Below are positions 1-64,000 of a DNA stretch of 64,000 bases, in pieces (positions within the stretch are counted from its first letter, which is position 1; each line of letters opens with the position of its first letter). The DNA is from Clostridia bacterium (GTDB lineage Bacteria > Bacillota > Clostridia > Christensenellales > Borkfalkiaceae): NCBI GenBank assembly GCA_017457225.1, contig JAFTHW010000013.1, positions 62,001 through 126,000 of the forward strand, written 5' to 3'. The notes beneath the pieces are model-generated. The model searched no databases. It saw nothing but the letters and a program-made list of their open reading frames with translations, and was not told where the DNA came from. Made by a program: the position numbers and the translations under genes.

Positions 1-1244
1 CCCGTATATTTCGCCGTCAATTCGTTAAGAAGCGTATTCTTGCTTCCGCCGCCGATGATATTGAGCGTTTGATACGTTTCTTCCGTAACCCCTTCGAGCG
101 CTTGCAACGCCTCGCCGTAGAACTTCGCCAAGCTGTTATAAATGACGTACGCCATCTCCCCGACGGAAAGTTTTCTCCCCACCGCCTCGTTGATGGTATC
201 GATCATGCTTTCGGGAGCAAGGAATCTCTGATCGTTGACGTGAATCACGTCCTCTACGGGATTCTCTCTCGCCATATCCGCAAGCTCGGAGAAACTGTAT
301 TTGTCCCCAAGTTCGTGCCGAACCTGCTGAATCATCCAAAGCCCCATAATATTGATCTGCAAACGGAACGTACTGTTGATGCTTCCCTCGTTGGAATACC
401 CCGCTTCTCTCGCCGCCTCGCCCGTTTGCGCGACGTTTTGTTCCACGCCGAGCAGCGACCACGTACCGCTGGAGATATAGGGAGTCTGCCCGCTCAAGGG
501 CGCGGCAAGCACCGCGCTACCCGTATCGTGCGTCGCAGGCAAAACGACTTTCGCCTTATACCCAACGAACGCCGCAACCTCGTCGGTGAATTCTCCCACG
601 AGCGTTCCCGGCTGAGAAAGTTCTTGAAAGAGTTCTTTTTTATATCCGAGTTTTTCAATAATCTCCGTATCCCATTGATGCGTTTTCGCATTGATCATAC
701 CCGTCGTCGTGCCTTCGGTGTATTCCTGCTTCTTCACGCCCGTCAAACGGAAATGGAAATAATCGGGAAGCTGCAAAAACGACTCCGCTTTCTCCATTCT
801 GCCCGTCATCACGTCGTCCATCAGTTGGTAGATCGTGTTGAAATAATCAAAGCGCATACCCGTCTTTTCATACAGCGCGTTAAACGGAATCTTTTCGTGC
901 ACGACGGGAACGGATTTTTCCATTCTGGAATCACGGTAGCAATACGTGCCGCCGATCACTTGATCGTCTTTATCGAGGAGCGCGTAATCCACGCCCCAAG
1001 TATCTACGCCGACCGAGTACGGAATTTTTCCGAGTTCTTTCGCTTTTTTGAGTCCGTTCAAGATCTCCTGAAACAAATCCTCGTACGGCCACATCCAATG
1101 CTCTTTCCCATCGAATCCGATCAACGTTTTCGGGCCGTTTTGAAAACGGTAGATCTCTTCCGTGATCATTTTTCCGTTCTCGATATACCCCAAAATATGT
1201 CTGCCCGACGAAGCGCCGATGTCGATTGCAAGATAATATTTCAT
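1..1244 (-). CDS. rhaB: rhamnulokinase, C-terminus cut by window edge
   Basis: L-rhamnulose kinase of the FGGY sugar-kinase family; it phosphorylates L-rhamnulose with ATP in cytoplasmic L-rhamnose catabolism. Reading the minus strand from ATG at 1244 gives an open frame to the window edge (414 codons). It opens with the FGGY phosphate-binding motif AIDIGASSGR (residues 6-15), followed by VGVDTWGVDYALL around 78-90 and the THDTGSAV and SSGTWSLLG motifs of rhamnulokinases. The family is usually about 470-490 residues, so roughly the last 60-70 are outside the window. A GAGGAA ribosome site precedes the start and a good promoter lies at 1302-1330. The gene is divergent from a DeoR-type regulator, the usual arrangement for a sugar-responsive operon. 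Closely related FGGY kinases for fuculose or xylulose are less likely given the ASSGR signature. Confidence 0.9.
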   Translation of the reverse strand, partial: MKYYLAIDIGASSGRHILGYIENGKMITEEIYRFQNGPKTLIGFDGKEHWMWPYEDLFQEILNGLKKAKELGKIPYSVGVDTWGVDYALLDKDDQVIGGTYCYRDSRMEKSVPVVHEKIPFNALYEKTGMRFDYFNTIYQLMDDVMTGRMEKAESFLQLPDYFHFRLTGVKKQEYTEGTTTGMINAKTHQWDTEIIEKLGYKKELFQELSQPGTLVGEFTDEVAAFVGYKAKVVLPATHDTGSAVLAAPLSGQTPYISSGTWSLLGVEQNVAQTGEAAREAGYSNEGSINSTFRLQINIMGLWMIQQVRHELGDKYSFSELADMARENPVEDVIHVNDQRFLAPESMIDTINEAVGRKLSVGEMAYVIYNSLAKFYGEALQALEGVTEETYQTLNIIGGGSKNTLLNELTAKYT

Positions 1245-1301
1245 TTCCCAATTCCTCTGCTTTTTTACGGCGTTTTCTTGAGCCGCTTTTTTACCATATT
1301 C

Positions 1302-1330
1302 ATTATATCATATATTTTTATTTTTGTCTA
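1302..1330 (-). promoter_or_regulatory. rhaB promoter (sigma-A type)
   Basis: On the minus strand the -35 is TAGACA (1325-1330), the spacer is 17 bp and the -10 is a perfect TATAAT (1302-1307). The rhaB start codon is 57 bp downstream. The left arm of an inverted repeat (1333-1339) abuts the -35, which suits operator control by the neighbouring DeoR protein. Confidence 0.7.
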
Positions 1331-1332
1331 TA

Positions 1333-1383
1333 TATGTTCGAAAGATTGACAAAAAAAAATTAGAGTGCTATAATATGAACATA
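1333..1383. promoter_or_regulatory. inverted-repeat operator candidate between rhaB and deoR
   Basis: TATGTTC at 1333-1339 is mirrored by GAACATA at 1377-1383. The arms bracket the regulator's -35/-10 elements, and the left arm touches the rhaB -35. This is the placement expected if the DeoR-family protein binds both arms to repress both divergent promoters. The repeat is visible directly; the link to the regulator is inference. Confidence 0.4.
1346..1374 (+). promoter_or_regulatory. deoR-family regulator promoter
   Basis: Perfect TTGACA (1346-1351), 17-bp spacer and perfect TATAAT (1369-1374). The start codon of the regulator is about 70 bp downstream, behind an AAGGAG ribosome site. The leader holds short direct repeats of the form GAGCAAAAA. 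Confidence 0.8.
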
Positions 1384-1443
1384 AACAAACAAAAACGCGC
1401 AAAAAATGAGCAAAAACCGAGCAAAAACGGATAAGGAGACGAT

Positions 1444-2178
1444 ATGGCGCTGACCGAAAGACAAAACGAGATTTTAAACATCTTAAAAGAGAACAAAAAA
1501 GCGAGCGTAAAAGCCTTGGCAAAAGCCCTTTTCGTGAGTGAAGCGACGATCCGCAGAGACTTTACGGAAATGCAAAGTATGGGGCTTGTAGAACGGAGTC
1601 ACGGCGGCGCGATTTTGCCTGAAAACGCGGAAGAAATTTCCATTTTCTTCCGAATGGAGAAAAACGCGAACGAAAAGGAACGGGCGGTGACGAAAGCGCT
1701 TCCGCATATCCCGACGTTCAAATCGATGTTTATCGACGGCTCTTCCACGGCGCTTGCCTTAGCGGAGCGAATCGACCTCAACCACAAGACGGTGGTGACG
1801 AACAGTCTACCCACCGCCTTGCAACTCTCGAAAAAGCCCAACGTGAATTTAATTATGCTCGGCGGGAACGTACATTTCAACACCAACTCCGCCACGGGGA
1901 GTTGGACGGCTCGTCAATTAGAGGATTTTTCTTTGGATTTAATGATCTCGTCCTGCGCGGCGGTACAGAACGGAATCGCATACGACCGTTCGCTAGATCA
2001 AAAGGAGATCAAGCGTATGGCGTTTTTGCATTGCCAGAAGCGGATACTCGTCGTAGACCACACGAAATTCAAGGCGCAGGCGACGTATAAACTTGCCGCG
2101 CTTACCGATTACGACCTTGTCGCAACGGACGCTCCCCCTCCCGAGGGCTTGGACGAGCGGATTAAATTTTTCTATTGA
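1444..2178 (+). CDS. DeoR/GlpR-family transcriptional regulator
   Basis: 244-residue repressor-type protein. Residues 1-57 form the DeoR winged helix-turn-helix, with the recognition-helix motif EATIRRDF (33-40) and the family signature SHGGAIL (52-58). Residues from about 75 to 235 match the DeoR C-terminal sugar-phosphate sensor domain, with FIDGSSTALALAE near the usual phosphate-binding position and LMLGG further on. DeoR proteins typically sense a phosphorylated sugar made by the operon they control. Because it is divergent from rhaB, it most likely responds to a rhamnose catabolic intermediate and represses rhamnose genes. It has its own consensus promoter, and the AAGGAG ribosome site fixes the start. 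The ligand is inferred from context only. Confidence 0.88.
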   Translation: MALTERQNEILNILKENKKASVKALAKALFVSEATIRRDFTEMQSMGLVERSHGGAILPENAEEISIFFRMEKNANEKERAVTKALPHIPTFKSMFIDGSSTALALAERIDLNHKTVVTNSLPTALQLSKKPNVNLIMLGGNVHFNTNSATGSWTARQLEDFSLDLMISSCAAVQNGIAYDRSLDQKEIKRMAFLHCQKRILVVDHTKFKAQATYKLAALTDYDLVATDAPPPEGLDERIKFFY

Positions 2179-2203
2179 GCGGAAAAATTTTTCTTCGTTT
2201 TAC

Positions 2204-2232
2204 TTGCATTCTTTGCGTTTATGTACTATAAT
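2204..2232 (+). promoter_or_regulatory. promoter of the PHP-domain gene
   Basis: TTGCAT (2204-2209), 17-bp spacer and TATAAT (2227-2232), placed after the DeoR stop codon and 32 bp before the next start codon. The PHP gene can therefore be transcribed on its own. Confidence 0.7.
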
Positions 2233-2264
2233 ACTGTTAACTTTGAAATTTTGAAGAGGCTGAA

Positions 2265-3011
2265 ATGATTCAGGATTTACACGCGCATTCCTATTATTCT
2301 TTCTGTTCGCAAGACAGCTTGGAAACGGTTGTCGAAACGGCGATACGGGGAGGAATCCAAATGCTTGGCTTTGCCGACCACAATTACGGAGTCGGTTGCG
2401 CCCGCACGGATTTTTGTTGGAATCAAGGCAGTAAACTGCAAGCGGACTACGAAAACACGCTGATTCGTTATTTTGATCACGTAAGCGCGATCAAAGAAAA
2501 GTACCGTGGCAAGATCAAGATCCTGCGCGGGATCGAGGTTTGCACGCTCAAAGGCGAGCACAGCTACGCGTTACCGACCAAAGCGAACGTTTCGTTTTTC
2601 GATTTCTGTTTGATTGAGAATTTAGACGATCCCCGATCGATCACAGGCGGCGACCTGTTTGCTTTTGCGAAGCGTTGCGGCTGTCCGACGGGTGTTGCGC
2701 ACACGGATATGTTTGCGTTTATCCGTTCTTTAGGCGAAGACCCCTACCGCTATTTCAAGAAAATGGCGCAGGAGAATATCTTTTGGGAACTCAACGTCAA
2801 TTACGACAGCCTGCATTCTTTCCGCCAACACGATTACGTAACGGAATTTTTAAAGAATAAGGAGCAGCAGGAGATCGTGAGAAAATCGGGAGTGAAAGTA
2901 AGCGTAGGTTTTGACGGGCATATTGCGAAAGAATACAAGCCTATGCGTTTAGCAACGACGTGCAAACTGATCAAAGAGATGGGCATTCGCCTTGCCTTTG
3001 AAACGATATAA
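2265..3011 (+). CDS. PHP-domain phosphoesterase (histidinol-phosphatase-like)
   Basis: 248-residue cytoplasmic metal-dependent phosphoesterase. PHP-domain metal-ligand motifs are visible in order: DLHAHS with HxH at 6/8, FADHN near 36-40, an Ile-Glu-Val segment in the middle, VAHTDMF and, near the C-terminus, GFDGH. Family members hydrolyse histidinol phosphate or other small phosphate esters. No histidine biosynthesis genes are nearby, so the name 'histidinol phosphatase' would be over-specific. It follows the DeoR regulator in the same orientation but has its own promoter; a role in sugar-phosphate metabolism is possible but unproven. The ribosome site is AGAGG. An intrinsic terminator follows at 3058-3084. 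Confidence 0.75.
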   Translation: MIQDLHAHSYYSFCSQDSLETVVETAIRGGIQMLGFADHNYGVGCARTDFCWNQGSKLQADYENTLIRYFDHVSAIKEKYRGKIKILRGIEVCTLKGEHSYALPTKANVSFFDFCLIENLDDPRSITGGDLFAFAKRCGCPTGVAHTDMFAFIRSLGEDPYRYFKKMAQENIFWELNVNYDSLHSFRQHDYVTEFLKNKEQQEIVRKSGVKVSVGFDGHIAKEYKPMRLATTCKLIKEMGIRLAFETI

Positions 3012-3057
3012 GTCCTCAAGCCGATTTGCGATATTAGACGTAAAAAGCCAACCGAAT

Positions 3058-3084
3058 AACGCTCTCTTCTGTTCGAGCGTTTTT
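3058..3084 (+). terminator. terminator of the PHP-domain gene
   Basis: Stem AACGCTC (3058-3064) pairs with GAGCGTT (3075-3081), and the right arm runs into a T tract ending at 3084. It lies about 47 bp after the stop codon. Confidence 0.65.
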
Positions 3085-3099
3085 ATCCAAGATAACTAA

Positions 3100-3138
3100 A
3101 ACACACTATACTTCGCAGTCTGCAAAATATAGTGTGTT
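3100..3138. terminator. bidirectional terminator between convergent genes
   Basis: An 11-bp perfect stem (3100-3110 with 3128-3138) with a T-rich tail on both strands. It sits between the PHP gene and the convergent AAA ATPase gene, so it can stop both transcripts. The rest of 3012-3228 shows no gene. Confidence 0.6.
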
Positions 3139-3228
3139 GTTTTATTTTATACAATTGCTTGAGCTGCAAACTATATAAACTGTCGTAGTGTCCAAGGCAA
3201 AACCCTTCGCTGGTAGCGACAAAAGCGT

Positions 3229-4482
3229 TTACATATCCAGGCTATTTGGCTCTAACAAGAAATCAAATAAGCCGATCGTTAATATACCGTTATCGTCACG
3301 ATACGGCTTGATATCGTCACGAACAACGATGATCTTCTTAAACGAATCGTTTACTTTGATAAGTGAACGTTCTTCTTGTTCTCTCTTTTCGGGAAGAGAA
3401 GCGTTAAATGCCGACTGAATATAATACTTATTGTTGCCTTTGTTTGCAATAAAGTCGATTTCCAATTTCTTTTTCGTATATTTGCCGTCTTCCTGCTTTT
3501 CTTTTACTTCAACAAGCCCTACGTCAACGTTAAATCCACGCATACGGAGTTCAATATAAATAATGTTTTCCATAATATGCGTTTCTTCGGTTTGACGGAA
3601 ATTCACGACAGCATTTCTAATCCCCACGTCGGTAAAATAATGTTTTGCAGGCGTTGCCATATATTTTTTACCCTTAACGTCAAAACGCTTTGACTTTTCA
3701 AGGATAAATGCGTCTTGTAAATACTGCAAATATTTTGCAATCGTTCTATCGGTAATAGAAGAATCGGATACACTCTTAAAAGTGTTGGAAAGCTTTAACG
3801 GATTAACGAGCGATCCGATAGAAGAAGAAACGACTTCAAGGAGTATTCCAAGTTCAACCTGATTATAAATGCCGTTACGTTCAACGACGTCGTTAATGTA
3901 AACGTTATTTAATTGCCCCGAAAGGTAGTTCATTTTGGCTTCGTCGCTTTTTTGAAGCAATACAAGCGGTAATCCGCCAAAGGTATAGTAATCTTTCCAC
4001 GCTTTTTCAACCCTACCGTCGTATACGGAACAAAACTCGGAAAAAGAAAGCGGATACATTCTGATTTCATCGCCGCGCCCGCGAAACTCGGTTACAATAT
4101 CCGAAGATAAGAATTTCGAGTTGCTCCCCGTAACGTAAATATCTACGTTAGAAAGTCTTAAAAAGCCGTTTAAGATCGCAACGAAGTTATCTACTTTTTG
4201 AATTTCGTCCAAAATGATATAGTGAATCTTATTATCTTTAATTCGTTCTTTAACGTAATTCGTAAGAGCCATCGATTTAAGTAATGGCAAACTTTCCTCT
4301 GAATCAAGCGCGACCTTAATAATATGCTCGTTATCAACGCCTTTCCCATTGAGATAATTACAAAAGAGAGTGTTCAACAAATAGGATTTGCCTGAGCGCC
4401 TAATACCCGTAACGATTTTTATTAAACCGTTGTTTTCTCTATCAATAAGCTTTTGTAGATAAAAATCTCTTTTAATTTCCAT
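3229..4482 (-). CDS. AAA-type ATPase with DUF4143 C-terminal domain
   Basis: 417-residue protein of the widespread 'ATP-binding protein, DUF4143' family. The N-terminal P-loop domain has Walker A GIRRSGKS (26-33), Walker B IILDEIQ (89-95) and a sensor-like VTGSNSKFL. The C-terminal half has the DUF4143 pattern, including DVGIRNAVVNFR and a nuclease-like IDFIANK segment, here with no visible further catalytic evidence. The family's biochemical role is not established; members are patchily distributed, occur as single genes and are often suspected of horizontal spread. It stands alone between a bidirectional terminator and its own consensus promoter, and appears more AT-rich than the flanking genes. 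Involvement in defence or in DNA or protein remodelling cannot be decided from sequence. Confidence 0.8.
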   Translation of the reverse strand: MEIKRDFYLQKLIDRENNGLIKIVTGIRRSGKSYLLNTLFCNYLNGKGVDNEHIIKVALDSEESLPLLKSMALTNYVKERIKDNKIHYIILDEIQKVDNFVAILNGFLRLSNVDIYVTGSNSKFLSSDIVTEFRGRGDEIRMYPLSFSEFCSVYDGRVEKAWKDYYTFGGLPLVLLQKSDEAKMNYLSGQLNNVYINDVVERNGIYNQVELGILLEVVSSSIGSLVNPLKLSNTFKSVSDSSITDRTIAKYLQYLQDAFILEKSKRFDVKGKKYMATPAKHYFTDVGIRNAVVNFRQTEETHIMENIIYIELRMRGFNVDVGLVEVKEKQEDGKYTKKKLEIDFIANKGNNKYYIQSAFNASLPEKREQEERSLIKVNDSFKKIIVVRDDIKPYRDDNGILTIGLFDFLLEPNSLDM

Positions 4483-4535
4483 AAATAAATCACCGTTTCG
4501 TTTTTAAGGAATATTTCCCCGTTTTTCGCAATTTC

Positions 4536-4564
4536 ATTATATCTTATACAAAAATAAATGTCAA
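4536..4564 (-). promoter_or_regulatory. promoter of the DUF4143 ATPase
   Basis: Minus-strand perfect TTGACA (4559-4564), 17-bp spacer and perfect TATAAT (4536-4541), 53 bp before the start codon. Confidence 0.8.
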
Positions 4565-4647
4565 GAACTAATGACGAATAATACAAAATTTTTTTGTCGG
4601 GAAAAATTAGGTAGTTGTTTTACCAAAACGTTATATAACGATAAAAA

Positions 4648-4680
4648 TTAGCGTGTTCTCCGTTAAGGATAACACGCTAA
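4648..4680 (-). terminator. terminator downstream of the giant surface-protein gene
   Basis: A 10-bp perfect stem, TTAGCGTGTT (4648-4657) with AACACGCTAA (4671-4680); on the minus strand it is followed by a T-rich tract. It lies about 270 nt beyond the stop codon of the MBG-repeat gene, after the mini-hairpin array, and is the first T-tailed hairpin after that gene. Confidence 0.55.
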
Positions 4681-4703
4681 AACTAAGTTTACCCTGCGGG
4701 CAA

Positions 4704-4907
4704 GTGAAGTTATCTGCGATAGTGAAGTTCACTTCGTGAGTGAAGTTTCGCCTAATGGCGAAGTGATAGGCAAACTTAACTTCACTGCGAGCATAAGCTA
4801 CGCAACTTCACTGTGCGCGGCACAACTTCACTTTTTCGGCAGCAAAAACTTCACTGCTCGCTCTGCGGGCAATATCACTGCTTCGCCTAAGGCGAAGCAA
4901 TCTCACT
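4704..4907. repeat. array of mini-hairpins separated by a conserved 9-mer
   Basis: Short GC-rich imperfect palindromes alternate with the 9-mer AACTTCACT, or the variants AATATCACT and AATCTCACT. Right-hand copies begin near 4788, 4803, 4823, 4846 and 4871. The left part carries the reverse complement GTGAAGTT near 4703-4746, so the array is itself a large inverted repeat. One inter-unit palindrome is perfect (GCTTCGCC, 3-nt loop, GGCGAAGC). The array lies immediately downstream of the giant surface-protein gene. Unit length and sequence vary too much for CRISPR. A related array lies at 20538-20830. Function unknown. Confidence 0.6.
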
Positions 4908-4950
4908 GCACAAGGAAGCGTAGCGATTTCTCGCTACGCTTTCGTTGTGC
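4908..4950. repeat. long hairpin one base after the giant gene's stop codon
   Basis: A near-perfect 43-nt hairpin: GCACAA and an inner arm AAGCGTAGCGA pair with TCGCTACGCTT and TTGTGC across a small internal loop. It begins one base beyond the stop codon of the MBG-repeat gene and has no T tract, so it is more likely a 3'-end-stabilising or repeat-derived structure than an intrinsic terminator. It is contiguous with the mini-hairpin array. Confidence 0.55.
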
Positions 4951-4951
4951 T

Positions 4952-7900
4952 TTATGCCCATTTACCACTCGTCGACGTATACGTCGTACCAGCCGCCGCC
5001 GTCACTTGATTCGACCCGTAAACCAGCGTCACCGCCGATTCCGAAACCTCCTTACTATCTCCTAGCGAAGCAGCGAACGAAGATCCGTTTACCGTAATGA
5101 TTTCCGTTACCTTCAAACCTACCGTCGTATTCACGGTCAAGCTTGCCGTATCCCTTTCGGTATATACTTTACCGCCGAGCGTCGTCGCCACCAACGTACC
5201 GTTGACGATCAACTTCGCGCCGGGCAAGCTCGTACCTGCAACGTAATTCGGATGATCCAAACCGTACGTCGTATTCGTGTTGCTCGCGCCGTTATTACCA
5301 ACCATACATTCGTCTACGTAACTGCTGTAGATAATGAGTTCGTTCACAGTCACTTTGACGTTTTCGTCTACCGTGAATACGTGACCGGGCATCATCTTGT
5401 ATTTCTGACCCATCGTGTATTCCGCAACCGCCGTCTGCCCTGCCGCCTGATGCAACGAAACGTTGTATCTCCAGGTAAGAGGGAAGTGTACGCTTTCCGT
5501 CGTAACCGTCGTACCCGCTACCGACAACGACATCTTGTTCGTCTTTGCGCCGCCGTACAGATCAAGTTTACAAATCGACGTGGACTTGTCGTACTTCGCC
5601 GTCAGATAGCTCGCCGAATTGGTGAACTGGATTAGGTTGCTGCTTGCGCTGCCGGCCAAGTCAATCGTCGTCGTATGCACGGAGCTGCTCGCGTTCAAGC
5701 TCGCATAGCCCTTAAGGCTTCCGCTATAACCAATGGTTACCAGCGGCTCTACGTTCGGCATTTCAAATTGGTTAAACGCGGTAATATCCTTGCCTTTCGC
5801 CGCGTACATAAAGCTACCGCCGCGGAAATCGCGCAAGACGAACGGTTGACCGAGCGTACCGCCGTTAATTTGCACTTCGCTGCCATTGTTAAGGCTACTT
5901 TCACGGATAAATCCGTAGCAGTTGATCGCACCCGTATTGACGATCTTCGCGCCTTTCTCCAGTACGATTTCCGCATACTTGCCAGCCGTATGACCAGCAT
6001 AGCGCGCGCCGCCGTTCGCACCCGAGAGCTGACCGGCAATCTCCAACGTACCGCTATTGGTAAGCGTTACGCCCTCCGCAAGGATCAACGTATTCAACTT
6101 TGTAGCTAAAGTGTAATCCTTACGATTCATATGGAAGTTATACGCATCTGGATATTTGGAACTATCCGTGGAATGCGTAGTCCAAACACCTTTCTTGTCA
6201 ACCCACGAGCCGCCGAATCCAAAGAAACCGCCTTCTTTATTAAAAGTCGCATACTCATACATTCTGGATACGCCGCGACTAAACGGTACTCTCAGCGTAA
6301 CGCCCGATTTAATCGTCGCGTTCGATTTGATATAAATACCGTTGACGTCGGGAATGATCCAAACCTCTCCGCTCGTCGCTGCCGTAAGAGCCTTTTCTAC
6401 CGTACCGTAATAGTTCGAGCCGATATAAACAGGCGACTTCAGCGTAACCGTAGCCGACTGCGTTACCGACGCATAGTTCGTCGTATCGGTAGGCGTAAAC
6501 GTTACGTCGAACGTTCTACTCACCGTCTCCGACGTACCAACGCCGAATTCCGCAGTAAACGCGAACGTACCGGGTACGCTTGCTTTCATCGCGTCGCCGA
6601 CCATATTTTCATAATACGTACCGTTGGGCAACGTCAAGGTCGGCGTTGCTTTCGCGATATTGAAGACGGTAGGCATCGACGTCGCGCCGTTGTAGTTCGC
6701 CGTTTCGGCAATGCTTGCCATTACGTAATACGTACCTGCGTTCGAGGGTACGGTCGCCGTGAAAGGACCGCTCTCGCTCGTCGAATACGTGTACGTGATC
6801 GTCGCGCTGATTACGTCCGCTCCATTATACGCCGTAGACGAAGGAGCTTTCGCCGCTTCTCCGTACGTCCAGTTCTCGATCGTCGGCTTCGACACCGTCA
6901 CCAAATCCGCTTTCGCGATATTGAGAGTGATCGTTACGGTCGCGCCCGAGCCGCTCGACCATTGATAGTTATTGGTATTTTTCAACGTCAGCGTTACGCT
7001 ATGCGCGCCCGCGTTCGTACAATCGTTTGCCGAGCTTGCGGTATATCTACCGTCCGCATCGTCGAGGCTAGAGAGCCAGCTCGAACCCGAGTAGGTCTTA
7101 TTCGCGTTCGCAGGCACGGTCACCGTCGCCTTATCGATCGTGAACGTAACCCCTGCGGAGAGATACGCCGTATAGTTCGCGCTTTCCGCTACGCTCGCTT
7201 TTACAGAGTACGTACCCGCGTTCGTAGGTTTCGCGCTAAGCTTCGTTCCGCTTGCGTCATAGTACAGATACGTGATCGCGCCGCCGTTCGTCGTAGCGGT
7301 CGGCTCGCTCGCCGTCTGTCCGTACGTCCAACCGTAAATGGACAATCCGCTCACGGTCGGCGTTGCTTTCGTGATGGTGAACTTGACGGTGGTGCTACCC
7401 TCGTCGCCGTTCGACCACTTATAGTTCGTAGAATTCGTCAGAGTCAACGTAACGTCGTACTCTCCTGCATTCACCCCGCCGGCATTCGCCGTTACGGTGT
7501 ATTGCGTACTCGTAGGAACGTCCGCCGTCAGCGTACCGCTCGTGTACGTCTTGCTTGCAAGCGTAGGAACGGTCACTTTCGCCTTTTCGATCGTGAACGC
7601 AACCGCAGTAGATTCCGCCGCGTTATAATTGCCCGTGGATTCCACGTTCGCTTTCACGTAATACGTACCCGCCGTCGAGGGCACGGTCGTCGTAAACGTA
7701 CCGTCTGCGCTCGTCGAATAGGTATAATATACGTTTGCGATCGCTACATTCGTACAATTATACGTCGGCGTATTTGCGCTCTGTCCGTACGTCCAACCCT
7801 GCAGGCTCACCGTTACAACAGGCGTTGCCTTCGTAATCGAGAAGCTTGCCGTATTGCCGCTCTTCCACGTATAGTTCGCGGTGTCTTTGAGCGTCAACGT

Positions 7901-10900
7901 CGCGGTATACGTACCTACGGTCGTACCCGTAATTGTCGCGCCGTAATAAGCGTCCGTTTCGGCAACCGTCGCAGTCAATTCACTACCCGTGTACGTTTGC
8001 GAAGCAACCGTAGGCACTTCAACTGCCTGTTTACCGACCGTCACAGTCAAATTCGTCGTATAATCCTCGTAATTATCCACACCGCTTTCTTCGGTATAGG
8101 TAAAGATCGCCGCGTGCGTCTGCGCGCCTGCGTTGCCTACCGCCGCCGTGTCGTCTACCCAGTTCCATACGCCTTTTTCTGCGTCAGGTAAGCTCACGTC
8201 GCTAAGCGTATCGCCGTACGTCGCCGTAAGACCCGTAGGAAGCGTAGGCGTGTAGCTTGCTTTCTTAATGAGTAGAGTCGTCGTCGTTTCGCCTGCGTAG
8301 TTCGCTTCGTCGATCGTCAACGTGATCGAGTAGCTTCCCGCATTCGTGTAAGCCGTATTTCCTACTACCGTCAGATCCTCATAGCCCGTAATCGTATACG
8401 CTACGCTCTTCGCCGTGCCGTCGTACGTATATTCGTTCGCCGTCACGTTGATCGTAAGATTCTTCTTCGCTACGCTGATCGTTACGGCTTGCGTCGTATC
8501 GTTATAGTTCGCATTCGTCGCCGTGAATACCGCGATATGCGTTTGCGTACCTGCGTTGCCGACAACCGTCGCCGCACCCGTCTTCCAGCTCCATTCGCCG
8601 TATTCGTTCGTAGGCAGCGTCAAGCTTCCAAGCGTATCTTCATACGTCGCCGTCATATCTCCGATCGTCTGCGTAATATCCGCCTTTTCGATCACAACCG
8701 TCGCAGTCGTCGTCGCCGCTTGGTAATGTTCGCTTTCAGGAAGCGTAATCACAACCGTATACGTTCCTGCGTTCACAATGCTATCTACCGTCGTTTCGCC
8801 AAGCTTATACGCAAACGTCACTTCACTTTCATTATGCGACGTTACGATTCCGCTCGTAATCGTATACGCGCTTGCATTATACGTAGACGTGTACCTTTCA
8901 TTCGCCGTTACGGTTGCCGTCGCCTTGCTTACGTTCACCGTAAATTCGCCCTCTACGATCTTATAATTCGTCGTATCACTAGGCGTATAGACTACCGCAA
9001 ATTTCTGTCCAGCTCCTACTTCCAACGAAGTGTCTGCGTTCTTCCACGCGTATCCGTTGGGAAGACCCGTAATATCGCTCAGTTTCAACGCAGAACTCCA
9101 CGTTGCATTATACGTCTTGTTGAAGTTCGTCGTAGGCATTGCCTTTTCGATCGTAAACGATACTGCCTCGGATTCCGCCGCCGTATAGTTCGCCGTCGCC
9201 GCTACGTTCGCTTTCACGTAATACGTTCCCGCCGTCGTAGGCTGCGTTCTCGTATATTCGCCGTCGATCGTATCGCAGTACGTATAATATACGCCCGTTA
9301 CGGGTACGTTCGACTCGTACGTTGCTACGCTCGGCGTTTGGTTATAGATCCAACCTGCCAACGAAACGTTCGTAAATTCCGTTGTCGCCTGCGTGATTGC
9401 AAAGCTTACTTTACCGTCGTTCGCCCAAACATAGTTCGCGCTGTCTTTCAAAGTCAACGTCACGGTATACGTACCTACGTTCGTACCCTTAATCGTCGCG
9501 CCGTAATAATCGTCCGTTTCCGCAACCGTCGCGGTGAGTTCATCACCGGTGTATACCTGCGATGCTACCGTAGGCTCTGCTACCGATTTCTTCGCGATCG
9601 TGAATCCGATTTCTTTGCTCAAACCGTTGTACTCGTCCGTAGCCGCTACGGAGAATCTTGCAAAGTAAGATCCCGCATCAGTAGGCAAGCTACTCGTGTA
9701 CGTAGTTTCGCCGTCTTTTCTATACTCAATCGTGAGCGTACTCGTACCGAATTCCGCCACAGCCGAGCCGGTATTGCCCACCTCACCGAACGTCCAGCCC
9801 GCGATTGCAGGTTCTTGCGTCCAGGAATTGAGATTGTTACTGATCTCAAATTTCAAAGTGATCGTCGCTTCTTCACTGCCGTTCGACCACATATAGTTTT
9901 CGTTCGTCAGTTTCAAAACAACGTCGTATTCACCCTTTTCCGTACCGCCGTTATTTTCTTCGACAGTATAGTATTCCGTATCTTCTATATCCGCCTTGAG
10001 AACCGTATTCGATCCGCCGGTATGTTGCTTCGCTGCAATTTCCGGAACGTCTACAATCAATTTAGCGATCTTGAACTCTTTCGTATCTTCCGCCGCCGTG
10101 TAGTTATTGTTCGTTGCTGCCGCTACGCTTGCTTTCACGTAGTATGTGCCCGCATTCGTAGGAACTTCCGCCGTATATTCGCCGTCAACCGCCGTCGAAT
10201 AGCTATACGTTACGCCCGTCACAGGCACGTTCGACGTATACGAAGGAGTCTTCGCATCTTGACCATACGTCCAACCGTCGATACTTACCGTCAACGTCGT
10301 CGTCGCCTGTGTGATGGTAAACGTTACTTTACCGTCATTCGCCCAAGCATAGTTCGCGCTATTCACAAGCTCCAACGTCACGGTATACGTACCTACGTTC
10401 GTACCCTTGATTTCTGCGCCGTAATACAACGTCGTTTCTTCTACCATCGCAGTGAGTTCACTGCCCGTGTAATCCTGCGAATCAACCGTAGGCTCTGCTA
10501 CTGCTTTCTTCCCTACGTTGATCGTAAGTTCGTACTCGTATTCGTCTACGTAGTTATCTACGCCCTCCGCTTCTACGTGTACGTATTTCGCCGTGAACTT
10601 TTGCTCACCTGCGTTGCCAACCAGCACTGCAGTATCACCCAACCAACTCCAGTTTTCAGGCAAGCTCACGCTAGCCAACGTATCGCCGTACATAGCCGTC
10701 AAGTTCGTAGGAAGCGTTGCTTCGTACTGTGCTCTACCGATCTCAACCGTTGCAGTCGTCGTCGCAGCTTGGTAATGCGCGCTTTCAGGAAGCGTAATCG
10801 TCACCGTGTACGTTCCTGCATTCACGATACTGTCTACCGTCGTTTCTCCAATCTTATACGCAAACGTCACTTCACTTTCATTATGCGACGTTACGATTCC

Positions 10901-13900
10901 GCTCGTAATCGTATACGCGTTTCCGTTATACGTAGACGTGTACGTTGCGTTTGCCGTTACGCTCGCGCTCGCCTTGCCTACATTCACCGTAAATTCGCCC
11001 TCTACGCTCACATAATTCGCCGTATCGGTAGGCGTAAATACTACTGCAAATTTCTGATTATTACCTACTTCCAACGAAGTGTCTGCGTTCTTCCACGCGT
11101 ATCCGCTAGGAAGTCCCGTAATATCACTAAGTTTCAACGTAGAACTCCACGTTGCATTATACGTCTTGTTGAAATCCGTCGTAGGCGTTGCCTTTTCGAT
11201 CACAACCGTCGTTGTCGTCACTGCCGCAAGGTAATGCTCGCTTTCAGGAAGCGTAATCGTTACCGTGTACGTTCCTGCGGTTACCATAGCATTAACCGTC
11301 GTTTCTCCAAGCTTATACGCAAACGTCACTTCACTTTCCGTATGCGACGTTTCGATTCCGCTCGTGATCGTATACGCGTTTCCGTTGTACGTAGTCGTGT
11401 ACGTTTCGTTTGCCGTTACACTCGCGCTCGCCTTGCCTACATTCACCGTAAATTCGCCTTCTACGACCTCATAATTCGTCGTATCGGTAGGCGTATAGAC
11501 TACCGCAAATTTCTGTCCAGCTCCTACTTCCAACGAAGTGTCTGCGTTCTTCCAAGCATATCCGCTAGGAAGTCCCGTAATATCACTAAGCTTCAGCGTA
11601 GAACTCCACGTTGCTGTATACGTCTTGTTGAAATCCGTCGCAGGCGTTGCTTTTTCAATCTCAAACGCTACCGCCTCAGATTCCGCCGCCGTATAGTTAT
11701 TCGAAACCGCTACGTTCGCTTTTACGTAATACGCGCCCGCATTCGTAGGAACTTCCGCCGTATATTCTCCGTCAACCGCCGTCGAATAGCTATACGTTAC
11801 GCCCGTCACAGGCACGTTCGACGTGTACGTAGGAACATTCGCATCTTCGTCATACGTCCAACCGTCGATACTTACCGTCAACGTCGTCGTCGCCTGCGTA
11901 ATCGTGAACGTCACGTACGTAACACCCTCATCGCCGTTCGCCCATTGATAGTTCGCAGAATCGCTCAAAGTCAATTTTACGTTATGATTGCCCGCGTTCA
12001 CGTACGAATTTTCCGAAACGGTAAACATACCGCGCGTAGGAATCTCCGCCGTGAGCGTTTCACCCGTGTACACTTTGGAGTCAACGGTAGGCAGTTCCAC
12101 CTTCGCTTTCGCAACCGTAACGGTCAACTCCGTCGTATAATCCTCATAGTTGTCTACCCCCTCTGCTTCGGGATAGGTATATTTCGCGGCAAAATTCTGT
12201 GTTCCCGCGCTGCCGACGGACACTCCGCCCTCTACCCAGCTCCAGTTTGCAGGCAAACTCACGCTAGCAAGCGTACCTCCATACGTCGCCGTCAAGTTCG
12301 CAGGCAACGTAGGAATCACAAGCGCTTTGAGAATGACGAGTGTCGTAGTCGTCTTGCCCTCGTAGTTCGCTTCGTCGATCGTCAACGTGATCGAGTAGTT
12401 ATCCGCATTCGTGTAAGCAGTGTTGCCTTTTACAGTAAGTCCCTCGTACGTCTTGCCGTTCGCGTCTGCGATCACATACGCAACGCTCTTGTCCGTTCCG
12501 TCATACGTATATTCATTCATCGTCACCGTGATCGTGAGCGCTTTTTTCGCTACGCGCACCGTAACGTCTGCCGTCGTATCGTTATAGTTCGTATTGGTAG
12601 CGGTAAATACCGCGGTATGCGTTTGCGCGCCGACCGCGCCGACGAGCGTTTCGCCGCTTGCCTGCCAGCTCCATACGCCATATTCGTTTGCAGGCAACGT
12701 AAGGCTTCCGAGCGTATCTTCATACGTCGCCGTCATATCCGCGATCGTAGCGTCAATATCCGCTTTTGCAACAATGGCTGTCACCGTCGCTTTCGCTTGC
12801 TTATAATGCTCACTTTCGGGAAGTGTAATCGTTACCGTGTACGTTCCCGCATTGACGATGCTATCCACCGTAGTATCACCGAACTTATACGCAAACGTCA
12901 CTTCGCTTTCTTCGTGCGAACCGGTCACGTTCGCAATCGTATGCTCGCTACCGTTATAATCAAACGAATAACTGTCCTTTACTCCGCCGATGCTCGCCGT
13001 TCTCTTTTCAACGTTCACAGTGAGTTCGCCCTCTACGGAGTTATAATTCAACGAATCCGCAGGCGTATAGACCGCAGCGTATTTCTGATCGTTGCCTACT
13101 TCCAATTCCGTATCGATCGCTTTCCAGGAATATCCGTTTGCAAGCGTAACTTTTCCAAGTGTCAAATACGGCTCCCATTCCACGTTGTAAACGGCATCGA
13201 ACGAAACGTTTTCCAAATCCGCTTTCTGGATCACTAACGTTGCAGATACGCTGCCTTGGTATCTTTGGTCGTCAATTTCGATCGTACCCGACACCGAGCC
13301 CGCATTCGTCGCCGTCGGAACGCCTTTTACTTCAACGTCCGTATAGCTCCCGTCGCCGATCTGATATTCTACCGAATGTTCCTCGCCGTCGTAAACGAAT
13401 TCGGAATTCAAAACGGTAATCGTCAATTCTTTCTTGAGTATGTTTTTGATCGTAATCGTTCTCTCTTCCGTCTCGTAGTCCGAAGCCGCGTTGGGGGTAA
13501 AGACTACCTGCGCTTCAAATGTATTCGGCGTAGAGATTATAACATCGGAATTTTTCCAATTCCATACCCCGTTGGGGTGTTCACTGAGCGAAACCGTAGA
13601 CAAAGGATCGCCAAACGTCGCCGTCGAAACCACGGTAGGATCGGGAGGATTGATCTTTCCTTTGGTAACTGTCAATTTACCGGGCTTTACGTCCGCCACG
13701 ACGTTTTCATTGTTTACTTTTACAAGCAAATCGTATTCGCCCACGCGCATATTCGCGGGTTTTACGATTTCCAAGTTCAAAAGACTCTCGTCCAAGCCCG
13801 TAACGGTGTACGAAATCTCGGAAAGGGAAATATTTTGACCGTAAGAAATTGTACAATCTTCCACTTCGATCGCAACCGTTGCCTTTTCGATCGTATACGT

Positions 13901-14788
13901 TCCTTGGTAAGAACCCTCGTAGTTCGGATCGTCAATAAGAAGCGTAAACGAGTACTCGCCCGCGTCCGTTTCCGCTTGGCCGATGGTTACGACTTCCGCG
14001 TCCTCGCTCAATGCATACGTCGGGAACTGTTCCTGGCCGTTATAGACGAAGTTCGTCACAACGTTTGTAAAATCCAATTTCTTTTTCGCAACGTTTACAG
14101 TCACCGTACCCGTTACGCTTTGCAAAGAAGTATCGGTAGGCACGAACCGAACGTCGAAAACGTTTTGTCCGACCAAACCGACGTCCGTCGTCAACGCGTC
14201 CACGAACTCCCATTTCCCCAAAGCGTTTTGCGGCAAAGCGAGATCGGCAAGCGTATCGCCGTATTCCGCTTTCAACGTTTCCAAAACGGGAATATCTTTT
14301 TGCGCAAGCGTAAACGTCGCTTCAAACACGGCGTTATCCGTGAGCGCAGTAGACGTTTCGGGAGTCCACCCCGTGAATACGTACCCGTCGAGAACGGGCT
14401 CCGTGGGCGCAACGATCTCCGACGCGCTCAAAACGTATTGCGTATCCACCACTTCGGCGTTCACTTTAAATTCGACCTTATATTTGACTATGTAAGGCAC
14501 CGTAAACGTTTGACCGTTGTAACCAATGATCAAAACGTGCGTTCCCACCGAATCCGTTCCGTCCGATCCTACGATCATATCGGGCGTAACGTTAATGCGT
14601 TTAGTTCCTGCAACGAGTACGATATCCGCCGTGTCGATCGTTCCGCCGTATTCCACGACCGAATCGAACGCGTCCGTATTCACCGTATACGTTGCTTCTT
14701 CACCGGAGCCGACGTCGCACGCGACGGCGCCTCCGAACGTTGCAAGGGACGCGAGTCCCACCAACCAAGTCAATAACCTCTTTTTCAT
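4952..14788 (-). CDS. giant MBG/Ig-type repeat surface lipoprotein (3,278 aa)
   Basis: Predicted cell-surface adhesin-like lipoprotein. The start is set at the ATG at 14788, which has an AAGGAG ribosome site; a longer in-frame start at 14848 would put a non-signal stretch in front. Residues 1-24 are a lipoprotein signal peptide ending AVAC (Cys24). Residues about 101-162 resemble an InlB B-repeat (motif GYVFTGWTPE). From about 165 to 2780 there are dozens of MBG/YDG-like beta-sandwich repeats, in recurring types marked by YGDTLxxVxLP, YTYDGTxKSV, TNVGTYTVTL and TNAGTYYVKA. The last ~490 residues have glycine/asparagine-rich stretches suggesting a right-handed beta-helix. No LPXTG or other sorting signal is seen, so anchoring would be by lipid. 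It is last in a cluster with an ABC transporter and another surface protein, 69 bp downstream. Several DNA segments recur nearly identically, so copy number may vary between strains. Ligand unknown. Confidence 0.85.
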   Translation of the reverse strand: MKKRLLTWLVGLASLATFGGAVACDVGSGEEATYTVNTDAFDSVVEYGGTIDTADIVLVAGTKRINVTPDMIVGSDGTDSVGTHVLIIGYNGQTFTVPYIVKYKVEFKVNAEVVDTQYVLSASEIVAPTEPVLDGYVFTGWTPETSTALTDNAVFEATFTLAQKDIPVLETLKAEYGDTLADLALPQNALGKWEFVDALTTDVGLVGQNVFDVRFVPTDTSLQSVTGTVTVNVAKKKLDFTNVVTNFVYNGQEQFPTYALSEDAEVVTIGQAETDAGEYSFTLLIDDPNYEGSYQGTYTIEKATVAIEVEDCTISYGQNISLSEISYTVTGLDESLLNLEIVKPANMRVGEYDLLVKVNNENVVADVKPGKLTVTKGKINPPDPTVVSTATFGDPLSTVSLSEHPNGVWNWKNSDVIISTPNTFEAQVVFTPNAASDYETEERTITIKNILKKELTITVLNSEFVYDGEEHSVEYQIGDGSYTDVEVKGVPTATNAGSVSGTIEIDDQRYQGSVSATLVIQKADLENVSFDAVYNVEWEPYLTLGKVTLANGYSWKAIDTELEVGNDQKYAAVYTPADSLNYNSVEGELTVNVEKRTASIGGVKDSYSFDYNGSEHTIANVTGSHEESEVTFAYKFGDTTVDSIVNAGTYTVTITLPESEHYKQAKATVTAIVAKADIDATIADMTATYEDTLGSLTLPANEYGVWSWQASGETLVGAVGAQTHTAVFTATNTNYNDTTADVTVRVAKKALTITVTMNEYTYDGTDKSVAYVIADANGKTYEGLTVKGNTAYTNADNYSITLTIDEANYEGKTTTTLVILKALVIPTLPANLTATYGGTLASVSLPANWSWVEGGVSVGSAGTQNFAAKYTYPEAEGVDNYEDYTTELTVTVAKAKVELPTVDSKVYTGETLTAEIPTRGMFTVSENSYVNAGNHNVKLTLSDSANYQWANGDEGVTYVTFTITQATTTLTVSIDGWTYDEDANVPTYTSNVPVTGVTYSYSTAVDGEYTAEVPTNAGAYYVKANVAVSNNYTAAESEAVAFEIEKATPATDFNKTYTATWSSTLKLSDITGLPSGYAWKNADTSLEVGAGQKFAVVYTPTDTTNYEVVEGEFTVNVGKASASVTANETYTTTYNGNAYTITSGIETSHTESEVTFAYKLGETTVNAMVTAGTYTVTITLPESEHYLAAVTTTTVVIEKATPTTDFNKTYNATWSSTLKLSDITGLPSGYAWKNADTSLEVGNNQKFAVVFTPTDTANYVSVEGEFTVNVGKASASVTANATYTSTYNGNAYTITSGIVTSHNESEVTFAYKIGETTVDSIVNAGTYTVTITLPESAHYQAATTTATVEIGRAQYEATLPTNLTAMYGDTLASVSLPENWSWLGDTAVLVGNAGEQKFTAKYVHVEAEGVDNYVDEYEYELTINVGKKAVAEPTVDSQDYTGSELTAMVEETTLYYGAEIKGTNVGTYTVTLELVNSANYAWANDGKVTFTITQATTTLTVSIDGWTYGQDAKTPSYTSNVPVTGVTYSYSTAVDGEYTAEVPTNAGTYYVKASVAAATNNNYTAAEDTKEFKIAKLIVDVPEIAAKQHTGGSNTVLKADIEDTEYYTVEENNGGTEKGEYDVVLKLTNENYMWSNGSEEATITLKFEISNNLNSWTQEPAIAGWTFGEVGNTGSAVAEFGTSTLTIEYRKDGETTYTSSLPTDAGSYFARFSVAATDEYNGLSKEIGFTIAKKSVAEPTVASQVYTGDELTATVAETDDYYGATIKGTNVGTYTVTLTLKDSANYVWANDGKVSFAITQATTEFTNVSLAGWIYNQTPSVATYESNVPVTGVYYTYCDTIDGEYTRTQPTTAGTYYVKANVAATANYTAAESEAVSFTIEKAMPTTNFNKTYNATWSSALKLSDITGLPNGYAWKNADTSLEVGAGQKFAVVYTPSDTTNYKIVEGEFTVNVSKATATVTANERYTSTYNASAYTITSGIVTSHNESEVTFAYKLGETTVDSIVNAGTYTVVITLPESEHYQAATTTATVVIEKADITQTIGDMTATYEDTLGSLTLPTNEYGEWSWKTGAATVVGNAGTQTHIAVFTATNANYNDTTQAVTISVAKKNLTINVTANEYTYDGTAKSVAYTITGYEDLTVVGNTAYTNAGSYSITLTIDEANYAGETTTTLLIKKASYTPTLPTGLTATYGDTLSDVSLPDAEKGVWNWVDDTAAVGNAGAQTHAAIFTYTEESGVDNYEDYTTNLTVTVGKQAVEVPTVASQTYTGSELTATVAETDAYYGATITGTTVGTYTATLTLKDTANYTWKSGNTASFSITKATPVVTVSLQGWTYGQSANTPTYNCTNVAIANVYYTYSTSADGTFTTTVPSTAGTYYVKANVESTGNYNAAESTAVAFTIEKAKVTVPTLASKTYTSGTLTADVPTSTQYTVTANAGGVNAGEYDVTLTLTNSTNYKWSNGDEGSTTVKFTITKATPTVSGLSIYGWTYGQTASEPTATTNGGAITYLYYDASGTKLSAKPTNAGTYSVKASVAESANYTAYLSAGVTFTIDKATVTVPANANKTYSGSSWLSSLDDADGRYTASSANDCTNAGAHSVTLTLKNTNNYQWSSGSGATVTITLNIAKADLVTVSKPTIENWTYGEAAKAPSSTAYNGADVISATITYTYSTSESGPFTATVPSNAGTYYVMASIAETANYNGATSMPTVFNIAKATPTLTLPNGTYYENMVGDAMKASVPGTFAFTAEFGVGTSETVSRTFDVTFTPTDTTNYASVTQSATVTLKSPVYIGSNYYGTVEKALTAATSGEVWIIPDVNGIYIKSNATIKSGVTLRVPFSRGVSRMYEYATFNKEGGFFGFGGSWVDKKGVWTTHSTDSSKYPDAYNFHMNRKDYTLATKLNTLILAEGVTLTNSGTLEIAGQLSGANGGARYAGHTAGKYAEIVLEKGAKIVNTGAINCYGFIRESSLNNGSEVQINGGTLGQPFVLRDFRGGSFMYAAKGKDITAFNQFEMPNVEPLVTIGYSGSLKGYASLNASSSVHTTTIDLAGSASSNLIQFTNSASYLTAKYDKSTSICKLDLYGGAKTNKMSLSVAGTTVTTESVHFPLTWRYNVSLHQAAGQTAVAEYTMGQKYKMMPGHVFTVDENVKVTVNELIIYSSYVDECMVGNNGASNTNTTYGLDHPNYVAGTSLPGAKLIVNGTLVATTLGGKVYTERDTASLTVNTTVGLKVTEIITVNGSSFAASLGDSKEVSESAVTLVYGSNQVTAAAGTTYTSTSGKWA

Positions 14789-14857
14789 ACTTTTTCTCCT
14801 TGTTATCGGATTTCCGGGGTTGGATTCAAAGAATCCACGTCTTCTCAAACCACTCCT

Positions 14858-17785
14858 TTACGCTTTGGGTTTGATACAATCATATGCGCTGTCTGAATTC
14901 AAAATCTCCTCTTGTGTTTCGGGCAAGAAGTTCAGGGTAGAAGCGTCGTGCATTAGGAAATAGAAAGGCTCGTTACCTGCCGCCCATTGCAGCTCGGCTC
15001 TGCCTACATCCGACAAAGTCACGGTGTATCCCGTCAAATTGCTGAACGTATTTCCGTCCTCGCACACGCCGTAGTTCTTACCGCCTCCAAAGAACGCAAT
15101 CCCTGCGTGTACGTATTGCGTACCTTTATAATCGCAAATAATATTTTTAAAATTATCGTTGGACTCGTAAATATCGAGGAGTAATTCTTTGACGTTGAAT
15201 TCCAAATTCTTAATGGTCTGCGACGCACCTGCCGCGATCTCAATCAGAGTACTGCTGTCCACGTCGTCTAACTTCTTCCAACAATACATTCTCACGTCTT
15301 CTTCGAGAGTGAGTTTCGCACCGTAGCTCGTCTTCGCCATATCTCTCCAATCTCCGATCAGCGTAGCCACGCTCGAGATTGCCGTACCGTCCGCAAGCGC
15401 CGTCCCCGAGAAATGGGAATCAATACCCACCGCGAAAATACCCGCGTCTTTAAAGATGGAGTTCTTTACGTTGACGAACGTCTTAATAAACTTCTCGTCA
15501 TACGCCTGCTTTTGCACAGGAGTCATCGCCGCGTAAGCCGTCTTTTGCACGGGGAACGTATATCCTACCGTATCTTCGGGCAAATACGGCGAAGGATTCG
15601 CCTTCGTCCCGTCCACGAAACAGTTGCTACCCATTCTGAGAATAAACTCTCTCGCGCCGCTCAATACGCTACCGCGAATATTCAACCGAATAACTTTCGT
15701 GGGATCTGCAACGTCCCCGAACACACGGAGCGTCGTTCTGCCGTTCGTGATTCTCGAATACTCAATCGTCACGTTATCCCCAAGCACTTCCACCGTCGTA
15801 CCCGTATAGGTAAGATCGGTCAAATCATATCCGTTCTCGTCCGCTTCCAAATCACAACCGCGAAGTTCCACGTTATTGATTTTTACGTTCTCGTACACCG
15901 CAAAACAAATGTTATCTTGCGACTTTACGCTCGCCACGCTCGCGCCCGACTCGGACGCCGCCGCGAAATTCAAAGGACCTCTAAACAACGCGTCGGCTTT
16001 CAAAGCGCCCGCTTCGTCCAATCCGTACGCTACGTTATGCGCGTTGATTCCGTATCCGTTGCCGTACAAATCGTTCTTGAACTGCAACAATACTTTCACT
16101 TTCGCAAGGTCAAGCCTATCAATGTTTTGATAGTACGTCTTATCGTACGTCGTATTCAGCTCTTCGTACACGACCGCGCCGTTTTCATATCCGAAATCGT
16201 CTTTAATGGAGCCCTGCAACACAATCACGCGGCTCTCTCTCGTCGCCTTCAAAAGCTCGAGATACGAGCTAACGTTCACGCCGTTACCTACGCAACGAAC
16301 GGTAAACGGTTGCGTATATACCGCTACGCCGCCGTAACTATACACGCCCTTGACTTCCACCAGCCCCACGAACGTTTCGTCCAAAATCTTCACCACGCCG
16401 TTCGCGTCCACCGTCACTTTGTCCGTATTCGTCACCCAACCCACGTTTTCCGTGAAGTTTTCGCCAAGTTCCGCGCCACCGTAAGAAAGATGCAACGCAA
16501 ACGCGCTGGGCGCTCCGTTCACGTCCGTTCTACCGATTGTGAGCACGTTTTCAATGCCGTATTCTTTTCCGATCTCATCAATCGCGAACACCTTGGGCGC
16601 AACCACGATCTCTTTTTCTATTTCGATCACCTCGCCCGAAACGGGAGCCGTCACCGACAGCGTCACTTTCGCCACACCGGGCTTCTTCGCCGTTACGACG
16701 AGCTGTCCTGCCAACATATTCGCAACCACATTCTCGTTGCTCACCGCTACGGAATATTGCACTTCCGCATCCTCGGGCAATACGGTAAACGGAATGGTCG
16801 CCGTTCTACCCACCGTGAAGCTTTCCGCATTCTCATTGTCGAACGAAGCTGATACGTCGTCTACCTTTTGGATCTGACAGCTCTTCGTCAATTTCGAGCC
16901 GCCCACCGTCTCAATGGTAATCTCAAGCGTTACGTAACCGACGAACTCCGTATCCGCAAAGGTATAATTCAAAAGAATATTTCCCGTTTCTTTGTTCGTT
17001 TCGTCGAACGTTGCCGTAAATGTATCTTCCGTCAACTCCGTACCGGACTGATACGCCTTATACGAAAGCGTGTACGTTTCCGTCGTTTCCAAGGAAATAT
17101 TGATCGTACCCGCTGTTGCCGACGTAATTATATTCGATTGCGCGAGATCCATCACCGCGCTGTTAACCACCGTCACTTCCACCGTATCCAACACTTCGGG
17201 TTTGTTCACGGAAGCCACGGTAATCGTAGCCGAGCCTTTGCCCACACCCGTAACCGTTCCCTTGTTATCCACGATCGCAACGCTGGGATTGCCGGATTGA
17301 TATTGTACGAGCCGATCCGCCGCGTTTTCGGGAATAAACTCAGTAACAATCGAAGTCTTTTCCCCGACGTAAATCTGTTCTTTGCCGATCACACTGCTGA
17401 TTTCCTGTAAGGACTGGGAGTCCACTTGCACGATAAAACTGTCTTTAAAGCCACCGTCCACCGTCGTCAAGGAAACTTTTGCCATTCCGACCGTCTTGGG
17501 AACGACGTATCCGTCCACGTATTCGAACTCCGCTTTCCGCGATTCCCCCACCTGTTCGGTCGTGAACGTCACTTTCTGATTCGCGGCGTTCGTCGGGTAC
17601 ACGGTATATTCCAATTTGTATTTTTCATTCAAATCCAAGTCCAAATACACCACGTTGCTGCCCGCAATCTCTATTCCCGATACGGGAACTTGGAATGCAA
17701 GGCTCACGGTACTCGTCGTCGTGAACAAACTGAGCATCAAGCAAAGAGGTAAAACCAAAATCAAAAGAATCAATTTTTTATTCAT
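14858..17785 (-). CDS. secreted Ig-like (BIG2) and beta-helix surface protein, 975 aa
   Basis: Predicted exported protein. Residues 1 to about 30 form a signal peptide (MNKK, then a long hydrophobic core ending before FQVPVSG). Several bacterial Ig-like domains follow to about residue 460; the second has the BIG2 pattern NPSVAIVDNKGTVTGVGKGSATITV near 168-192, and others carry the VTAKKPGVAKVTL type. Residues about 500-960 contain a repeating pattern typical of right-handed beta-helix folds (NVELRGCDLE, NITIEYSRI-like segments), as in pectate-lyase-like proteins, but no catalytic residues can be assigned. No cell-wall sorting motif is visible. It starts 12 bp after the stop codon of the ABC permease and precedes the giant lipoprotein, so all four are probably co-transcribed. 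Function unknown beyond surface or extracellular location. Confidence 0.75.
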   Translation of the reverse strand: MNKKLILLILVLPLCLMLSLFTTTSTVSLAFQVPVSGIEIAGSNVVYLDLDLNEKYKLEYTVYPTNAANQKVTFTTEQVGESRKAEFEYVDGYVVPKTVGMAKVSLTTVDGGFKDSFIVQVDSQSLQEISSVIGKEQIYVGEKTSIVTEFIPENAADRLVQYQSGNPSVAIVDNKGTVTGVGKGSATITVASVNKPEVLDTVEVTVVNSAVMDLAQSNIITSATAGTINISLETTETYTLSYKAYQSGTELTEDTFTATFDETNKETGNILLNYTFADTEFVGYVTLEITIETVGGSKLTKSCQIQKVDDVSASFDNENAESFTVGRTATIPFTVLPEDAEVQYSVAVSNENVVANMLAGQLVVTAKKPGVAKVTLSVTAPVSGEVIEIEKEIVVAPKVFAIDEIGKEYGIENVLTIGRTDVNGAPSAFALHLSYGGAELGENFTENVGWVTNTDKVTVDANGVVKILDETFVGLVEVKGVYSYGGVAVYTQPFTVRCVGNGVNVSSYLELLKATRESRVIVLQGSIKDDFGYENGAVVYEELNTTYDKTYYQNIDRLDLAKVKVLLQFKNDLYGNGYGINAHNVAYGLDEAGALKADALFRGPLNFAAASESGASVASVKSQDNICFAVYENVKINNVELRGCDLEADENGYDLTDLTYTGTTVEVLGDNVTIEYSRITNGRTTLRVFGDVADPTKVIRLNIRGSVLSGAREFILRMGSNCFVDGTKANPSPYLPEDTVGYTFPVQKTAYAAMTPVQKQAYDEKFIKTFVNVKNSIFKDAGIFAVGIDSHFSGTALADGTAISSVATLIGDWRDMAKTSYGAKLTLEEDVRMYCWKKLDDVDSSTLIEIAAGASQTIKNLEFNVKELLLDIYESNDNFKNIICDYKGTQYVHAGIAFFGGGKNYGVCEDGNTFSNLTGYTVTLSDVGRAELQWAAGNEPFYFLMHDASTLNFLPETQEEILNSDSAYDCIKPKA

Positions 17786-17797
17786 ACTTGACCTCCT

Positions 17798-19462
17798 TCA
17801 GGCGACGAACTTTTCAAAGCTTTCGTCTAATTTTCTTCTGTAATACAGAATACTGAGCGCGAAATACGCCGCGCCTACCAACACGGGAATCATATACGTA
17901 TAGAACCCGTTCATATACCAAGTATCCAAGCCCTTGCTCTTGACGACGATCGAAACGACGAGAGAACAAATACCCATCACGAGCGCTAACAAGAAGCCGA
18001 TACAAACCACTTTCGCCACAGTCTTACTGCTCTGCGCCTCCACTTCCGTAGGACTTGCAGACACTTTCGCGTGCTTAAGATCCATTCTCGTCGCAAGAAA
18101 AATCTGCGAAACGGAGAACAACACCCCGATTCCGCAACAAATCAACCCGTCCCAGAACTTCAAGGACGTAGCCGCCGTCAACAGCACGCAACTGAGCGCC
18201 ACCGCCAACGAGCTGACCACCGCGCAAAATACCACTTTCGCGAATAAAATTCTCGACGGTTTTAACGGGAACGTCTTGGCGTTGAGCGCCGACAGTCCGT
18301 CTCTCGTCACGTTCGTAGAACAGAACGTATTCGTCAAAATACTGAACACGAGCAAGATCAACAGCGCCAACGAAAAATTCGCGCTGATCCCGAGCGCATT
18401 TCTGATCAACGATTCAAACAACGTATAACAGCTATACACCATAATCGGCATCGCCGTTGCGATTGCGAAATACGAAAACAAGTGTTTCGGCTCGCGGAAA
18501 ACGGAAATAAATTCCTTTTTAATAAGCGAAACAACGGGCGACAAACGGGTATATCGTTCGGTTTTTCTACCCGTTTTACGACGGTTTTCATTCTTATAAA
18601 GAGTCACGTAAAACAACGTTTTGGGTACGATGTACACCGCCACTGCCGCCACCACGAAAAACCCGACTACAATGAGCAGGGATCTGACGAAATCCGTGCC
18701 GATCGCCACGTGCGCGAACGCATTCGCAGGATACGTGATTTTGAGAAGTTTTTGTAAAAATCCGATGAATTTTGCGTTAAAAAGGAACTTGATCGAGCCC
18801 GTTTCCAAAAGGGATTGCACCACCGCAAGCACTTCCGAATACAGCAAGAACGCGCCGATGAGAATCGCCGACATCACGACGAACAATACGGAGTATTTGT
18901 TACTGATAAAATCTATGATTTTAATATACGGAACGATGAGTACCGTCGCAATCAAAAAGGGAATAAACGGCAGCAACGCCCATACGAGCAAGCTCGTAAA
19001 CCAATAGGTAAACGCAGGTTTGAGCGCAAAATATACGATCAAATTGACAGGCATTACAAGAAAGAATCCCAACAAATGGTTCCAACCAACGAGCAGAGCA
19101 AACTTACTCAAAAAGATGGTCTGCGGCTTGATGGGGAAACGCAAAAACAATTCCTTGTCTTTTTTCTGCGTCAACGTTTTACGCATCTTCTCCATACAAG
19201 CTCCGCTCATAAAGAGAATGATGATCGTATAGCAAGCATTCAAAAGCTCTACCGCGCGCTGCATAGGCGCTTTGACCTTATCGATCTTGACCGCTACGTA
19301 GTTATTCGCAACGGTGGAGAGAAGCACCACGACAACGCCGACGATAAACAGCGATACGAGCGCCGAGAGAATGTTTCCGACGATGTCCGTCTTCATTCTC
19401 TTGAAATGGAAAGGCGAACTTTTTTTCCATTCATACTTAAATAAAATCCAGAAATTTCTCAT
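17798..19462 (-). CDS. ABC-2-type exporter permease, 554 aa
   Basis: Integral membrane subunit of an ABC exporter. About twelve hydrophobic segments are visible along its length, beginning near residue 30. A basic, tyrosine-containing cytoplasmic linker (RRKTGRKTERYTRLSPV) separates two roughly equal halves, suggesting a duplicated six-helix permease. The style resembles large Firmicute ABC-2 permeases of the YhaP/bacitracin-export type. Its start overlaps the upstream ATPase stop by 4 bp, indicating translational coupling and partnership. The gene is directly followed by two large secreted-protein genes. The substrate cannot be read from sequence; context suggests something needed for the surface layer, but drug or lipid export is equally possible. 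Confidence 0.8.
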   Translation of the reverse strand: MRNFWILFKYEWKKSSPFHFKRMKTDIVGNILSALVSLFIVGVVVVLLSTVANNYVAVKIDKVKAPMQRAVELLNACYTIIILFMSGACMEKMRKTLTQKKDKELFLRFPIKPQTIFLSKFALLVGWNHLLGFFLVMPVNLIVYFALKPAFTYWFTSLLVWALLPFIPFLIATVLIVPYIKIIDFISNKYSVLFVVMSAILIGAFLLYSEVLAVVQSLLETGSIKFLFNAKFIGFLQKLLKITYPANAFAHVAIGTDFVRSLLIVVGFFVVAAVAVYIVPKTLFYVTLYKNENRRKTGRKTERYTRLSPVVSLIKKEFISVFREPKHLFSYFAIATAMPIMVYSCYTLFESLIRNALGISANFSLALLILLVFSILTNTFCSTNVTRDGLSALNAKTFPLKPSRILFAKVVFCAVVSSLAVALSCVLLTAATSLKFWDGLICCGIGVLFSVSQIFLATRMDLKHAKVSASPTEVEAQSSKTVAKVVCIGFLLALVMGICSLVVSIVVKSKGLDTWYMNGFYTYMIPVLVGAAYFALSILYYRRKLDESFEKFVA

Positions 19463-20190
19463 ACTTTCGCTACCCTCTTCGTAATGGAAAGGAAATAGTT
19501 CTCCAGATCTTTTCCGGTCTTATGGAATTCGTCCATATCGATCACTTCGAGGATGCGTCCCTGATCGATTATGTAGACGCGGTTGCAAAGTTTCGCCACG
19601 ACGTCCAAGTTATGAGAGGAGAACAATACGAGATTCCCCTCCTCGCTGTGTTGTTTGAAATAATTCTTTACTTGGTTCGACGTATAGGGATCGAGTCCTA
19701 CCATAGGCTCGTCGAGAATGAATACTTTGGGATTGTGGATCAACGCTCCCATAAGCGAAATTTTCTGTTTCATACCGTGAGAGTAGGACGAGATCTGATT
19801 ATAGATGGAATCCCCGAGCGCAAACAGTTCTTGGAATTTATCCACTCTCTTTTTTCTGTCCTCTACGCTAACTTTATAAATATCCGCCATAAAGTTGATG
19901 AATTCATACCCCGTCATTTTTTCAAACAACGTGAATTCGTCGCTAACGTATCCGAAATTCTGTTTCGCGCCGATAGGATCTTCTGCAAGATCGCAACCGC
20001 CGATACGGATCGTGCCTTTCTCGTACGGATGCATACCCGTAATACACTTAATCGTCGTGGATTTTCCCGCGCCGTTATGTCCGAGAATACCGATAATCTC
20101 TCCCGCGTCTCCCTCAAGATTGATATCTTCGATCGTATAATTCGCTTTCGCGCTATACTTTTTTGCCAGATTTTTTACTTCGATTAACAT
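19459..20190 (-). CDS. ABC transporter ATP-binding protein
   Basis: 243-residue cytoplasmic ATPase that should energise the permease encoded next. All nucleotide-binding motifs are present: Walker A GHNGAGKST (37-45), signature loop SSYSHGMKQK (134-143), Walker B VFILDEP (156-162), D-loop GLDPYT (165-170) and H-loop histidine at 193. The signature loop has SHG in place of the canonical SGG, a substitution common in ABC-2 exporter ATPases of this group. It is the first gene of the cluster, with an AAGGAG-like ribosome site and a promoter about 165 bp upstream. The leader between promoter and gene contains two hairpins. Confidence 0.88.
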   Translation of the reverse strand: MLIEVKNLAKKYSAKANYTIEDINLEGDAGEIIGILGHNGAGKSTTIKCITGMHPYEKGTIRIGGCDLAEDPIGAKQNFGYVSDEFTLFEKMTGYEFINFMADIYKVSVEDRKKRVDKFQELFALGDSIYNQISSYSHGMKQKISLMGALIHNPKVFILDEPMVGLDPYTSNQVKNYFKQHSEEGNLVLFSSHNLDVVAKLCNRVYIIDQGRILEVIDMDEFHKTGKDLENYFLSITKRVAKV

Positions 20191-20216
20191 TTCTTTCTCC
20201 TTTTTTTCGCAAACAG

Positions 20217-20266
20217 CAACCCTATCAGGGTTGGATTGCCGCGTTTTTCTTTGGATTTTTACGCGG
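20217..20266 (-). promoter_or_regulatory. structured 5' leader of the ABC/surface-protein operon
   Basis: Two hairpins lie between the promoter and the ABC ATPase start: CAACCCT/AGGGTTG (20217-20223 with 20227-20233, 3-nt loop) and CCGCGT/ACGCGG (20239-20244 with 20261-20266). Neither has a T tract on the transcribed strand, and no known riboswitch motif is recognised. They could affect mRNA stability or translation of the first gene. Confidence 0.3.
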
Positions 20267-20354
20267 AATCATCTCCTTGCGTATGTCGGATTCCCCTTAT
20301 TTTTAAAGGGCTGGAGCGTTTTTTGCGACGTTCGACAAAATCCTTCATATTACG

Positions 20355-20383
20355 ATTATACCACACCTCTTTTAAAATTGCAA
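20355..20383 (-). promoter_or_regulatory. promoter of the ABC/surface-protein operon
   Basis: Minus-strand TTGCAA (20378-20383), 17-bp spacer ending TGG, and TATAAT (20355-20360). The first gene starts about 165 nt downstream. A perfect 22-bp palindrome lies about 27 bp upstream of the -35. Confidence 0.75.
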
Positions 20384-20409
20384 TGATTTTTAACAACTTT
20401 TTTTACTCC

Positions 20410-20431
20410 CTATATTTATATATAAATATAG
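20410..20431. promoter_or_regulatory. perfect 22-bp AT-rich palindrome upstream of the ABC operon promoter
   Basis: CTATATTTATA (20410-20420) is followed at once by its exact reverse complement (20421-20431). It has no loop and little GC, so it is a poor terminator, but it has the form of a dimeric regulator's operator. Its position about 27 bp upstream of the -35 suits an activator site. The binding protein is unknown. Confidence 0.4.
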
Positions 20432-20537
20432 CGATACCCTTTTTAATCCCTCTATGCCTTTAAAAACCTGCCTTGCAGTCATTCAATCCCCCTTACAAAA
20501 AACCAAAATTTAGTTATTTTATAAAAATTATAAATTC

Positions 20538-20830
20538 TACCGCAATTTCGCCGCCAAGCGAAATATCACCCCTCTCGCCTTCCCCTGCGGGAGAAGGGGG
20601 ACCGCTTGCGGTGGATGAGGAGCCCGTTCCGCCGTCATTCTGAGCCTGTCGAACTTTTAGGGCAACGCTCTAAAAGCGCAAGGCAAAGACGAAGCGGAAT
20701 CTCAGCGGAACACCATTTTAATCCTACCGCAATTTCGTCGCTAGGCGAAATATCACTTTTTGCTTCAGCAAAAAATATCACTGCGAAGCAATATCACTCG
20801 CCTCTAGGCGAATATCACTGCGTAGCAATC
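20538..20830. repeat. second mini-hairpin array with embedded dispersed repeats
   Basis: The gene-free stretch 20191-20995 contains this repeat block. Two copies of a unit beginning TACCGCAATTTCG and ending GCGAAATATCAC lie at 20538-20569 and 20725-20757. The second copy continues into units joined by AATATCACT, with small stems TTTTTGC/GCAAAAA, GCGAAGC, TCGCC/GGCGA and GCGTAGC. Between them (about 20570-20712) are two other dispersed-repeat-like blocks: one centred on CTGCGGGAGAAGGGGGACCG and one running from GCCGTCATTCTGAGC to GAATCTCAGCGG. It is related to the array at 4704-4907 through the (A)ATATCACT spacer. No coding capacity is seen. Confidence 0.55.
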
Positions 20831-20841
20831 CCCCCCCCCCC
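20830..20841. repeat. C12 homopolymer tract
   Basis: Twelve consecutive C residues at the right edge of the repeat array, followed by an inverted repeat GTGTACGG (20845-20852) / CCGTACAC (20872-20879). It is intergenic, so slippage would not shift a reading frame. Confidence 0.9.
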
Positions 20842-20995
20842 ACCGTGTACGGATTCTTTTTTCGCGGGAAACCGTACACTTATACCTGTCCACGCCCCAC
20901 CCGTGGGAAAAATTAAACACGTACCTGCCCGTCACATTTTTTTATGACATTCGTCGTCTTATACCTGCCTATGCCCTAATATTTCCCATCTTCCC

Positions 20996-21042
20996 AAAAA
21001 AACAGGAGAAACCTTTCCTAAAAAAGTTTTTCTCCTGTTTTT
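20996..21042 (-). terminator. terminator of the polysaccharide operon
   Basis: Stem ACAGGAGAAA with TTTCTCCTGT inside long A and T flanks (20996-21042), followed on the minus strand by seven T residues. It starts about 20 nt after the rmlD stop codon. Confidence 0.85.
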
Positions 21043-21063
21043 CTATTCGTAAAAATTCAAAAA

Positions 21064-21987
21064 TTACCGCACTCCGATCGCCGATAAATACCGCTGCAAC
21101 GCGTCTTTCCAATCGGGCAAACGGTCGAATCCCGCTCTTGCAATCTTCTCTTTGTCCAATCGGCTGTTCAACGGCCGATTCGCTTTCGATACTCCGTACT
21201 CCTCCGTCGAAACGGGAGTCACCGTAACCGACTTCCCCGCTTGGCGAAAAATCTCGCAGGCGAACTCGTACCAAGAAAGGTATCCCCCCTCGTTCGTCGC
21301 GTGGTAATAGCCGTATTTTTCCGTTTCCAACATATCTACGAGCAACCGCGCCAGATCCGCCGTGTACGTCGGCGTACCGATCTGATCGTTTACGACCCGA
21401 AGGGAATCGTGCGTTTCGCTCAATCGCAACATCGTCTTTACAAAGTTATTTCCGTTCACTCCGAAAACCCACGCGATTCGCACGATAAAATATCGATCCA
21501 GCGTTTGCGCGACGGCTTTCTCGCCGAGTAGCTTGGTTTCCCCGTACACGCTCAACGGCTGGTATTCTCGACAATCGGGAGCCCAAGGGAGTTCTCCTTT
21601 TCCATTGAATACGTAATCGGTGGAAAGATACGTCATTTTACAGCCTATCCGCTGACACGCTTTCGCGATATTTTCCGTACCCGTCACGTTGACCGAAAAC
21701 ACCTTTTCGCGGTTGATTTCCTCTTCCGCCGCATCCACCGCAGTCCACGCCGCCGCGTGTAACACCGCGTCGGGCTTCTCTTCGGCTAAAACCGTATCCA
21801 CGCTCTCTTTATCCGTAATATCTAGTTGTCGATAGGGCGCTTTCGCCGCCGCGCTTCGTTCGTTAAAACAGCGCAGCTCCGCCTTTGTCACGACGTCCGT
21901 ACCCACGCCGCTGTGTCCACGGCGGTACAATTCGTTCATCACGTCGTAACCGAGCTGTCCTCCCACGCCCGTAACCAATACTTTCAT
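21064..21987 (-). CDS. rmlD: dTDP-4-dehydrorhamnose reductase
   Basis: Last step of dTDP-L-rhamnose synthesis: NAD(P)H reduction of dTDP-4-dehydro-L-rhamnose. This 307-residue extended short-chain dehydrogenase/reductase has the Rossmann glycine motif GVGGQLG (7-13), DAVLHAAAWTAVD typical of RmlD, the STDYVFNG segment and a YGETK catalytic Tyr-Lys pair. Length fits the family. It is the last gene of the operon, starting 6 bp after rmlB, and is followed by a strong terminator. All four rml genes are present in order A-C-B-D, so the activated sugar can be made from glucose-1-phosphate and dTTP for the polysaccharide assembled by the upstream genes. Confidence 0.93.
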   Translation of the reverse strand: MKVLVTGVGGQLGYDVMNELYRRGHSGVGTDVVTKAELRCFNERSAAAKAPYRQLDITDKESVDTVLAEEKPDAVLHAAAWTAVDAAEEEINREKVFSVNVTGTENIAKACQRIGCKMTYLSTDYVFNGKGELPWAPDCREYQPLSVYGETKLLGEKAVAQTLDRYFIVRIAWVFGVNGNNFVKTMLRLSETHDSLRVVNDQIGTPTYTADLARLLVDMLETEKYGYYHATNEGGYLSWYEFACEIFRQAGKSVTVTPVSTEEYGVSKANRPLNSRLDKEKIARAGFDRLPDWKDALQRYLSAIGVR

Positions 21988-21993
21988 ACGTCT

Positions 21994-23013
21994 TTACCTG
22001 TTTTGATACATTTTTTCGTAATATTGTTGATAGTCTCCGCTAAGGATTTCTTCCCACCATTCGCGGTTTTCCAAATACCACGCAATCGTCTTTTTGATCC
22101 CATACGCAAACTTCGTCTCGGGAAGCCAACCCAACTCCCTGTGGATCTTGGTCGGATCGATCGCGTAACGCATATCGTGCCCTTTCCGATCGGCAACAAA
22201 CTTGATTAAACTCTCGGGCTTGCCGAGTTCTTTACAAATCAGCTTCACGATCTCGATATTCGCCATTTCGTTGTGTCCGCCCACGTTATATATTTCGCCT
22301 ACTCTTCCCTTGTGCAAAATCAGATCGATCGCCTTACAATGATCCTCTACGTAGAGCCAATCCCGCACGTTCAAGCCTTGCCCATAGACGGGGAGCGGTT
22401 TATCGTTGAGCGCGTTAGCGATAGTAAGCGGTATCAATTTTTCGGGAAAATGGTACGGACCGTAATTGTTGGAACAACGGCTGATTGTCACAGGCAAGCC
22501 GTACGTTCTATAATATGCAAGCACGAGCAAATCCGCCGCCGCTTTCGAGCTGCTGTACGGACTGCTTGCGTGAATAGGAGTTTCCTCTGTGAAAAACAAA
22601 TCGGGACGATCCAACGGCAAATCGCCGTAGACTTCATCCGTAGAAACCTGATGATAGCGCGTGATCCCGTATTGACGGCAAGCGTCCATCAACACCTGTG
22701 TTCCCAAAATATTCGTCTGCAAAAAGATCTCGGGATTATCGATCGAACGGTCAACGTGAGATTCCGCCGCAAAATTAACCACCACGTCGGGCTTCTCCTC
22801 TTCAAAGAGCCGATACACCGCCGCCCGATTGCAAATATCCTCTTTCACAAAACGGAAATTCGGATTTTCCATTACGCTTTTGAGGGTAGATAAATTTCCC
22901 GCGTACGTTAGTTTATCCAAACAAATCACTCCATACGAGGGGTATTTCTTTAAAATATGAAAGATAAAATTACTTCCGATGAATCCTGCTCCACCGGTCA
23001 CGATCATCTTCAT
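21994..23013 (-). CDS. rmlB: dTDP-glucose 4,6-dehydratase
   Basis: Second step of dTDP-L-rhamnose synthesis; a cytoplasmic NAD-dependent dehydratase converting dTDP-glucose to dTDP-4-keto-6-deoxyglucose. The 339 residues carry the NAD-binding GGAGFIGSN motif (7-15), the STDEVYGD active-site segment (Ser/Thr, Asp, Glu) and the catalytic YSSSKAA motif. Length and motifs are typical of RmlB rather than GDP-mannose dehydratase or UDP-glucose epimerase. It lies between rmlC (13-bp gap) and rmlD (6-bp gap) in the rhamnose block. Confidence 0.95.
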   Translation of the reverse strand: MKMIVTGGAGFIGSNFIFHILKKYPSYGVICLDKLTYAGNLSTLKSVMENPNFRFVKEDICNRAAVYRLFEEEKPDVVVNFAAESHVDRSIDNPEIFLQTNILGTQVLMDACRQYGITRYHQVSTDEVYGDLPLDRPDLFFTEETPIHASSPYSSSKAAADLLVLAYYRTYGLPVTISRCSNNYGPYHFPEKLIPLTIANALNDKPLPVYGQGLNVRDWLYVEDHCKAIDLILHKGRVGEIYNVGGHNEMANIEIVKLICKELGKPESLIKFVADRKGHDMRYAIDPTKIHRELGWLPETKFAYGIKKTIAWYLENREWWEEILSGDYQQYYEKMYQNR

Positions 23014-23026
23014 AGCCGTTTGCTCC

Positions 23027-23578
23027 TTAAAACTCTATTTTCGATTCTTTCAGCGGCGGATAATGTTTATCCTTTTCGCTGAGAATCAACTCTCCGACGT
23101 CGGGCCAAAGCACGCCTAGAGCAGGATCGTTGTAAGCGATCCCCCCCTCGTCCTCGAGATGATAAAAATCGTCGCATTTATAGGCGAATTCCGCCACGTC
23201 GCTCACCACAAGGAATCCGTGCGCAAAGCCTCTGGGAATCAGGAATTGTCTTTTATTCTCTTCCGAGAGCAATACTCCTACCCATTGTCCGTACGTTTTG
23301 CTTCCCTTTCTCAAATCCACCGCCACGTCGAACACTTCGCCCTTAAGCACGCGTACGAGCTTGGCTTGCGGATGATTTTTTTGAAAATGCAAACCTCGTA
23401 GTACGCCCTTTCTCGAACAGGACTGGTTATCCTGCACGAACGAGTAACAAAGCCCCGCCTCCGTAAAATCCCGTTCGTTGTAGGTTTCCATAAAATATCC
23501 CCTACAATCCCCGAAAGCGGTAGGTTCTACCACGTACAAATCCTTAATTTTCGTTTCCGTAAACGTAAATTTACCCAT
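23027..23578 (-). CDS. rmlC: dTDP-4-dehydrorhamnose 3,5-epimerase
   Basis: Third rhamnose step: double epimerisation of the 4-keto sugar in a cupin-fold enzyme. The start is set at ATG 23578, preceded by a GGGGAG ribosome site and 10 bp downstream of the rmlA stop, giving 183 residues, the family norm. An upstream in-frame start at 23614 would overlap rmlA and add an unconserved extension. Family motifs are GVLRGLHFQ with the catalytic His, KLVRVLKGEVFDVAVDLRKGS, and FLIPRGFAHGFLV followed by YKCDDFY. Fully consistent with RmlC. Confidence 0.94.
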   Translation of the reverse strand: MGKFTFTETKIKDLYVVEPTAFGDCRGYFMETYNERDFTEAGLCYSFVQDNQSCSRKGVLRGLHFQKNHPQAKLVRVLKGEVFDVAVDLRKGSKTYGQWVGVLLSEENKRQFLIPRGFAHGFLVVSDVAEFAYKCDDFYHLEDEGGIAYNDPALGVLWPDVGELILSEKDKHYPPLKESKIEF

Positions 23579-23588
23579 ATACTCCCCG

Positions 23589-24476
23589 TCAATACTGCAC
23601 TTTTCCGAGCGCAACGTTTTTCAAGTGCTGTCCATACGGCGATTTACCGTATTTTTCCGCCGAGCGCAACAACGCCTCTCGATCGATCCAGCCCCTCTTG
23701 TAAGCAATTTCTTCGGGCGCGGAAATCTCGATCCCCTGCCTCGTCTGCACCATTTTCACGAACGAAGTCGCCTCCGCAAGACTGTCCACCGTTCCCGTAT
23801 CCAACCACGCAAACCCTCTGCCCAACAACTGCACGTTGAGCGCTCCGTCTTTTAAATATATCTCGTTGAGCGTAGTGATCTCCAATTCCCCGCGCGCGGA
23901 AGGAGTAATCTTTTTTGCTTTCGAGCTAACTCCCGACGGATAAAAATACAACCCCGCCACCGCGTAATGGCTCTTGGGATTTTCGGGTTTTTCCTCAATG
24001 GAAATGACCTCGCCCCGATCGTTAAACTCCACCACGCCAAACCGCTCGGGATCGCAAACGTAATACCCAAACACAGTCGCTCTACCTTTCTTTTCCGCAT
24101 TTTCCGTCGCTGCGCAAAGGGTTTTCGAGAATCCGTTTCCGTAGAAAATATTATCCCCGAGCACCATCGCGCACGCATCGTCGCCGATAAAATCCTCGCC
24201 CAAAATAAACGCCTGTGCCAAGCCGTCTGGCGAGGGCTGTACCTGATAGGAAAGCCTGATCCCCAGCTCCGCGCCGTCCCCAAGCAGCCGCTCAAAATTG
24301 GGTAAATCTTCGGGCGTAGAAATGATCAAAATATCCTTGATTCCCGCGAGCATCAACGTCGAAAGCGGATAATAGATCATCGGCTTATCATAAATGGGCA
24401 ACAACTGCTTGGACGTCACCATCGTCAACGGATACAACCGCGAACCCGTCCCGCCCGCCAGAATAATACCTTTCAT
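23589..24476 (-). CDS. rmlA: glucose-1-phosphate thymidylyltransferase
   Basis: First step of dTDP-rhamnose synthesis: dTTP plus glucose-1-phosphate gives dTDP-glucose. The 295-residue nucleotidyltransferase begins with the [13 protein letters not shown] signature (about 6-18), then [18 protein letters not shown] with the conserved lysine, VLGDNIFYG and WLDTGT, all characteristic of RmlA. The start overlaps the end of the flippase gene by 4 bp, indicating translational coupling in the polysaccharide operon. The product feeds RmlB, RmlC and RmlD encoded immediately downstream. Confidence 0.95.
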
Positions 24477-25903
24477 TCTTTTCTTCTCCTACTTTTGAGT
24501 CTTTTTACCAATTCCAAAACCTGCTGATAATTACACAGGAAATACACCGCCAGCACTCCGCAATACGAAAGGAGCGCAATCCACCGCGAAAACGCCCAAA
24601 CGCACGCAATAAACCCGATTGACACAGTGAGTTCCAAAATAAAATCTTTCACGATACGTACTTTCATTACTTTCATCACGACGATCTCCGACCAAACGGA
24701 GTTGAGCGCAATCGTCAAAACGATACAAACGAGCAAAGCTTTCAAACTGTCGAACACGTACGCGCAAAGCAAAAACGCCACTACGCCAAACGCCGCCGAA
24801 AGTAAATTAATGAAAAGCATCGTTTTCTCCTTGCGGTACGCTTTTAAGTAGTTATTCGTCAACAAACTCACTTTCGACGAATACACGACGAGTGGCAACA
24901 TCACGCCGAGATACGCAAGACTGCTCGTATACTTGGGCAGCCACTTTTCCAAGATCGCGCAAGCGGGAAAATACAATGCGAGCGCAACGAGCAACAATGG
25001 GGATAACACCTTTCGTATTTTCGTATAGAACGACGGCAATTCATTGGGATCTAACCGCTTGAGCGCAGGAAACAACACGACTCCGATCGCCACGACGAAC
25101 GTCAAAAACAAATTCGTCAAACTGAACGCAAAGGAGAGTTTTCCAAACACCAGCTCGTCCCAACGCCACCCTGTCACCATCTGCGCGCCGCTGACAAGCA
25201 GCATCGCCGACCAGTTGGCAAACAGCAAAATAACCCCCGACGACACGTTCTGCTTTACTTCCTGCAAAGTCTCTTTGACCGTCAACGATTTCCCGAAATA
25301 CAAGCCCTTATTGAACGCCGTCGCCGCCAAAGAGCTAATCACGTCTCCCGCGAGTTCCGCGATACAATACCAATAAAAATCTTCCACGCCCAAGAGGAGC
25401 AACACGGCAACGATCAAGCCGTAGATCAATCGTTGCGCGATTACGAGGAGCGCGTACTGATTGATGCGGTTGGTAATCTGGAACGTATAGGACGTGTACG
25501 TAAAGAAATTCTTCGTTATGATCCCGCACGCCACCAAGATCACGATCTTCTTCGTAACGTCTTCGCAGAACGCCAACGCGACCATGGATACAACGAACGT
25601 TAAAAACAGATTGAAAAACAGCAACGCTTGGAATTGCGAGCGTATCCTCTTTTTATCCAGCTCATCGTAATCGTATTGAGAATACCGAAGCACAATCCCG
25701 TCGAGCAGACCGAAATGGAGCACACCCACGTACCCCACGTACAAAACGAACGTCCGCCAATAGGCATACTGATACTCCCCGATAAACTTCGGCACGACGA
25801 GTCCCAAAAGAAAACCGATCAAAAGCGAAACGGCTTGCGCGACGAGGGACAACGTTACGTTTTTCCCTATCGTTTTAGTTGTCAATTTCCGCGTTTCGTT
25901 CAT
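24473..25903 (-). CDS. polysaccharide flippase (Wzx/MATE-like)
   Basis: 476-residue integral membrane protein, predicted to flip undecaprenyl-linked repeat units across the cytoplasmic membrane. The N-terminus ([33 protein letters not shown]) fits the first helix of the polysaccharide-biosynthesis/MOP superfamily. About 12-14 hydrophobic segments follow, and it ends with a basic tail. It overlaps the Wzy-like polymerase upstream and rmlA downstream by 4 bp each. Together with Wzy this indicates a Wzx/Wzy-dependent capsule or exopolysaccharide pathway. Substrate unknown, presumably rhamnose-containing. Confidence 0.85.
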
Positions 25904-27270
25904 TCTTCTCTCCGTTTTTGATGAGGAACAAGCATAATATTATAAAATACGAAGCAAGTAAAGAACATATCGAAAATATGCGTAATGGACAGCAGCATCG
26001 TCGTAAATTCCGGTGTTGCAAACGCATAGATCAACGCATACAAATGATATGCGTAAACGATCTTCAAAAGCACTACTCCCTTGCTGTACTTCTTTTTCAC
26101 CGAGAATCCATAGAACAATCCAAAAAGCAAACCGATGAACATACACAAGGACATACCACCTATAAAGCCAAAATCCCCCATCCAAGCACGGAATCCCGTG
26201 TAAATATTGGTTAACGTTCCGTTTGCGAACATAACGTTTTCGCTAAAAAGCGGAGGTGAAATATGGCTCGGGAAAAATCGTTCAATGAAAGTATGCATAC
26301 CGATAAAACTTTCCGCGCCAAAATATGCGTTTTGCGTAACGATATCGGCATTCAACCATTTATCAAGCGCAACGATGGGCGATCCTGCGTACATCGTTAA
26401 TAAATCAAGGACGGCATATTCTTCCATTTGCCCACGCAATTTTCCAAGCAATAAAAAGACCGCCAAAAACAAGCATACAGCAATCACACCGATACAGCCA
26501 ATTACAAAAATATTGATTTTCTTAACGCTACGAATTCGCTCAAAAGCCAAGAAAAAGACAATCACTACGATCATAATAAATCCGTTACGCGAGGTAGAAA
26601 GTACGTTATATAAAAGCAACGTCACGATCGGAAAGATTAACAACCAATTCTTTTTAATACCGTTCCACAATCCTTTTTCGTTTAAAACGTTATGAATAAA
26701 CAACCCCAAACAGACAAACCCGATCCCACGCATCATAAAGATCATGATCGTCTGCCACATCGGATGACCGTATCCTTGCAACATAGCGTTGCGCGCGTAC
26801 CACAGCAAAGAGCCTTGCCCAGCAACATATCCCACTTGTTTTGCCAATCTGAGTATTTCGAAATAATATAATACGATTTCCAAAAGACAAAACGCAGCCA
26901 GCACGCCCATCAACCACTTGGAATACGGAATGGCAGAGCTGTGTTTCCCGTTCAATTCGTCCTCTTTTAATTCAATTTCTTCAAATAAATCCCCCTGTCT
27001 TACAAGAGGCATTGTTTCCTTTTTGCGAAGCTTGGCAATCATCCATCTGCCGACAATCTCACCTGTTAAAATAAAGAATAAACCGTACGAGATGACGACG
27101 ACGACTTTCCCCGACACCGTTTCTCCCCACGTGATATTCCCAACGATTGCAAACAAACACGCCAAGCAAAACACCGCCGAAAGCAATACGCTAGGCGATA
27201 AAATATCTTTCGTAAACATATACGAAAGCGCAAGTATTCCGAGGATCATCAGTAATAATACGAATAACAT
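25900..27270 (-). CDS. Wzy-type oligosaccharide repeat-unit polymerase
   Basis: 456-residue multi-spanning membrane protein with about 10-12 hydrophobic segments and a large extracytoplasmic loop late in the sequence. The pattern NGTLTNIYTGFRAWMGDFG followed by an IGG motif matches the conserved region of O-antigen/capsule polymerases. The enzyme would join lipid-linked repeat units on the outer face of the membrane. Wzy proteins diverge strongly, so the call rests on topology, this motif and location beside a flippase, with which it overlaps by 4 bp. An acidic cytoplasmic loop (EEIELKEDEL) lies near residues 95-105. Confidence 0.75.
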   Translation of the reverse strand: MLFVLLLMILGILALSYMFTKDILSPSVLLSAVFCLACLFAIVGNITWGETVSGKVVVVISYGLFFILTGEIVGRWMIAKLRKKETMPLVRQGDLFEEIELKEDELNGKHSSAIPYSKWLMGVLAAFCLLEIVLYYFEILRLAKQVGYVAGQGSLLWYARNAMLQGYGHPMWQTIMIFMMRGIGFVCLGLFIHNVLNEKGLWNGIKKNWLLIFPIVTLLLYNVLSTSRNGFIMIVVIVFFLAFERIRSVKKINIFVIGCIGVIAVCLFLAVFLLLGKLRGQMEEYAVLDLLTMYAGSPIVALDKWLNADIVTQNAYFGAESFIGMHTFIERFFPSHISPPLFSENVMFANGTLTNIYTGFRAWMGDFGFIGGMSLCMFIGLLFGLFYGFSVKKKYSKGVVLLKIVYAYHLYALIYAFATPEFTTMLLSITHIFDMFFTCFVFYNIMLVPHQKRREE

Positions 27271-27289
27271 TCCGATAAGCTCCTTATCT

Positions 27290-28141
27290 TTAGCAATAAA
27301 ATCTCTCGAGCCAATTCTCGAACAAATACCGTTCTTTTACCGAACGCCCGATTTCTTCTAGCGGCGCGTTCATAAATTCTTTCAAATTCTCTTTCCGATC
27401 TACTCCTAAAATAAACACGTTTTGAGGCGAGTAAAATTCCTCGTACACATACATTTTGTTGTTTGTAATCACTTTTTTATTTAAAAACAGCGCTTCCAAA
27501 GCCCGCAACGACATACCAGCCTCGTCGTTGACGCAAAAATCCAACACACATTTACATTTTTTCGTCCATTCGATCACTTCTTGATACGGGCGGAAATCCG
27601 CTTGACTTTGAATAATTTGAAAATTCGTGGAAAAACCTGCCGCCTCAAACTCACGTCGATAAGCTTCCAACAATTCTCCCCTGCCTTTGTCCCGTCCGAA
27701 AAAGAAAATATCCCATTCCCAATCCCCGTTGGAATTCGGCTCGTATTGATCGAAACAAAACTGCGTATTAAACGTCATTCCGTAACGCTCGCAATCCGTT
27801 CTCGAATACGACCATTTTTCTATTCCGTCAGGTACTTCGCTAGGCGAAATCGTCAAAAATACAGGATTCCAATACCAAAGAACGATCCTCGTATTCGGAT
27901 TATGCTTTTTCAGCCATTGGAGAAATTGAGGGGAAATGGTATCAAATACGATTATCAAATCCGCATCTACACCTTTCAGCTTCGGATTGTTGATCACGTT
28001 TTGAATCAACGCCGTATTCCCGAAAAACTTCCTCAACGCTCTTGTAACCAAGTTAAAATTTTTATATGGAGAAACGACTTCTACTCCTTGCGTTCCGTTC
28101 CCTAACAAGGAATCGGGAACTCGCACGATTATCGTTTTCAA
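27290..28141 (-). CDS. glycosyltransferase-like protein of the polysaccharide operon
   Basis: 283-residue soluble protein not assigned to a precise family. Features seen: an alpha/beta start (TIIVRVPDSLL), DLIIVFDTISPQFLQWLKKHNP, DIFFFGRDKGR in the middle and, near the C-terminus, AGMSLRALEALFLNKKVIT followed by EEFYSPQNVFILG. The last segment resembles the nucleotide-sugar-binding region of GT-B glycosyltransferases, where an acidic residue and SLRALEA/ALEAM-type motifs recur. It is immediately upstream of wzy (19-bp gap) and one base after a GT4 gene. A role as a third transferase for the repeat unit is likely but inferred. Confidence 0.6.
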   Translation of the reverse strand: MKTIIVRVPDSLLGNGTQGVEVVSPYKNFNLVTRALRKFFGNTALIQNVINNPKLKGVDADLIIVFDTISPQFLQWLKKHNPNTRIVLWYWNPVFLTISPSEVPDGIEKWSYSRTDCERYGMTFNTQFCFDQYEPNSNGDWEWDIFFFGRDKGRGELLEAYRREFEAAGFSTNFQIIQSQADFRPYQEVIEWTKKCKCVLDFCVNDEAGMSLRALEALFLNKKVITNNKMYVYEEFYSPQNVFILGVDRKENLKEFMNAPLEEIGRSVKERYLFENWLERFYC

Positions 28142-29194
28142 TTAACCCTCCTCCAAAACGCCTTCGTAGGCTTTCTTCAATATTTTTCCGTATGTTTGTA
28201 CGTCGTTTATCGCTTTTGCCCGCTGTACCGCCTGCATAGCCAGTCTATCACGCAACGTCGAATCGTTCAAAATCTCTTCAATCCGCTCCGCTAATACTTC
28301 ATCGTCGTCGCTCAAAAAACCGTTCTCTCCGTCCTGAATCAACTCTTTTAAACCGTCCGTCGGCGTACTCACGATCGGCACTCCCAATGCCATCGCCTCC
28401 AACGCGCACATAGGAGTCCCCTCCCAACGCGAAGTCATCAACATCACTTTTGCATCGTGTAAGATCTTCAACGGATTACTTTGAAAGCCTAAAAATTCCA
28501 AATGATCCGCAAGCCCCCATTCTTCTCGCAGTTTCAAAAGTTCGTCTTCCAAATCGCCCGATCCTATGATCGCAGCTTTTACGTCTGCTTTTTTCTCCTT
28601 GACTTTTTGCAAAACGCTCAATACGCGTTGGGGATTTTTTTCATAACTGAGTCGCCCCAAATATACGACGTCGTAATCGTATTCCCGCTTATCCGTACGC
28701 ATTTTTTCATACGTCGCGTCCACGTCGATCACGTTGTATAAAACCGAACTCTTTTTTTTGAATAAATTATGGAAACAATACCCTCGATACGCGCTGTCCG
28801 ACACCCAAAAAATATGTTTTGCGCGAATCGCCGCCCAAAGATACGCAACCGATTTTAACGAAATCCCACGCGAATCGTAGGCGTTATTATGCACGTGCGA
28901 AATGAGTCTCCGTTTTCCTTTCGCTCTCGCTGCCACGAAACTCGCGCGCATATCGTGCGCGTGCAACACGTCGGGCTGAAAGGCGTCTATCGCCTTTTTC
29001 AATTCCTTTTTCGTTAAATTTTTGAGTGGATAAAACGGAATTCCACGTTCCTTTAAAGCTTCTCGAATTTCCCCGTCGGGAGAGCAGTACGCCATCTCGA
29101 TATCCTCGTCTTTTTCAAACATTTTGATAATTTGACATACTACGTTTTCCGCGCCCGAAAAGCGATTCAAAGCCAATACGTGCAACACTTTCAT
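28142..29194 (-). CDS. GT4-family glycosyltransferase
   Basis: 350-residue GT-B-fold enzyme transferring a sugar from a nucleotide donor to a lipid-linked acceptor on the cytoplasmic side. The N-terminal half has the acceptor-domain motif DVLHAHDMRASF; the C-terminal domain has YLGRLSYEKNPQRV, AAIIGSGDLEDELL and the donor-binding EGTPMCALEAMALGVPIVST, with the E-x7-E arrangement expected for GT4 retaining enzymes. The gene abuts its neighbours with essentially no spacing, consistent with one operon. Donor and acceptor cannot be determined. Confidence 0.87.
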   Translation of the reverse strand: MKVLHVLALNRFSGAENVVCQIIKMFEKDEDIEMAYCSPDGEIREALKERGIPFYPLKNLTKKELKKAIDAFQPDVLHAHDMRASFVAARAKGKRRLISHVHNNAYDSRGISLKSVAYLWAAIRAKHIFWVSDSAYRGYCFHNLFKKKSSVLYNVIDVDATYEKMRTDKREYDYDVVYLGRLSYEKNPQRVLSVLQKVKEKKADVKAAIIGSGDLEDELLKLREEWGLADHLEFLGFQSNPLKILHDAKVMLMTSRWEGTPMCALEAMALGVPIVSTPTDGLKELIQDGENGFLSDDDEVLAERIEEILNDSTLRDRLAMQAVQRAKAINDVQTYGKILKKAYEGVLEEG

Positions 29195-30289
29195 TTAATC
29201 CTCCAATACAGCCAAAAGCTGTCGGTTGATCTTCTCCGAATCAAAATATTCCTCTGCAAACGTTCGGGCATTTTTGCCCATTTTCACCGCTTTTTGGGGA
29301 TCTTCCAAAATCTTTATACATTTTTCCGCCATAGAGCCAACGTCTTTGACCTTCACCAAAAATCCGTTGTATCCGTCTATGACGGTTTCTTTACAACCTA
29401 CGCTATCGCAAGTGATTACCGCGCGACCAACCGCCTGCGCCTCCATAACGGACACGGGCATTCCCTCGCGATAGGACGGTAACACGTACGCGGTACAAGC
29501 CGCCAAATACGCGCGAACGTCTTCCGTCGTACCCAAATATTGCACACTTCCGTCGTCAAGATATTCTGCAATATCGTCCAGCGTCACGGTACTCTCCGCG
29601 CCGAGATATAAAAACTGCGCGTCGGGATATTTTTTCTTTACGGTACGCGCGCATTCGCAATACTCAAACACTCCTTTGGTTTTGAGCATTCTCGCTACCA
29701 TCAAAAAAGTTTTATCGTTTTTGATCGGTTCGAAAGAAAACTTTTTCAAATCTACCCCGACTCCTCGCACGATTTCGCATTGTTCTTGTTTTAAGAGTTT
29801 TTTGGTCAAAAACTCCGCTTGATCATCTTCGTTCAAGAAAAAGACTTTTCTTACTCCCGCAAACGCGCGTTGATACATTCGACAAACGATCGCCCGAATC
29901 AATTTCCATTTCCAAGTTTCGTTAATAAACACGTCGCCAGCGCCCTCTACCATAGAAAAAATCTTTTCGACCTTTTCTTCTTGCGCGGCTTTCGCGCCCA
30001 ATAGATTGGGTTTCAACATAAACGTGAAAACGATGCTAGGTTGAATTTCTCGTATGAGTTTCCGATATTTCCGCTTCTGCGAACATATTTGAAACGGATT
30101 GAGCGAACGATTCTTGGAATGTACGGTAATCAGCTCTATTCCCTCTTCTTTCAATTTCTCTTTATATTCATCGTCGAGCGCGGAAACGTAAACGTCGTAT
30201 CCCTTTTCTTTCAACGTTCTGATCAAACCCAAACGAAAAGTATATACCGTCTGCGACGTACCGCATAAAAGCAATATCTTTTCTTTCAT
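29195..30289 (-). CDS. GT4-family glycosyltransferase, first gene of polysaccharide operon
   Basis: 364-residue GT-B glycosyltransferase, related in style to PglA/CapM-type enzymes that add an early sugar to undecaprenyl-linked intermediates. Motifs: LLCGTSQTVYTFRLGLI at the N-terminus, PSIVFTFMLKPNLLGAKAA, VARMLKTKGVFEY, and the donor-site motif EGMPVSVMEAQAVGRAVIT. Its promoter lies about 175 bp upstream. No phosphoglycosyl transferase initiating the lipid-linked chain is present in the cluster, so initiation must come from elsewhere in the genome. Confidence 0.87.
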   Translation of the reverse strand: MKEKILLLCGTSQTVYTFRLGLIRTLKEKGYDVYVSALDDEYKEKLKEEGIELITVHSKNRSLNPFQICSQKRKYRKLIREIQPSIVFTFMLKPNLLGAKAAQEEKVEKIFSMVEGAGDVFINETWKWKLIRAIVCRMYQRAFAGVRKVFFLNEDDQAEFLTKKLLKQEQCEIVRGVGVDLKKFSFEPIKNDKTFLMVARMLKTKGVFEYCECARTVKKKYPDAQFLYLGAESTVTLDDIAEYLDDGSVQYLGTTEDVRAYLAACTAYVLPSYREGMPVSVMEAQAVGRAVITCDSVGCKETVIDGYNGFLVKVKDVGSMAEKCIKILEDPQKAVKMGKNARTFAEEYFDSEKINRQLLAVLED

Positions 30290-30464
30290 TTTCTTCCCTC
30301 TCCCGTTTACCGTTTATGAAACGATTTACTATCAGTTTGTCGGTTTGGCTCAAAATTCATTCCAAGTCTACCGCTTTTCATAGCCTTTTCTATCCATCTA
30401 TATAGTCAAAAAAACTCCTGAAGCGGACAAGCAATCGTATTTGACCATAGAATTCGATATTATC

Positions 30465-30493
30465 ATTATACCATACCCTATCCCATTTTGCAA
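30465..30493 (-). promoter_or_regulatory. promoter of the polysaccharide operon
   Basis: Minus-strand TTGCAA (30488-30493), 17-bp spacer ending TGG, and TATAAT (30465-30470). It is followed by an approximately 175-nt leader (30290-30464) in which no gene or recognisable riboswitch is seen. Confidence 0.75.
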
Positions 30494-30558
30494 CAATTTT
30501 TTGAAAAATACTTTTTAGAGGCTTATTTCCTTAAAAACCACTCCTCCCCGTTTCTCGC

Positions 30559-30596
30559 AAAAAAAGAAAAGCGGTGCTTTTTACGCAACGCTTTTC
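30559..30596 (-). terminator. terminator of the leucine-rich-repeat gene
   Basis: An 8-bp perfect stem, GAAAAGCG (30566-30573) with CGCTTTTC (30589-30596), followed on the minus strand by seven T residues. It lies about 20 nt past the stop codon. Confidence 0.85.
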
Positions 30597-30615
30597 GATC
30601 GTTTTAGTGATTCAA

Positions 30616-33600
30616 TTATTCTTGTTCTGGAACTTCTTCCGCCGCCGTAAACGTCCAGATATAAGCAACGTAACCAGCTTCTTCCGCCGTATCCGCCTGC
30701 GTCAAATAACGCGCGTTCTGCGCAACGTCCGAAGTGATCTCGATTACGATCGGCGTTGCATTTGCGTTCTTAGCAACACTCCAGCCTTCCGCAACGTTTT
30801 CAAACGATGCGTTTATCAAGCCTTCACATCCCGCAAAAGCATTTTTACCGATATTCGTTACCGTTGCAGGAATCGTGATCGCCATCAACATTTTGCAACC
30901 GGAGAACGCCTTTTCGCCGATATTCGTCAAAGACAACGACATCGTAATTTCCGCAAGCGATTCACAGCCTTCGAACGCGTTCTTACCAATCGTTACAACG
31001 TTTTCAGGAAGCGTAATACCCGTTAAATTCTTGCATTCTGCGAATGCTTTTGCCGCAATAACTTTCGTACCCGAATAGATTGCGCAACCTGTGATCTTGT
31101 TGTCGACAGCTTTGACAAGCACGAGATAAGGATTCTCGCTGTTACCGAGATAGTAGGCGTTATCGTACTTGGTATAGGTCAACACGTTATCACTTGCCGT
31201 AGGATCCCAGAACGCATCCGCGCCCACTTCCACAACGCTGTCGGGCAGAGAAATATTTTTGAGTTTAGAACAGCCGTCAAACGCGGTATCCCCGATCGTC
31301 TTCAACGTCGAAGGAAGCGTAACGTTTTCCAGCACTTTACATCCCTTAAAGAAGCTCGTACCGATGGTTTCTACTTGCGCGTTAATCGTAGCCGTCGTCA
31401 ACACCATACAATTCAAGAACATCTGATCGCCGAGCGTCGTAACCGTTTCGGGAATGGTAATGCTCGTTAAGCTGTTACATTCTGCGAAAGCGTTTTTCCC
31501 GATTTCCGTTACCGCCGCGGGAATAATAATGCTTTCCAATCCACTCTTATTGAACGCAAACGTACCGATCGTCGTAATGGTTTCGGGAAGCGTAATCGAC
31601 TTCAATAAACTACATCCTGCAAATACGTTTTTACCGATGGAAGTGATCGCCGTTTCCGTAGGGAACGTCACGTTTGCTAATTTCTTACAACCGTTGAAGG
31701 CGCCGTCCGAAATAAATTTCGTATCCGCGTGGATCGCGTGCGAGGTAATCGCAGCGGAATTTTGTGCATTGAGCAATACCAGGTACGGATTCTCTTCGTT
31801 TCCAAGGTAGTTCGCAGTATTCTCTTCCGTTCCCCCGATGGGCCATTGATTCGTAACCAGTTTACCGCAGCTTGCAAACGCGTCCTGACCGATAAACAGA
31901 ACCGAGTTGGGGATTTCTACATTTTCCAAAGCGGAGCAACCTTCAAACAAGGAAGCGCCGATGCTCGTGATATTGGGGAGTTCTACCGCTGTCAAAGCTC
32001 TACAGTTTTTGAACGCGGAAGCACCGATCGAAGTTACGCTAGCGGGAATCGAAAGGGTCGTCAATTTACTACAATTATTGAACGCGGATTGACCGATCGT
32101 CGTAAGCGTCGTAGGCAAAGTTACCGATTCAAGAGCAGTACAACCAGAGAAAGTCGACGCGCCGAGCACGGTCACGCCTTCGGGAATCACGATGCTCACC
32201 AATTTCTTACAACCGTTGAACGCATTTACACCGATGGTCGTTGCGGTGGAGGGAATCGTTAAATTCTCCAAAGACACGCACTTATAGAACGCGTCCGAGC
32301 CAATCGCCGTAACCGCGCCGTTCATCGTAACGGACTCCAAATCCTCGCATCCGGAGAACAAGCCGTCGCTGAGCGTCGTAATCGTCGCAGGCAACGTGAT
32401 CGACTGCAATTTTTCACAATCCGTAAACGCGCCGTTACCGATCGTCGTAAGCATTTCGGGAAGAGCAATCGTTTCGATGCTTTCACAACCGTCGAACACC
32501 GAAGCGCCGATCGCCGTAAGCGTCGTGGGAAGCACAACGCTTTCCAATGCTTCACAGCCGCTGAATACGCTCGCGCCGAGTTCTTGTACTCCCTCGGAAA
32601 CGGTAACGCTAGCCAAATTCACGCAGTTTGCAAACGCGGAGTTCGCAACCGTCTGTATTCCGCCGGGGATCGTCAAAGTCTGCAATTTCGAGCAACCGTT
32701 GAACGCATTCGCTCCGAGCGTCGTTACCGCCGCGGGAATGGTCACGCTAGTCAACCCCGTACAACCGCTGAACGCGGACTTGTCGATGTTAGTGACCGTC
32801 GTAGGAATCGCCAAGCTTTCCAAATTCGTGCAGTTTTCAAACGCAGCGCCACCGATTGCTTTCAAGCCCTCGGGCAACGTAACCGTAGGCGTTCCCAAAT
32901 TCGCATTCGCAAGCGTATTGACGCAATCGTATTCGGTTTTGCAATCTTCCCCGCAATCTTCGGTATGTACGTGAATACAAGCTTCATTTCCCACTTCGCT
33001 ACAATCGTGAGAGAAAGCCTTGCTCGCGATCAATTTCGTATTCGCGTGCACGGTATAAGCAGCTTTCGTCTGATCCGCAACTTTGATCATCGCCAAATAC
33101 GGGTTCGTCGCGCTGCCGAGATATTTTACGTCCTCGTAAACGGTGTAGGTAAGATTGTCACATTTTTCAAACGCCGTCGAATCGATCGCCATAGTCGCTT
33201 CGCTGAGCGTAACCGTTTTCAGTCCTTTACAATAATAGAACGTATTCGCGGGAATATTGGTGATATTCGCGCCCAACGTAACGCTCTCCACCGTCCAGTT
33301 CCACGAGAACGCGTGTTCGCCGATGGAAGTGATACTGTCGGGGAGCGTAATGGTCTTCACGCCGTCGCAGCTACGGAACGCATTTGCGCCGAGCGTCGTT
33401 ACACTGGTGGGAATGTTAATTTCCGTGAACGCATTACAATTCCAGAACGCGCCGTTTCCGATCGTCGTTACGCTGTTGGGAATGGTAACGTTTTTCAAGT
33501 TCACGCAATCTTCAAACGCATTGTCGCCGATGAGCCAAACGCTATCGGGAATGGTAACGGACTTCAACGAATCGTTATCCATAAACGCTTTCGCGCCAAT

Positions 33601-33798
33601 TTCCTTTACGGGTACTCCGTCGTATTCCGACGCGATGGTAAAACTGCTGTCGTGCCCGTCGTATCCAACGAAAATAGCGTAAGTACCGTCCGTCGATTTC
33701 GCATAAGTAGCGCCGCCCTCTTTACAGGACGCAAAACCTGCTACGCCGCTGATCACGGCTACGCCGAGGCATATCGAGGATATCAATTTTTTCTTCAT
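30616..33798 (-). CDS. BspA-type leucine-rich-repeat lipoprotein, 1,060 aa
   Basis: Predicted surface lipoprotein. Residues 1-25 are a signal peptide with lipobox FASC (Cys25). Most of the protein is tandem LRR_5 (BspA/TpLRR) repeats of about 23 residues of the form GANAFxGCxxLxxVxIPxxVTxIG. They are interrupted three times by a segment of the type YLGxxxNPYLxLxKA (near 226, 690 and 895). Residues 264-292 are an unusual insert with five Cys and three His. No C-terminal sorting signal is visible, so anchoring is by lipid. BspA-like proteins of gut and oral bacteria bind host or microbial surfaces; the ligand here is unknown. It is monocistronic, with its own promoter and terminator, directly upstream (in transcription terms) of the polysaccharide operon. 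Confidence 0.88.
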   Translation of the reverse strand: MKKKLISSICLGVAVISGVAGFASCKEGGATYAKSTDGTYAIFVGYDGHDSSFTIASEYDGVPVKEIGAKAFMDNDSLKSVTIPDSVWLIGDNAFEDCVNLKNVTIPNSVTTIGNGAFWNCNAFTEINIPTSVTTLGANAFRSCDGVKTITLPDSITSIGEHAFSWNWTVESVTLGANITNIPANTFYYCKGLKTVTLSEATMAIDSTAFEKCDNLTYTVYEDVKYLGSATNPYLAMIKVADQTKAAYTVHANTKLIASKAFSHDCSEVGNEACIHVHTEDCGEDCKTEYDCVNTLANANLGTPTVTLPEGLKAIGGAAFENCTNLESLAIPTTVTNIDKSAFSGCTGLTSVTIPAAVTTLGANAFNGCSKLQTLTIPGGIQTVANSAFANCVNLASVTVSEGVQELGASVFSGCEALESVVLPTTLTAIGASVFDGCESIETIALPEMLTTIGNGAFTDCEKLQSITLPATITTLSDGLFSGCEDLESVTMNGAVTAIGSDAFYKCVSLENLTIPSTATTIGVNAFNGCKKLVSIVIPEGVTVLGASTFSGCTALESVTLPTTLTTIGQSAFNNCSKLTTLSIPASVTSIGASAFKNCRALTAVELPNITSIGASLFEGCSALENVEIPNSVLFIGQDAFASCGKLVTNQWPIGGTEENTANYLGNEENPYLVLLNAQNSAAITSHAIHADTKFISDGAFNGCKKLANVTFPTETAITSIGKNVFAGCSLLKSITLPETITTIGTFAFNKSGLESIIIPAAVTEIGKNAFAECNSLTSITIPETVTTLGDQMFLNCMVLTTATINAQVETIGTSFFKGCKVLENVTLPSTLKTIGDTAFDGCSKLKNISLPDSVVEVGADAFWDPTASDNVLTYTKYDNAYYLGNSENPYLVLVKAVDNKITGCAIYSGTKVIAAKAFAECKNLTGITLPENVVTIGKNAFEGCESLAEITMSLSLTNIGEKAFSGCKMLMAITIPATVTNIGKNAFAGCEGLINASFENVAEGWSVAKNANATPIVIEITSDVAQNARYLTQADTAEEAGYVAYIWTFTAAEEVPEQE

Positions 33799-33839
33799 AA
33801 CTTTCTCCTTCGATTAAACGATTTTAATCATACATATAT

Positions 33840-33868
33840 ATATTAAAACAATTTTGAAGCGTTGTCAA
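33840..33868 (-). promoter_or_regulatory. promoter of the leucine-rich-repeat gene
   Basis: Minus-strand perfect TTGACA (33863-33868), 17-bp spacer and TAATAT (33840-33845), 41 bp before the start codon. Confidence 0.75.
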
Positions 33869-33908
33869 GTCAAATATCCTCTTTTTTTCATATTTTCATA
33901 AATTTTTT

Positions 33909-34093
33909 GGCTGCGTCACAACAAAAGGCTGATTAGCAAACACCCCCTTCTGTTTGTGATTTGGCGAGAAAAACGAGGGAAAAGACAAGCTTTTTGCGAA
34001 GGCGCATACTCTCTGCGGTCTATAACTGAGCAAAATACGCAGTATTTCGCAGCGTTTTTCCTTCAAAAATCAGTCGAGTGTTGTGACAGAGCC
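33909..34093. mobile_element. MITE-like non-coding element (185 bp)
   Basis: Terminal inverted repeats GGCTGCGTCACAACA (33909-33923) and, read inward on the other strand, GGCTCTGTCACAACA (34079-34093), with two mismatches in 15. AATTTTT flanks both ends and may be a target duplication, though the T-rich context makes this uncertain. There is no coding capacity. A shorter copy with the same left ~45 bp and the same CAGTCGAG right end lies at 49892-49978. It is likely a non-autonomous element moved by a transposase elsewhere in the genome. It fills most of the gene-free stretch between sigG and the LRR gene. Confidence 0.6.
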
Positions 34094-34176
34094 AATTTTT
34101 ACGCGGAGTCTTTTTCTCTTTTTTTAGAAAAACATCGTTTTATTTTATGTCCGACTTTACGCTCCATAAAGAAACA

Positions 34177-34200
34177 CCCGACCGCAAGAAAGCGGTCGGG
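34177..34200 (-). terminator. terminator of sigG
   Basis: A 9-bp perfect GC-rich stem, CCCGACCGC (34177-34185) with GCGGTCGGG (34192-34200) and a 6-nt loop. On the minus strand it is followed by the T-rich TGTTTCTTTA. It starts about 25 nt after the sigG stop codon. Confidence 0.75.
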
Positions 34201-34225
34201 CATAGGGTTAAAATCGTAATCGTTC

Positions 34226-34993
34226 TTATGAAATATTCAATCGGATATTTTCAATGGCATTCTTTTCCAGCCGCGAAACCTGCGCCTGTGAAATTCCCAC
34301 CTCTTCGGAGATCTCCGTCTGCGTTTTCCCCTCAAAGTACCTTAAAAATAAGATCTTTTTTTCTCTATCCCCCAATTTCTCCATCGCTTCGGAGAGCGCG
34401 ACGTGCTCCGTCCAGATCTCGTCCGTGTTCTTTTCATCGCAAAGCTGATCCATCAACAAAAGAGTATCCCCCGCCTTATTATAAACGGGCTCGTAAATGG
34501 ACACGGGATCGGAGATCGCGTCGAGCGCGTACACCACTTCCCGTTCCGCCACTTTCATTTCCTCGGCGATCTTGGCAAGCGTCGCTTCCTCGTCCCGACT
34601 CTCGATCGCTTCTCTGGCTTTCAACGCCCGATACGCCGTATCCCGAATGGAGCGGGACACGCGCAAGGAATTCCCGTCCCGCAAATACCGTTTAATCTCC
34701 CCGACGATCATCGGCACGGCGTAAGTGGAAAATTTAACGCCTACGCTCGTATCGAATCCGTCGATCGCTTTGATCAACCCCACGCACCCTGCCTGAAACA
34801 CGTCGTCCGCTCCTAGATTTTTAATTCGGAAACGTTTGACGAGCGACAGCACAAGCCGCATATTCCCGACGATAAACTGCTCCCGAGCCGCTCTATCCCC
34901 GTTTTTGAGCCGTTTCATTAACTCCTCGTTTTCCTTGGCAGTCAGCTTGGGCAACCCCGACGTATCCACGCCGCAAATCTCCACTTTTTGCAT
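34226..34993 (-). CDS. sigG: RNA polymerase sporulation sigma factor SigG
   Basis: Late forespore-specific sigma factor directing RNA polymerase to forespore genes after engulfment. The start is placed at ATG 34993, preceded by a strong GGAGG ribosome site, giving 255 residues that begin QKVEICGVDTSGLP, the conserved SigG N-terminus; the longer in-frame opening up to 35161 overlaps the neighbouring gene and is not coding. Region 2 is visible as REQFIVGNMRLVLSLVKRF and GCVGLIKAIDGFD, with KFSTYAVPMIVGEIKRYLRD. Region 4 ends TQTEISEEVGISQAQVSRLEK. In Bacillus and Clostridium sigG normally follows sigE directly; here three genes separate them. Confidence 0.95.
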   Translation of the reverse strand: MQKVEICGVDTSGLPKLTAKENEELMKRLKNGDRAAREQFIVGNMRLVLSLVKRFRIKNLGADDVFQAGCVGLIKAIDGFDTSVGVKFSTYAVPMIVGEIKRYLRDGNSLRVSRSIRDTAYRALKAREAIESRDEEATLAKIAEEMKVAEREVVYALDAISDPVSIYEPVYNKAGDTLLLMDQLCDEKNTDEIWTEHVALSEAMEKLGDREKKILFLRYFEGKTQTEISEEVGISQAQVSRLEKNAIENIRLNIS

Positions 34994-35070
34994 ACCTTTC
35001 CCCTCCTTTTTCGTATGTAAAAATCCAAAACCAAGCGGGCAGGGTTGAGATGAGTATGCGCAAGTCCGCA

Positions 35071-35102
35071 AAAAAATATACGCGGAACTGCCCGTTCCGC
35101 GT
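35071..35102 (-). terminator. terminator of the SipW-module genes
   Basis: A 9-bp perfect stem, ACGCGGAAC (35080-35088) with GTTCCGCGT (35094-35102) and a 5-nt loop. On the minus strand it is followed by ATATTTTTTT. It begins 26 nt past the stop codon of the second secreted protein and separates the module from sigG. Confidence 0.8.
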
Positions 35103-35127
35103 AAAATTTTTCCAAGATTTCTTTTCG

Positions 35128-35850
35128 TTAAGAAGTAGCGGTAAGATCGCCAGCCGCCCAAGTATCGGGATCGAACGACGGAATCTGCGTCGCGTTCATA
35201 TTGCTTCTACTCTCCTCGTACCAAGCAGACTTTGCCGAGCCGATCTCGCTGGCAACGGCTTCCCATTGATTGGAAGCGTTTTTCTCCACTCTCGTACGGT
35301 AAATGGGATAGATATACTCCCCGATCGGCGTCGTCGGTTTTCCTTCCTTGGTGTTCGTACCCCAGAGCCAATGAATCGCGCCCTTTTCACCCAAATCCAC
35401 GTCCGTCGTGAAAATGTAATAGTAATCGGTCGTACCGTCGTTATTTTCGTCCACCCATTGAATCAGGAAAGATAAGTTTTTCGTACCGGCTTGGAAAAGC
35501 TCCTCCAAATCGTCCCCTTGCGTGATCGCCATACTCCCCAGCGTATCTCTCCCCCAACGGCTATCACGGGTTGAAATCTGTTGATTGAGATAGGAATTTG
35601 ATGTATTCAAGCCCTTGTTCACGCCGTTGACCAACGCTTCCACCAAAAGCGTATGATCGTTCTCGTTCTCCGTATCGTCGGGCAAAACGACTTCGGGTTT
35701 CCATTCGCCCATAGTCATACCGACGTCGGCGGTTTGCATTTCGGGCGGCTCGCTGGCGTACTCCCAAGTCGCGTACACGCCCGTTATAGAAAGTATAGTC
35801 GTCACGGCGCAAATCGCGCATAACGTTCTTCTCGTCAGTTTGCCGCGCAT
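35128..35850 (-). CDS. secreted protein with SipW-dependent-type signal peptide (240 aa)
   Basis: Predicted secreted or matrix protein. The N-terminal signal segment ends in GVYATWEYA (24-32), nearly identical to GGVYATWSYA in the first gene of this module. This fits the SipW-dependent signal type seen in TasA/camelysin-like proteins, where a hydrophobic core runs into a small-residue and aromatic motif. The rest is polar and acidic, with NDGTTDYYYIFTTDVDL, WLWGTN and many Asn/Thr residues; no catalytic motif is recognised. It lies 17 bp after the signal peptidase gene, behind a GGGAGG ribosome site, and ends at a good terminator. Function unknown; a spore-coat, matrix or fibre component is the most natural guess from family context. 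Confidence 0.7.
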   Translation of the reverse strand: MRGKLTRRTLCAICAVTTILSITGVYATWEYASEPPEMQTADVGMTMGEWKPEVVLPDDTENENDHTLLVEALVNGVNKGLNTSNSYLNQQISTRDSRWGRDTLGSMAITQGDDLEELFQAGTKNLSFLIQWVDENNDGTTDYYYIFTTDVDLGEKGAIHWLWGTNTKEGKPTTPIGEYIYPIYRTRVEKNASNQWEAVASEIGSAKSAWYEESRSNMNATQIPSFDPDTWAAGDLTATS

Positions 35851-35867
35851 ACGCCGTTCCTCCCTCT

Positions 35868-36917
35868 TTATTTCTTTTTGAGCGGTTTCCGCCCTTGTTC
35901 TTCGGCTTTTTCGCCTTTCAATTGCTCACGGAGCAACGTCGCCTCTTCTCCGAGTTTGCCCTCCGCGGACAAGTACTTGACCACGCGCGAACTTCTGGAA
36001 ATAGGCGCGGAAGATATATTCCGATGCACGACGATCCAGCTCGGCGTTTCCGTCGACAGTTCGACGGGTTGCTCTTTTCTTTCCTCTACGGGAACGACGG
36101 TAAGATTCTTCGCCGCCACGGGCGTTTCTTTCCTTTCGTTCCAACCGAAAAGCAGCGCAAGTCTTGCCAATTTTTCCTTTTCGATCTTTTTCTCCACCGC
36201 AGGCATTGCGAATACGCCGAACACCGTCAAAAGTATACACAAATATCCCGCAGGCGATTGCAGGAACGTGACGAGCGAGCCCAAGAAAGGCACGTGTTTT
36301 CCACGGTAAATCGCTTTCATTTGTTCGTAGCGTACGGGAAAACGGTCGGGCGTTTCCACAGCGTCCCCTTGCAAACGGAAAAACCGCTCGTTCGGATGCG
36401 CGGCGTTCGGCTCTTCGATCTCTACGATACGGTGTACGAGCAGTACGTCGTCCACTTCGTAAACCACGACGTCGTACAACTCTAACTCCATTTCGTCGGG
36501 GAGTTTATGCGTCACAATAATATCGAACGCGTCGAACTGATTGTCCAGCCCGTTTTCGTACAAGTATTTGTTCTCTTTGTGCTTTTCCGCCATAGAGCCC
36601 GTATAGACGACGCGAAGGGACGGAATGTCCGTCGTCGTTTTTTCGCTGATGTTTACGTATAACGAAAAGGCGAAGAACGTGCACAGCGCAACAAAAAACA
36701 CACCCGAAAAGATTTTTTCAAAAATCCCCGAGCCTTTTTTGCCTTGCTTCTTCTGCTCTTCTTTCCATTCGGCTATAATTTTTTCGTCTTCCAAACCGCC
36801 TCGGATCATTCGGATGAGTTGCTTGACGATCAGCGTCACCATCACGCTGAACAATGCTGTCAACGCCACGAACACGATCAAACACAGCAGGAAAACGTAT
36901 ATCTCGTAACCTTGCAT
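35868..36917 (-). CDS. signal peptidase I, SipW/ER type (S26B), with N-terminal helix
   Basis: 349-residue membrane protease that removes signal peptides outside the cytoplasm. One transmembrane helix is at about 8-34, a lysine-rich linker at 50-70 and a second helix at about 71-91. The S26B catalytic pattern follows: Ser108 in VVYTGSMAEKH, His162 in LLVHRIVEI (His where bacterial-type enzymes have Lys) and Asp185 in RLQGDA, then TPDRFPV. A third helix lies near 208-228, followed by a long basic tail. The Ser-His-Asp pattern marks the SipW/archaeal/ER branch. It lies between two genes whose products share a GVYATWxYA signal motif, its likely substrates. The acidic/basic tail of about 100 residues is longer than in typical SipW. 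Confidence 0.85.
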   Translation of the reverse strand: MQGYEIYVFLLCLIVFVALTALFSVMVTLIVKQLIRMIRGGLEDEKIIAEWKEEQKKQGKKGSGIFEKIFSGVFFVALCTFFAFSLYVNISEKTTTDIPSLRVVYTGSMAEKHKENKYLYENGLDNQFDAFDIIVTHKLPDEMELELYDVVVYEVDDVLLVHRIVEIEEPNAAHPNERFFRLQGDAVETPDRFPVRYEQMKAIYRGKHVPFLGSLVTFLQSPAGYLCILLTVFGVFAMPAVEKKIEKEKLARLALLFGWNERKETPVAAKNLTVVPVEERKEQPVELSTETPSWIVVHRNISSAPISRSSRVVKYLSAEGKLGEEATLLREQLKGEKAEEQGRKPLKKK

Positions 36918-36944
36918 AACGCCGCCCTATGAAAACGCAAAAGA

Positions 36945-36974
36945 CTTTATCCCATACCGCAATATGGGATAAAG
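36945..36974. terminator. intercistronic hairpin in the SipW module
   Basis: A 12-bp perfect stem (36945-36956 with 36963-36974, 6-nt loop) between the first secreted-protein gene and the signal peptidase gene. The T tract on the minus strand is weak (GTCTTTTGCG), so it probably acts as a partial terminator or 3' stabiliser, giving more of the upstream product than of the peptidase. A T-rich tail exists on the plus strand. Confidence 0.5.
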
Positions 36975-37017
36975 CACTTTTTGTTTTATGTAATGATTCT
37001 TTTTATGGTTTTAAAAC

Positions 37018-37698
37018 TTAAGCGATAGCTTCTACTGCGTAGAAATGAAGATGCCCGTATCCCAAAGCCGTTTCATACGCAAGATATTTATCATGAATAT
37101 TCAACGTAATTTCGTTCAACAAAAGTTTAGCCATAACGGTCTCGATGCTTACCTTAAACGAGAAAGAACCGTCTGCATTTTTCTGCATTGCGGTATACTC
37201 CGTACCCGAAGCAGCCGTAGCGGCGTTATATTTCGCCATCGTGGTCGGATCCGTATCTATGTTCTCAAAAATTTGCTTCGTTTCGGTATCATAGTTATAT
37301 ACCCAATCTTTGTAATCCGTAACGCCGTCCGAATTCGTGTCGACAACAGCAGATTCAAACGAATATCCTACGTACCAATTGATCGCGATACCGTTGGTTT
37401 GAACCGCATCGTCTGCGATGTCGCTAGGCGCGAACGTAACAGTGAAGTAACCGCTCGCATCCGCAGTCTCCAATTCCGTAACGTGTCCGCCCTTGTCGTC
37501 TACCTTCAATCCTACGTTCGTACCCACAACACTGATAGTACCTTTTGCCGTACTCGAATCAACGCCGGTCAAGGTCAAAGCCATATTACCGCTCGCCGGA
37601 GTGGTAATCTCATTCTGTGCATACGACCAAGTAGCGTATACGCCGCCGATCGTTACGCAAAGCGCTGCTGCCATCAAAAGACTCATTTTCTTCTTCAT
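37018..37698 (-). CDS. secreted protein with SipW-dependent-type signal peptide (226 aa)
   Basis: Predicted secreted protein and first gene of the module. The signal segment (MKKK, hydrophobic core 6-17) ends in GGVYATWSYA (18-27), matching the other secreted protein. The mature part is beta-rich in appearance and rich in Thr, Asp and Ala, with MALTLTGVDSSTAKGTISV, DASGYFTVTFAPSDI, DTNSDGVTDYKDWVYNYD (an EF-hand-like Asp-rich stretch) and LNEITLNIHDKYLAYE. No enzymatic motif is seen. TasA/camelysin-type proteins have comparable size and export; homology beyond the signal is not evident by eye. It has a consensus sigma-A promoter with a hairpin at the start of the leader, so expression need not be limited to sporulation. 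Confidence 0.7.
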   Translation of the reverse strand: MKKKMSLLMAAALCVTIGGVYATWSYAQNEITTPASGNMALTLTGVDSSTAKGTISVVGTNVGLKVDDKGGHVTELETADASGYFTVTFAPSDIADDAVQTNGIAINWYVGYSFESAVVDTNSDGVTDYKDWVYNYDTETKQIFENIDTDPTTMAKYNAATAASGTEYTAMQKNADGSFSFKVSIETVMAKLLLNEITLNIHDKYLAYETALGYGHLHFYAVEAIA

Positions 37699-37739
37699 GA
37701 TTTCTTCTCCTTTTTATCTCAAGATAAATTTTGACATTT

Positions 37740-37760
37740 TTAAGAGTAACACTCTCTTAA
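37740..37760. promoter_or_regulatory. inverted repeat just downstream of the SipW-module promoter
   Basis: TTAAGAG and CTCTTAA arms around AACAC, with a two-base offset, immediately downstream of the -10 element. Its position over the transcript start suits a repressor operator or a 5' mRNA hairpin. No regulator is identified. Confidence 0.35.
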
Positions 37761-37764
37761 CGAA

Positions 37765-37793
37765 ATTATACCACCGCCCCAAAACTTTGTCAA
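37765..37793 (-). promoter_or_regulatory. promoter of the SipW module (sigma-A type)
   Basis: Minus-strand perfect TTGACA (37788-37793), 17-bp spacer ending TGG, and perfect TATAAT (37765-37770). It lies between sigE and the first secreted-protein gene, so the module can be transcribed independently of spoIIGA-sigE. Confidence 0.85.
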
Positions 37794-37842
37794 GTGTTTT
37801 TCAATGCTTTTGATTTAAGAATTTATAATTTTTATAATCGTA

Positions 37843-38568
37843 TTAATTCATTTTTGCGATTTCCTTTTTCAAGCGCAATATGATTTTTTTCTCCAATCGG
37901 GATATGTAGCTTTGGGAGATCCCCAAAAGTTCCGCCACGTCCTTTTGCGTCATCTCCTCGCCACCGCCCAATCCAAAGCGCAAAAACATAATTTTCCGCT
38001 CCCGTTCGGAGAGTTTTTTCAAGGCTTCTTTGAGTTGCTCTTTTTCGGCGTTGGACTCGATATCTCCGTACACGCTATCCGCGGACGTGCCCAAAACGTC
38101 GGACAAAAGCAACTCGTTCCCCTCAAAATCGGTATTCAAAGGCTCGTCGAAAGAAATCTCGCTTTTGAGCCTTGCACTGCGACGCAGATACATCAAAATT
38201 TCATTTTCGATGCAACGCGAAGCGTACGTCGCCAATTTGATATTTTTGTCGATTTTAAACGAATTGATAGCTTTAATCAGTCCGATCGTGCCGATAGAAA
38301 TGAGATCGTCGTTGTCCACGCCCGTATTGTCGAATTTTTTGGCGATATATACGACCAACCGAAGATTCCGTTGAATGAGCTCCGTTTTTGCCTTTTCGCG
38401 TTCGGATTCCTCCTCCGCTTTCAACAGCGCGAGCATTTTCCCCTCTTCTTCAGGCGAGAGGGGCAAGGGCAACGCTTCGCCGTTGCCGCAAACGTAATCC
38501 ACGACGTTGATCCCCTCAAATGAGCGGAATTTTTGCAAAATTCGACGCAATAATTCAAAAACTTTCAT
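37843..38568 (-). CDS. sigE: pro-sigma-E sporulation sigma factor
   Basis: Early mother-cell sigma factor, made as an inactive membrane-associated precursor and activated by SpoIIGA cleavage. The 241 residues start with a basic/hydrophobic pro-sequence (about 1-25, ending [17 protein letters not shown]; cleavage by analogy near Tyr25), followed by region 2 [18 protein letters not shown] and [37 protein letters not shown], and region 4 [21 protein letters not shown]. The match to Bacillus SigE is strong through region 2. The start overlaps the spoIIGA end by 14 bp, so the protease and its substrate are translationally coupled. Confidence 0.96.
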
Positions 38569-39394
38569 TGTTTTCTCCTCGATTCCCCTCTACGTCTTGC
38601 AGAATTCGGGAACTTAAAATCATTTTATACTCTCTTGATATCATATTGGACGAGGGCGCAAAATATGCTTCCCGTTTTACGATTCGTCTTTTTTCGTCAA
38701 AAATCGACAATTCCCCTTTGTATAAAGGGAGCGTCTTTACGCCGCCGAGCGTGAAAATCGTGATCTCATCTCGTACCTGCCCAACCTCTTTTTCCTTTTG
38801 AAAGTATTCTTCTCCCCATAGCTCATAAGCGAGATCGGGAGATAAAAAGCAAACGGGCAATCCGTTTTTGATGGAAGAATTGCCGCTATCATAGAGGGAC
38901 AAAACGCGTACACTCCTTTGTTTATAAGCGATTTCGCAATCGTACAAAAAATTTTCTTCTCGTCGTTTCCGCCATAATTTTTTGATCAAAAAGCAAATCA
39001 AAAGCGCAAACGGTACGGCTAAAGAAAGCACAAAAACCGCTTTTACGCGCTCTTCACCCGGCAAAAAGAGCGCGTAGAGAACTCCTCCGAAGCAAAAGGA
39101 GAACGCAAAGAAAAATATGCAACTCAACGCATACCTGCCCCATTCTTTTTTTGTTTTTAAGCGCGGATATGCCGCCAAGCAAAGAAAAAAGCCGACGGCA
39201 ATTTTCAACAAAAAACCCCAAAAATCGGGCAAATACAACAGGGGATAGACGAGAGCAAATCCCGCGCCGAAAAGCGCAGAAAACGCAATCTTTTTAAGGC
39301 GAATTTGCGCCTTTGCAGCGCGGAGCGACAGCCACAAAAGCAGTCCGTCCAAAAGATAATTCTCCAAAAACGCGTACTCGATATAAATCTCCAT
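38555..39394 (-). CDS. spoIIGA: sigma-E processing peptidase SpoIIGA
   Basis: Membrane aspartic protease that activates pro-sigma-E at the sporulation septum. The N-terminal half of the 279 residues has five hydrophobic segments (about 7-25, 36-55, 58-78, 88-110, 118-137). The C-terminal soluble domain carries the catalytic motif YDSGN (Asp169), equivalent to the D-T/S-G of retroviral-type aspartic proteases, which act as dimers. The start [20 protein letters not shown] fits the family (x-Y-x-D-x-x-F/L-N pattern). A TATAAT -10 lies about 40 bp upstream without a clear -35, as expected if an activator such as Spo0A is needed; this is inference. Confidence 0.93.
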
Positions 39395-39434
39395 AACGAT
39401 TGCCCAAAGCCTTATGTTTTAAGGGATTGAGGCT

Positions 39435-39440
39435 ATTATA
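39435..39440 (-). promoter_or_regulatory. -10 element of the spoIIGA-sigE promoter
   Basis: TATAAT on the minus strand, 40 bp before the spoIIGA start. No TTGACA-like hexamer is found 16-18 bp upstream, unlike almost every other promoter in the window. spoIIG promoters in other spore formers are Spo0A-activated and also have an off-consensus -35. Confidence 0.45.
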
Positions 39441-39465
39441 CAATACGTAGCGACACAAAATAAAA

Positions 39466-39524
39466 ACGCCTTTTGTAAAATCGGCGTTTTTTTTGTCGGA
39501 ATCCCTTTTGATAAAAGGGATTCC
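39466..39524. terminator. tandem hairpins between yraN terminator and spoIIGA
   Basis: Two hairpins: AACGCC/GGCGTT with T tracts on both strands (about 39466-39490) and a perfect 12-bp stem GGAATCCCTTTT/AAAAGGGATTCC with a 3-nt loop (39498-39524). With the yraN terminator they form three stacked stem-loops that insulate spoIIGA from the long housekeeping transcript. Confidence 0.55.
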
Positions 39525-39536
39525 GCGCGTTAGCAA

Positions 39537-39570
39537 AAAAAGAGCGAAAATGCTAAATTTCGCTCTTTTT
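39537..39570 (-). terminator. terminator of the asnS-to-yraN transcript
   Basis: A 13-bp perfect stem (39537-39549 with 39558-39570), followed on the minus strand by a run of T. The yraN stop codon (39569-39571) lies within the first bases of the stem. Confidence 0.88.
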
Positions 39571-39928
39571 AAAATGCGTATTTGATATACTCGATTGTTC
39601 CGTCGGCGTCCACCTCCGCGACGTCGAATCGCGCGTTCGGTTCTTCCCCCGTTTGCAACCAATAAAATTTTGCAATCTGTTTGTATCGGTTTTGTTTCGT
39701 TTCCACGACCGCTTCGCGCGGCGTTCCGTACTTATCCGAAGAACGGGTTTTAACCTCGATGAACGCCACCTCGTCTTGATCCTGCGCGATAATATCCGCC
39801 TCTCCAAACGGCGTGCGGAAATTCGTTTCCAAAATCCGAAGTCCTTGTTTTTTGAGATACGCCACGACGAGGCGTTCGCCTTTTTTGCCTAAAACTTTTT
39901 TGTGAACGTCCTGCGGTGAATGGGACAT
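39569..39928 (-). CDS. yraN: YraN/UPF0102-family endonuclease-like protein
   Basis: 119-residue protein with a restriction-endonuclease-like fold of the UPF0102 family. It has GKKGERLVVAYLKKQGLRILETNFRTPFGEADIIAQD, where Glu and the G-E-x-D metal-site motif are seen, followed by VAFIEVKTR with the catalytic E-V-K and a conserved YGTPREAV. Length is the family norm. Its biochemical role is not firmly established; DNA processing is suspected from the fold. The start overlaps the end of rnhB by 40 bp, a common pairing in Firmicutes. It is the last gene of the long housekeeping operon. Confidence 0.88.
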   Translation of the reverse strand: MSHSPQDVHKKVLGKKGERLVVAYLKKQGLRILETNFRTPFGEADIIAQDQDEVAFIEVKTRSSDKYGTPREAVVETKQNRYKQIAKFYWLQTGEEPNARFDVAEVDADGTIEYIKYAF

Positions 39929-40509
39929 AATCCGTACTCCTTAATCGCCTGTATGTGCGCCGCCGTGCCGTAGCCCTTGTTCTTTTCAAAACCGTACTGC
40001 GGATAGTCTTTTGCATACTCGTCCATCAAGTGATCCCTATGCACTTTCGCCACAATACTCGCCGCGCCGATGGAATAGGACAGCGCGTCGCCGTGGATCA
40101 CGCTCGTTTGCGGAAAGGGAATATCGATCGTCATATTGCCGTCCGTCAATACGACGTCGGGGGAAATCGATAGACTCTCGATCGCGCGTTTCATTCCCAA
40201 TCTCGTCGCCTCCAAAATATTGATCTCGTCGATCGTCTTTTCGTCGATCTCGATCACCGTATAACAAAGCGCCTTTTCGCGAATTTTTGCCGAAAGCTCT
40301 TCCCGTTTTTTCTCGGAAAGTTTTTTGCTGTCGTCCACGCCGATTACAAGCTCCGATTCCTCCAAGGGCATTACAACCGCCGCGCATACCACGGGACCTG
40401 AAAGCGGACCTCTGCCCACCTCGTCCACGCCTGCGACGTAACGATACCCTTTCGCCAAGAGCGCCCGTTCGTATTGTAATTTTTCTTCCGGGTTCCACAC
40501 TTTTTTCAT
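39889..40509 (-). CDS. rnhB: ribonuclease HII
   Basis: Cytoplasmic endonuclease that cleaves RNA in RNA-DNA hybrids and removes misincorporated ribonucleotides. The 206 residues contain AGVDEVGRGPLSGPVV with the Asp-Glu catalytic pair (about 25-40), VDDSKKLSEKKRE, LTDGNM with the next acidic residue, and YSIGAASIVAKVHRDHLM with the final Asp. The KGYGTAAHI motif is characteristic of RNase HII. Length is typical. It lies 15 bp downstream of rbgA and overlaps yraN. Confidence 0.95.
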   Translation of the reverse strand: MKKVWNPEEKLQYERALLAKGYRYVAGVDEVGRGPLSGPVVCAAVVMPLEESELVIGVDDSKKLSEKKREELSAKIREKALCYTVIEIDEKTIDEINILEATRLGMKRAIESLSISPDVVLTDGNMTIDIPFPQTSVIHGDALSYSIGAASIVAKVHRDHLMDEYAKDYPQYGFEKNKGYGTAAHIQAIKEYGLCPIHRRTFTKKF

Positions 40510-40524
40510 ACGTTTGCTCCGCTT

Positions 40525-41382
40525 TTAAAATTCATAATCCGTATAATCGGACGCAGTTTCCAAACAGATTTTTCCCACTCTGCCCTTTCTGAAATCGTCA
40601 ATAAGCGCTTTTGCGCCGCGTTCGTAATCGAACTCGCCGCCGCGCAGGATAAAGCCTCTGCGCTTACAAAGCGCTTCATACATTCCCAATTTCTCCGAAT
40701 AATCGGTGATCCCGTAACGCTCGGTGAGATTTTGGGGATATTTTTCTGCGAGTTCTCCTAGCAGCTCCAACGCGATGTCGTCCATATCCAAAATGTCGTC
40801 GTTGATACTGCCGATATACGCAAGGTGCTTCGCGTGGTACTGATCGTCGAACGAGGGAGGCATCGTACCCGGCGTATCCAAAAGATCGAACGCGCCGCAA
40901 CGCAACCAACGTACGTCGCGCGTCACGCCTGCTTTATCCCCCGTTTTCGCGCGTTTTTGTCCGCTTAACAGATTCACGATCGTGCTTTTGCCCGTATTGG
41001 GAATCCCTGCAACCATAAAGCGGAAGGTTCGATTGAGTCCTTTCGCCTCCGCCCTCGCGCGTTTTTCTTCCGTGATTGCGTTGAGCTTTTGCGTTAAAAT
41101 ACGCTTTGCCGAAATATTCGTCGCGTCGCATTTTACGCAGTACTTGCCCTTTGATTCAAACAATTTCACGAATCCGTCCAACTTTCCGTCCGAAAGATCG
41201 GCCTTGTTGAATACGTACAAAACGGGTTTCGCACCGAAAATTTTATTCAAATTTTTATTTACCGTCGCGATCGGGGCGCGCGCGTCCAAAACGCAAATGA
41301 CTCCGTCGCATAAGTTGCGCTTCGCTTCCATATCCCGCATCGCCCGAGTCATATGCCCGGGAAACCATTGTATATTCTTCAT
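40525..41382 (-). CDS. rbgA: ribosome biogenesis GTPase (RbgA/YlqF)
   Basis: Circularly permuted GTPase needed for late assembly of the 50S subunit. The 285 residues show the permuted order of GTPase motifs: G4 NKAD (59-62), G1 GIPNTGKST (126-134) and G3 DTPG (169-172). The N-terminal WFPGHM motif is diagnostic for YlqF. Length fits. The usual neighbours rplS and rimM are absent here, and the gene sits 23 bp after trmD. Confidence 0.95.
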   Translation of the reverse strand: MKNIQWFPGHMTRAMRDMEAKRNLCDGVICVLDARAPIATVNKNLNKIFGAKPVLYVFNKADLSDGKLDGFVKLFESKGKYCVKCDATNISAKRILTQKLNAITEEKRARAEAKGLNRTFRFMVAGIPNTGKSTIVNLLSGQKRAKTGDKAGVTRDVRWLRCGAFDLLDTPGTMPPSFDDQYHAKHLAYIGSINDDILDMDDIALELLGELAEKYPQNLTERYGITDYSEKLGMYEALCKRRGFILRGGEFDYERGAKALIDDFRKGRVGKICLETASDYTDYEF

Positions 41383-41405
41383 CTTCTTTTCCTTTCGCTA
41401 AGCCG

Positions 41406-42071
41406 TTATTTTAATAAATCCGGGCGGTTTTTCTTCGTGATCGCAAGCGATTGTTCCCTGCGCCAACGATCGATCTTCGCGTGGTCGCCGCTTCGCAAAA
41501 CCTCGGGTACGGTCAAGCCCTTGTATTCCTGCGGACGGGTGTACTGCGGATATTCTAACAAATTTTCCGAAAAACTCTCGTCTACAAGCGAGGACGTATT
41601 GATGACTCCGTCTACGTAGCGAGAAACGCAATCCGCAACTACCATCGCAGGGAGTTCTCCACCTGTCAAAACGTAATCCCCGATGGAAATTTCCTCGTCG
41701 ATATACAAATCCAAAACACGCTGATCCACGCCCTCGTAATGTCCGCAAAGGAGAATCAAGTGATCGTATTCAAGAAGCTCGAATACCGTTTGCTGTTTGA
41801 AAACTCTGCCCTTGGGGGACATATAGATCCGATGTGCCTTATGCTCGGGGTCGAGCGATTCGATCGCGCTGCCGATGGGTTGAGGCATCATCACCATTCC
41901 CGCGCCGCCACCGAACGGATAGTCGTCGCACTTTAAATGTTTATCCTCGGTGTAATCGCGGATATTCACAACGTTGATCTCTATTTTTCCCGATTTTTGC
42001 GCTCTGCCCAAGATACTCTCGTTCATCGCCGAAAACATTTCGGGAAAGAGGGTTAAGATGTCGATTTTCAT
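41406..42071 (-). CDS. trmD: tRNA (guanine-N1)-methyltransferase
   Basis: SPOUT-class enzyme that methylates G37 of tRNAs with S-adenosylmethionine, preventing frameshifting. The 221 residues include GGGAGMVMMPQP, the knot-forming LLCGHYEGVDQRVLD (about 111-125) and YVLTGGELPAMVVAD, all characteristic of TrmD. The C-terminal domain looks short (family about 230-250), and the sequence ends soon after RREQSLAITKKNRPDLL, which is the usual end motif. It directly follows ftsY (39-bp gap); rpsP and rimM, its standard partners, are missing from this locus. Confidence 0.95.
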   Translation of the reverse strand: MKIDILTLFPEMFSAMNESILGRAQKSGKIEINVVNIRDYTEDKHLKCDDYPFGGGAGMVMMPQPIGSAIESLDPEHKAHRIYMSPKGRVFKQQTVFELLEYDHLILLCGHYEGVDQRVLDLYIDEEISIGDYVLTGGELPAMVVADCVSRYVDGVINTSSLVDESFSENLLEYPQYTRPQEYKGLTVPEVLRSGDHAKIDRWRREQSLAITKKNRPDLLK

Positions 42072-42110
42072 TCCTGTTTGCTCCGTTATCTCATACCTGT
42101 ATGGCTCGTT

Positions 42111-43007
42111 TTACAAAATCGCCTCAACAAATTCCCTCGAATTGAAGAACTCCAAATCGTCGATTTTCTCGCCCACGCCAGCGAATAATACGGGGAGAGA
42201 AAGCTCGGAGGCGAGCGAGAAAATAAAGCCGCCTTTCGCCGTGCCGTCTAACTTCGTCAGAACGATGCCGTCCAATTCCACCGCTTCGTCGAATACGCGC
42301 GCTTGACTCACGGCGTTTTGTCCCGTCGTTGCGTCCAATACGAGCAATTTTAAGAAGTCCGCTTCGGGATATTCGCGGGTGACGACTCGGTCCATTTTCC
42401 TAAGCTCGTTCATCAAATTTTCTTTGACGTGCAATCTGCCTGCCGTATCCACAATGACGACGTCCGTTTTCTTGGCTTTCGCCGACGATACCGCATCGAA
42501 AATGACCGCCGAGGGATCGCTCCCCTCCTCGTGCTTGACGATACGGACTTTCGCCCGATCCGCCCAGACCGCCAACTGTTCACTCGCCGCCGCGCGGAAA
42601 GTGTCCGCCGCCGCGACCGTGACCGTCTTGCCCTGCGAAAGGAAATATTTCGCGAGCTTGCCCACCGTCGTCGTTTTTCCCACGCCGTTGACTCCCACCA
42701 GCATAATCACGCAAGGATATGCGGGAGGCTCGACTTCCGATTCCTCTAAAATATCGATGAGAATGCCGCGCAGAAGCTCGGTTACATAGCTTTCGTCTCT
42801 TAATTTACCCTCGATGGCTTTCGCTTTGACCCGATCGACGACTTCCGCCGCCGTCGTGACCGAAACGTCCGAGGAGATCAAGAGCTCTTCCAGCTCCTCG
42901 TAAAATTCGTTGCCGAGTTTGTTTTTGGAGAACAGCACGCGCAATTTTTCCGAGAGATTGTCTTTTGTCTTTTTCAACGCGCCGAATAATTTTCCGAATA
43001 TACCCAT
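42111..43007 (-). CDS. ftsY: signal recognition particle receptor FtsY
   Basis: Membrane-associated GTPase that receives ribosome-SRP complexes for cotranslational insertion. The 298 residues have an N domain (about 1-90) and a G domain with G1 GVNGVGKTT (105-113), DTFRAAASEQL, VDTAGRLHVKENLM and TKLDGTAKGG. It lacks a long acidic A domain, as in many Firmicutes, so membrane binding would rely on the short amphipathic N-terminus (MGIFGKLFGALKK). The gene follows smc (63-bp gap containing a hairpin). Its partner ffh is not in the window, although it normally lies beside ftsY. Confidence 0.95.
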   Translation of the reverse strand: MGIFGKLFGALKKTKDNLSEKLRVLFSKNKLGNEFYEELEELLISSDVSVTTAAEVVDRVKAKAIEGKLRDESYVTELLRGILIDILEESEVEPPAYPCVIMLVGVNGVGKTTTVGKLAKYFLSQGKTVTVAAADTFRAAASEQLAVWADRAKVRIVKHEEGSDPSAVIFDAVSSAKAKKTDVVIVDTAGRLHVKENLMNELRKMDRVVTREYPEADFLKLLVLDATTGQNAVSQARVFDEAVELDGIVLTKLDGTAKGGFIFSLASELSLPVLFAGVGEKIDDLEFFNSREFVEAIL

Positions 43008-43034
43008 AAAATTTCTTTCCCTTTTCCGTGCAAT

Positions 43035-43058
43035 TTACCCCCTCAAGGGAGGGGGTAA
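43035..43058. promoter_or_regulatory. intercistronic hairpin between smc and ftsY
   Basis: A 10-bp stem, TTACCCCCTC (43035-43044) with GAGGGGGTAA (43049-43058) and a 4-nt loop, without a T tract. It may be an mRNA processing or stability element separating smc from ftsY. Confidence 0.4.
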
Positions 43059-43070
43059 TTCATAATTTGA

Positions 43071-46000
43071 TTATTCTACCGTACCCGCGCCGAGCTTGCT
43101 TTCCACTTCCGCAAGCTTGACGGAAACGATCTTCGATACGCCCTTTTCCTGCATTGTTACGCCAAACAGCGTATCCGCCTGATTCATCGTAGGCTTTCTG
43201 TGCGTGATGACGATGAACTGCGTTTCTTCCGCGAACTTCTTCAAATACGAAGCGAATCTGTCTACGTTCGCGTCGTCGAGCGCCGCTTCGATCTCGTCCA
43301 AAATACAGAAAGGCATCGGGTGGGATTTCAAAATCGCGAACAGGATCGCGATCGCTGTCAGAGCGCGTTCGCCGCCCGAAAGCAGAGAGATCTTGGTCAG
43401 TTTCTTTCCCGGAGGACAAGCGACAATCTCCACACCCGCCGCCAAGGGATCTTCGCCCTCGACGTAGTCGATCTGCAATTCCGCTTTGCCGCCGCCGAAG
43501 AGTTCTTTGAACGTGACTTTGAAATTCTCGTTGATCTGCTCGAAGCCTTCGTTGAAGATTCGGAGCATCTCGCCGCGGATCTCGTCAAGCGCCGTTTGTA
43601 AATCTTCGATCGCTTTTTGCAAGTCGTCGCGCTGGGTGATCATCTCTTGACAATGCGTTTGCTCGTATTCGTACTCTTCCACCGCATTGGGGTTCACGGG
43701 ACCGAGCGAGGTAATCTTCCGCTTCAATACCGTAATAAGCGTTGCCGCTTCGTTGACGTCGAACTCCTCTTTCCGAAGCGCAAGACAGTCGTTATAATCC
43801 ATTTGGTACGCTTCTTCTACGCGCTGGCGCATATTTTCGAGGTTGGTGTCGATCTTACTGATCTCCAATTCGCATTTATAACGCTTGTCCGAGTTCTTCG
43901 TGAGCGTTTCCTGCAAAGAGGTTTTTTGCTCTTCCAAGGAGATTTGCGTGGAGTTGATCTCTTCCTTTTCCTTGGCGATTTTCGCGATCTCGTCTTCGAT
44001 CGCTTTGACCGCCGCTTTCTCTTCTTCGGTGAGCTCTTTTTCCTGCGCTTCCGATTCGAGAGCGTTGAGGCGGGTCTGGGTTTCCGTCTTTTCGTACTCC
44101 ATATCCAGACTGCGTTTGACAAGCTCTTCTTTCTCCGCTTTCAAACGCTCTACCGTGTCCTTTTGCTGTTCGATGGCGGACGTTAAAGAGGTGTATTCGA
44201 GCTCTAAATTTCTGAGCGTTGCGCTCTTTTCCGCGCGTTCTTCTTTGAAACGGTCGCATTGGCTGCGCTGGGCGGAGAGTTCCGCTTCCGCCGCTTGGCG
44301 ACGGGAACTGATTTGTTCTTCGCTCAAAGACGAGTTCGCTTCTTCCGATTCGAGAAGTTTCAGTTTTTGCTTCATTTCCGAAAGGGCAGTGGAATACGTT
44401 TCTACGTCCTCTTCCGCTTCTGCAATCTGCGTGACGAGCGCGCTTTCGCGTTGGGTCAGCGCCGCGATCTCGCCTGCCGCGCCCTGGTATTTTTCACGGA
44501 GCGCGTCCACCGCTTCTTCCGCTTCCCGCTTCGCGCGTTCGCTTTCCGCGATTGCCGTTTTTAATTTTTCGATATATTTTTGCTTGCGGGCGATATTTTC
44601 CTTACATTCCTGAATTCTACGCTCGGTGGAAAGGAAAGAGCCCGAGTCCTTACGGCGACTACCGCCCGTCATCGAACCGCCCGTTGCGATCGTGTCGCCG
44701 CCTAACGTGACGATCTTGAAAAGGTTGCCGTACTTTTTCGCGATCGTCGTTGCGTTCGCGATGTTGTCGCAGATCAACGTGTTGCCGAGCAAGTTGCTCA
44801 CGACGTTGTAGTAATAATCGTCGTAGCGGACGAGCTCCGTCGCAAGCCCCATCGCGCCGCGTTCGTCTAGCGCGCGACGAATTTCCCGAGAATCGGGACG
44901 GGGGCGCATATTCGATACGGGCAGGAACGTAACGATACCGCCGTTCGTGCGCTTTAAATACTCAATCAAATACCGCGCGTCGTCTGCCGTAGGCGTAACG
45001 ACGTTCTGCATTGCGCCGCCAATCGCCGTTTCGATCGCCGTTTCGTATTTTTGGTCGGTGGAGACGATGTCCGCGAGCGCGCCGTGTAAATGCTTGGAGA
45101 CGTCGGGGTTGGTCTTTGCCACCGATAACAGTCTGCGGACGGATTCTTTATACCCGTCGAAGCGGTTTTTCAGACTGATATACATTTCTAAATTTTCTTT
45201 TAAAGAGGCAATCTGGCCGTTCGCGTTGAATAACTCCTGATTGAAATCGTTCACAGTGAGCTGCATTTCACGCGCTTCTTCTTGCTTTTCCTCAAAATCA
45301 CGCATCCCCGTAGAAGACAGGTCTTTGAGAGTCTTTAAATCCTTGCGGACGGAGATGAGTTCATCGGACAAACGCTCCTTTCTGTCCTCGGATTTTTTGA
45401 GCGCGAGGGTGAGCTCCTCGATCTTGTCCTTGGTCGCTTCCATTCGCGCCGTCAAAGTACCTAAGTTCTTTTTGAGCTCAGATAAGTCGTCCGCGGACGA
45501 AAGCTGACTGATGCGTTGTTCGTCCGAAAGTTTTTCAAAGACTTCGATCTTTTTGTCCAGCGCCGATACCGCCGAGCGGAGGATCTCCGTTTGCGTTTCT
45601 ACTTCGGAAAGGCGTTTTACGTCGTCCTTGTTCTTGCGCTCGGTCAACGCGATCTCGTCGTCGATTTCGCCGATACGCTCTTTCGCAGCCGCAAGCGCTT
45701 CTACCGCCGCTTCGATCTGGGAACGGTAGGTCTTGATACGCTCCCGCGCCAATTTCAATTCGCCGTCTTTTCTCTCGTTACCGACCGACAGCTCTACGCG
45801 GCGGTCGTTGAGCTGGCTTAACTTTTCGTCCGCTACGTTGATCTTGTCACGGTTTTCATCCAGACGACGGTTGATAAGCTCGATTTGCGTGTTAAGATCA
45901 ATAATCTTATCCGAAATCGCCGCGATGTCTTTCTTGAATTTATTCTTCTCGCCCTCCGCGTTCTCGTAACGGTAAATGTACGTGTTCGCTTCGTTGACTT

Positions 46001-46667
46001 TTAAAGAATTTGAATACTCGTTGTACTCTTTCGCCGCCGCCGCTTGTTTGCTCAAAGGGCCTAAGTGACGCTCCGCCTCTTCGATACGCTGACGGTAAAT
46101 GTACAGGTTCGCGTTGGAGTCTGCGATCTTGCGCTCGATTTCCTGCTTGCGGGATTTGAATACCATAAGCCCCGTCGCTTCTTCAAAAATAAGACGGCGG
46201 TCTTCGGGTTTCGCGTTCATAATTTGTTCGACTTTGCCCTGACCGATGATGGAGTAGCCCTCTTTACCCAAGCCGATGCTGTGGAAAAGCGCTACAATGT
46301 CTTTTAAACGGCTGTTTTGGTTGTTGATGAGATACTTACTCTCGCCCGTGCGGTACAGGCGGCGCGTAACCGATACGTCCGTCGTGTCGATGGTGAAGAT
46401 ACGGTTCGTGTTGTCGAAAACAAGCGTGACTTCGCAGAAGGTATGCTCCTTACGGTTCACCGTTCCGCCGAAAATGACGTCTTGCATATTCGAGCCGCGA
46501 AGCGTCTTTGCGGACTGCTCCCCAAGAACCCAACGGACTGCGTCCGCTACGTTACTCTTTCCGCAACCGTTCGGACCTACGATACACGTTACGCCGTCGT
46601 CAAACCGTATCGTCGTTTTGTCGGCAAAGGATTTGAAACCGACCAGATGTATTTCTTTTAAATCCAA
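43071..46667 (-). CDS. smc: chromosome segregation protein SMC
   Basis: 1,198-residue condensin ATPase that compacts and segregates the chromosome with ScpA and ScpB. The N-terminal head has Walker A GPNGCGKSN (31-39) and Q-loop GLGKEGYSIIGQGKVEQI. Long heptad-rich coiled coils run from about 165 to 490 and about 690 to 1030, flanking a hinge (about 500-680, with HGALADIVSTDQKYETAIETA-type sequence and a conserved Gly-rich GGDTIATGGSMTGGS). The C-terminal head has the signature LLSGGERALTAIAI, Walker B FCILDEIEAALD and the H-loop region. Length and domain order are complete. It lies 36 bp after rnc, as in Bacillus. Confidence 0.97.
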   Translation of the reverse strand: MDLKEIHLVGFKSFADKTTIRFDDGVTCIVGPNGCGKSNVADAVRWVLGEQSAKTLRGSNMQDVIFGGTVNRKEHTFCEVTLVFDNTNRIFTIDTTDVSVTRRLYRTGESKYLINNQNSRLKDIVALFHSIGLGKEGYSIIGQGKVEQIMNAKPEDRRLIFEEATGLMVFKSRKQEIERKIADSNANLYIYRQRIEEAERHLGPLSKQAAAAKEYNEYSNSLKVNEANTYIYRYENAEGEKNKFKKDIAAISDKIIDLNTQIELINRRLDENRDKINVADEKLSQLNDRRVELSVGNERKDGELKLARERIKTYRSQIEAAVEALAAAKERIGEIDDEIALTERKNKDDVKRLSEVETQTEILRSAVSALDKKIEVFEKLSDEQRISQLSSADDLSELKKNLGTLTARMEATKDKIEELTLALKKSEDRKERLSDELISVRKDLKTLKDLSSTGMRDFEEKQEEAREMQLTVNDFNQELFNANGQIASLKENLEMYISLKNRFDGYKESVRRLLSVAKTNPDVSKHLHGALADIVSTDQKYETAIETAIGGAMQNVVTPTADDARYLIEYLKRTNGGIVTFLPVSNMRPRPDSREIRRALDERGAMGLATELVRYDDYYYNVVSNLLGNTLICDNIANATTIAKKYGNLFKIVTLGGDTIATGGSMTGGSRRKDSGSFLSTERRIQECKENIARKQKYIEKLKTAIAESERAKREAEEAVDALREKYQGAAGEIAALTQRESALVTQIAEAEEDVETYSTALSEMKQKLKLLESEEANSSLSEEQISSRRQAAEAELSAQRSQCDRFKEERAEKSATLRNLELEYTSLTSAIEQQKDTVERLKAEKEELVKRSLDMEYEKTETQTRLNALESEAQEKELTEEEKAAVKAIEDEIAKIAKEKEEINSTQISLEEQKTSLQETLTKNSDKRYKCELEISKIDTNLENMRQRVEEAYQMDYNDCLALRKEEFDVNEAATLITVLKRKITSLGPVNPNAVEEYEYEQTHCQEMITQRDDLQKAIEDLQTALDEIRGEMLRIFNEGFEQINENFKVTFKELFGGGKAELQIDYVEGEDPLAAGVEIVACPPGKKLTKISLLSGGERALTAIAILFAILKSHPMPFCILDEIEAALDDANVDRFASYLKKFAEETQFIVITHRKPTMNQADTLFGVTMQEKGVSKIVSVKLAEVESKLGAGTVE

Positions 46668-46703
46668 TATGTACTCCTTTGATATGTTTCGTATATCTCT
46701 CGT

Positions 46704-47363
46704 TTATTTTTCTCGTTTTGTAAAGATCGCAAGCAACTTTTCCGCCGCCGCTTGCTCAGCGAGCTTTTTGCTCTTGCCCTCGCCTATGGCTTGTTTGTTT
46801 CTCGCGCTCGCTTCGCATACGAAGAGAGGCTCGTTGTCCTTGCCAAGCTTCTTACACTCGTACACGGGTAGGGGCTCGCCGCGTTTTTGTAGGTATTCCT
46901 GTAAAGCGCCTTTGAAGTTTTCCTCTTCGTCTACGCCCCGAAGCGGCGCGTTGTCCAATACGAATTTTTGAGCCGCTTGATACCCGCCGTCTAAATAGAT
47001 CGCCGCCGTTACCGTTTCAAACAGGCTCGATATCGTCTTCTTGCCAATATTCGCTCTACCGCCTTCGATCAATAGATAGTCCTTGATCTCTAGCTTTTCC
47101 ACCGCCCATAACAGCGCTTCTTCACAGACGATTTCCTGACGCTCCCGCGTGAGTTTCCCCTCGTCCGCCCTTACGTCGTCTTTGTATTGCCACTCGGTTA
47201 CAATCAGTTGTAACACGGAATCGCCCAAATATTCCATTCGCTCGTTGTCTTTTCCGCCGTGCGCGTTCGCGTACGAGGAGTGCGTAAACGCTTCCTTTAG
47301 TAACCGCTTGTCCGAAAAGACATAGCCGAGCTTTTTCTCGATTGTTTTATAAGGGAATGACAT
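46704..47363 (-). CDS. rnc: ribonuclease III
   Basis: Double-strand-specific endoribonuclease for rRNA processing and mRNA decay. The 219 residues contain the signature NERMEYLGDSVLQL (40-53) with the catalytic acidic residues, a second acidic site in LFETVTAAIYLDGGYQ, and a C-terminal dsRNA-binding domain (about 150-217) ending in GEGKSKKLAEQAAAEKLL. It overlaps the last base of the plsX stop and precedes smc, the conserved plsX-rnc-smc order. The acpP and fab genes often found between plsX and rnc are absent. Confidence 0.96.
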   Translation of the reverse strand: MSFPYKTIEKKLGYVFSDKRLLKEAFTHSSYANAHGGKDNERMEYLGDSVLQLIVTEWQYKDDVRADEGKLTRERQEIVCEEALLWAVEKLEIKDYLLIEGGRANIGKKTISSLFETVTAAIYLDGGYQAAQKFVLDNAPLRGVDEEENFKGALQEYLQKRGEPLPVYECKKLGKDNEPLFVCEASARNKQAIGEGKSKKLAEQAAAEKLLAIFTKREK

Positions 47364-48409
47364 TACGCTTCCGCCTTGTCTTGCGCCGCTTTTTCCGCTT
47401 CTTTCGCATTGACTGCGTCCAACATCGCGCCCATTTTACCGATCATATCGCCGCGAACTGCTTCCGCCGCTTGCTGAATATAGACCGCAAAACCCCTTGC
47501 TTTGGAGTTGCCGTGTCCTTTGACTACCGTTTTGTTCAAACCGAGGAACATCGCGCCGCCTGCGGTTTCGTAGTCCAACGATTTTTTAATATTCTTCAAA
47601 ACTTTGCCGCATACGAGCGCTTTGAGTTTGGTAAACAGATTCCGCTTGAATTCTCTCTTCAAAATCGCGCCGACCGCTTTGCCACAGCCCTCGACCGATT
47701 TCATAGCGATATTGCCCGTGAAACCGTCGGATACGATTACGTCCGCTTCGCCGTACATCAATTCTCTGCCCTCGACGTTGCCTATGTAATTGATACAATC
47801 CGTTTCCTTTAACAAAACGTTCGATTCCTGCTGCAAAAGCAAACCTTTATGGTCTTCCGTGCCGTTGTTCAAAAGCCCGACTTTCGGGTTTTCAATCCCG
47901 TAAACCGCCTGCGCGTACGCCGTTGCCATAACCGCGAAATGCACGAGGTTGACGCTCTTACATTCCAAGTTCGCGCCGCAGTCGCAAAGGAACGTCTTGC
48001 CCCCCTTGTAGTTGGGGATCGCAGGGCAGAGCGCCGGACGGGATACGCCTTTTCTTCTACCCAAAATCAGTACGCCTGCCGTCAATACCGCGCCCGTAGA
48101 GCCGGAAGATACCAAGCCGTCCGCTTTGTCTTCTTTGAGCAAGCGGAACGCTACGACTGTGGAGGAATCCTTTTTCGTCTTGACCGCTTTCGTGGGAACT
48201 TCTTCCATTCCGATCACTTCGGTCGTATGGACGATCTCCAAACGGCTCGCATCATACGAGTACTGCGAAAGCTCCGTTTTGAGCTGCGTTTCGTCGCCGA
48301 CGAGGATCAGATACAGATCCTTGTCCTTGTTCAACGCTTCCACCGAGCCCTTTACCTGTTCTTGGGGAGCGAAATCCCCGCCCATTGCGTCGATTACGAT
48401 TTTCGTCAT
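47363..48409 (-). CDS. plsX: phosphate acyltransferase PlsX
   Basis: Converts acyl-ACP and phosphate to acyl-phosphate, the donor for the first step of phosphatidic acid synthesis (PlsX-PlsY pathway). The 348 residues begin KIVIDAMGGDFAP, the diagnostic PlsX N-terminus, followed by DSSTVVAFRLLKEDKADGLVSSGSTGAVL and LLNNGTEDHKG, typical of the phosphotransacetylase-like fold. The peripheral membrane location is known for the family. It lies 21 bp after asnS and touches rnc, within the long operon. Confidence 0.95.
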   Translation of the reverse strand: MTKIVIDAMGGDFAPQEQVKGSVEALNKDKDLYLILVGDETQLKTELSQYSYDASRLEIVHTTEVIGMEEVPTKAVKTKKDSSTVVAFRLLKEDKADGLVSSGSTGAVLTAGVLILGRRKGVSRPALCPAIPNYKGGKTFLCDCGANLECKSVNLVHFAVMATAYAQAVYGIENPKVGLLNNGTEDHKGLLLQQESNVLLKETDCINYIGNVEGRELMYGEADVIVSDGFTGNIAMKSVEGCGKAVGAILKREFKRNLFTKLKALVCGKVLKNIKKSLDYETAGGAMFLGLNKTVVKGHGNSKARGFAVYIQQAAEAVRGDMIGKMGAMLDAVNAKEAEKAAQDKAEA

Positions 48410-48430
48410 CTTCTTTCTCCTGTCGTAAAA

Positions 48431-49828
48431 TCAATACTCCAAATTGGAAACCGTACGGGGGAACGGGATCACGTCGCGAATGTTTGCAATACCCGTCAGG
48501 TACATTACCATACGTTCAAAGCCCAACCCGAAACCGCTGTGCGTCGTGCCGCCGTATCTTCTCAAATCCAAATACCACGAATAGTCTTCGGGATTCATAC
48601 CCAGCTCTCGAATGCGCGCAACGAGCTTGTCATAGTCGTCCTCTCTTTGCGAGCCGCCGACGAGCTCCCCGATGCCCGGAACGAGCAAGTCCGCCGCCGC
48701 CACCGTTTTATTATCGGGATTGAGCTTCATATAGAACGCCTTGATCTCTTTCGGATAATCGGTGAGGAATACGGGTTTTTTGAAAACCGTTTCGGTGATA
48801 AATCTTTCGTGTTCGCTCTGCAAATCTTTGCCCCAGAAAATATTTTTATCGTCGAATTTGTCCGCGTTTTCTTTCAGAATCTCGATCGCTTCGGTGTACG
48901 TCAAGCGAACGAAGTCGTTGTCGACAACGTTTTGCAATCTTTCCAAAAGTCCTTTGTCTACGAATTGGTTCAAAAAGTTCAGCTCGTCTTTGCACGTTTC
49001 GGATACGTAACGAATGACGTACTTGACCATCGCTTCCGCTACGTCCATATCACCCTGCAGATCGCAGAATGCCATTTCCGGCTCGATCATCCAGAACTCC
49101 GCCGCGTGACGCGCCGTGTTGGAGTGCTCCGCGCGGAAAGTAGGTCCAAACGTATAGACGTTGCCGAACGCCATTGCGTACGTTTCCGCGTTCAGCTGTC
49201 CCGACACGGTGAGCGCCGCTTTCTTGCCAAAGAAGTCCTCTTTATAATCCACTTTCTTACCCTTAGCCACTTCGTCCAAATCCAACGTCGTTACCTGGAA
49301 CATCGCGCCTGCGCCCTCGCAGTCGCTACCCGTGATGATGGGCGTATGCACGTAGACAAACCCTCTGTCGTTGAAGAATTTGTGAATGGCGATCGCCGCT
49401 TCGCTGCGAATGCGGAACGCCGCGCCAAACAGATTGGTTCTCGGACGCAAATACGCGATCTCACGCAAAAATTCTACCGAGTGGCGTTTTTTCTGCAAAG
49501 GATAGTCGGGAGTGGATTCCCCCTCTACCGCGATCTTCGTCGCTTTGATCTCGTAGGGTTGCTTGTTTTCGGGAGTCAGTACGACTACCCCTTCCACGAT
49601 CAGCGCGCAACCGACGTTGCCGTGCGCGATCTCGTCGTAATTGTTTAAATTTTCTCTCTCGAATACGATCTGCGTATTCTTAAAGCAGCTGCCGTCGTTG
49701 AGCTCGATAAACCCAAACGCTTTGGAGTCGCGAATGGTCTTCGCCCAACCTGCAACCGTGACGGTTTTGCCGCCGTATGCGGAGAGGTTTTCATTGAGTT
49801 TTTTGAGTTGGAGTCTTTCCATCGTCAA
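48431..49828 (-). CDS. asnS: asparaginyl-tRNA synthetase
   Basis: Class IIb aminoacyl-tRNA synthetase charging tRNA-Asn. The 465 residues have an N-terminal OB-fold anticodon-binding domain (about 15-105, [21 protein letters not shown]). Class II motif 2 appears around [22 protein letters not shown] and motif 3 as [15 protein letters not shown] (432-446). The PEM and [10 protein letters not shown] patterns favour AsnRS over AspRS, which also has a GAD insert not seen here. It is the first gene of the housekeeping operon. Its leader contains a MITE-like element between promoter and start codon, and the start codon has only a modest ribosome site (CAGGTTGACG). Confidence 0.95.
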
Positions 49829-49891
49829 CCTGCCTTTGTGCTTGGAAAAAGCGAAAGATTTAAAAAAGAGCTTTTTCCGTTTTTTTCTTTA

Positions 49892-49978
49892 GGCTGTGTC
49901 ACAACACAAGACGGATTCGCAAACGCCCTTGCGTTTGTGTTCTTCCGTCAACAATCAGTCGAGAGTTGCAATATAGCC
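49892..49978. mobile_element. short MITE-like element in the asnS leader (87 bp)
   Basis: The left end GGCTGTGTCACAACA (49892-49906) matches the TIR of the 185-bp element at 33909 with one difference in 15. Shared internal segments include GCAAAC, TTTGTGT/TTTGTGA and AATCAGTCGAG. The right end (49964-49978) is a degraded TIR. Relative to the other copy, about 100 internal bases are missing. It has no coding capacity and occupies most of the asnS 5' leader; the rest of 49829-50028 is the promoter and an A/T-rich stretch. Confidence 0.6.
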
Positions 49979-49987
49979 TTTATTTAT

Positions 49988-50016
49988 TATAACATTTTTT
50001 TAAAAAAAACACAAGC
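49988..50016 (-). promoter_or_regulatory. promoter of the asnS-to-yraN operon
   Basis: Minus-strand TTGTGT (50011-50016), 17-bp spacer and TATAAT (49988-49993). The expected transcript start (around 49980) falls at the edge of the MITE-like element, and the start codon of asnS is about 150 nt further on. Confidence 0.6.
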
Positions 50017-50028
50017 GTTGGAGGGTAT

Positions 50029-50817
50029 TTAATTTGTCATATCCCCGATTTTTTTGACGATTATCCCTTGTGTGGGACGGTATTCGTCTACGCGTAAACG
50101 CTTTCGGGAAAGCAGTTGCTCTCCCCTATACCGCTCCAGATACGCTTCGCTTTTCAGTCCGTTCCGCTCTTCTCGCAAAACCTCCTCTCTTTCTCCGTCT
50201 TTGACGATGGGCTTCGGAGGAGGAATTTCCCCGAGCGTATGCGAAGTGATCTCGTACCTGTCCCCCACGTTTTTGCCATAGAACGTCACCCGAATGCCGC
50301 CGCCTTGTACGGAGGCGGAAAGATGGATCGCAAAAGGGTACGGATTGAGGAATTTCAAATCGCTACCCGACGATACCATCGCATCGCGCGAGGGCGGTAC
50401 GTAACCGACCAGAAGGCTGTGGGGATGATATTCCGTTACGCTCAATCCCGCTTTGAGCGCTGCGTTATAAAGGGTCGTACTTACCTGACAAACGCCGCCG
50501 CCCACCCCCGAAACGTACTGTCCGTCCACGATGATCTTCGCCTGTTTGTATCCCGCTTCTTCCGTGCGTTTCCCGACCGTTTGGTTGAACGAGAACTCTC
50601 CGTAGGCTTGAATGGTAACTCCGTCGATGAGTTCCGCCGCAATCGCAATATTCGCGCTACGGTTATAATCGGACTCGTTGAAATACGTCGTATAGGAAGT
50701 CATCCTCTCCCAACCGAACGGATTCCCCTGCGCTGCCACACGAAGAGAAAGCGGAAAAAAGTTCCAAAAAAGGACGCCCGTCAAAAGGAGCGTCCATAGC
50801 GTACGTTTAAAACCCAT
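50029..50817 (-). CDS. VanW-family exported protein
   Basis: 262-residue protein with an N-terminal signal or anchor helix (about 5-28), so extracytoplasmic. The VanW domain is recognised by ANIAIAAELIDGVTIQAYGEFSFNQTVGKRTEEAGY and YVSGVGGGVCQVSTTLYNAALKAGLSVTEYHPHS, the latter containing the invariant GGGVCQVSTTL. A C-terminal strand-rich segment follows. VanW occurs in some vancomycin-resistance clusters, but most family members are chromosomal and of unknown function in the cell envelope, so no resistance role is implied. It lies 86 bp after recF. The start codon is part of an 8-bp inverted repeat with an upstream arm at 50873-50880. Confidence 0.82.
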   Translation of the reverse strand: MGFKRTLWTLLLTGVLFWNFFPLSLRVAAQGNPFGWERMTSYTTYFNESDYNRSANIAIAAELIDGVTIQAYGEFSFNQTVGKRTEEAGYKQAKIIVDGQYVSGVGGGVCQVSTTLYNAALKAGLSVTEYHPHSLLVGYVPPSRDAMVSSGSDLKFLNPYPFAIHLSASVQGGGIRVTFYGKNVGDRYEITSHTLGEIPPPKPIVKDGEREEVLREERNGLKSEAYLERYRGEQLLSRKRLRVDEYRPTQGIIVKKIGDMTN

Positions 50818-50903
50818 ACTGTTACCTCTTTTATGTACTTCGTCGCGTACACGGGCAGGTCCTTTTCCCTTACAGTATGGCTTTTTCGGAACACGTTATT
50901 CTT

Positions 50904-51992
50904 CTACTTCGTCTTTATCCGTCCGTTTTCGATGCGGATCTTGTTGCAATCTTTTCCATAGAGCACTCTCTCGGCGTGCGTGCAGGTGAGTACTGTTTGC
51001 AAATCCTCGATACAGCCTAAAAGTTTTTTGCGACGAGGCAAGTCCAACTCGCTCATCACGTCGTCCAAAACGAGAATGGGGTTTTCCCCCGAAATATCCT
51101 TAAAGATCTTAACTTCCGCCAGCTTCAGCGCGAGCGCCGCCGTACGCGTTTGACCTTGCGAAGCGTACGCCTTGGCGTCTTTGCCCGAAATGAATACGTC
51201 CAGATCGTCGCGGTGGGGTCCGACCGTCGTGAAACCCAGCCGAAGATCTTTTTCGTAGTTCGCCGAAAGCCTTGCGGCAAGCGTTTTGGCGATCTCCTCT
51301 TCGTCGCCGCCGTATTTTCGGTCCGGTTTTACATCCAGTTCCTCGACTCCGTCCGTTAAAAACGAGTGAATCTCCCGCGCATACGGCGCGAGCTTGCTCA
51401 AAAATTCCACTCTCTTTTTAATGATCACCGCGGCGTACTTGCAAAGCTGTTCATCCCATACAGGCAACGTGTCGAGGACCAAGGAAACGTCGTGGTTTTT
51501 GAGGAGCGTGTTTCTCTGGTCGAGGATTTTATTATACCGCAGGAGCGCGGTGTAATACGCAGGCGAGGTTTGGGAAATGGAGATATTCATAAAGCGGCGG
51601 CGCTCGTCGGGACCGTCCTGAATGAGCCTCAGCTCCCCGGGGGAGAAAAACACGCTGTTGACGTGACCCATTAGGTCGGCGTTTTTAGCAATTTTGCTGC
51701 CGTTTACCCGTATCTCGCGTTTGTTTTCGTAGATGGTGGCTTCGATGGTGATCGCGCCGTAGCGGTTTTCCGCTTCCGCCGTGATTTTGGCGTACTCCGC
51801 TCCCATACGAATGAGTTGTTTGTCGTGACGGATCCGAAGGGACGCGCCCGTGCAGAGGTAAAAGACCGCCTCCGCGCAGTTGGTTTTGCCTTGCGCGTTC
51901 TTGCCGAAAAGGACGTTTAAGCCGTTCGAGAAGGTAAAACGTTCGTTTTCGTAGTTCCTGAAATTTTGAAGAAATAATTTTTTTATTTGCAT
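50904..51992 (-). CDS. recF: DNA replication and repair protein RecF
   Basis: SMC-like ATPase that loads RecA at single-strand gaps with RecO and RecR. The start is placed at ATG 51992, giving 362 residues beginning MQIKKLFLQNFRNYEN, the conserved RecF N-terminus; an in-frame TTG at 52013 would add seven unconserved residues. Walker A is GKNAQGKTN (30-38). The signature and Walker B region are visible as ASQGQTRTAALALKLAE and ILVLDDVMSELD. In most Firmicutes recF follows dnaN downstream of dnaA. Here it is divergent from dnaA with a 131-bp gap and no dnaN is present. Confidence 0.95.
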   Translation of the reverse strand: MQIKKLFLQNFRNYENERFTFSNGLNVLFGKNAQGKTNCAEAVFYLCTGASLRIRHDKQLIRMGAEYAKITAEAENRYGAITIEATIYENKREIRVNGSKIAKNADLMGHVNSVFFSPGELRLIQDGPDERRRFMNISISQTSPAYYTALLRYNKILDQRNTLLKNHDVSLVLDTLPVWDEQLCKYAAVIIKKRVEFLSKLAPYAREIHSFLTDGVEELDVKPDRKYGGDEEEIAKTLAARLSANYEKDLRLGFTTVGPHRDDLDVFISGKDAKAYASQGQTRTAALALKLAEVKIFKDISGENPILVLDDVMSELDLPRRKKLLGCIEDLQTVLTCTHAERVLYGKDCNKIRIENGRIKTK

Positions 51993-52046
51993 AATCCTCA
52001 AAAACTCCGTCAAAAATGCTTTCTTTTCCTCGCGTTTTGTATTATA

Positions 52047-52075
52047 ATTATATCAAATAATTTTCGAAAAGACAA
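52047..52075 (-). promoter_or_regulatory. recF promoter in the recF-dnaA intergenic region
   Basis: Minus-strand TTGTCT (52070-52075), 17-bp spacer and TATAAT (52047-52052). An overlapping plus-strand TATAAT (52043-52048) is a candidate -10 for dnaA, but its -35 is weak. The two promoters share sequence, so the divergent genes may compete or be co-regulated. Confidence 0.6.
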
Positions 52076-52123
52076 GTTTACGAGTACAGTTGGAAAAATA
52101 TTTTCAGGACGGGGAATAAAATT

Positions 52124-53455
52124 ATGGCAGAGAACACCCAACTTCAATTTATCTGGAAGCAAATCAGCGCACAGGCGGAAAAACTCATTCAGCCTGTGTC
52201 TTATAATACTTTCATTAAGGATTTGGAGCCCATTGACATTATCGGTAAAAAAATCGTATTGAAAGCGCTCACTCCCACCGGAGCGGAGGTCGTCATTCGC
52301 AAGCACACGGACAAGCTCCGTGAGGCGATCGTGAAATGCGATCTGGGCGTGACCGATTTTAAAATCGTCGTGTCCGGTAAGGAAGAGGAGTCGTTTGAAG
52401 AAGAGGATTTTGCCGAAGCGTTTCAATCCGCGCCTATCAACAAGAGTTTTACCTTCGATTCGTTCGTTGTGGGTCCGGGCAACAAGCTTGCGTACGCGGC
52501 CGCGAAAGCGGTTGCCGATAATCCCGGCGATCAGTTCAATCCCCTCTTTATTTACGGGGAATCGGGGCTTGGAAAAACCCATATTATGCACGCGATCGCA
52601 AACCAGATCGGGAAATTATACCCCGAAAAGAGGGTGCTTTATACTACGTGTGAAAATTTCTTAAACGAGTTTATCGACTCCATTACGCAGAAAAACAGCG
52701 CGAAATTCCGTATGCGGTATCGCTACGTCGACGTACTGATGATCGACGATATTCAGTTCTTGAAAAATAAAACGCAGGTGCAGGAAGAATTCTTCCATAC
52801 CTTCAACGAGTTATCTGCGCAAAATAAGCAGATCGTACTCACTTCCGACCGTCCGCCCAAAGAAATCGCGACCCTAGAAGAACGTTTGCGAACTCGCTTT
52901 GAGGGCGGTATGATGGCGGACATTCAACCGCCCGACGCGGAAACGAAAATCGCGATCCTCAAAAGAAAAGCGCTCGATAAGAAATGCTTGATTGCCGACG
53001 ACGTTTTGGAGTTCCTTGCCAAAGACTCCGGTCACGACGTCAGAATGCTCGAGGGACGGTTGACGAAAGTTATTTTTGCGAGCAAACTTCACGAAGAGCC
53101 GATTAGTTTGAGTCTTGCGAAGCGCGCGCTCAGCGAATCGGTCAATGAATCGGAAGAGCAGGAAGACGTGACTCCCGATAAGATCATTGCGGCGGTTTGC
53201 GGTTATTTCAAACAAAAAAAGGACGACGTTTTGGGCAAGAGCAAAAAAGCAGACGTTGCGAAAGCGCGGCAGATTTGCGCGTATTTGATTTGCGATATGT
53301 TGTCCATTCCACTCGTTTCCGTCGGAAAAATCCTCGGCGGAAAAGATCATACCACGATTATGCATTCCAGAAACAAAATGGAGAAATTGTCCAAGCTCAA
53401 CGATAAGATTGCGCAGGAGATCGACGATATTCGCAATATCGTGTTGAAAAAATAA
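52124..53455 (+). CDS. dnaA: chromosomal replication initiator protein DnaA
   Basis: AAA+ initiator that binds oriC and melts DNA to start replication. The 443 residues show domain I (about 1-80), a short acidic linker (EEEESFEEEDFAEAF region), and the AAA+ domain with Walker A GESGLGKTH (145-153), MIDDIQFL as Walker B and the initiator-specific motif region. Domain IV ends with the DNA-binding signature GGKDHTTIMHS (405-415). It is on the plus strand, divergent from recF and followed 30 bp later by mnmG. No cluster of TTATCCACA boxes is seen next to it, so oriC is not established in this window. Confidence 0.96.
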   Translation: MAENTQLQFIWKQISAQAEKLIQPVSYNTFIKDLEPIDIIGKKIVLKALTPTGAEVVIRKHTDKLREAIVKCDLGVTDFKIVVSGKEEESFEEEDFAEAFQSAPINKSFTFDSFVVGPGNKLAYAAAKAVADNPGDQFNPLFIYGESGLGKTHIMHAIANQIGKLYPEKRVLYTTCENFLNEFIDSITQKNSAKFRMRYRYVDVLMIDDIQFLKNKTQVQEEFFHTFNELSAQNKQIVLTSDRPPKEIATLEERLRTRFEGGMMADIQPPDAETKIAILKRKALDKKCLIADDVLEFLAKDSGHDVRMLEGRLTKVIFASKLHEEPISLSLAKRALSESVNESEEQEDVTPDKIIAAVCGYFKQKKDDVLGKSKKADVAKARQICAYLICDMLSIPLVSVGKILGGKDHTTIMHSRNKMEKLSKLNDKIAQEIDDIRNIVLKK

Positions 53456-53485
53456 CGGCCGTTCGTTTGGGAGCTCAATGTTAGT

Positions 53486-55366
53486 ATGACTAGTTTACCC
53501 GAAACTTTTTTAGAATATCAAGCGGAAGCGGCGGTGATCGGCGCCGGTCACGCGGGTTGCGAAGCGGCTCTTGCGTTGGCTCGGACGGGGATTAAGACCG
53601 CCCTTTTAACGTTGAATTTGGATAGCATCGGGTTTATGCCCTGCAATCCCTCCATCGGCGGAACAGCTAAGGGACATCTCGTCCGTGAGATCGACGCGCT
53701 CGGCGGAGAAATGGGACTCGTTGCCGATAAGACCGCTTTGCAAATCCGTATGCTCAACGTCGGGAAAGGCGCTGCCGTGCAGAGCTTGCGCGCGCAATCG
53801 GATAAAAACGCCTATCACCGCGAAATGAAAAAAACGCTGGAAAATACCGAAAATTTGCGGATTATGCAAGCGGAAGCTTCGGAAATTCTTGTGGAGAACG
53901 GGAAATGCGCGGGCGTTAGAACGACGCACGGGGGCGTGATCGAATGTAAAGCCGTGATCCTTTGTACGGGCGTGTATCTCAACAGCGAAACGATTACCGG
54001 CTCGCTCGTGTGTCCGTCCGGACCGAACGGGTTCGCAAGAGCGACTTATTTGACCGAAAATTTGCAAAAGCTCGGATTCCGTATCCGTCGGTTTAAAACG
54101 GGGACGCCCGCTAGATTGGACGGACGGACGATCGATTATTCTAAATGCGAGATTCAAAACGGCGATACGGATATTTATCCGTTTTCGTTTATGCACGATA
54201 CGCCGCCGGAGAATAAACTCCCCTGTTATCTCACGTACACCAATCTTACTACGCACGAGATTATTTTGAAAAATCTCGACCGATCTCCCCTTTATAACGG
54301 CGTGATTCAATCGACAGGACCGAGATATTGTCCGTCCATCGAAACCAAAGTCGTACGTTTTAAAGACAAAGAACGGCATCAAATTTTCCTCGAACCCGAG
54401 GGGGCGGATACTTTGGAAGTGTACGCGCAGGGCTTGTCGACGTCTATGCCTCACGATACGCAACGGGAAATGTATTCGTCCGTAGCTGGCTTGGAACACG
54501 CCGATATCGTGCGCTACGGCTATGCTATCGAATACGATTGCATTGATACGCTCGACGTTTTGCCCACCCTCGAATTCAAAAAAATCGAGGGAATCTACAC
54601 CGCGGGACAAATCAACGGAACTTCCGGTTACGAAGAGGCTGCGGCGCAGGGCTTGATGGCGGGGCTCAACGCTTCTTTGAAGCTTCGGGGACTCCCCCCG
54701 TTTACCCTCCGTAGGGACGAAGCGTATATCGGCGTACTCATCGACGACCTTGTGACCAAAGGCACGGACGAGCCGTACCGTATGATGACTTCTCGCGCCG
54801 AACACCGCATTTGCCTGCGACAGGACAACGCCGATTTCCGTTTGACTCAAAAGGGTTACGAGATCGGACTCGTCAAACAGGATCGCTACGAGCGTTACCT
54901 TGCGCGCAAGGAAAAATACGAGCGGTTGTTGGATTCGTTGCAGACACGGGTAGGGCAAAAGCAATCGGCTGTCTTTTTGGAAAAGTACGGGTACGACGCG
55001 CCCAGCGGTAGCGTTTCTTACGCGGATATGCTCAAACGCTCCGTGCCGTTAAAAGATATTATCGAATATTTCGACGTGTTTAAAGATTTTCCCAAAGACG
55101 TACGGGAAACGGCGGAAATCACCGTGAAATACGAGGGATATCTCAAGCAGGGGTTGGAATTGATCGAACGCGCGAAACGCTTGGAAAATAAGCTGTTGCC
55201 GCCTAACGTGGATTATTATTCCATCGCGGGGCTGCGTTTGGAGGCGCAGGAAAAATTGGATCGCGTGCGACCATTTAACCTTGGACAGGCGGGCAGAATT
55301 TCGGGGGTCAACCCTGCCGACGTATCCGTTTTGATGGTGTGGCTCGCCACCCAAAGCGGATTGTAA
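53486..55366 (+). CDS. mnmG: tRNA uridine-5-carboxymethylaminomethyl modification enzyme MnmG
   Basis: FAD- and NADH-dependent partner of MnmE in making the cmnm5 group on wobble uridine 34 of some tRNAs. The 626 residues begin with the dinucleotide-binding motif GAGHAGCEAA (19-28), followed by the conserved MPCNPSIGGTAKGHLVREIDALGG segment, GTPARLDGRTID and, later, AGQINGTSGYEEAAAQGL. The C-terminal helical domain ends NPADVSVLMVWL. Length is typical. mnmG is often near the origin with mnmE and rnpA; here it follows dnaA directly. A strong terminator follows. Confidence 0.96.
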   Translation: MTSLPETFLEYQAEAAVIGAGHAGCEAALALARTGIKTALLTLNLDSIGFMPCNPSIGGTAKGHLVREIDALGGEMGLVADKTALQIRMLNVGKGAAVQSLRAQSDKNAYHREMKKTLENTENLRIMQAEASEILVENGKCAGVRTTHGGVIECKAVILCTGVYLNSETITGSLVCPSGPNGFARATYLTENLQKLGFRIRRFKTGTPARLDGRTIDYSKCEIQNGDTDIYPFSFMHDTPPENKLPCYLTYTNLTTHEIILKNLDRSPLYNGVIQSTGPRYCPSIETKVVRFKDKERHQIFLEPEGADTLEVYAQGLSTSMPHDTQREMYSSVAGLEHADIVRYGYAIEYDCIDTLDVLPTLEFKKIEGIYTAGQINGTSGYEEAAAQGLMAGLNASLKLRGLPPFTLRRDEAYIGVLIDDLVTKGTDEPYRMMTSRAEHRICLRQDNADFRLTQKGYEIGLVKQDRYERYLARKEKYERLLDSLQTRVGQKQSAVFLEKYGYDAPSGSVSYADMLKRSVPLKDIIEYFDVFKDFPKDVRETAEITVKYEGYLKQGLELIERAKRLENKLLPPNVDYYSIAGLRLEAQEKLDRVRPFNLGQAGRISGVNPADVSVLMVWLATQSGL

Positions 55367-55382
55367 ACTATAATAAACGCAT

Positions 55383-55419
55383 ACCTGCCCTGTGGATTTC
55401 CACAGGGCAGGTCTTTTTT
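55383..55419 (+). terminator. terminator of mnmG
   Basis: A 14-bp perfect stem, ACCTGCCCTGTGGA (55383-55396) with its complement (55399-55412) and a 2-nt loop, then CTTTTTT. It is the strongest intrinsic terminator in the window. It may also serve the convergent glycosyltransferase, though the minus-strand T tract is weaker. Confidence 0.93.
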
Positions 55420-55428
55420 CGTTATTTT

Positions 55429-56373
55429 TTATTTGCGGACTACGTCCTTTTTATTCGTTTCACCGACGATATAAATGGGTCGTTTTTTGGTTTCTTTATA
55501 GACTTTGGAAACGTATTGTCCCATCATACCCAGACAAAAGAGCTGTACACCGCCGACGAACAGTATGATACAAACAAGCGACGGCCAACCGGCAACTGCG
55601 TTCCCCCAAATCAACGCGCGGATAAAGATGACGAGCATCGTGATCATCGCGATAAACGTAAACAAAATACCGCCGACGGACGCCATCTTCAACGGCGCGT
55701 CCGAGAAATTCACGATTCCGTCGATGGAATATTTGAACAGCTTCCAAAAACTCCATTTCGTCTGTCCCGCTACGCGTTCTACGTTTTCGTAAGGCAACCA
55801 ATACGTACGAAAACCGATCCAACCGAAAATCCCTTTCGAAAAACGGTTGACTTCGCCCATCGAAACGATCGCGTCTACCATTTCCCGCTTCATCAAACGG
55901 AAATCGCGCGCGCCGTCCACGACGTCTACGTCCGAAACTTTATTCATCAATTTATAGAACATTCTCGCAAACCAAGAGCGGATCTTCGGCTCGCCTTTTC
56001 TCGTTACGCGGCGAGTCGCTACGCTGTCGTATTCGCCCGTGCTGAGAATTTCAAGCATCTTGGGAAGGAGCGTAGGCGGATCTTGCATATCCGCGTCCAT
56101 AACCGCTACGTAATCCCCCGTAGCGTTGCAAAAGCCTGCGTACATTGCCGATTCTTTCCCAAAATTGCGGGAAAAGGAAATGTACTGTACACGCTCGTCT
56201 TCCGCCGCCATTTCTTTTAAAATGGGCAGCGTCTTGTCTTTCGAGCCGTCGTCGACAAACAGCATTTCAAATTCGTATTCTTCCATAGAAGCAGTCACTC
56301 GCTTCAACTCCTCATATAAAGGGGGAAGAGATTCTTCCTCGTTATAACAGGGAATGATCAGAGATATTTTCAT
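55429..56373 (-). CDS. GT2 polyprenol glycosyltransferase (GtrB/DPMS-like)
   Basis: 314-residue membrane enzyme predicted to transfer a sugar from UDP-sugar to a polyprenyl phosphate. The GT-A domain starts SLIIPCYNEEESLPPLYEEL, with the acidic LFVDDGSKDKTLPIL and DADMQDPP (the DxD/QDPP region of GtrB and dolichol-phosphate mannose synthases). Two C-terminal hydrophobic helices (about 233-257 and 267-291) anchor it. The family makes lipid-linked sugars for modifying teichoic acids, polysaccharides or glycoproteins. The gene has its own consensus promoter and is convergent with mnmG. Sugar identity is unknown. Confidence 0.87.
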   Translation of the reverse strand: MKISLIIPCYNEEESLPPLYEELKRVTASMEEYEFEMLFVDDGSKDKTLPILKEMAAEDERVQYISFSRNFGKESAMYAGFCNATGDYVAVMDADMQDPPTLLPKMLEILSTGEYDSVATRRVTRKGEPKIRSWFARMFYKLMNKVSDVDVVDGARDFRLMKREMVDAIVSMGEVNRFSKGIFGWIGFRTYWLPYENVERVAGQTKWSFWKLFKYSIDGIVNFSDAPLKMASVGGILFTFIAMITMLVIFIRALIWGNAVAGWPSLVCIILFVGGVQLFCLGMMGQYVSKVYKETKKRPIYIVGETNKKDVVRK

Positions 56374-56406
56374 CTCTCTTTCTCCTAAGTTTTATTTTCT
56401 AACTTT

Positions 56407-56435
56407 ATTATACAACAGGATTGGCGCTTTGTCAA
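56407..56435 (-). promoter_or_regulatory. promoter of the GtrB-like glycosyltransferase
   Basis: Minus-strand perfect TTGACA (56430-56435), 17-bp spacer and perfect TATAAT (56407-56412), 33 bp before the start codon, with a TAGGAG-type ribosome site. Confidence 0.8.
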
Positions 56436-56452
56436 GGTCTATTTTAAAATTT

Positions 56453-56477
56453 ATCCCGTCGCAAACCGCGACGGGAT
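56453..56477 (-). terminator. terminator of the PlsC/zinc-ribbon gene
   Basis: A 10-bp perfect stem, ATCCCGTCGC (56453-56462) with GCGACGGGAT (56468-56477), followed on the minus strand by AAATTTTAAA. It is about 18 nt past the stop codon, just upstream of the next gene's promoter. Confidence 0.65.
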
Positions 56478-56494
56478 CTTTGCATAACTTTTCC

Positions 56495-57766
56495 TTATTT
56501 TTCTTTAAGCACGCCTTTCAACCGCTTATAGATCTCCTCCGTCGCAAACCGAGCTTTGGTCACAACGTCTTTTTTTGTCGGGAAGCAGTAGTACAGCCTC
56601 TTCTTGTCCCCTACGCAAATGGTGTCCCCCATCTCGTACCACGCATAGTCTGCATTCAAGCCGTACGAAGCGAGCGGAGAGTGTTCATAGCGAATCTTTT
56701 TATCCTCGCTTTCGAGCGTGAATCCGTCCTTGGTATGCACCAATTTGCCTTTTCCGATCGTATAGAGCGCCTTATAATCGGCAATCACGGCAACGTCTAC
56801 GTCGAGTTCCATTTTATACGAATCGTCTTCGAGCTCCTTAATCACGCACTCCCTTTGCCATTCGTACCAATCGGGGATATGAGAAAATTCCGTTTCTCCC
56901 TCCGTCGCTTGTAAGCTGCCGTACTCGTCCATTACGTATTCCTTGCCGCAACTTTGGCATTTCAACGTCACGCCCTCGCCGAGCATTTTGCCTTCGACTC
57001 TGCAGTGGGGGCAACGGTAAAGGACTCTGTTCAATCCCTCCGCGCGGTCGGGCGCGTCAACGACAATCCGCTTTTCAAACTGTGTTTTGAAATTGTCGAA
57101 CGAGAAGGTTTTTTCTAAAATTCCATCCAACTCTTCTACCGATTTTTCCGCAATCTCCTCTCGTGTGAGCAAGCAATTCACGCGCGCGGAAACTTTGACT
57201 TTCCTAAGCTTTAAATTGTTATAGAGGGGTTGGCGTAAAAACGCTCCTTCCGTGATCACGCTAATTACGGGTACGTCCAGCTTCTTCAAAAGCGAGCCCA
57301 AGCCCGAGGGCAACGTCGTCGTACGCCCGTCGAACGAATATCCTGCCTCCGGGAACATCAAGACGCTGACTTTCTTTTCTTTCACCGCTTGCAACATATT
57401 CTTCAAAAGGCTGACGTCGGCGGTGAATTTCCGAGTGGGAATACAGCCGATCTTCCGCATTAGCCATTCTTTCCCCACCAGCGCGTCCGTCGTGGAAACG
57501 ATATAGTAGGGCTTGGGATATAAAATCTTCGAGGCAATCTTCAAGTCAATGAAGCTGGAATGATTCATTAAAACCAGATACGGACCTTTTCCCGCTTGCT
57601 CCATCCGCTCTTTCGTATACGTGAATTTCGTTGCGATCAAGTCCGGTATGGAAAAAATGCGTACGAGCGTTTGGAATAAGAAGCTCGGTTTTTTCAATGG
57701 ACGTTTCTTTGGCTCTTGTAACGATAAGACGTACTCCGTCGATACGTTCCGCGTTTTGATTTTCAA
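56495..57766 (-). CDS. PlsC-type acyltransferase fused to a zinc-ribbon domain
   Basis: 423-residue protein. The N-terminal half is a PlsC/LPLAT acyltransferase with catalytic NHSSFID (H69, D74) and the substrate-binding FPEAG (138-142), so it probably acylates a glycerophosphate-type acceptor at the membrane; no transmembrane helix is obvious. Residues 252-273 form a zinc-ribbon motif, CPHC and CQSC separated by 14 residues. About 150 C-terminal residues follow, rich in beta-type sequence (DGFTLESEDKKIRYEHSPLASYG) with no recognised domain. The usual PlsC length is about 240, so the C-terminal half is an addition. It is monocistronic, with a consensus promoter and a terminator. Confidence 0.82.
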   Translation of the reverse strand: MKIKTRNVSTEYVLSLQEPKKRPLKKPSFLFQTLVRIFSIPDLIATKFTYTKERMEQAGKGPYLVLMNHSSFIDLKIASKILYPKPYYIVSTTDALVGKEWLMRKIGCIPTRKFTADVSLLKNMLQAVKEKKVSVLMFPEAGYSFDGRTTTLPSGLGSLLKKLDVPVISVITEGAFLRQPLYNNLKLRKVKVSARVNCLLTREEIAEKSVEELDGILEKTFSFDNFKTQFEKRIVVDAPDRAEGLNRVLYRCPHCRVEGKMLGEGVTLKCQSCGKEYVMDEYGSLQATEGETEFSHIPDWYEWQRECVIKELEDDSYKMELDVDVAVIADYKALYTIGKGKLVHTKDGFTLESEDKKIRYEHSPLASYGLNADYAWYEMGDTICVGDKKRLYYCFPTKKDVVTKARFATEEIYKRLKGVLKEK

Positions 57767-57798
57767 ATAATTTCTCCCTTTTCCTTTTTTACCTACCT

Positions 57799-57827
57799 AT
57801 TATACTATATTCTCCGCAAAATGTCAA
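57799..57827 (-). promoter_or_regulatory. promoter of the PlsC/zinc-ribbon gene
   Basis: Minus-strand perfect TTGACA (57822-57827), 17-bp spacer and perfect TATAAT (57799-57804), 32 bp before the start codon. Confidence 0.8.
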
Positions 57828-57837
57828 GTTTTCTAAC

Positions 57838-57878
57838 AAAAAACGCGCCGCCGCTCCTTTTTTAGAGCCGCAACGCGC
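57838..57878 (-). terminator. terminator of pnp
   Basis: An imperfect GC-rich stem (outer CGCG pairs, inner GCTC/GAGC) around an A-rich loop, followed on the minus strand by TTTTTTG. It lies about 33 nt after the pnp stop codon, adjacent to the next gene's promoter. Confidence 0.6.
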
Positions 57879-57911
57879 TTTGGTTTTCTTTTGGGAATAA
57901 ACTAAAAACGT

Positions 57912-60014
57912 TTAGTCCATTTTTTCAAGCAACTTGAGATCGATACCCTTTTCGCCGATCTTGATGATTTCTACCTTGACTTTGTCGCCGATGTTGAGTA
58001 CGTCTTCTACCTGGTTAACTCTCTGTTCGGAAAGTTTGGAGATGTGTACCATACCGTCTTTGCCAGGAGCGAACTCTACGAACGCGCCGACTTTGGAAAG
58101 GATACGAACGACTACGCCTACGAACATATCGCCGACTTCGGGGTCGTGCGCGATGGATTCTACGATCGCTTTCGCGCGTTCCGCGTTCGCTACGTCGCCG
58201 TAGCAAGCGATGCATACCGTACCGTCTTCTTCGATGTCAATCTTCGTGCCCGTCTGCTCGATGATCTTGTTGATGACTTTACCCTGTTTGCCGACAACGT
58301 CGCCGATCTTTTCGGGGTTAATCTTGAACGTGATGATCTTCGGAGCGTATACGGAAAGCTGAGGTTCAACTTCGGGAATACATTCGAGCATCTTGCCGAG
58401 AATGTGCTTTCTTGCGTCCTGCGCCTGCGCGATCGCGTCGAGCATAATCTCTTCCGAAATGCCTTTGATCTTGATATCCATTTGGATTGCCGTGATGCCT
58501 TTTTCCGTACCTGCTACCTTGAAGTCCATATCGCCGAGGAAGTCTTCCAAGCCCTGAATGTCCGTCATAATCACGTACTTGCCCGTTTCGGGATCTTTGA
58601 TAAGACCCATCGCGCAACCAGCTACGGGCGCTTTAATGGGAACGCCGGCATCCATCAACGCCATCGTAGAGCCGCAAACGGACGCCATCGAGGACGAGCC
58701 GTTGGAGGACAGAATGTCGGACACCACGCGGATTGCGTACGGGAACTGGTCGGGAGCGGGAATAACGGGAACGAGCGCGCGTTCTGCCAACGCGCCGTGG
58801 CCGATTTCTCTTCTGCCCGGGCTTCTCAACGCTTTCGCTTCACCCGTACAGTAGCCGGGGAAGTTGTACTGGTGCATATATCTCTTTTCTTCTTCTTCGT
58901 CAAGACCTTCCATACGCTGCGCTTCGCCGAGCATACCGAGCGTACAGGTCGTCAAAGCCTGCGTTTGACCTCTCGTGAAGATCGCCGAGCCATGTACGCG
59001 GGGAAGCAAGCCGTGCTCACACCAGATAGGACGTACTTCCTTGAGCGTTCTGCCGTCGGGACGGATACCTTTGTCGAAAATCTTCGCGCGGACGATGCCT
59101 TTTACAATATAGTAAATGGAGTCTTTCACTTCGCGCATTTGATCGGGATAGATCGAGCTGAAATGTTCGATGATTTCCGCTTCCGCCGCCGCTTGTTTTG
59201 CCTGACGTTCTTGTCTGTCAAACGTATCGAGCGCTGCGTAGAGTTTGTCGTATGCGTACGCTTTGACTGCTGCATCCAAATCTTCGGGAATGTGGTAAAG
59301 CTCCATTTCCTTTTTGGGTTTGCCTGCTGCGGGAACGATTTCTTCTTCAATCCACGCGCAGATCTTTTTGATCTCTTCGTGACCGTACATGATCGCGCCG
59401 ACCATTTCTGCATCCGTTACTTCGTTCGCGCCTGCTTCGATCATAAGGATCGCGTCTTTCGTACCTGCGAGATTTAAATGAATCGCGCTCTTCGCTCTTT
59501 CCTCTACGTTGGGGTTGACGAGATATTTTCCGTCTACCATACCCACAACGAGCGAACCCGTAGGGCCTGCCCAAGGAATATCCGAAATGGAAAGGGCAAT
59601 GGACGAGCCGATCATCGCAAGAGGCTCGGGGGAGATATCGGGATCAACCGAAAGCGCCGTTGCCGTAACGACTACGTCGTTGAAAATTCCTTTCGGGAAC
59701 AACGGACGAATGGGTCTGTCGATCAAACGGCTGGTCAGGATCGCTTTGTCCGACGCTCTGCCTTCTCTTTTCTTGAAGCCGCCGGGGATCTTACCTACGG
59801 CGAACATTTTTTCTTCGTAGTCTACGGACAGGGGGAAGAAGTCCATTCCCTCTCTCGCCGTTTCCGACATACATACGGATACGTGTACCGCCGTTTCCCC
59901 ACAGCGGACAAGACACGCGCCGTTCGCTTGCTCTGCATATTTACCGATCTCGACGATCAGTTCTTTCCCTGCGTAATTTGTTTTGAATACTTTACTGTTG
60001 TTTAAATCCGGCAT
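57912..60014 (-). CDS. pnp: polyribonucleotide nucleotidyltransferase
   Basis: 3'-5' phosphorolytic exoribonuclease (trimeric PNPase) for mRNA turnover. The 700 residues comprise two RNase PH-like domains (about 10-230 and 310-540; the second with FPYAIRVVSDILSSNGSSSMASVCG and DIQGLEDFLGDMDFKVAGT), a KH domain (about 555-610, KIGDVVGKQGKVINKIIEQTG) and an S1 domain (about 622-690, EVGDMFVGVVVRILSKVGAFVEFAPGKDGMVHISKLS). Length and order are standard. It lies downstream of rpsO on the same strand, but a terminator-like hairpin separates them. The leader contains alternative hairpins that could serve autogenous control, as known for PNPase in other bacteria. Confidence 0.97.
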   Translation of the reverse strand: MPDLNNSKVFKTNYAGKELIVEIGKYAEQANGACLVRCGETAVHVSVCMSETAREGMDFFPLSVDYEEKMFAVGKIPGGFKKREGRASDKAILTSRLIDRPIRPLFPKGIFNDVVVTATALSVDPDISPEPLAMIGSSIALSISDIPWAGPTGSLVVGMVDGKYLVNPNVEERAKSAIHLNLAGTKDAILMIEAGANEVTDAEMVGAIMYGHEEIKKICAWIEEEIVPAAGKPKKEMELYHIPEDLDAAVKAYAYDKLYAALDTFDRQERQAKQAAAEAEIIEHFSSIYPDQMREVKDSIYYIVKGIVRAKIFDKGIRPDGRTLKEVRPIWCEHGLLPRVHGSAIFTRGQTQALTTCTLGMLGEAQRMEGLDEEEEKRYMHQYNFPGYCTGEAKALRSPGRREIGHGALAERALVPVIPAPDQFPYAIRVVSDILSSNGSSSMASVCGSTMALMDAGVPIKAPVAGCAMGLIKDPETGKYVIMTDIQGLEDFLGDMDFKVAGTEKGITAIQMDIKIKGISEEIMLDAIAQAQDARKHILGKMLECIPEVEPQLSVYAPKIITFKINPEKIGDVVGKQGKVINKIIEQTGTKIDIEEDGTVCIACYGDVANAERAKAIVESIAHDPEVGDMFVGVVVRILSKVGAFVEFAPGKDGMVHISKLSEQRVNQVEDVLNIGDKVKVEIIKIGEKGIDLKLLEKMD

Positions 60015-60054
60015 AATAATTGTTTCTCCTTGTCAATTCTTTTTTTGTTCTTGT

Positions 60055-60081
60055 CCGATTGCGTCGCCCGACTGCAATCGG
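60055..60081 (-). promoter_or_regulatory. hairpin in the pnp leader
   Basis: An 8-bp perfect stem, CCGATTGC (60055-60062) with GCAATCGG (60074-60081). An alternative pairing, CCCGA with TCGGG, is available in the same stretch, so the leader could adopt two forms. No -10/-35 is obvious nearby, so pnp may depend on readthrough from rpsO. Confidence 0.4.
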
Positions 60082-60143
60082 GATATTCGATATATCCGCG
60101 CAAAGGCTCGCCTGCCGTAGGCTTGTCCTACCCGTATATATCA

Positions 60144-60176
60144 CAAAAAAGAGCGAGTAAAAATAACCCGCCCTTT
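60144..60176 (-). terminator. rpsO terminator (possibly partial)
   Basis: An 11-bp stem including two G-U pairs, AAAGAGCGAGT (60148-60158) with ACCCGCCCTTT (60166-60176), followed on the minus strand by TTTTTTGTG. It lies 10 nt past the rpsO stop. In many bacteria rpsO and pnp are co-transcribed through a leaky hairpin here. Confidence 0.7.
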
Positions 60177-60185
60177 CATGCTTGC

Positions 60186-60440
60186 TTATTTTCTCAATCC
60201 CAATACTTCGATAATCGATCTGTATCTTTCGATATCTTTCGCTTTCAAATAGTCGAGCAAACCACGACGTTTACCTACCATCTTCAAAAGTCCGCGACGG
60301 GAGTGATTGTCCTGCTTGTGCGTCTTCAAATGCTCGTTGAGGTGGTTGATTCTCGCCGTCAACAATGCGATCTGAACTTCGGGCGAACCCGTGTCGCCTT
60401 CATGAGTTGCGTGTTTTACAATGATTTCTTGCTTTTCCAT
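60186..60440 (-). CDS. rpsO: 30S ribosomal protein S15
   Basis: Small-subunit primary rRNA-binding protein that organises the 16S central domain. The 84 residues contain the S15 core: [54 protein letters not shown], ending [13 protein letters not shown]. It is slightly shorter than the usual 88-89 residues, at the N-terminus. It has a GGAGG ribosome site and its own promoter, and lies upstream of pnp in the conserved order. The leader has a nested hairpin that may be the S15 autoregulatory element. Confidence 0.96.
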
Positions 60441-60476
60441 TTCTTTTTTATCCTCCTATGGAACGTATTCGCGTAT

Positions 60477-60512
60477 CGCTAAGGGAAACGTGGAGAATCG
60501 TCTCTCCTAGCG
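60477..60512 (-). promoter_or_regulatory. nested hairpin in the rpsO leader (candidate S15 autoregulatory site)
   Basis: An outer CGCTA/TAGCG stem (60477-60481 with 60508-60512) encloses GGAGA/TCTCC (60492-60496 with 60503-60507). It lies between promoter and start codon. S15 is known to bind leader structures of its own mRNA in several bacterial groups; the structural match has not been tested here. Confidence 0.35.
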
Positions 60513-60524
60513 ACCGTTATTACT

Positions 60525-60553
60525 ATTCTAACACATTCTTTTAAGAATGTAAA
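60525..60553 (-). promoter_or_regulatory. rpsO promoter
   Basis: Minus-strand TTTACA (60548-60553), 17-bp spacer and TAGAAT (60525-60530), 85 bp before the rpsO start codon. Confidence 0.65.
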
Positions 60554-60578
60554 TTAAAAATCACTCGTTTTTTGCGAT

Positions 60579-61955
60579 TTATAAGAAAAATTTTCGTTTT
60601 TTTGCGATCAGAGTATCGACGTTCTCGATATACGTCTTCAGATCCTTTTGCGAGGCGAATCTCGTGATCAGGTTGGTTTTGTTGCGGACTCGCTTGGATA
60701 CCGCATTCGCGCCGACCGCTACGTTGTCCGTCGTTTCTTCCATAACGTCTACGTTGTACACGCAAGCTTTGTTTTCTTTCGTCCAGCCTACGTTCTCATT
60801 GTTTCCCGCTTGGTATTTTTGTCGGTACATATAATACGGTACGTACCCGCTTGACGATAAAATTTCTCTGGAAGATCCTACCATGTCCGAGATGAATTCT
60901 CCCTCCAGATAGTTCGTTTCCTCTTTGAGCTTCGCGCCCGATTTCAAACAAAGACAATGCACCGTCACGTTGTCCGCTTGTAATTTCGCTGCTAGTGAAA
61001 CTCCTTTTTGAAACGTTTCCACACGCTCGCCCGCAAGGCCTGCAATTAAGTCGATATTGATGGAAAAATCGTATTTGTCCGTCATTTCGTAAGCTCTATA
61101 AAAGTCGGCTACCGTATGCTTTCTGCCGATCGTTGCAAGCGTGGCGTCCGAAAACGTCTGCGGATTAATACAAATTCTTGTCACTCCGTAATCTTTTAAT
61201 AAACGGAGCTTCTCTTCCGAAAAAACGTCGGGACGGCCTGCTTCGACCGTGTATTCGCAAGTGGGGTTGCAAGACTCCCTGATGAACGCCGTTGCTTTCA
61301 GGACTCGCTCTAGTTCGGGAACGTCGAGCGCAAACGGAGTTCCGCCGCCGATATATACGCTACGTAAATTCCCCACACTCTCCTTCGCCGCCGCGATCTC
61401 CTTTTCCAAACACGCAAGGTACGGCTCTAAAAACGCGCGGGTCTTGTCGATAGGAGCGGTGATGAACGAACAATACGCGCATTTGGTCGGACAAAAGGGC
61501 AGGGATACGAAAAAGTCGGTGTTGCCGTCCCGCTTTTCGTAAATGCCTTTTTGGGATTCTACAATGCGAGCAACAAGCTCAATATTGTCTTTTTTAACGC
61601 GCATTTTTTCAAACAACGGACGGAAATCGTTGCCACTTTCTAACTCCATATACGCAAGCTTGGTCGGACGGATTCCCGTCAACGCGCCCCAGGGCATCGT
61701 TTCTTTGAATTTGTCGCTCAAAAGCTCGTAGAGCGCGAGCTTGGCAAAACGGCGTTCTTGGCGTTTGTATTCCAGCTCGTTTTGAATCTCCGCTTGATCG
61801 AGAAAAGAACGGCTTTCGCCGTCCACCGTAAAATCATTATAAAATACGCCGTTTTCATATCGGAAACTGTGTAAAACCGATTGCGGACGTTGACGGAACA
61901 GCCGTACGACGTCCATCAGTTCGTTTTCTAAAAATGCGCAATCTGTCGTCAACAT
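60579..61955 (-). CDS. hemZ: HemZ-like radical SAM protein (coproporphyrinogen dehydrogenase family)
   Basis: 458-residue radical SAM enzyme. The [4Fe-4S]-binding CxxxCxxC motif is CPTKCAYC (C155, C159, C162), followed by YIGGGTP and VEAGRPD and, in the C-terminal region, the HemN/HemZ-type pattern. The long N-terminal extension (about 1-150, GALTGIRPTKL) is characteristic of HemZ and distinguishes it from HemN. HemZ-annotated proteins are proposed to act in anaerobic coproporphyrinogen oxidation, but many members lack a heme pathway nearby, and none is visible here. It lies 16 bp after the MBL gene in the order rel-MBL-hemZ common in Clostridia. A weak AAATC/GATTT hairpin with T residues follows the stop. 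Confidence 0.85.
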   Translation of the reverse strand: MLTTDCAFLENELMDVVRLFRQRPQSVLHSFRYENGVFYNDFTVDGESRSFLDQAEIQNELEYKRQERRFAKLALYELLSDKFKETMPWGALTGIRPTKLAYMELESGNDFRPLFEKMRVKKDNIELVARIVESQKGIYEKRDGNTDFFVSLPFCPTKCAYCSFITAPIDKTRAFLEPYLACLEKEIAAAKESVGNLRSVYIGGGTPFALDVPELERVLKATAFIRESCNPTCEYTVEAGRPDVFSEEKLRLLKDYGVTRICINPQTFSDATLATIGRKHTVADFYRAYEMTDKYDFSINIDLIAGLAGERVETFQKGVSLAAKLQADNVTVHCLCLKSGAKLKEETNYLEGEFISDMVGSSREILSSSGYVPYYMYRQKYQAGNNENVGWTKENKACVYNVDVMEETTDNVAVGANAVSKRVRNKTNLITRFASQKDLKTYIENVDTLIAKKRKFFL

Positions 61956-61971
61956 ACTTCCTAATAACCTC

Positions 61972-62601
61972 TTAAATGTCTAACATAAACGGATTGGTTT
62001 TTCTCTCCGTTTCCAGCGTCGTTTCTTCCTCGTGTCCGGGATATACGGGCATTTCCCCTTCCAATGCGGAAAGACGGCGTAAACTGCTGCGCAAAAGCGC
62101 AACGTTTCCCGTCGGAAAATCCGTTCTTCCTACCGTTCCCTCAAACAGCGTGTCCCCCGTGAACAAATACCTGCCCCCGTCCTTTTCCGTTGCGAGATAG
62201 CAAGCTCCGCCTGCCGTATGCCCGGGCGTGAGAAGCGTTTGAACGGAAATTCCGCAAAAATCCCGTTCCTCGCCGTCACAGAGCGTTCCGTCTACCGTAT
62301 AGGGAGTTCTAGGCGCTCCGAACAGCGGAAATAAATCCGCGTCCGTACCGATCAAAGGCGCTTCCTGCGCGCTACAATATACTTTCGCGCCCTTGTTTTG
62401 TAACGCGGGAACGCCTGCTACGTGGTCGAAATGACAATGCGTGAGCAAAACGTATTCTGCTGTGAGCCCCAATTTTTCAAGCTCGCCCGCAACGCGCGGT
62501 TGCGCGGGATCGATGACGACGGCCCTCTTGCCGTCTTCCGTCAATACGTAGGTATTCGAGCCGAAGCCTCTAGGGGTGATTCTGATGATCTGCATACGCA
62601 T
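61972..62601 (-). CDS. MBL-fold metal-dependent hydrolase (glyoxalase II-like)
   Basis: 209-residue metallo-beta-lactamase-fold hydrolase. Metal ligands are visible: THCHFDH (54-60), a further His in TPGHTAGGACYL, Asp in FTGDTLF and His in YPGHEEET near the C-terminus. The arrangement is that of YcbL/glyoxalase II-like thioesterases, which hydrolyse thioesters such as S-lactoylglutathione analogues; the actual substrate is unknown. It lies between rel (6-bp gap) and hemZ (16-bp gap), a gene order typical of Clostridia. Confidence 0.85.
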   Translation of the reverse strand: MRMQIIRITPRGFGSNTYVLTEDGKRAVVIDPAQPRVAGELEKLGLTAEYVLLTHCHFDHVAGVPALQNKGAKVYCSAQEAPLIGTDADLFPLFGAPRTPYTVDGTLCDGEERDFCGISVQTLLTPGHTAGGACYLATEKDGGRYLFTGDTLFEGTVGRTDFPTGNVALLRSSLRRLSALEGEMPVYPGHEEETTLETERKTNPFMLDI

Positions 62602-62607
62602 TCTCCG

Positions 62608-64000
62608 TTACGACAAGGACGTGATACGGTGCACTTCGTATATCCGCTTGTCCACCTGTAATTTTTTGATGAGTTGATCTACTTCCGAAACGTCCGTCAG
62701 GGAAATGGAAGCTTCCAAAACCGCGTCTTGATTTTTGTCGATTCTGCCGTTGACTGCCGTAATCGACAGTTTCAGATCGGCAACGACCGCCGACAATACG
62801 GACAACGCCGCGCCTTGATCGGTCGCGCGAATGGAGATGTTTGCATTGTAACGCTGTTTGGCTCCCGCTTCGATTTGCCACGCGACGGGAAGCAGACGCT
62901 GCGCTTCGATTTCTTTGATATTCGGGCAATCGGCGCGATGGATCACGACTCCTCTGCCGCGAGAAGTAAAGCCCACAATTTCGTCCCCGGGAACGGGCGA
63001 ACAACAGCCCGCAAAACGTACCAAAAGCCCTGCTTGACCGTTGACAAGTACGCCGCCCGGCGCTCTGCCGCCGCCGACTCCCGCACGCAATTCAAAGCCC
63101 TGCGGAGTTTCTTTCTTATAAAAGTCGATGAGTTTGAAAAGAATTTGGTTCACGGAGATAGAGCCGTAGCCCACTGCCGCGAACATTTCCTCTACTTCAT
63201 TGAACGAAAAACGTTCGGAAATGCGTTTAAAACTGTCTTCGGTGAGAAGCGTAGACAACGTGAAGCCCTTTTTCTTGGCTTCTTCGTCCAGCTTAATCTG
63301 ACCGATACGGATATTTTCTTCCTTGAGTTCGTTTTTATAAAATTGACGGATCTTTGCCTTTGCGCTGGAGGATTTGATGAATTTCAGCCAATCGCGCGAA
63401 GGACCTTTCGAGTTGGGTGACGTGATAATTTCGACTACGTCCCCGACCTCCAACGTCGTCGTCAAAGGCACGATCTTGGAATTGACTCTCGCGCCCGTAC
63501 AGCGGTTGCCGACTTCCGAGTGAATGGCGTACGCAAAGTCGATCGGCGTTGCCTCGGGAGGCAGGGAAATGACTTTTCCCCTCGGTGTGAATACCAACAA
63601 TTCGTGACTGTAAAGTTCGGTTTTGAGCGCGCTGATAAATTCCTTGGAGTCCTTGAGATCCCCTTGCCAGTCCATCACTTCGCGAAGCCAAGTGAGTTTG
63701 TTTTCAAAATCGCTGTTTTCCCCGCTCGTACCCTCTTTATATTTCCAATGCGCCGCGATACCGAATTCTGCGACGCGGTGCATTTCTTCCGTGCGGATCT
63801 GGATTTCAAACGGTTGACCGTATTTCGTCATAACCGTCGTGTGCAAAGATTGATATTTGTTGGGCTTCGGCGTTGCGATATAGTCCTTGATGCGCCCAGG
63901 AATGGGTTTCCAACGTTCGTGAATCTCGCCAAGGACCGTATAACATTCCCTAACATCCTTGACGATGACGCGGACCGCCGATAAATCGTAAATTTGATCC
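62608..64000 (-). CDS. rel: RelA/SpoT bifunctional (p)ppGpp synthetase/hydrolase, N-terminus cut
   Basis: Stringent-response alarmone enzyme. About 463 residues are visible; the frame runs to the window edge with no start, so the HD hydrolase domain and first part of the synthetase lie outside. The visible N-terminal part has synthetase motifs: DLSAVRVIV and GRIKDYIATPKPNKYQSLHTTV, then EIQIRTEEMHRVAEFGIAAHWKYK. Next come a TGS domain (LLVFTPRGKVISLPPEATPIDFAYAIH), a helical region, a Cys-containing zinc-finger-like segment (FAGCCSPVPGDEIVGF and RADCPNI) and a C-terminal ACT domain. It is the first visible gene of a transcription unit with the MBL and hemZ genes. Confidence 0.95.
   Translation of the reverse strand, partial: DQIYDLSAVRVIVKDVRECYTVLGEIHERWKPIPGRIKDYIATPKPNKYQSLHTTVMTKYGQPFEIQIRTEEMHRVAEFGIAAHWKYKEGTSGENSDFENKLTWLREVMDWQGDLKDSKEFISALKTELYSHELLVFTPRGKVISLPPEATPIDFAYAIHSEVGNRCTGARVNSKIVPLTTTLEVGDVVEIITSPNSKGPSRDWLKFIKSSSAKAKIRQFYKNELKEENIRIGQIKLDEEAKKKGFTLSTLLTEDSFKRISERFSFNEVEEMFAAVGYGSISVNQILFKLIDFYKKETPQGFELRAGVGGGRAPGGVLVNGQAGLLVRFAGCCSPVPGDEIVGFTSRGRGVVIHRADCPNIKEIEAQRLLPVAWQIEAGAKQRYNANISIRATDQGAALSVLSAVVADLKLSITAVNGRIDKNQDAVLEASISLTDVSEVDQLIKKLQVDKRIYEVHRITSLS

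Follow-up and report, generated by a model that had tools for sequence, protein, structure and literature searches.

The closest described relatives of the locus analyzed here are SipW-dependent systems that make extracellular fibers. Passages of two reports provide a precedent for fiber assembly in the donor strand of TasA and the N terminus of TapA (PMC9674648, PMC10151520). In Clostridium perfringens, SipW is described, in passages of one report, as being needed for the export of BsaA, which forms filamentous polymers, and a terminator splits the sipW-bsaA operon (PMC7395162). For Bacillus cereus, a further report states in part of its text that SipW processes few fiber proteins together with the assembly helper CapP (PMC13082335).

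Our window is the whole stretch of 64,000 nt that was analyzed, positions 62,001 to 126,000 of the forward strand of contig JAFTHW010000013.1 in the Clostridia bacterium (Borkfalkiaceae) assembly GCA_017457225.1, which has a size of 1.38 Mb and is 92% complete. A unit of three genes separates sigE from sigG in this window, as a preliminary description of the DNA had stated, and all three open reading frames are present as placed, on the minus strand (Table 1). The range 35128-39394 given in that description therefore includes sigE and spoIIGA besides the cassette.

Table 1. Features of the cassette and its flanks, in window positions
Feature	Position	Strand	Remarks
sigG, downstream flank	34226-34996	minus	NF006071, 375 bits, cutoff 372
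Terminator-like hairpin, SecB-sigG	35079-35103	minus	T-rich tail
SecB	35128-35850	minus	ORF, 240 aa, cassette gene 3
GVYATW codons of SecB	35764-35781
SipW-like signal peptidase	35868-36917	minus	ORF, 349 aa, cassette gene 2; S26B, ER type
SecA-sipW hairpin	36944-36975	minus	strong fold here in most relatives
SecA	37018-37698	minus	ORF, 226 aa, cassette gene 1
GVYATW codons of SecA	37627-37644
Sigma-A-type promoter, TTGACA-17-TATAAT	37765-37793	minus	upstream of SecA; 12/12, TG before -10
sigE, upstream flank	37843-38568	minus	NF006158, 343 bits, cutoff 339
spoIIGA	38555-39394	minus	PF03419, 98.5 bits, above cutoff

Recurrence of the cassette and its peptidase

Conserved co-occurrence of the three genes, which the preliminary description had named as support, was found: the order predicted secreted protein SecA, SipW-like peptidase, predicted secreted protein SecB recurs in uncultured Clostridia, most of them from the hindgut of herbivores, and because both order and content recur in relatives, the cassette is not a product of chance. 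Among 101 genomes of the family, SipW orthologs (at least 42% identity, E < 1e-50) were present in 21, and the SecB profile matched 22, namely, those 21 and one fragment at a contig start (Fisher P = 9e-21 for co-occurrence, relatedness ignored); the SecB match was confined to the N-terminal part in G049, G024, and G072. We also assembled a set of 80 named loci, with some counts made on 75 or 79 of them. A signal-bearing SecA-like gene was seen in 73 of 75 loci (68 by a strict pattern and the rest by eye) and a signal-bearing SecB-like gene in 76 of 79 (51 by the strict pattern and the rest by eye).

The assignment of the peptidase to the S26B type through Ser108, His162, and Asp185 held, with all three residues, and also Asp191, invariant in a 20-sequence alignment of relatives. 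The match to the SipW model NF046067 (E = 2e-14, 53.5 bits) lies below the curated cutoff of 190, and that to TIGR02228 (E = 4e-9, 36.4 bits) lies below the archaeal-type cutoff of 51.85, so we file the protein as a divergent SipW relative and not as SipW itself. An N-terminal membrane stretch of about 70 residues precedes the catalytic part, a C-terminal tail is also present, and 22 of 80 relatives are at least 500 aa long. The median identity of the SipW core was 49% (40 loci), against 25% for mature SecA and 21% for mature SecB.

The predicted secreted proteins and their common N-terminal module

The predicted secreted proteins flanking the peptidase were said to have a signal motif in common, and GVYATW is indeed encoded in both SecA and SecB. 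The exact GVYATW DNA pattern has two sites in the 1.38-Mb assembly, which are those in the SecA and SecB genes, and an ordinary S26 peptidase is encoded elsewhere in the genome; both observations count for a cassette peptidase that would be dedicated to SecA and SecB. In a profile alignment, the two proteins matched over 52 N-terminal columns (probability, 97.5; E = 6e-12), and the SecB profile also picked up SecA N termini in the genome-wide search. This common module extends beyond the predicted cleavage site and contains a W-x-Y pair at the place where the donor strand sits in TasA. With sequences anchored only on the residues preceding the expected cut, position +2 was W or F, and position +4 was Y or F, in each case in 67 of 68 SecA and 55 of 55 SecB proteins. 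Anchored database homologs had W and Y/F in 7/7 cases for SecA and 103/103 for SecB; the sequences left unanchored were 5 of 73 SecA, 19 of 74 SecB, and 0 of 7 and 16 of 119 database homologs, respectively. The W-x-Y pair could merely serve recognition by the peptidase.

Searches gave no convincing Pfam, NCBIfam, or PDB match for SecA or SecB, which supports the earlier suggestion of a possible new family. SecB matched 183 database proteins at an E value of 0.001, and a Pfam domain was found in none of the 120 listed among them. The TasA/camelysin family PF12389 had no match in either protein at an E value of 1 and none in the genome, and the TasA/CalY models did not match SecA or SecB. Profile comparison with the TasA family aligned the signal peptide only, in agreement with the preliminary description, which had recognized no TasA homology beyond the signal. 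The BsaA model TIGR04090 matched neither the SecA of the window nor anything in G000, and it weakly matched a single one of the 70 aligned SecA proteins (E = 0.032). The predicted structure of SecA is beta-rich (mean pLDDT, 78), with a low-confidence, unpacked mature N terminus, and that of SecB is mixed alpha/beta (mean pLDDT, 82). Foldseek returned no PDB match at an E value of 0.001 or better for either model, and the best VIA Z scores, 6.4 for SecA and 5.1 for SecB, were both within the background range. The jelly-roll fold proposed earlier is only loosely compatible with the beta-rich SecA model, for which a clear PDB match was not found, and the SecB model is alpha/beta.

Genomic position, transcription signals, and sporulation

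The position of the cassette is labile: it moves between genome sites, of which the sigE-sigG gap is one that recurs. The two sigma factor genes are adjacent in 56 of 70 same-contig, same-strand pairs of the family, and the cassette is absent from most of the family's genomes that have both. It lies between them here and in six of the 80 named loci (sigE and SecA are 6.6 kb apart in L121, with other sequence between them), and sigE or sigG, the commonest neighbor family, is a near neighbor in 11 of the 80. No regulator recurred in the neighbor survey of the named loci. The same-genus genomes G049 and G071 have the cassette and the sigE-sigG pair on different contigs, and in other genomes the gap is filled by unrelated genes for sugar-degrading and redox enzymes. 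The loss of linkage in close relatives that the preliminary description had named as evidence against it was seen for the sigE-sigG location but not for the module. In the Borkfalkiaceae, genes land recurrently at the sigE-sigG junction, which is usually regarded as invariable, and for this reason a position there should not count as evidence of a spore function.

The promoter signals bear on the same question. Sigma-A scores of 11 to 12 of 12 were reached by 43 of 72 SecA leaders versus 60 of 320 control leaders (P = 9e-13). By simple consensus strings, with only means compared, the sigma-E score was 8.07 versus 7.85 in controls and the sigma-G score was 8.39 versus 8.33, showing no visible excess of either promoter type upstream of SecA in the 72 leaders. 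The unit had also been called terminator bounded, and a terminator-like hairpin does follow SecB, with another between SecA and sipW, but between sigE and SecA the terminator scan listed nothing. The SecA-sipW gap contained a strong fold (z < -2) in 51 of 54 cases versus 78 of 138 control gaps (57%), with a T-rich tail on the hairpin in only 24 of 55 cases; this element may be a leaky terminator or a 3' stabilizer of the mRNA.

The preliminary description had suggested, from the location, a spore-surface, mother-cell, or matrix fiber system. A spore or mother-cell structure would be made in sporulation, through read-through from spoIIGA-sigE or from sigma-E or sigma-G promoters, and would coat the spore or mother cell. 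The loci within the gap, the frequency of sigE or sigG as a neighbor, and the lack of a listed terminator between sigE and SecA leave room for a link to sporulation, but the promoter resembles a sigma-A one across the set, sigma-E and sigma-G scores stay near those of the controls, the same-genus genomes G049 and G071 carry the cassette elsewhere, unrelated enzyme genes use the same gap, and most genomes with both sigma factors do without the cassette. We consider this role very improbable, and the cassette probably does not belong to the spore. As to location alone, and under either functional reading, the sigE-sigG gap could be the ancestral cassette site, with the other positions as later moves. 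Linked loci occur in all parts of the SipW tree, and an 11-member clade has four members classed as "both" and two as "one" (in the "one" row of L105, sigE is antiparallel). However, a single ancestral gain costs 14 losses, while gains alone number eight and the minimum is seven changes, and unrelated cargo also occupies the gap, leaving an ancestral site possible but on the doubtful side.

A putative fiber cassette and its relation to known systems

Our best reading is a cassette laid out like tapA-sipW-tasA, vegetative and with nonhomologous mature proteins. We see about an even chance that this portable unit of a SipW-like peptidase and two predicted secreted proteins makes an extracellular fiber on growing cells. 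The sigma-A-type promoter would drive strong transcription of SecA, and the hairpin observed after SecA would pass less RNA into sipW-SecB. By analogy with TasA, the peptidase would cut both preproteins after the GVYA of the observed motif, leaving mature N termini of T-W-x-Y. SecA, as a beta-sandwich, would be the major subunit, with its free N-terminal strand inserted in the next subunit as in TasA, and SecB, through its related N-terminal segment, would start or anchor the fiber as initiator, tip, or anchor in the manner of TapA. The observed changes of genomic place, with the sigE-sigG gap as one recurring site, complete this picture.

The two products might also be nonpolymeric surface or antagonistic proteins, such as an adhesin, a binding protein, or an antimicrobial, served by one dedicated peptidase. 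The mature sequences diverge fast (median identities of 25% for SecA and 21% for SecB over 40 loci), the SecB model has no obvious fiber fold, and the SecB-type proteins span 174 to 483 mature residues, so they may not share one job. This explanation is nevertheless rather unlikely in our view, since it fits poorly with the beta-rich SecA model and its unpacked mature N terminus, with the N-terminal module common to both proteins, and with the literature passages, in which SipW substrates are fiber proteins or their helpers. More tentatively than for a fiber as such, and at somewhat less than even chances, we propose a new class of SipW-exported fiber whose SecA and SecB are unrelated to TasA, TapA, CalY, and BsaA, which assembles by a conserved W-x-Y donor strand freed by SipW, and whose three genes move together among uncultured Clostridia of the gut and come to lie in the sigE-sigG gap again and again. 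If this is true, SipW would be a general Gram-positive route to fiber building that replaces the mature protein while retaining its export signal and donor strand, and a large uncultured gut lineage would gain fiber candidates.

The cassette has the architecture of SipW-dependent fiber operons, with a SipW-like gene adjoining genes for secreted proteins with SipW-class signals. In the S26B family of SipW, archaeal-type, and Sec11 peptidases, its peptidase shares the invariant Ser-His-Asp set, with weak profile matches to Sec11 chains (E = 0.02), and differs in the N-terminal membrane stretch and the SipW score below the cutoff. Like the B. cereus sipW-tasA/calY system with CapP, as partly described, it combines SipW with a small substrate set (PMC13082335), but the TasA/CalY models do not match SecA or SecB. 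With sipW-bsaA it has in common a clostridial SipW and, according to the passages cited, an operon-splitting terminator or hairpin (PMC7395162), and it differs in gene order, in having no recurring regulator neighbor, and in the single weak match of the BsaA model. The nearest likeness is to tapA-sipW-tasA of Bacillus subtilis, where a SipW-type peptidase gene is likewise flanked by two secreted-protein genes (order from passages of PMC10151520), the signals are of the same G-G-x-aromatic-A class, with a conserved aromatic residue after them, and the two substrates have similar N-terminal segments, as SecA and SecB do (both from passages of PMC9674648 and PMC10151520). In contrast to that operon, the mature proteins of the cassette align with the TasA family over the signal only, the peptidase is extended at the N terminus and often at the C terminus as well, and it is the first gene and not the last that looks like the source of the major product.

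Conservation of the cassette

The window (C15:62001-126000) comes from a 1.38-Mb assembly of 42 contigs that is 92% complete with 5% contamination. Its minus-strand gene order is spoIIGA, sigE, SecA, SipW-like peptidase, SecB and sigG, and the GC content of these six genes is 0.43-0.52, so there is no compositional sign of recent import.

Within the family sample, a peptidase match at E 0.001 was found in 46 of 101 genomes and an orthologue (at least 42% identity, E <1e-50) in 21 of 101. SecB was present in all 20 orthologue genomes besides the window's own, in 18 of them by BLAST and in G072 and G024 (G handles denote genomes of this sample) by position and signal. SecA was found by BLAST in 17 of the 20, and two of the three misses are loci cut by a contig end. 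A SecB profile was positive in 22 of 101 genomes, namely, the 21 with the peptidase orthologue and G036, where the match is a fragment at a contig start (Fisher p 9e-21 for co-occurrence, relatedness ignored). In G049, G024 and G072, the profile match was limited to the N-terminal module.

Scanning 84,980 species genomes with a pattern-based method turned up 106 peptidase relatives, and the loci of the best 80 were kept (L handles). Among these best 80 of 106, 60 have a record title that refers to the cecum, colon or rectum of goat, sheep, deer, yak or water buffalo. A SecA-like gene with a signal was found in 73 of 75 loci (five with a contig start too near were left out) and a SecB-like gene in 76 of 79 (one left out); the strict pattern gave 68 and 51 such genes, respectively, and the remainder were judged by eye. 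At L084, the SecA frame is very short with an intact N-terminal module, which marks a broken or mis-assembled gene. There is overlap between the two sets, since some L loci sit on contigs of G genomes; L127, L132 and L163, for example, belong to G024, G072 and G089.

Features of the window locus, sigE-sigG gap cargo and related genes
Feature	Location	Strand	Details
Sigma-A-type promoter of SecA	37793-37765	minus	perfect TTGACA-17-TATAAT, extended -10
Hairpin	between SecA and sipW		14 pairs
sipW-SecB spacing			17 nt
Hairpin	between SecB and sigG		10 pairs, T-rich tail
BspA-type leucine-rich repeat protein	window 30616-33798		1060 residues, adjoins sigG
Gap cargo	G084, G099, G055 (among L069-L075)		alpha-galactosidase (Pfam)
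Gap cargo	G023 (among L069-L075)		family-2 glycoside hydrolase (Pfam)
Gap cargo	G048 (among L069-L075)		alpha/beta-hydrolase (Pfam)
Gap cargo	G032 (among L069-L075)		NADH-oxidoreductase-type genes (Pfam)
Gap cargo	G076 (L083)		4732-residue frame
Gap cargo	G049 (L068), G005 (among L069-L075)		genes without Pfam match at E 1e-5
Non-cassette gene, shared N-terminal module	G071:C32:39180-39338
Non-cassette gene, shared N-terminal module	G030:C55:19922-20080
Non-cassette gene, shared N-terminal module	G014:C4:100457-100609		one TGA inside
Short SecA frame	L084:5710-5916		68 aa
Long peptidases with C-terminal repeats	L132:7998-9647, L100:2155-4686, L150:8001-10052

Position relative to sigE and sigG

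The position of the cassette is labile and recurrent at the same time. sigE and sigG lie on the same contig and strand in 70 genomes of the family sample; they are adjacent in 56 (median gap, 112 nt), separated by 0.76-16 kb in 12 and far apart in 2. The cassette is inside the gap in three of the 12 separated pairs (the window, G072 and G024), alongside an isocitrate/isopropylmalate dehydrogenase gene in G072, and unrelated genes fill the other nine gaps, alpha- and beta-galactosidase-type ones among them. In the same-genus genomes G049 and G071, the cassette is on a different contig from the sigE-sigG pair, which has one unrelated gene between its members in G049 and is adjacent in G071.

Among the best 80 of 106 loci, sigE or sigG is within the two nearest genes per side in 11, and sigE/sigG is the commonest neighbour family of the cassette; the next largest, apparently a leucine-rich (BspA-type) repeat protein, accounts for 5 of the 80. 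At L107, the cassette comes after sigG, not before. On a tree of 81 peptidases, sigE and sigG are both near in seven rows, the window included, and this state needs seven changes, at least six of them forced by well-supported branches, with clustering no greater than with shuffled labels. On a tree reduced by leaving out L105 and 34 short rows, linkage occurs in 11 of 46 rows and needs a minimum of seven changes, eight if only gains are allowed, or 14 losses after one ancestral gain. Full-text searches, judged by titles and abstract starts and with few subscription journals covered, found no paper describing the cassette and none describing sigE-sigG gap cargo.

Expression signals

SpoIVA, SigE, SigG and SpoIIGA are present in the window's genome and genus; SASP (PF00269) was not found in the window's genome or in 12 same-genus genomes, most of them <90% complete. 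The preliminary description had proposed a spore-surface, mother-cell or matrix fibre system on the grounds of the sigE-sigG location. The best sigma-A match of the SecA leaders averaged 10.6 of 12 (n = 72) and was at least 11 in 43 of 72, against a mean of 9.1 of 12 (n = 320) and 11 reached in 60 of 320 for control leaders of other genes at the same loci (Mann-Whitney p 9e-13; Fisher p 2e-11; both too small, since related loci are non-independent). For the same 72 leaders, the mean matches to the sigma-E (8.07 versus 7.85) and sigma-G (8.39 versus 8.33) consensus were near the controls. SecA-sipW gaps of at least 40 nt folded more strongly than shuffles (z < -2) in 51 of 54 cases, compared to 78 of 138 co-directional control gaps (Fisher p 5e-8). 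Taken together, these signals fit a cassette that is vegetatively expressed, with SecA made in excess, as we infer for both steps.

The encoded proteins and comparison with TasA systems

The peptidase scores below the curated cut-offs of the two models that it matches, NF046067 for SipW (E 2e-14) and TIGR02228 for the archaeal type (E 4e-9). S108, H162, D185 and D191 are kept in all 20 aligned sequences, which have a membrane stretch of about 70 residues on the N-terminal side of the catalytic part. An ordinary S26 peptidase is encoded on another contig, so the SipW-like enzyme is not the genome's only signal peptidase. At least 500 residues and C-terminal repeats are found in 22 of the best 80 of 106 relatives; three long relatives scanned had no Pfam family over its cut-off. 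The repeats at L132, L100 and L150 have a consensus near RGKTLNVYLALNP and match no Pfam model over cut-off.

Window SecA and SecB have no match near cut-off in Pfam or NCBIfam, and no family recurs among 70 SecA and 62 SecB relatives, where the commonest family matches five members at E of at least 0.02. A 5.8-billion-protein set contains 183 homologues of SecB at E 0.001 and 8 of SecA, the nearest of the latter being 97% identical to window SecA. Median pairwise identity over 40 loci is 25% for mature SecA, 21% for mature SecB and 49% for the peptidase core. The predicted SecA structure (pLDDT 78) has a beta-rich body at about residues 41-226, with low-confidence coil at residues 16-40, and that of SecB (pLDDT 82) combines a signal helix with an alpha/beta body; at E 0.001, the PDB gave no match to either model.

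The profiles of the two secreted proteins can be aligned with each other across 52 N-terminal columns (probability 97.5, E 6e-12) that span the signal and about 25 residues past the expected cut. By alignment with the TasA-type signal GG-x-aromatic-A-x-aromatic, the peptidase would cut after GVYA; the GVYATW DNA pattern occurs twice in the whole assembly, once in SecA and once in SecB. Counted from an anchor ending at the expected cut, W or F occupies +2, and Y or F occupies +4, in 67 of 68 SecA and 55 of 55 SecB sequences each, and both aromatics are found in all anchored database homologues (SecA, 7/7; SecB, 103/103). The genes away from the cassette that match this module are possibly extra substrates.

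The equivalent aromatic, F29, is invariant in 17 camelysin-family proteins. According to PMC9674648 and PMC10151520, the corresponding TasA residue is part of the strand donated to the following subunit, and TapA, whose N-terminus resembles that of TasA, starts assembly; PMC7395162 states that export of a filament-forming protein in C. perfringens requires SipW. The mature SecA and SecB bodies gave no alignment with the TasA family. Given the shared aromatics and the SipW precedents, the cassette is a candidate donor-strand fibre system that shares its layout and the logic of its N-termini with tapA-sipW-tasA; with unalignable mature bodies, it falls outside the TasA family by sequence.
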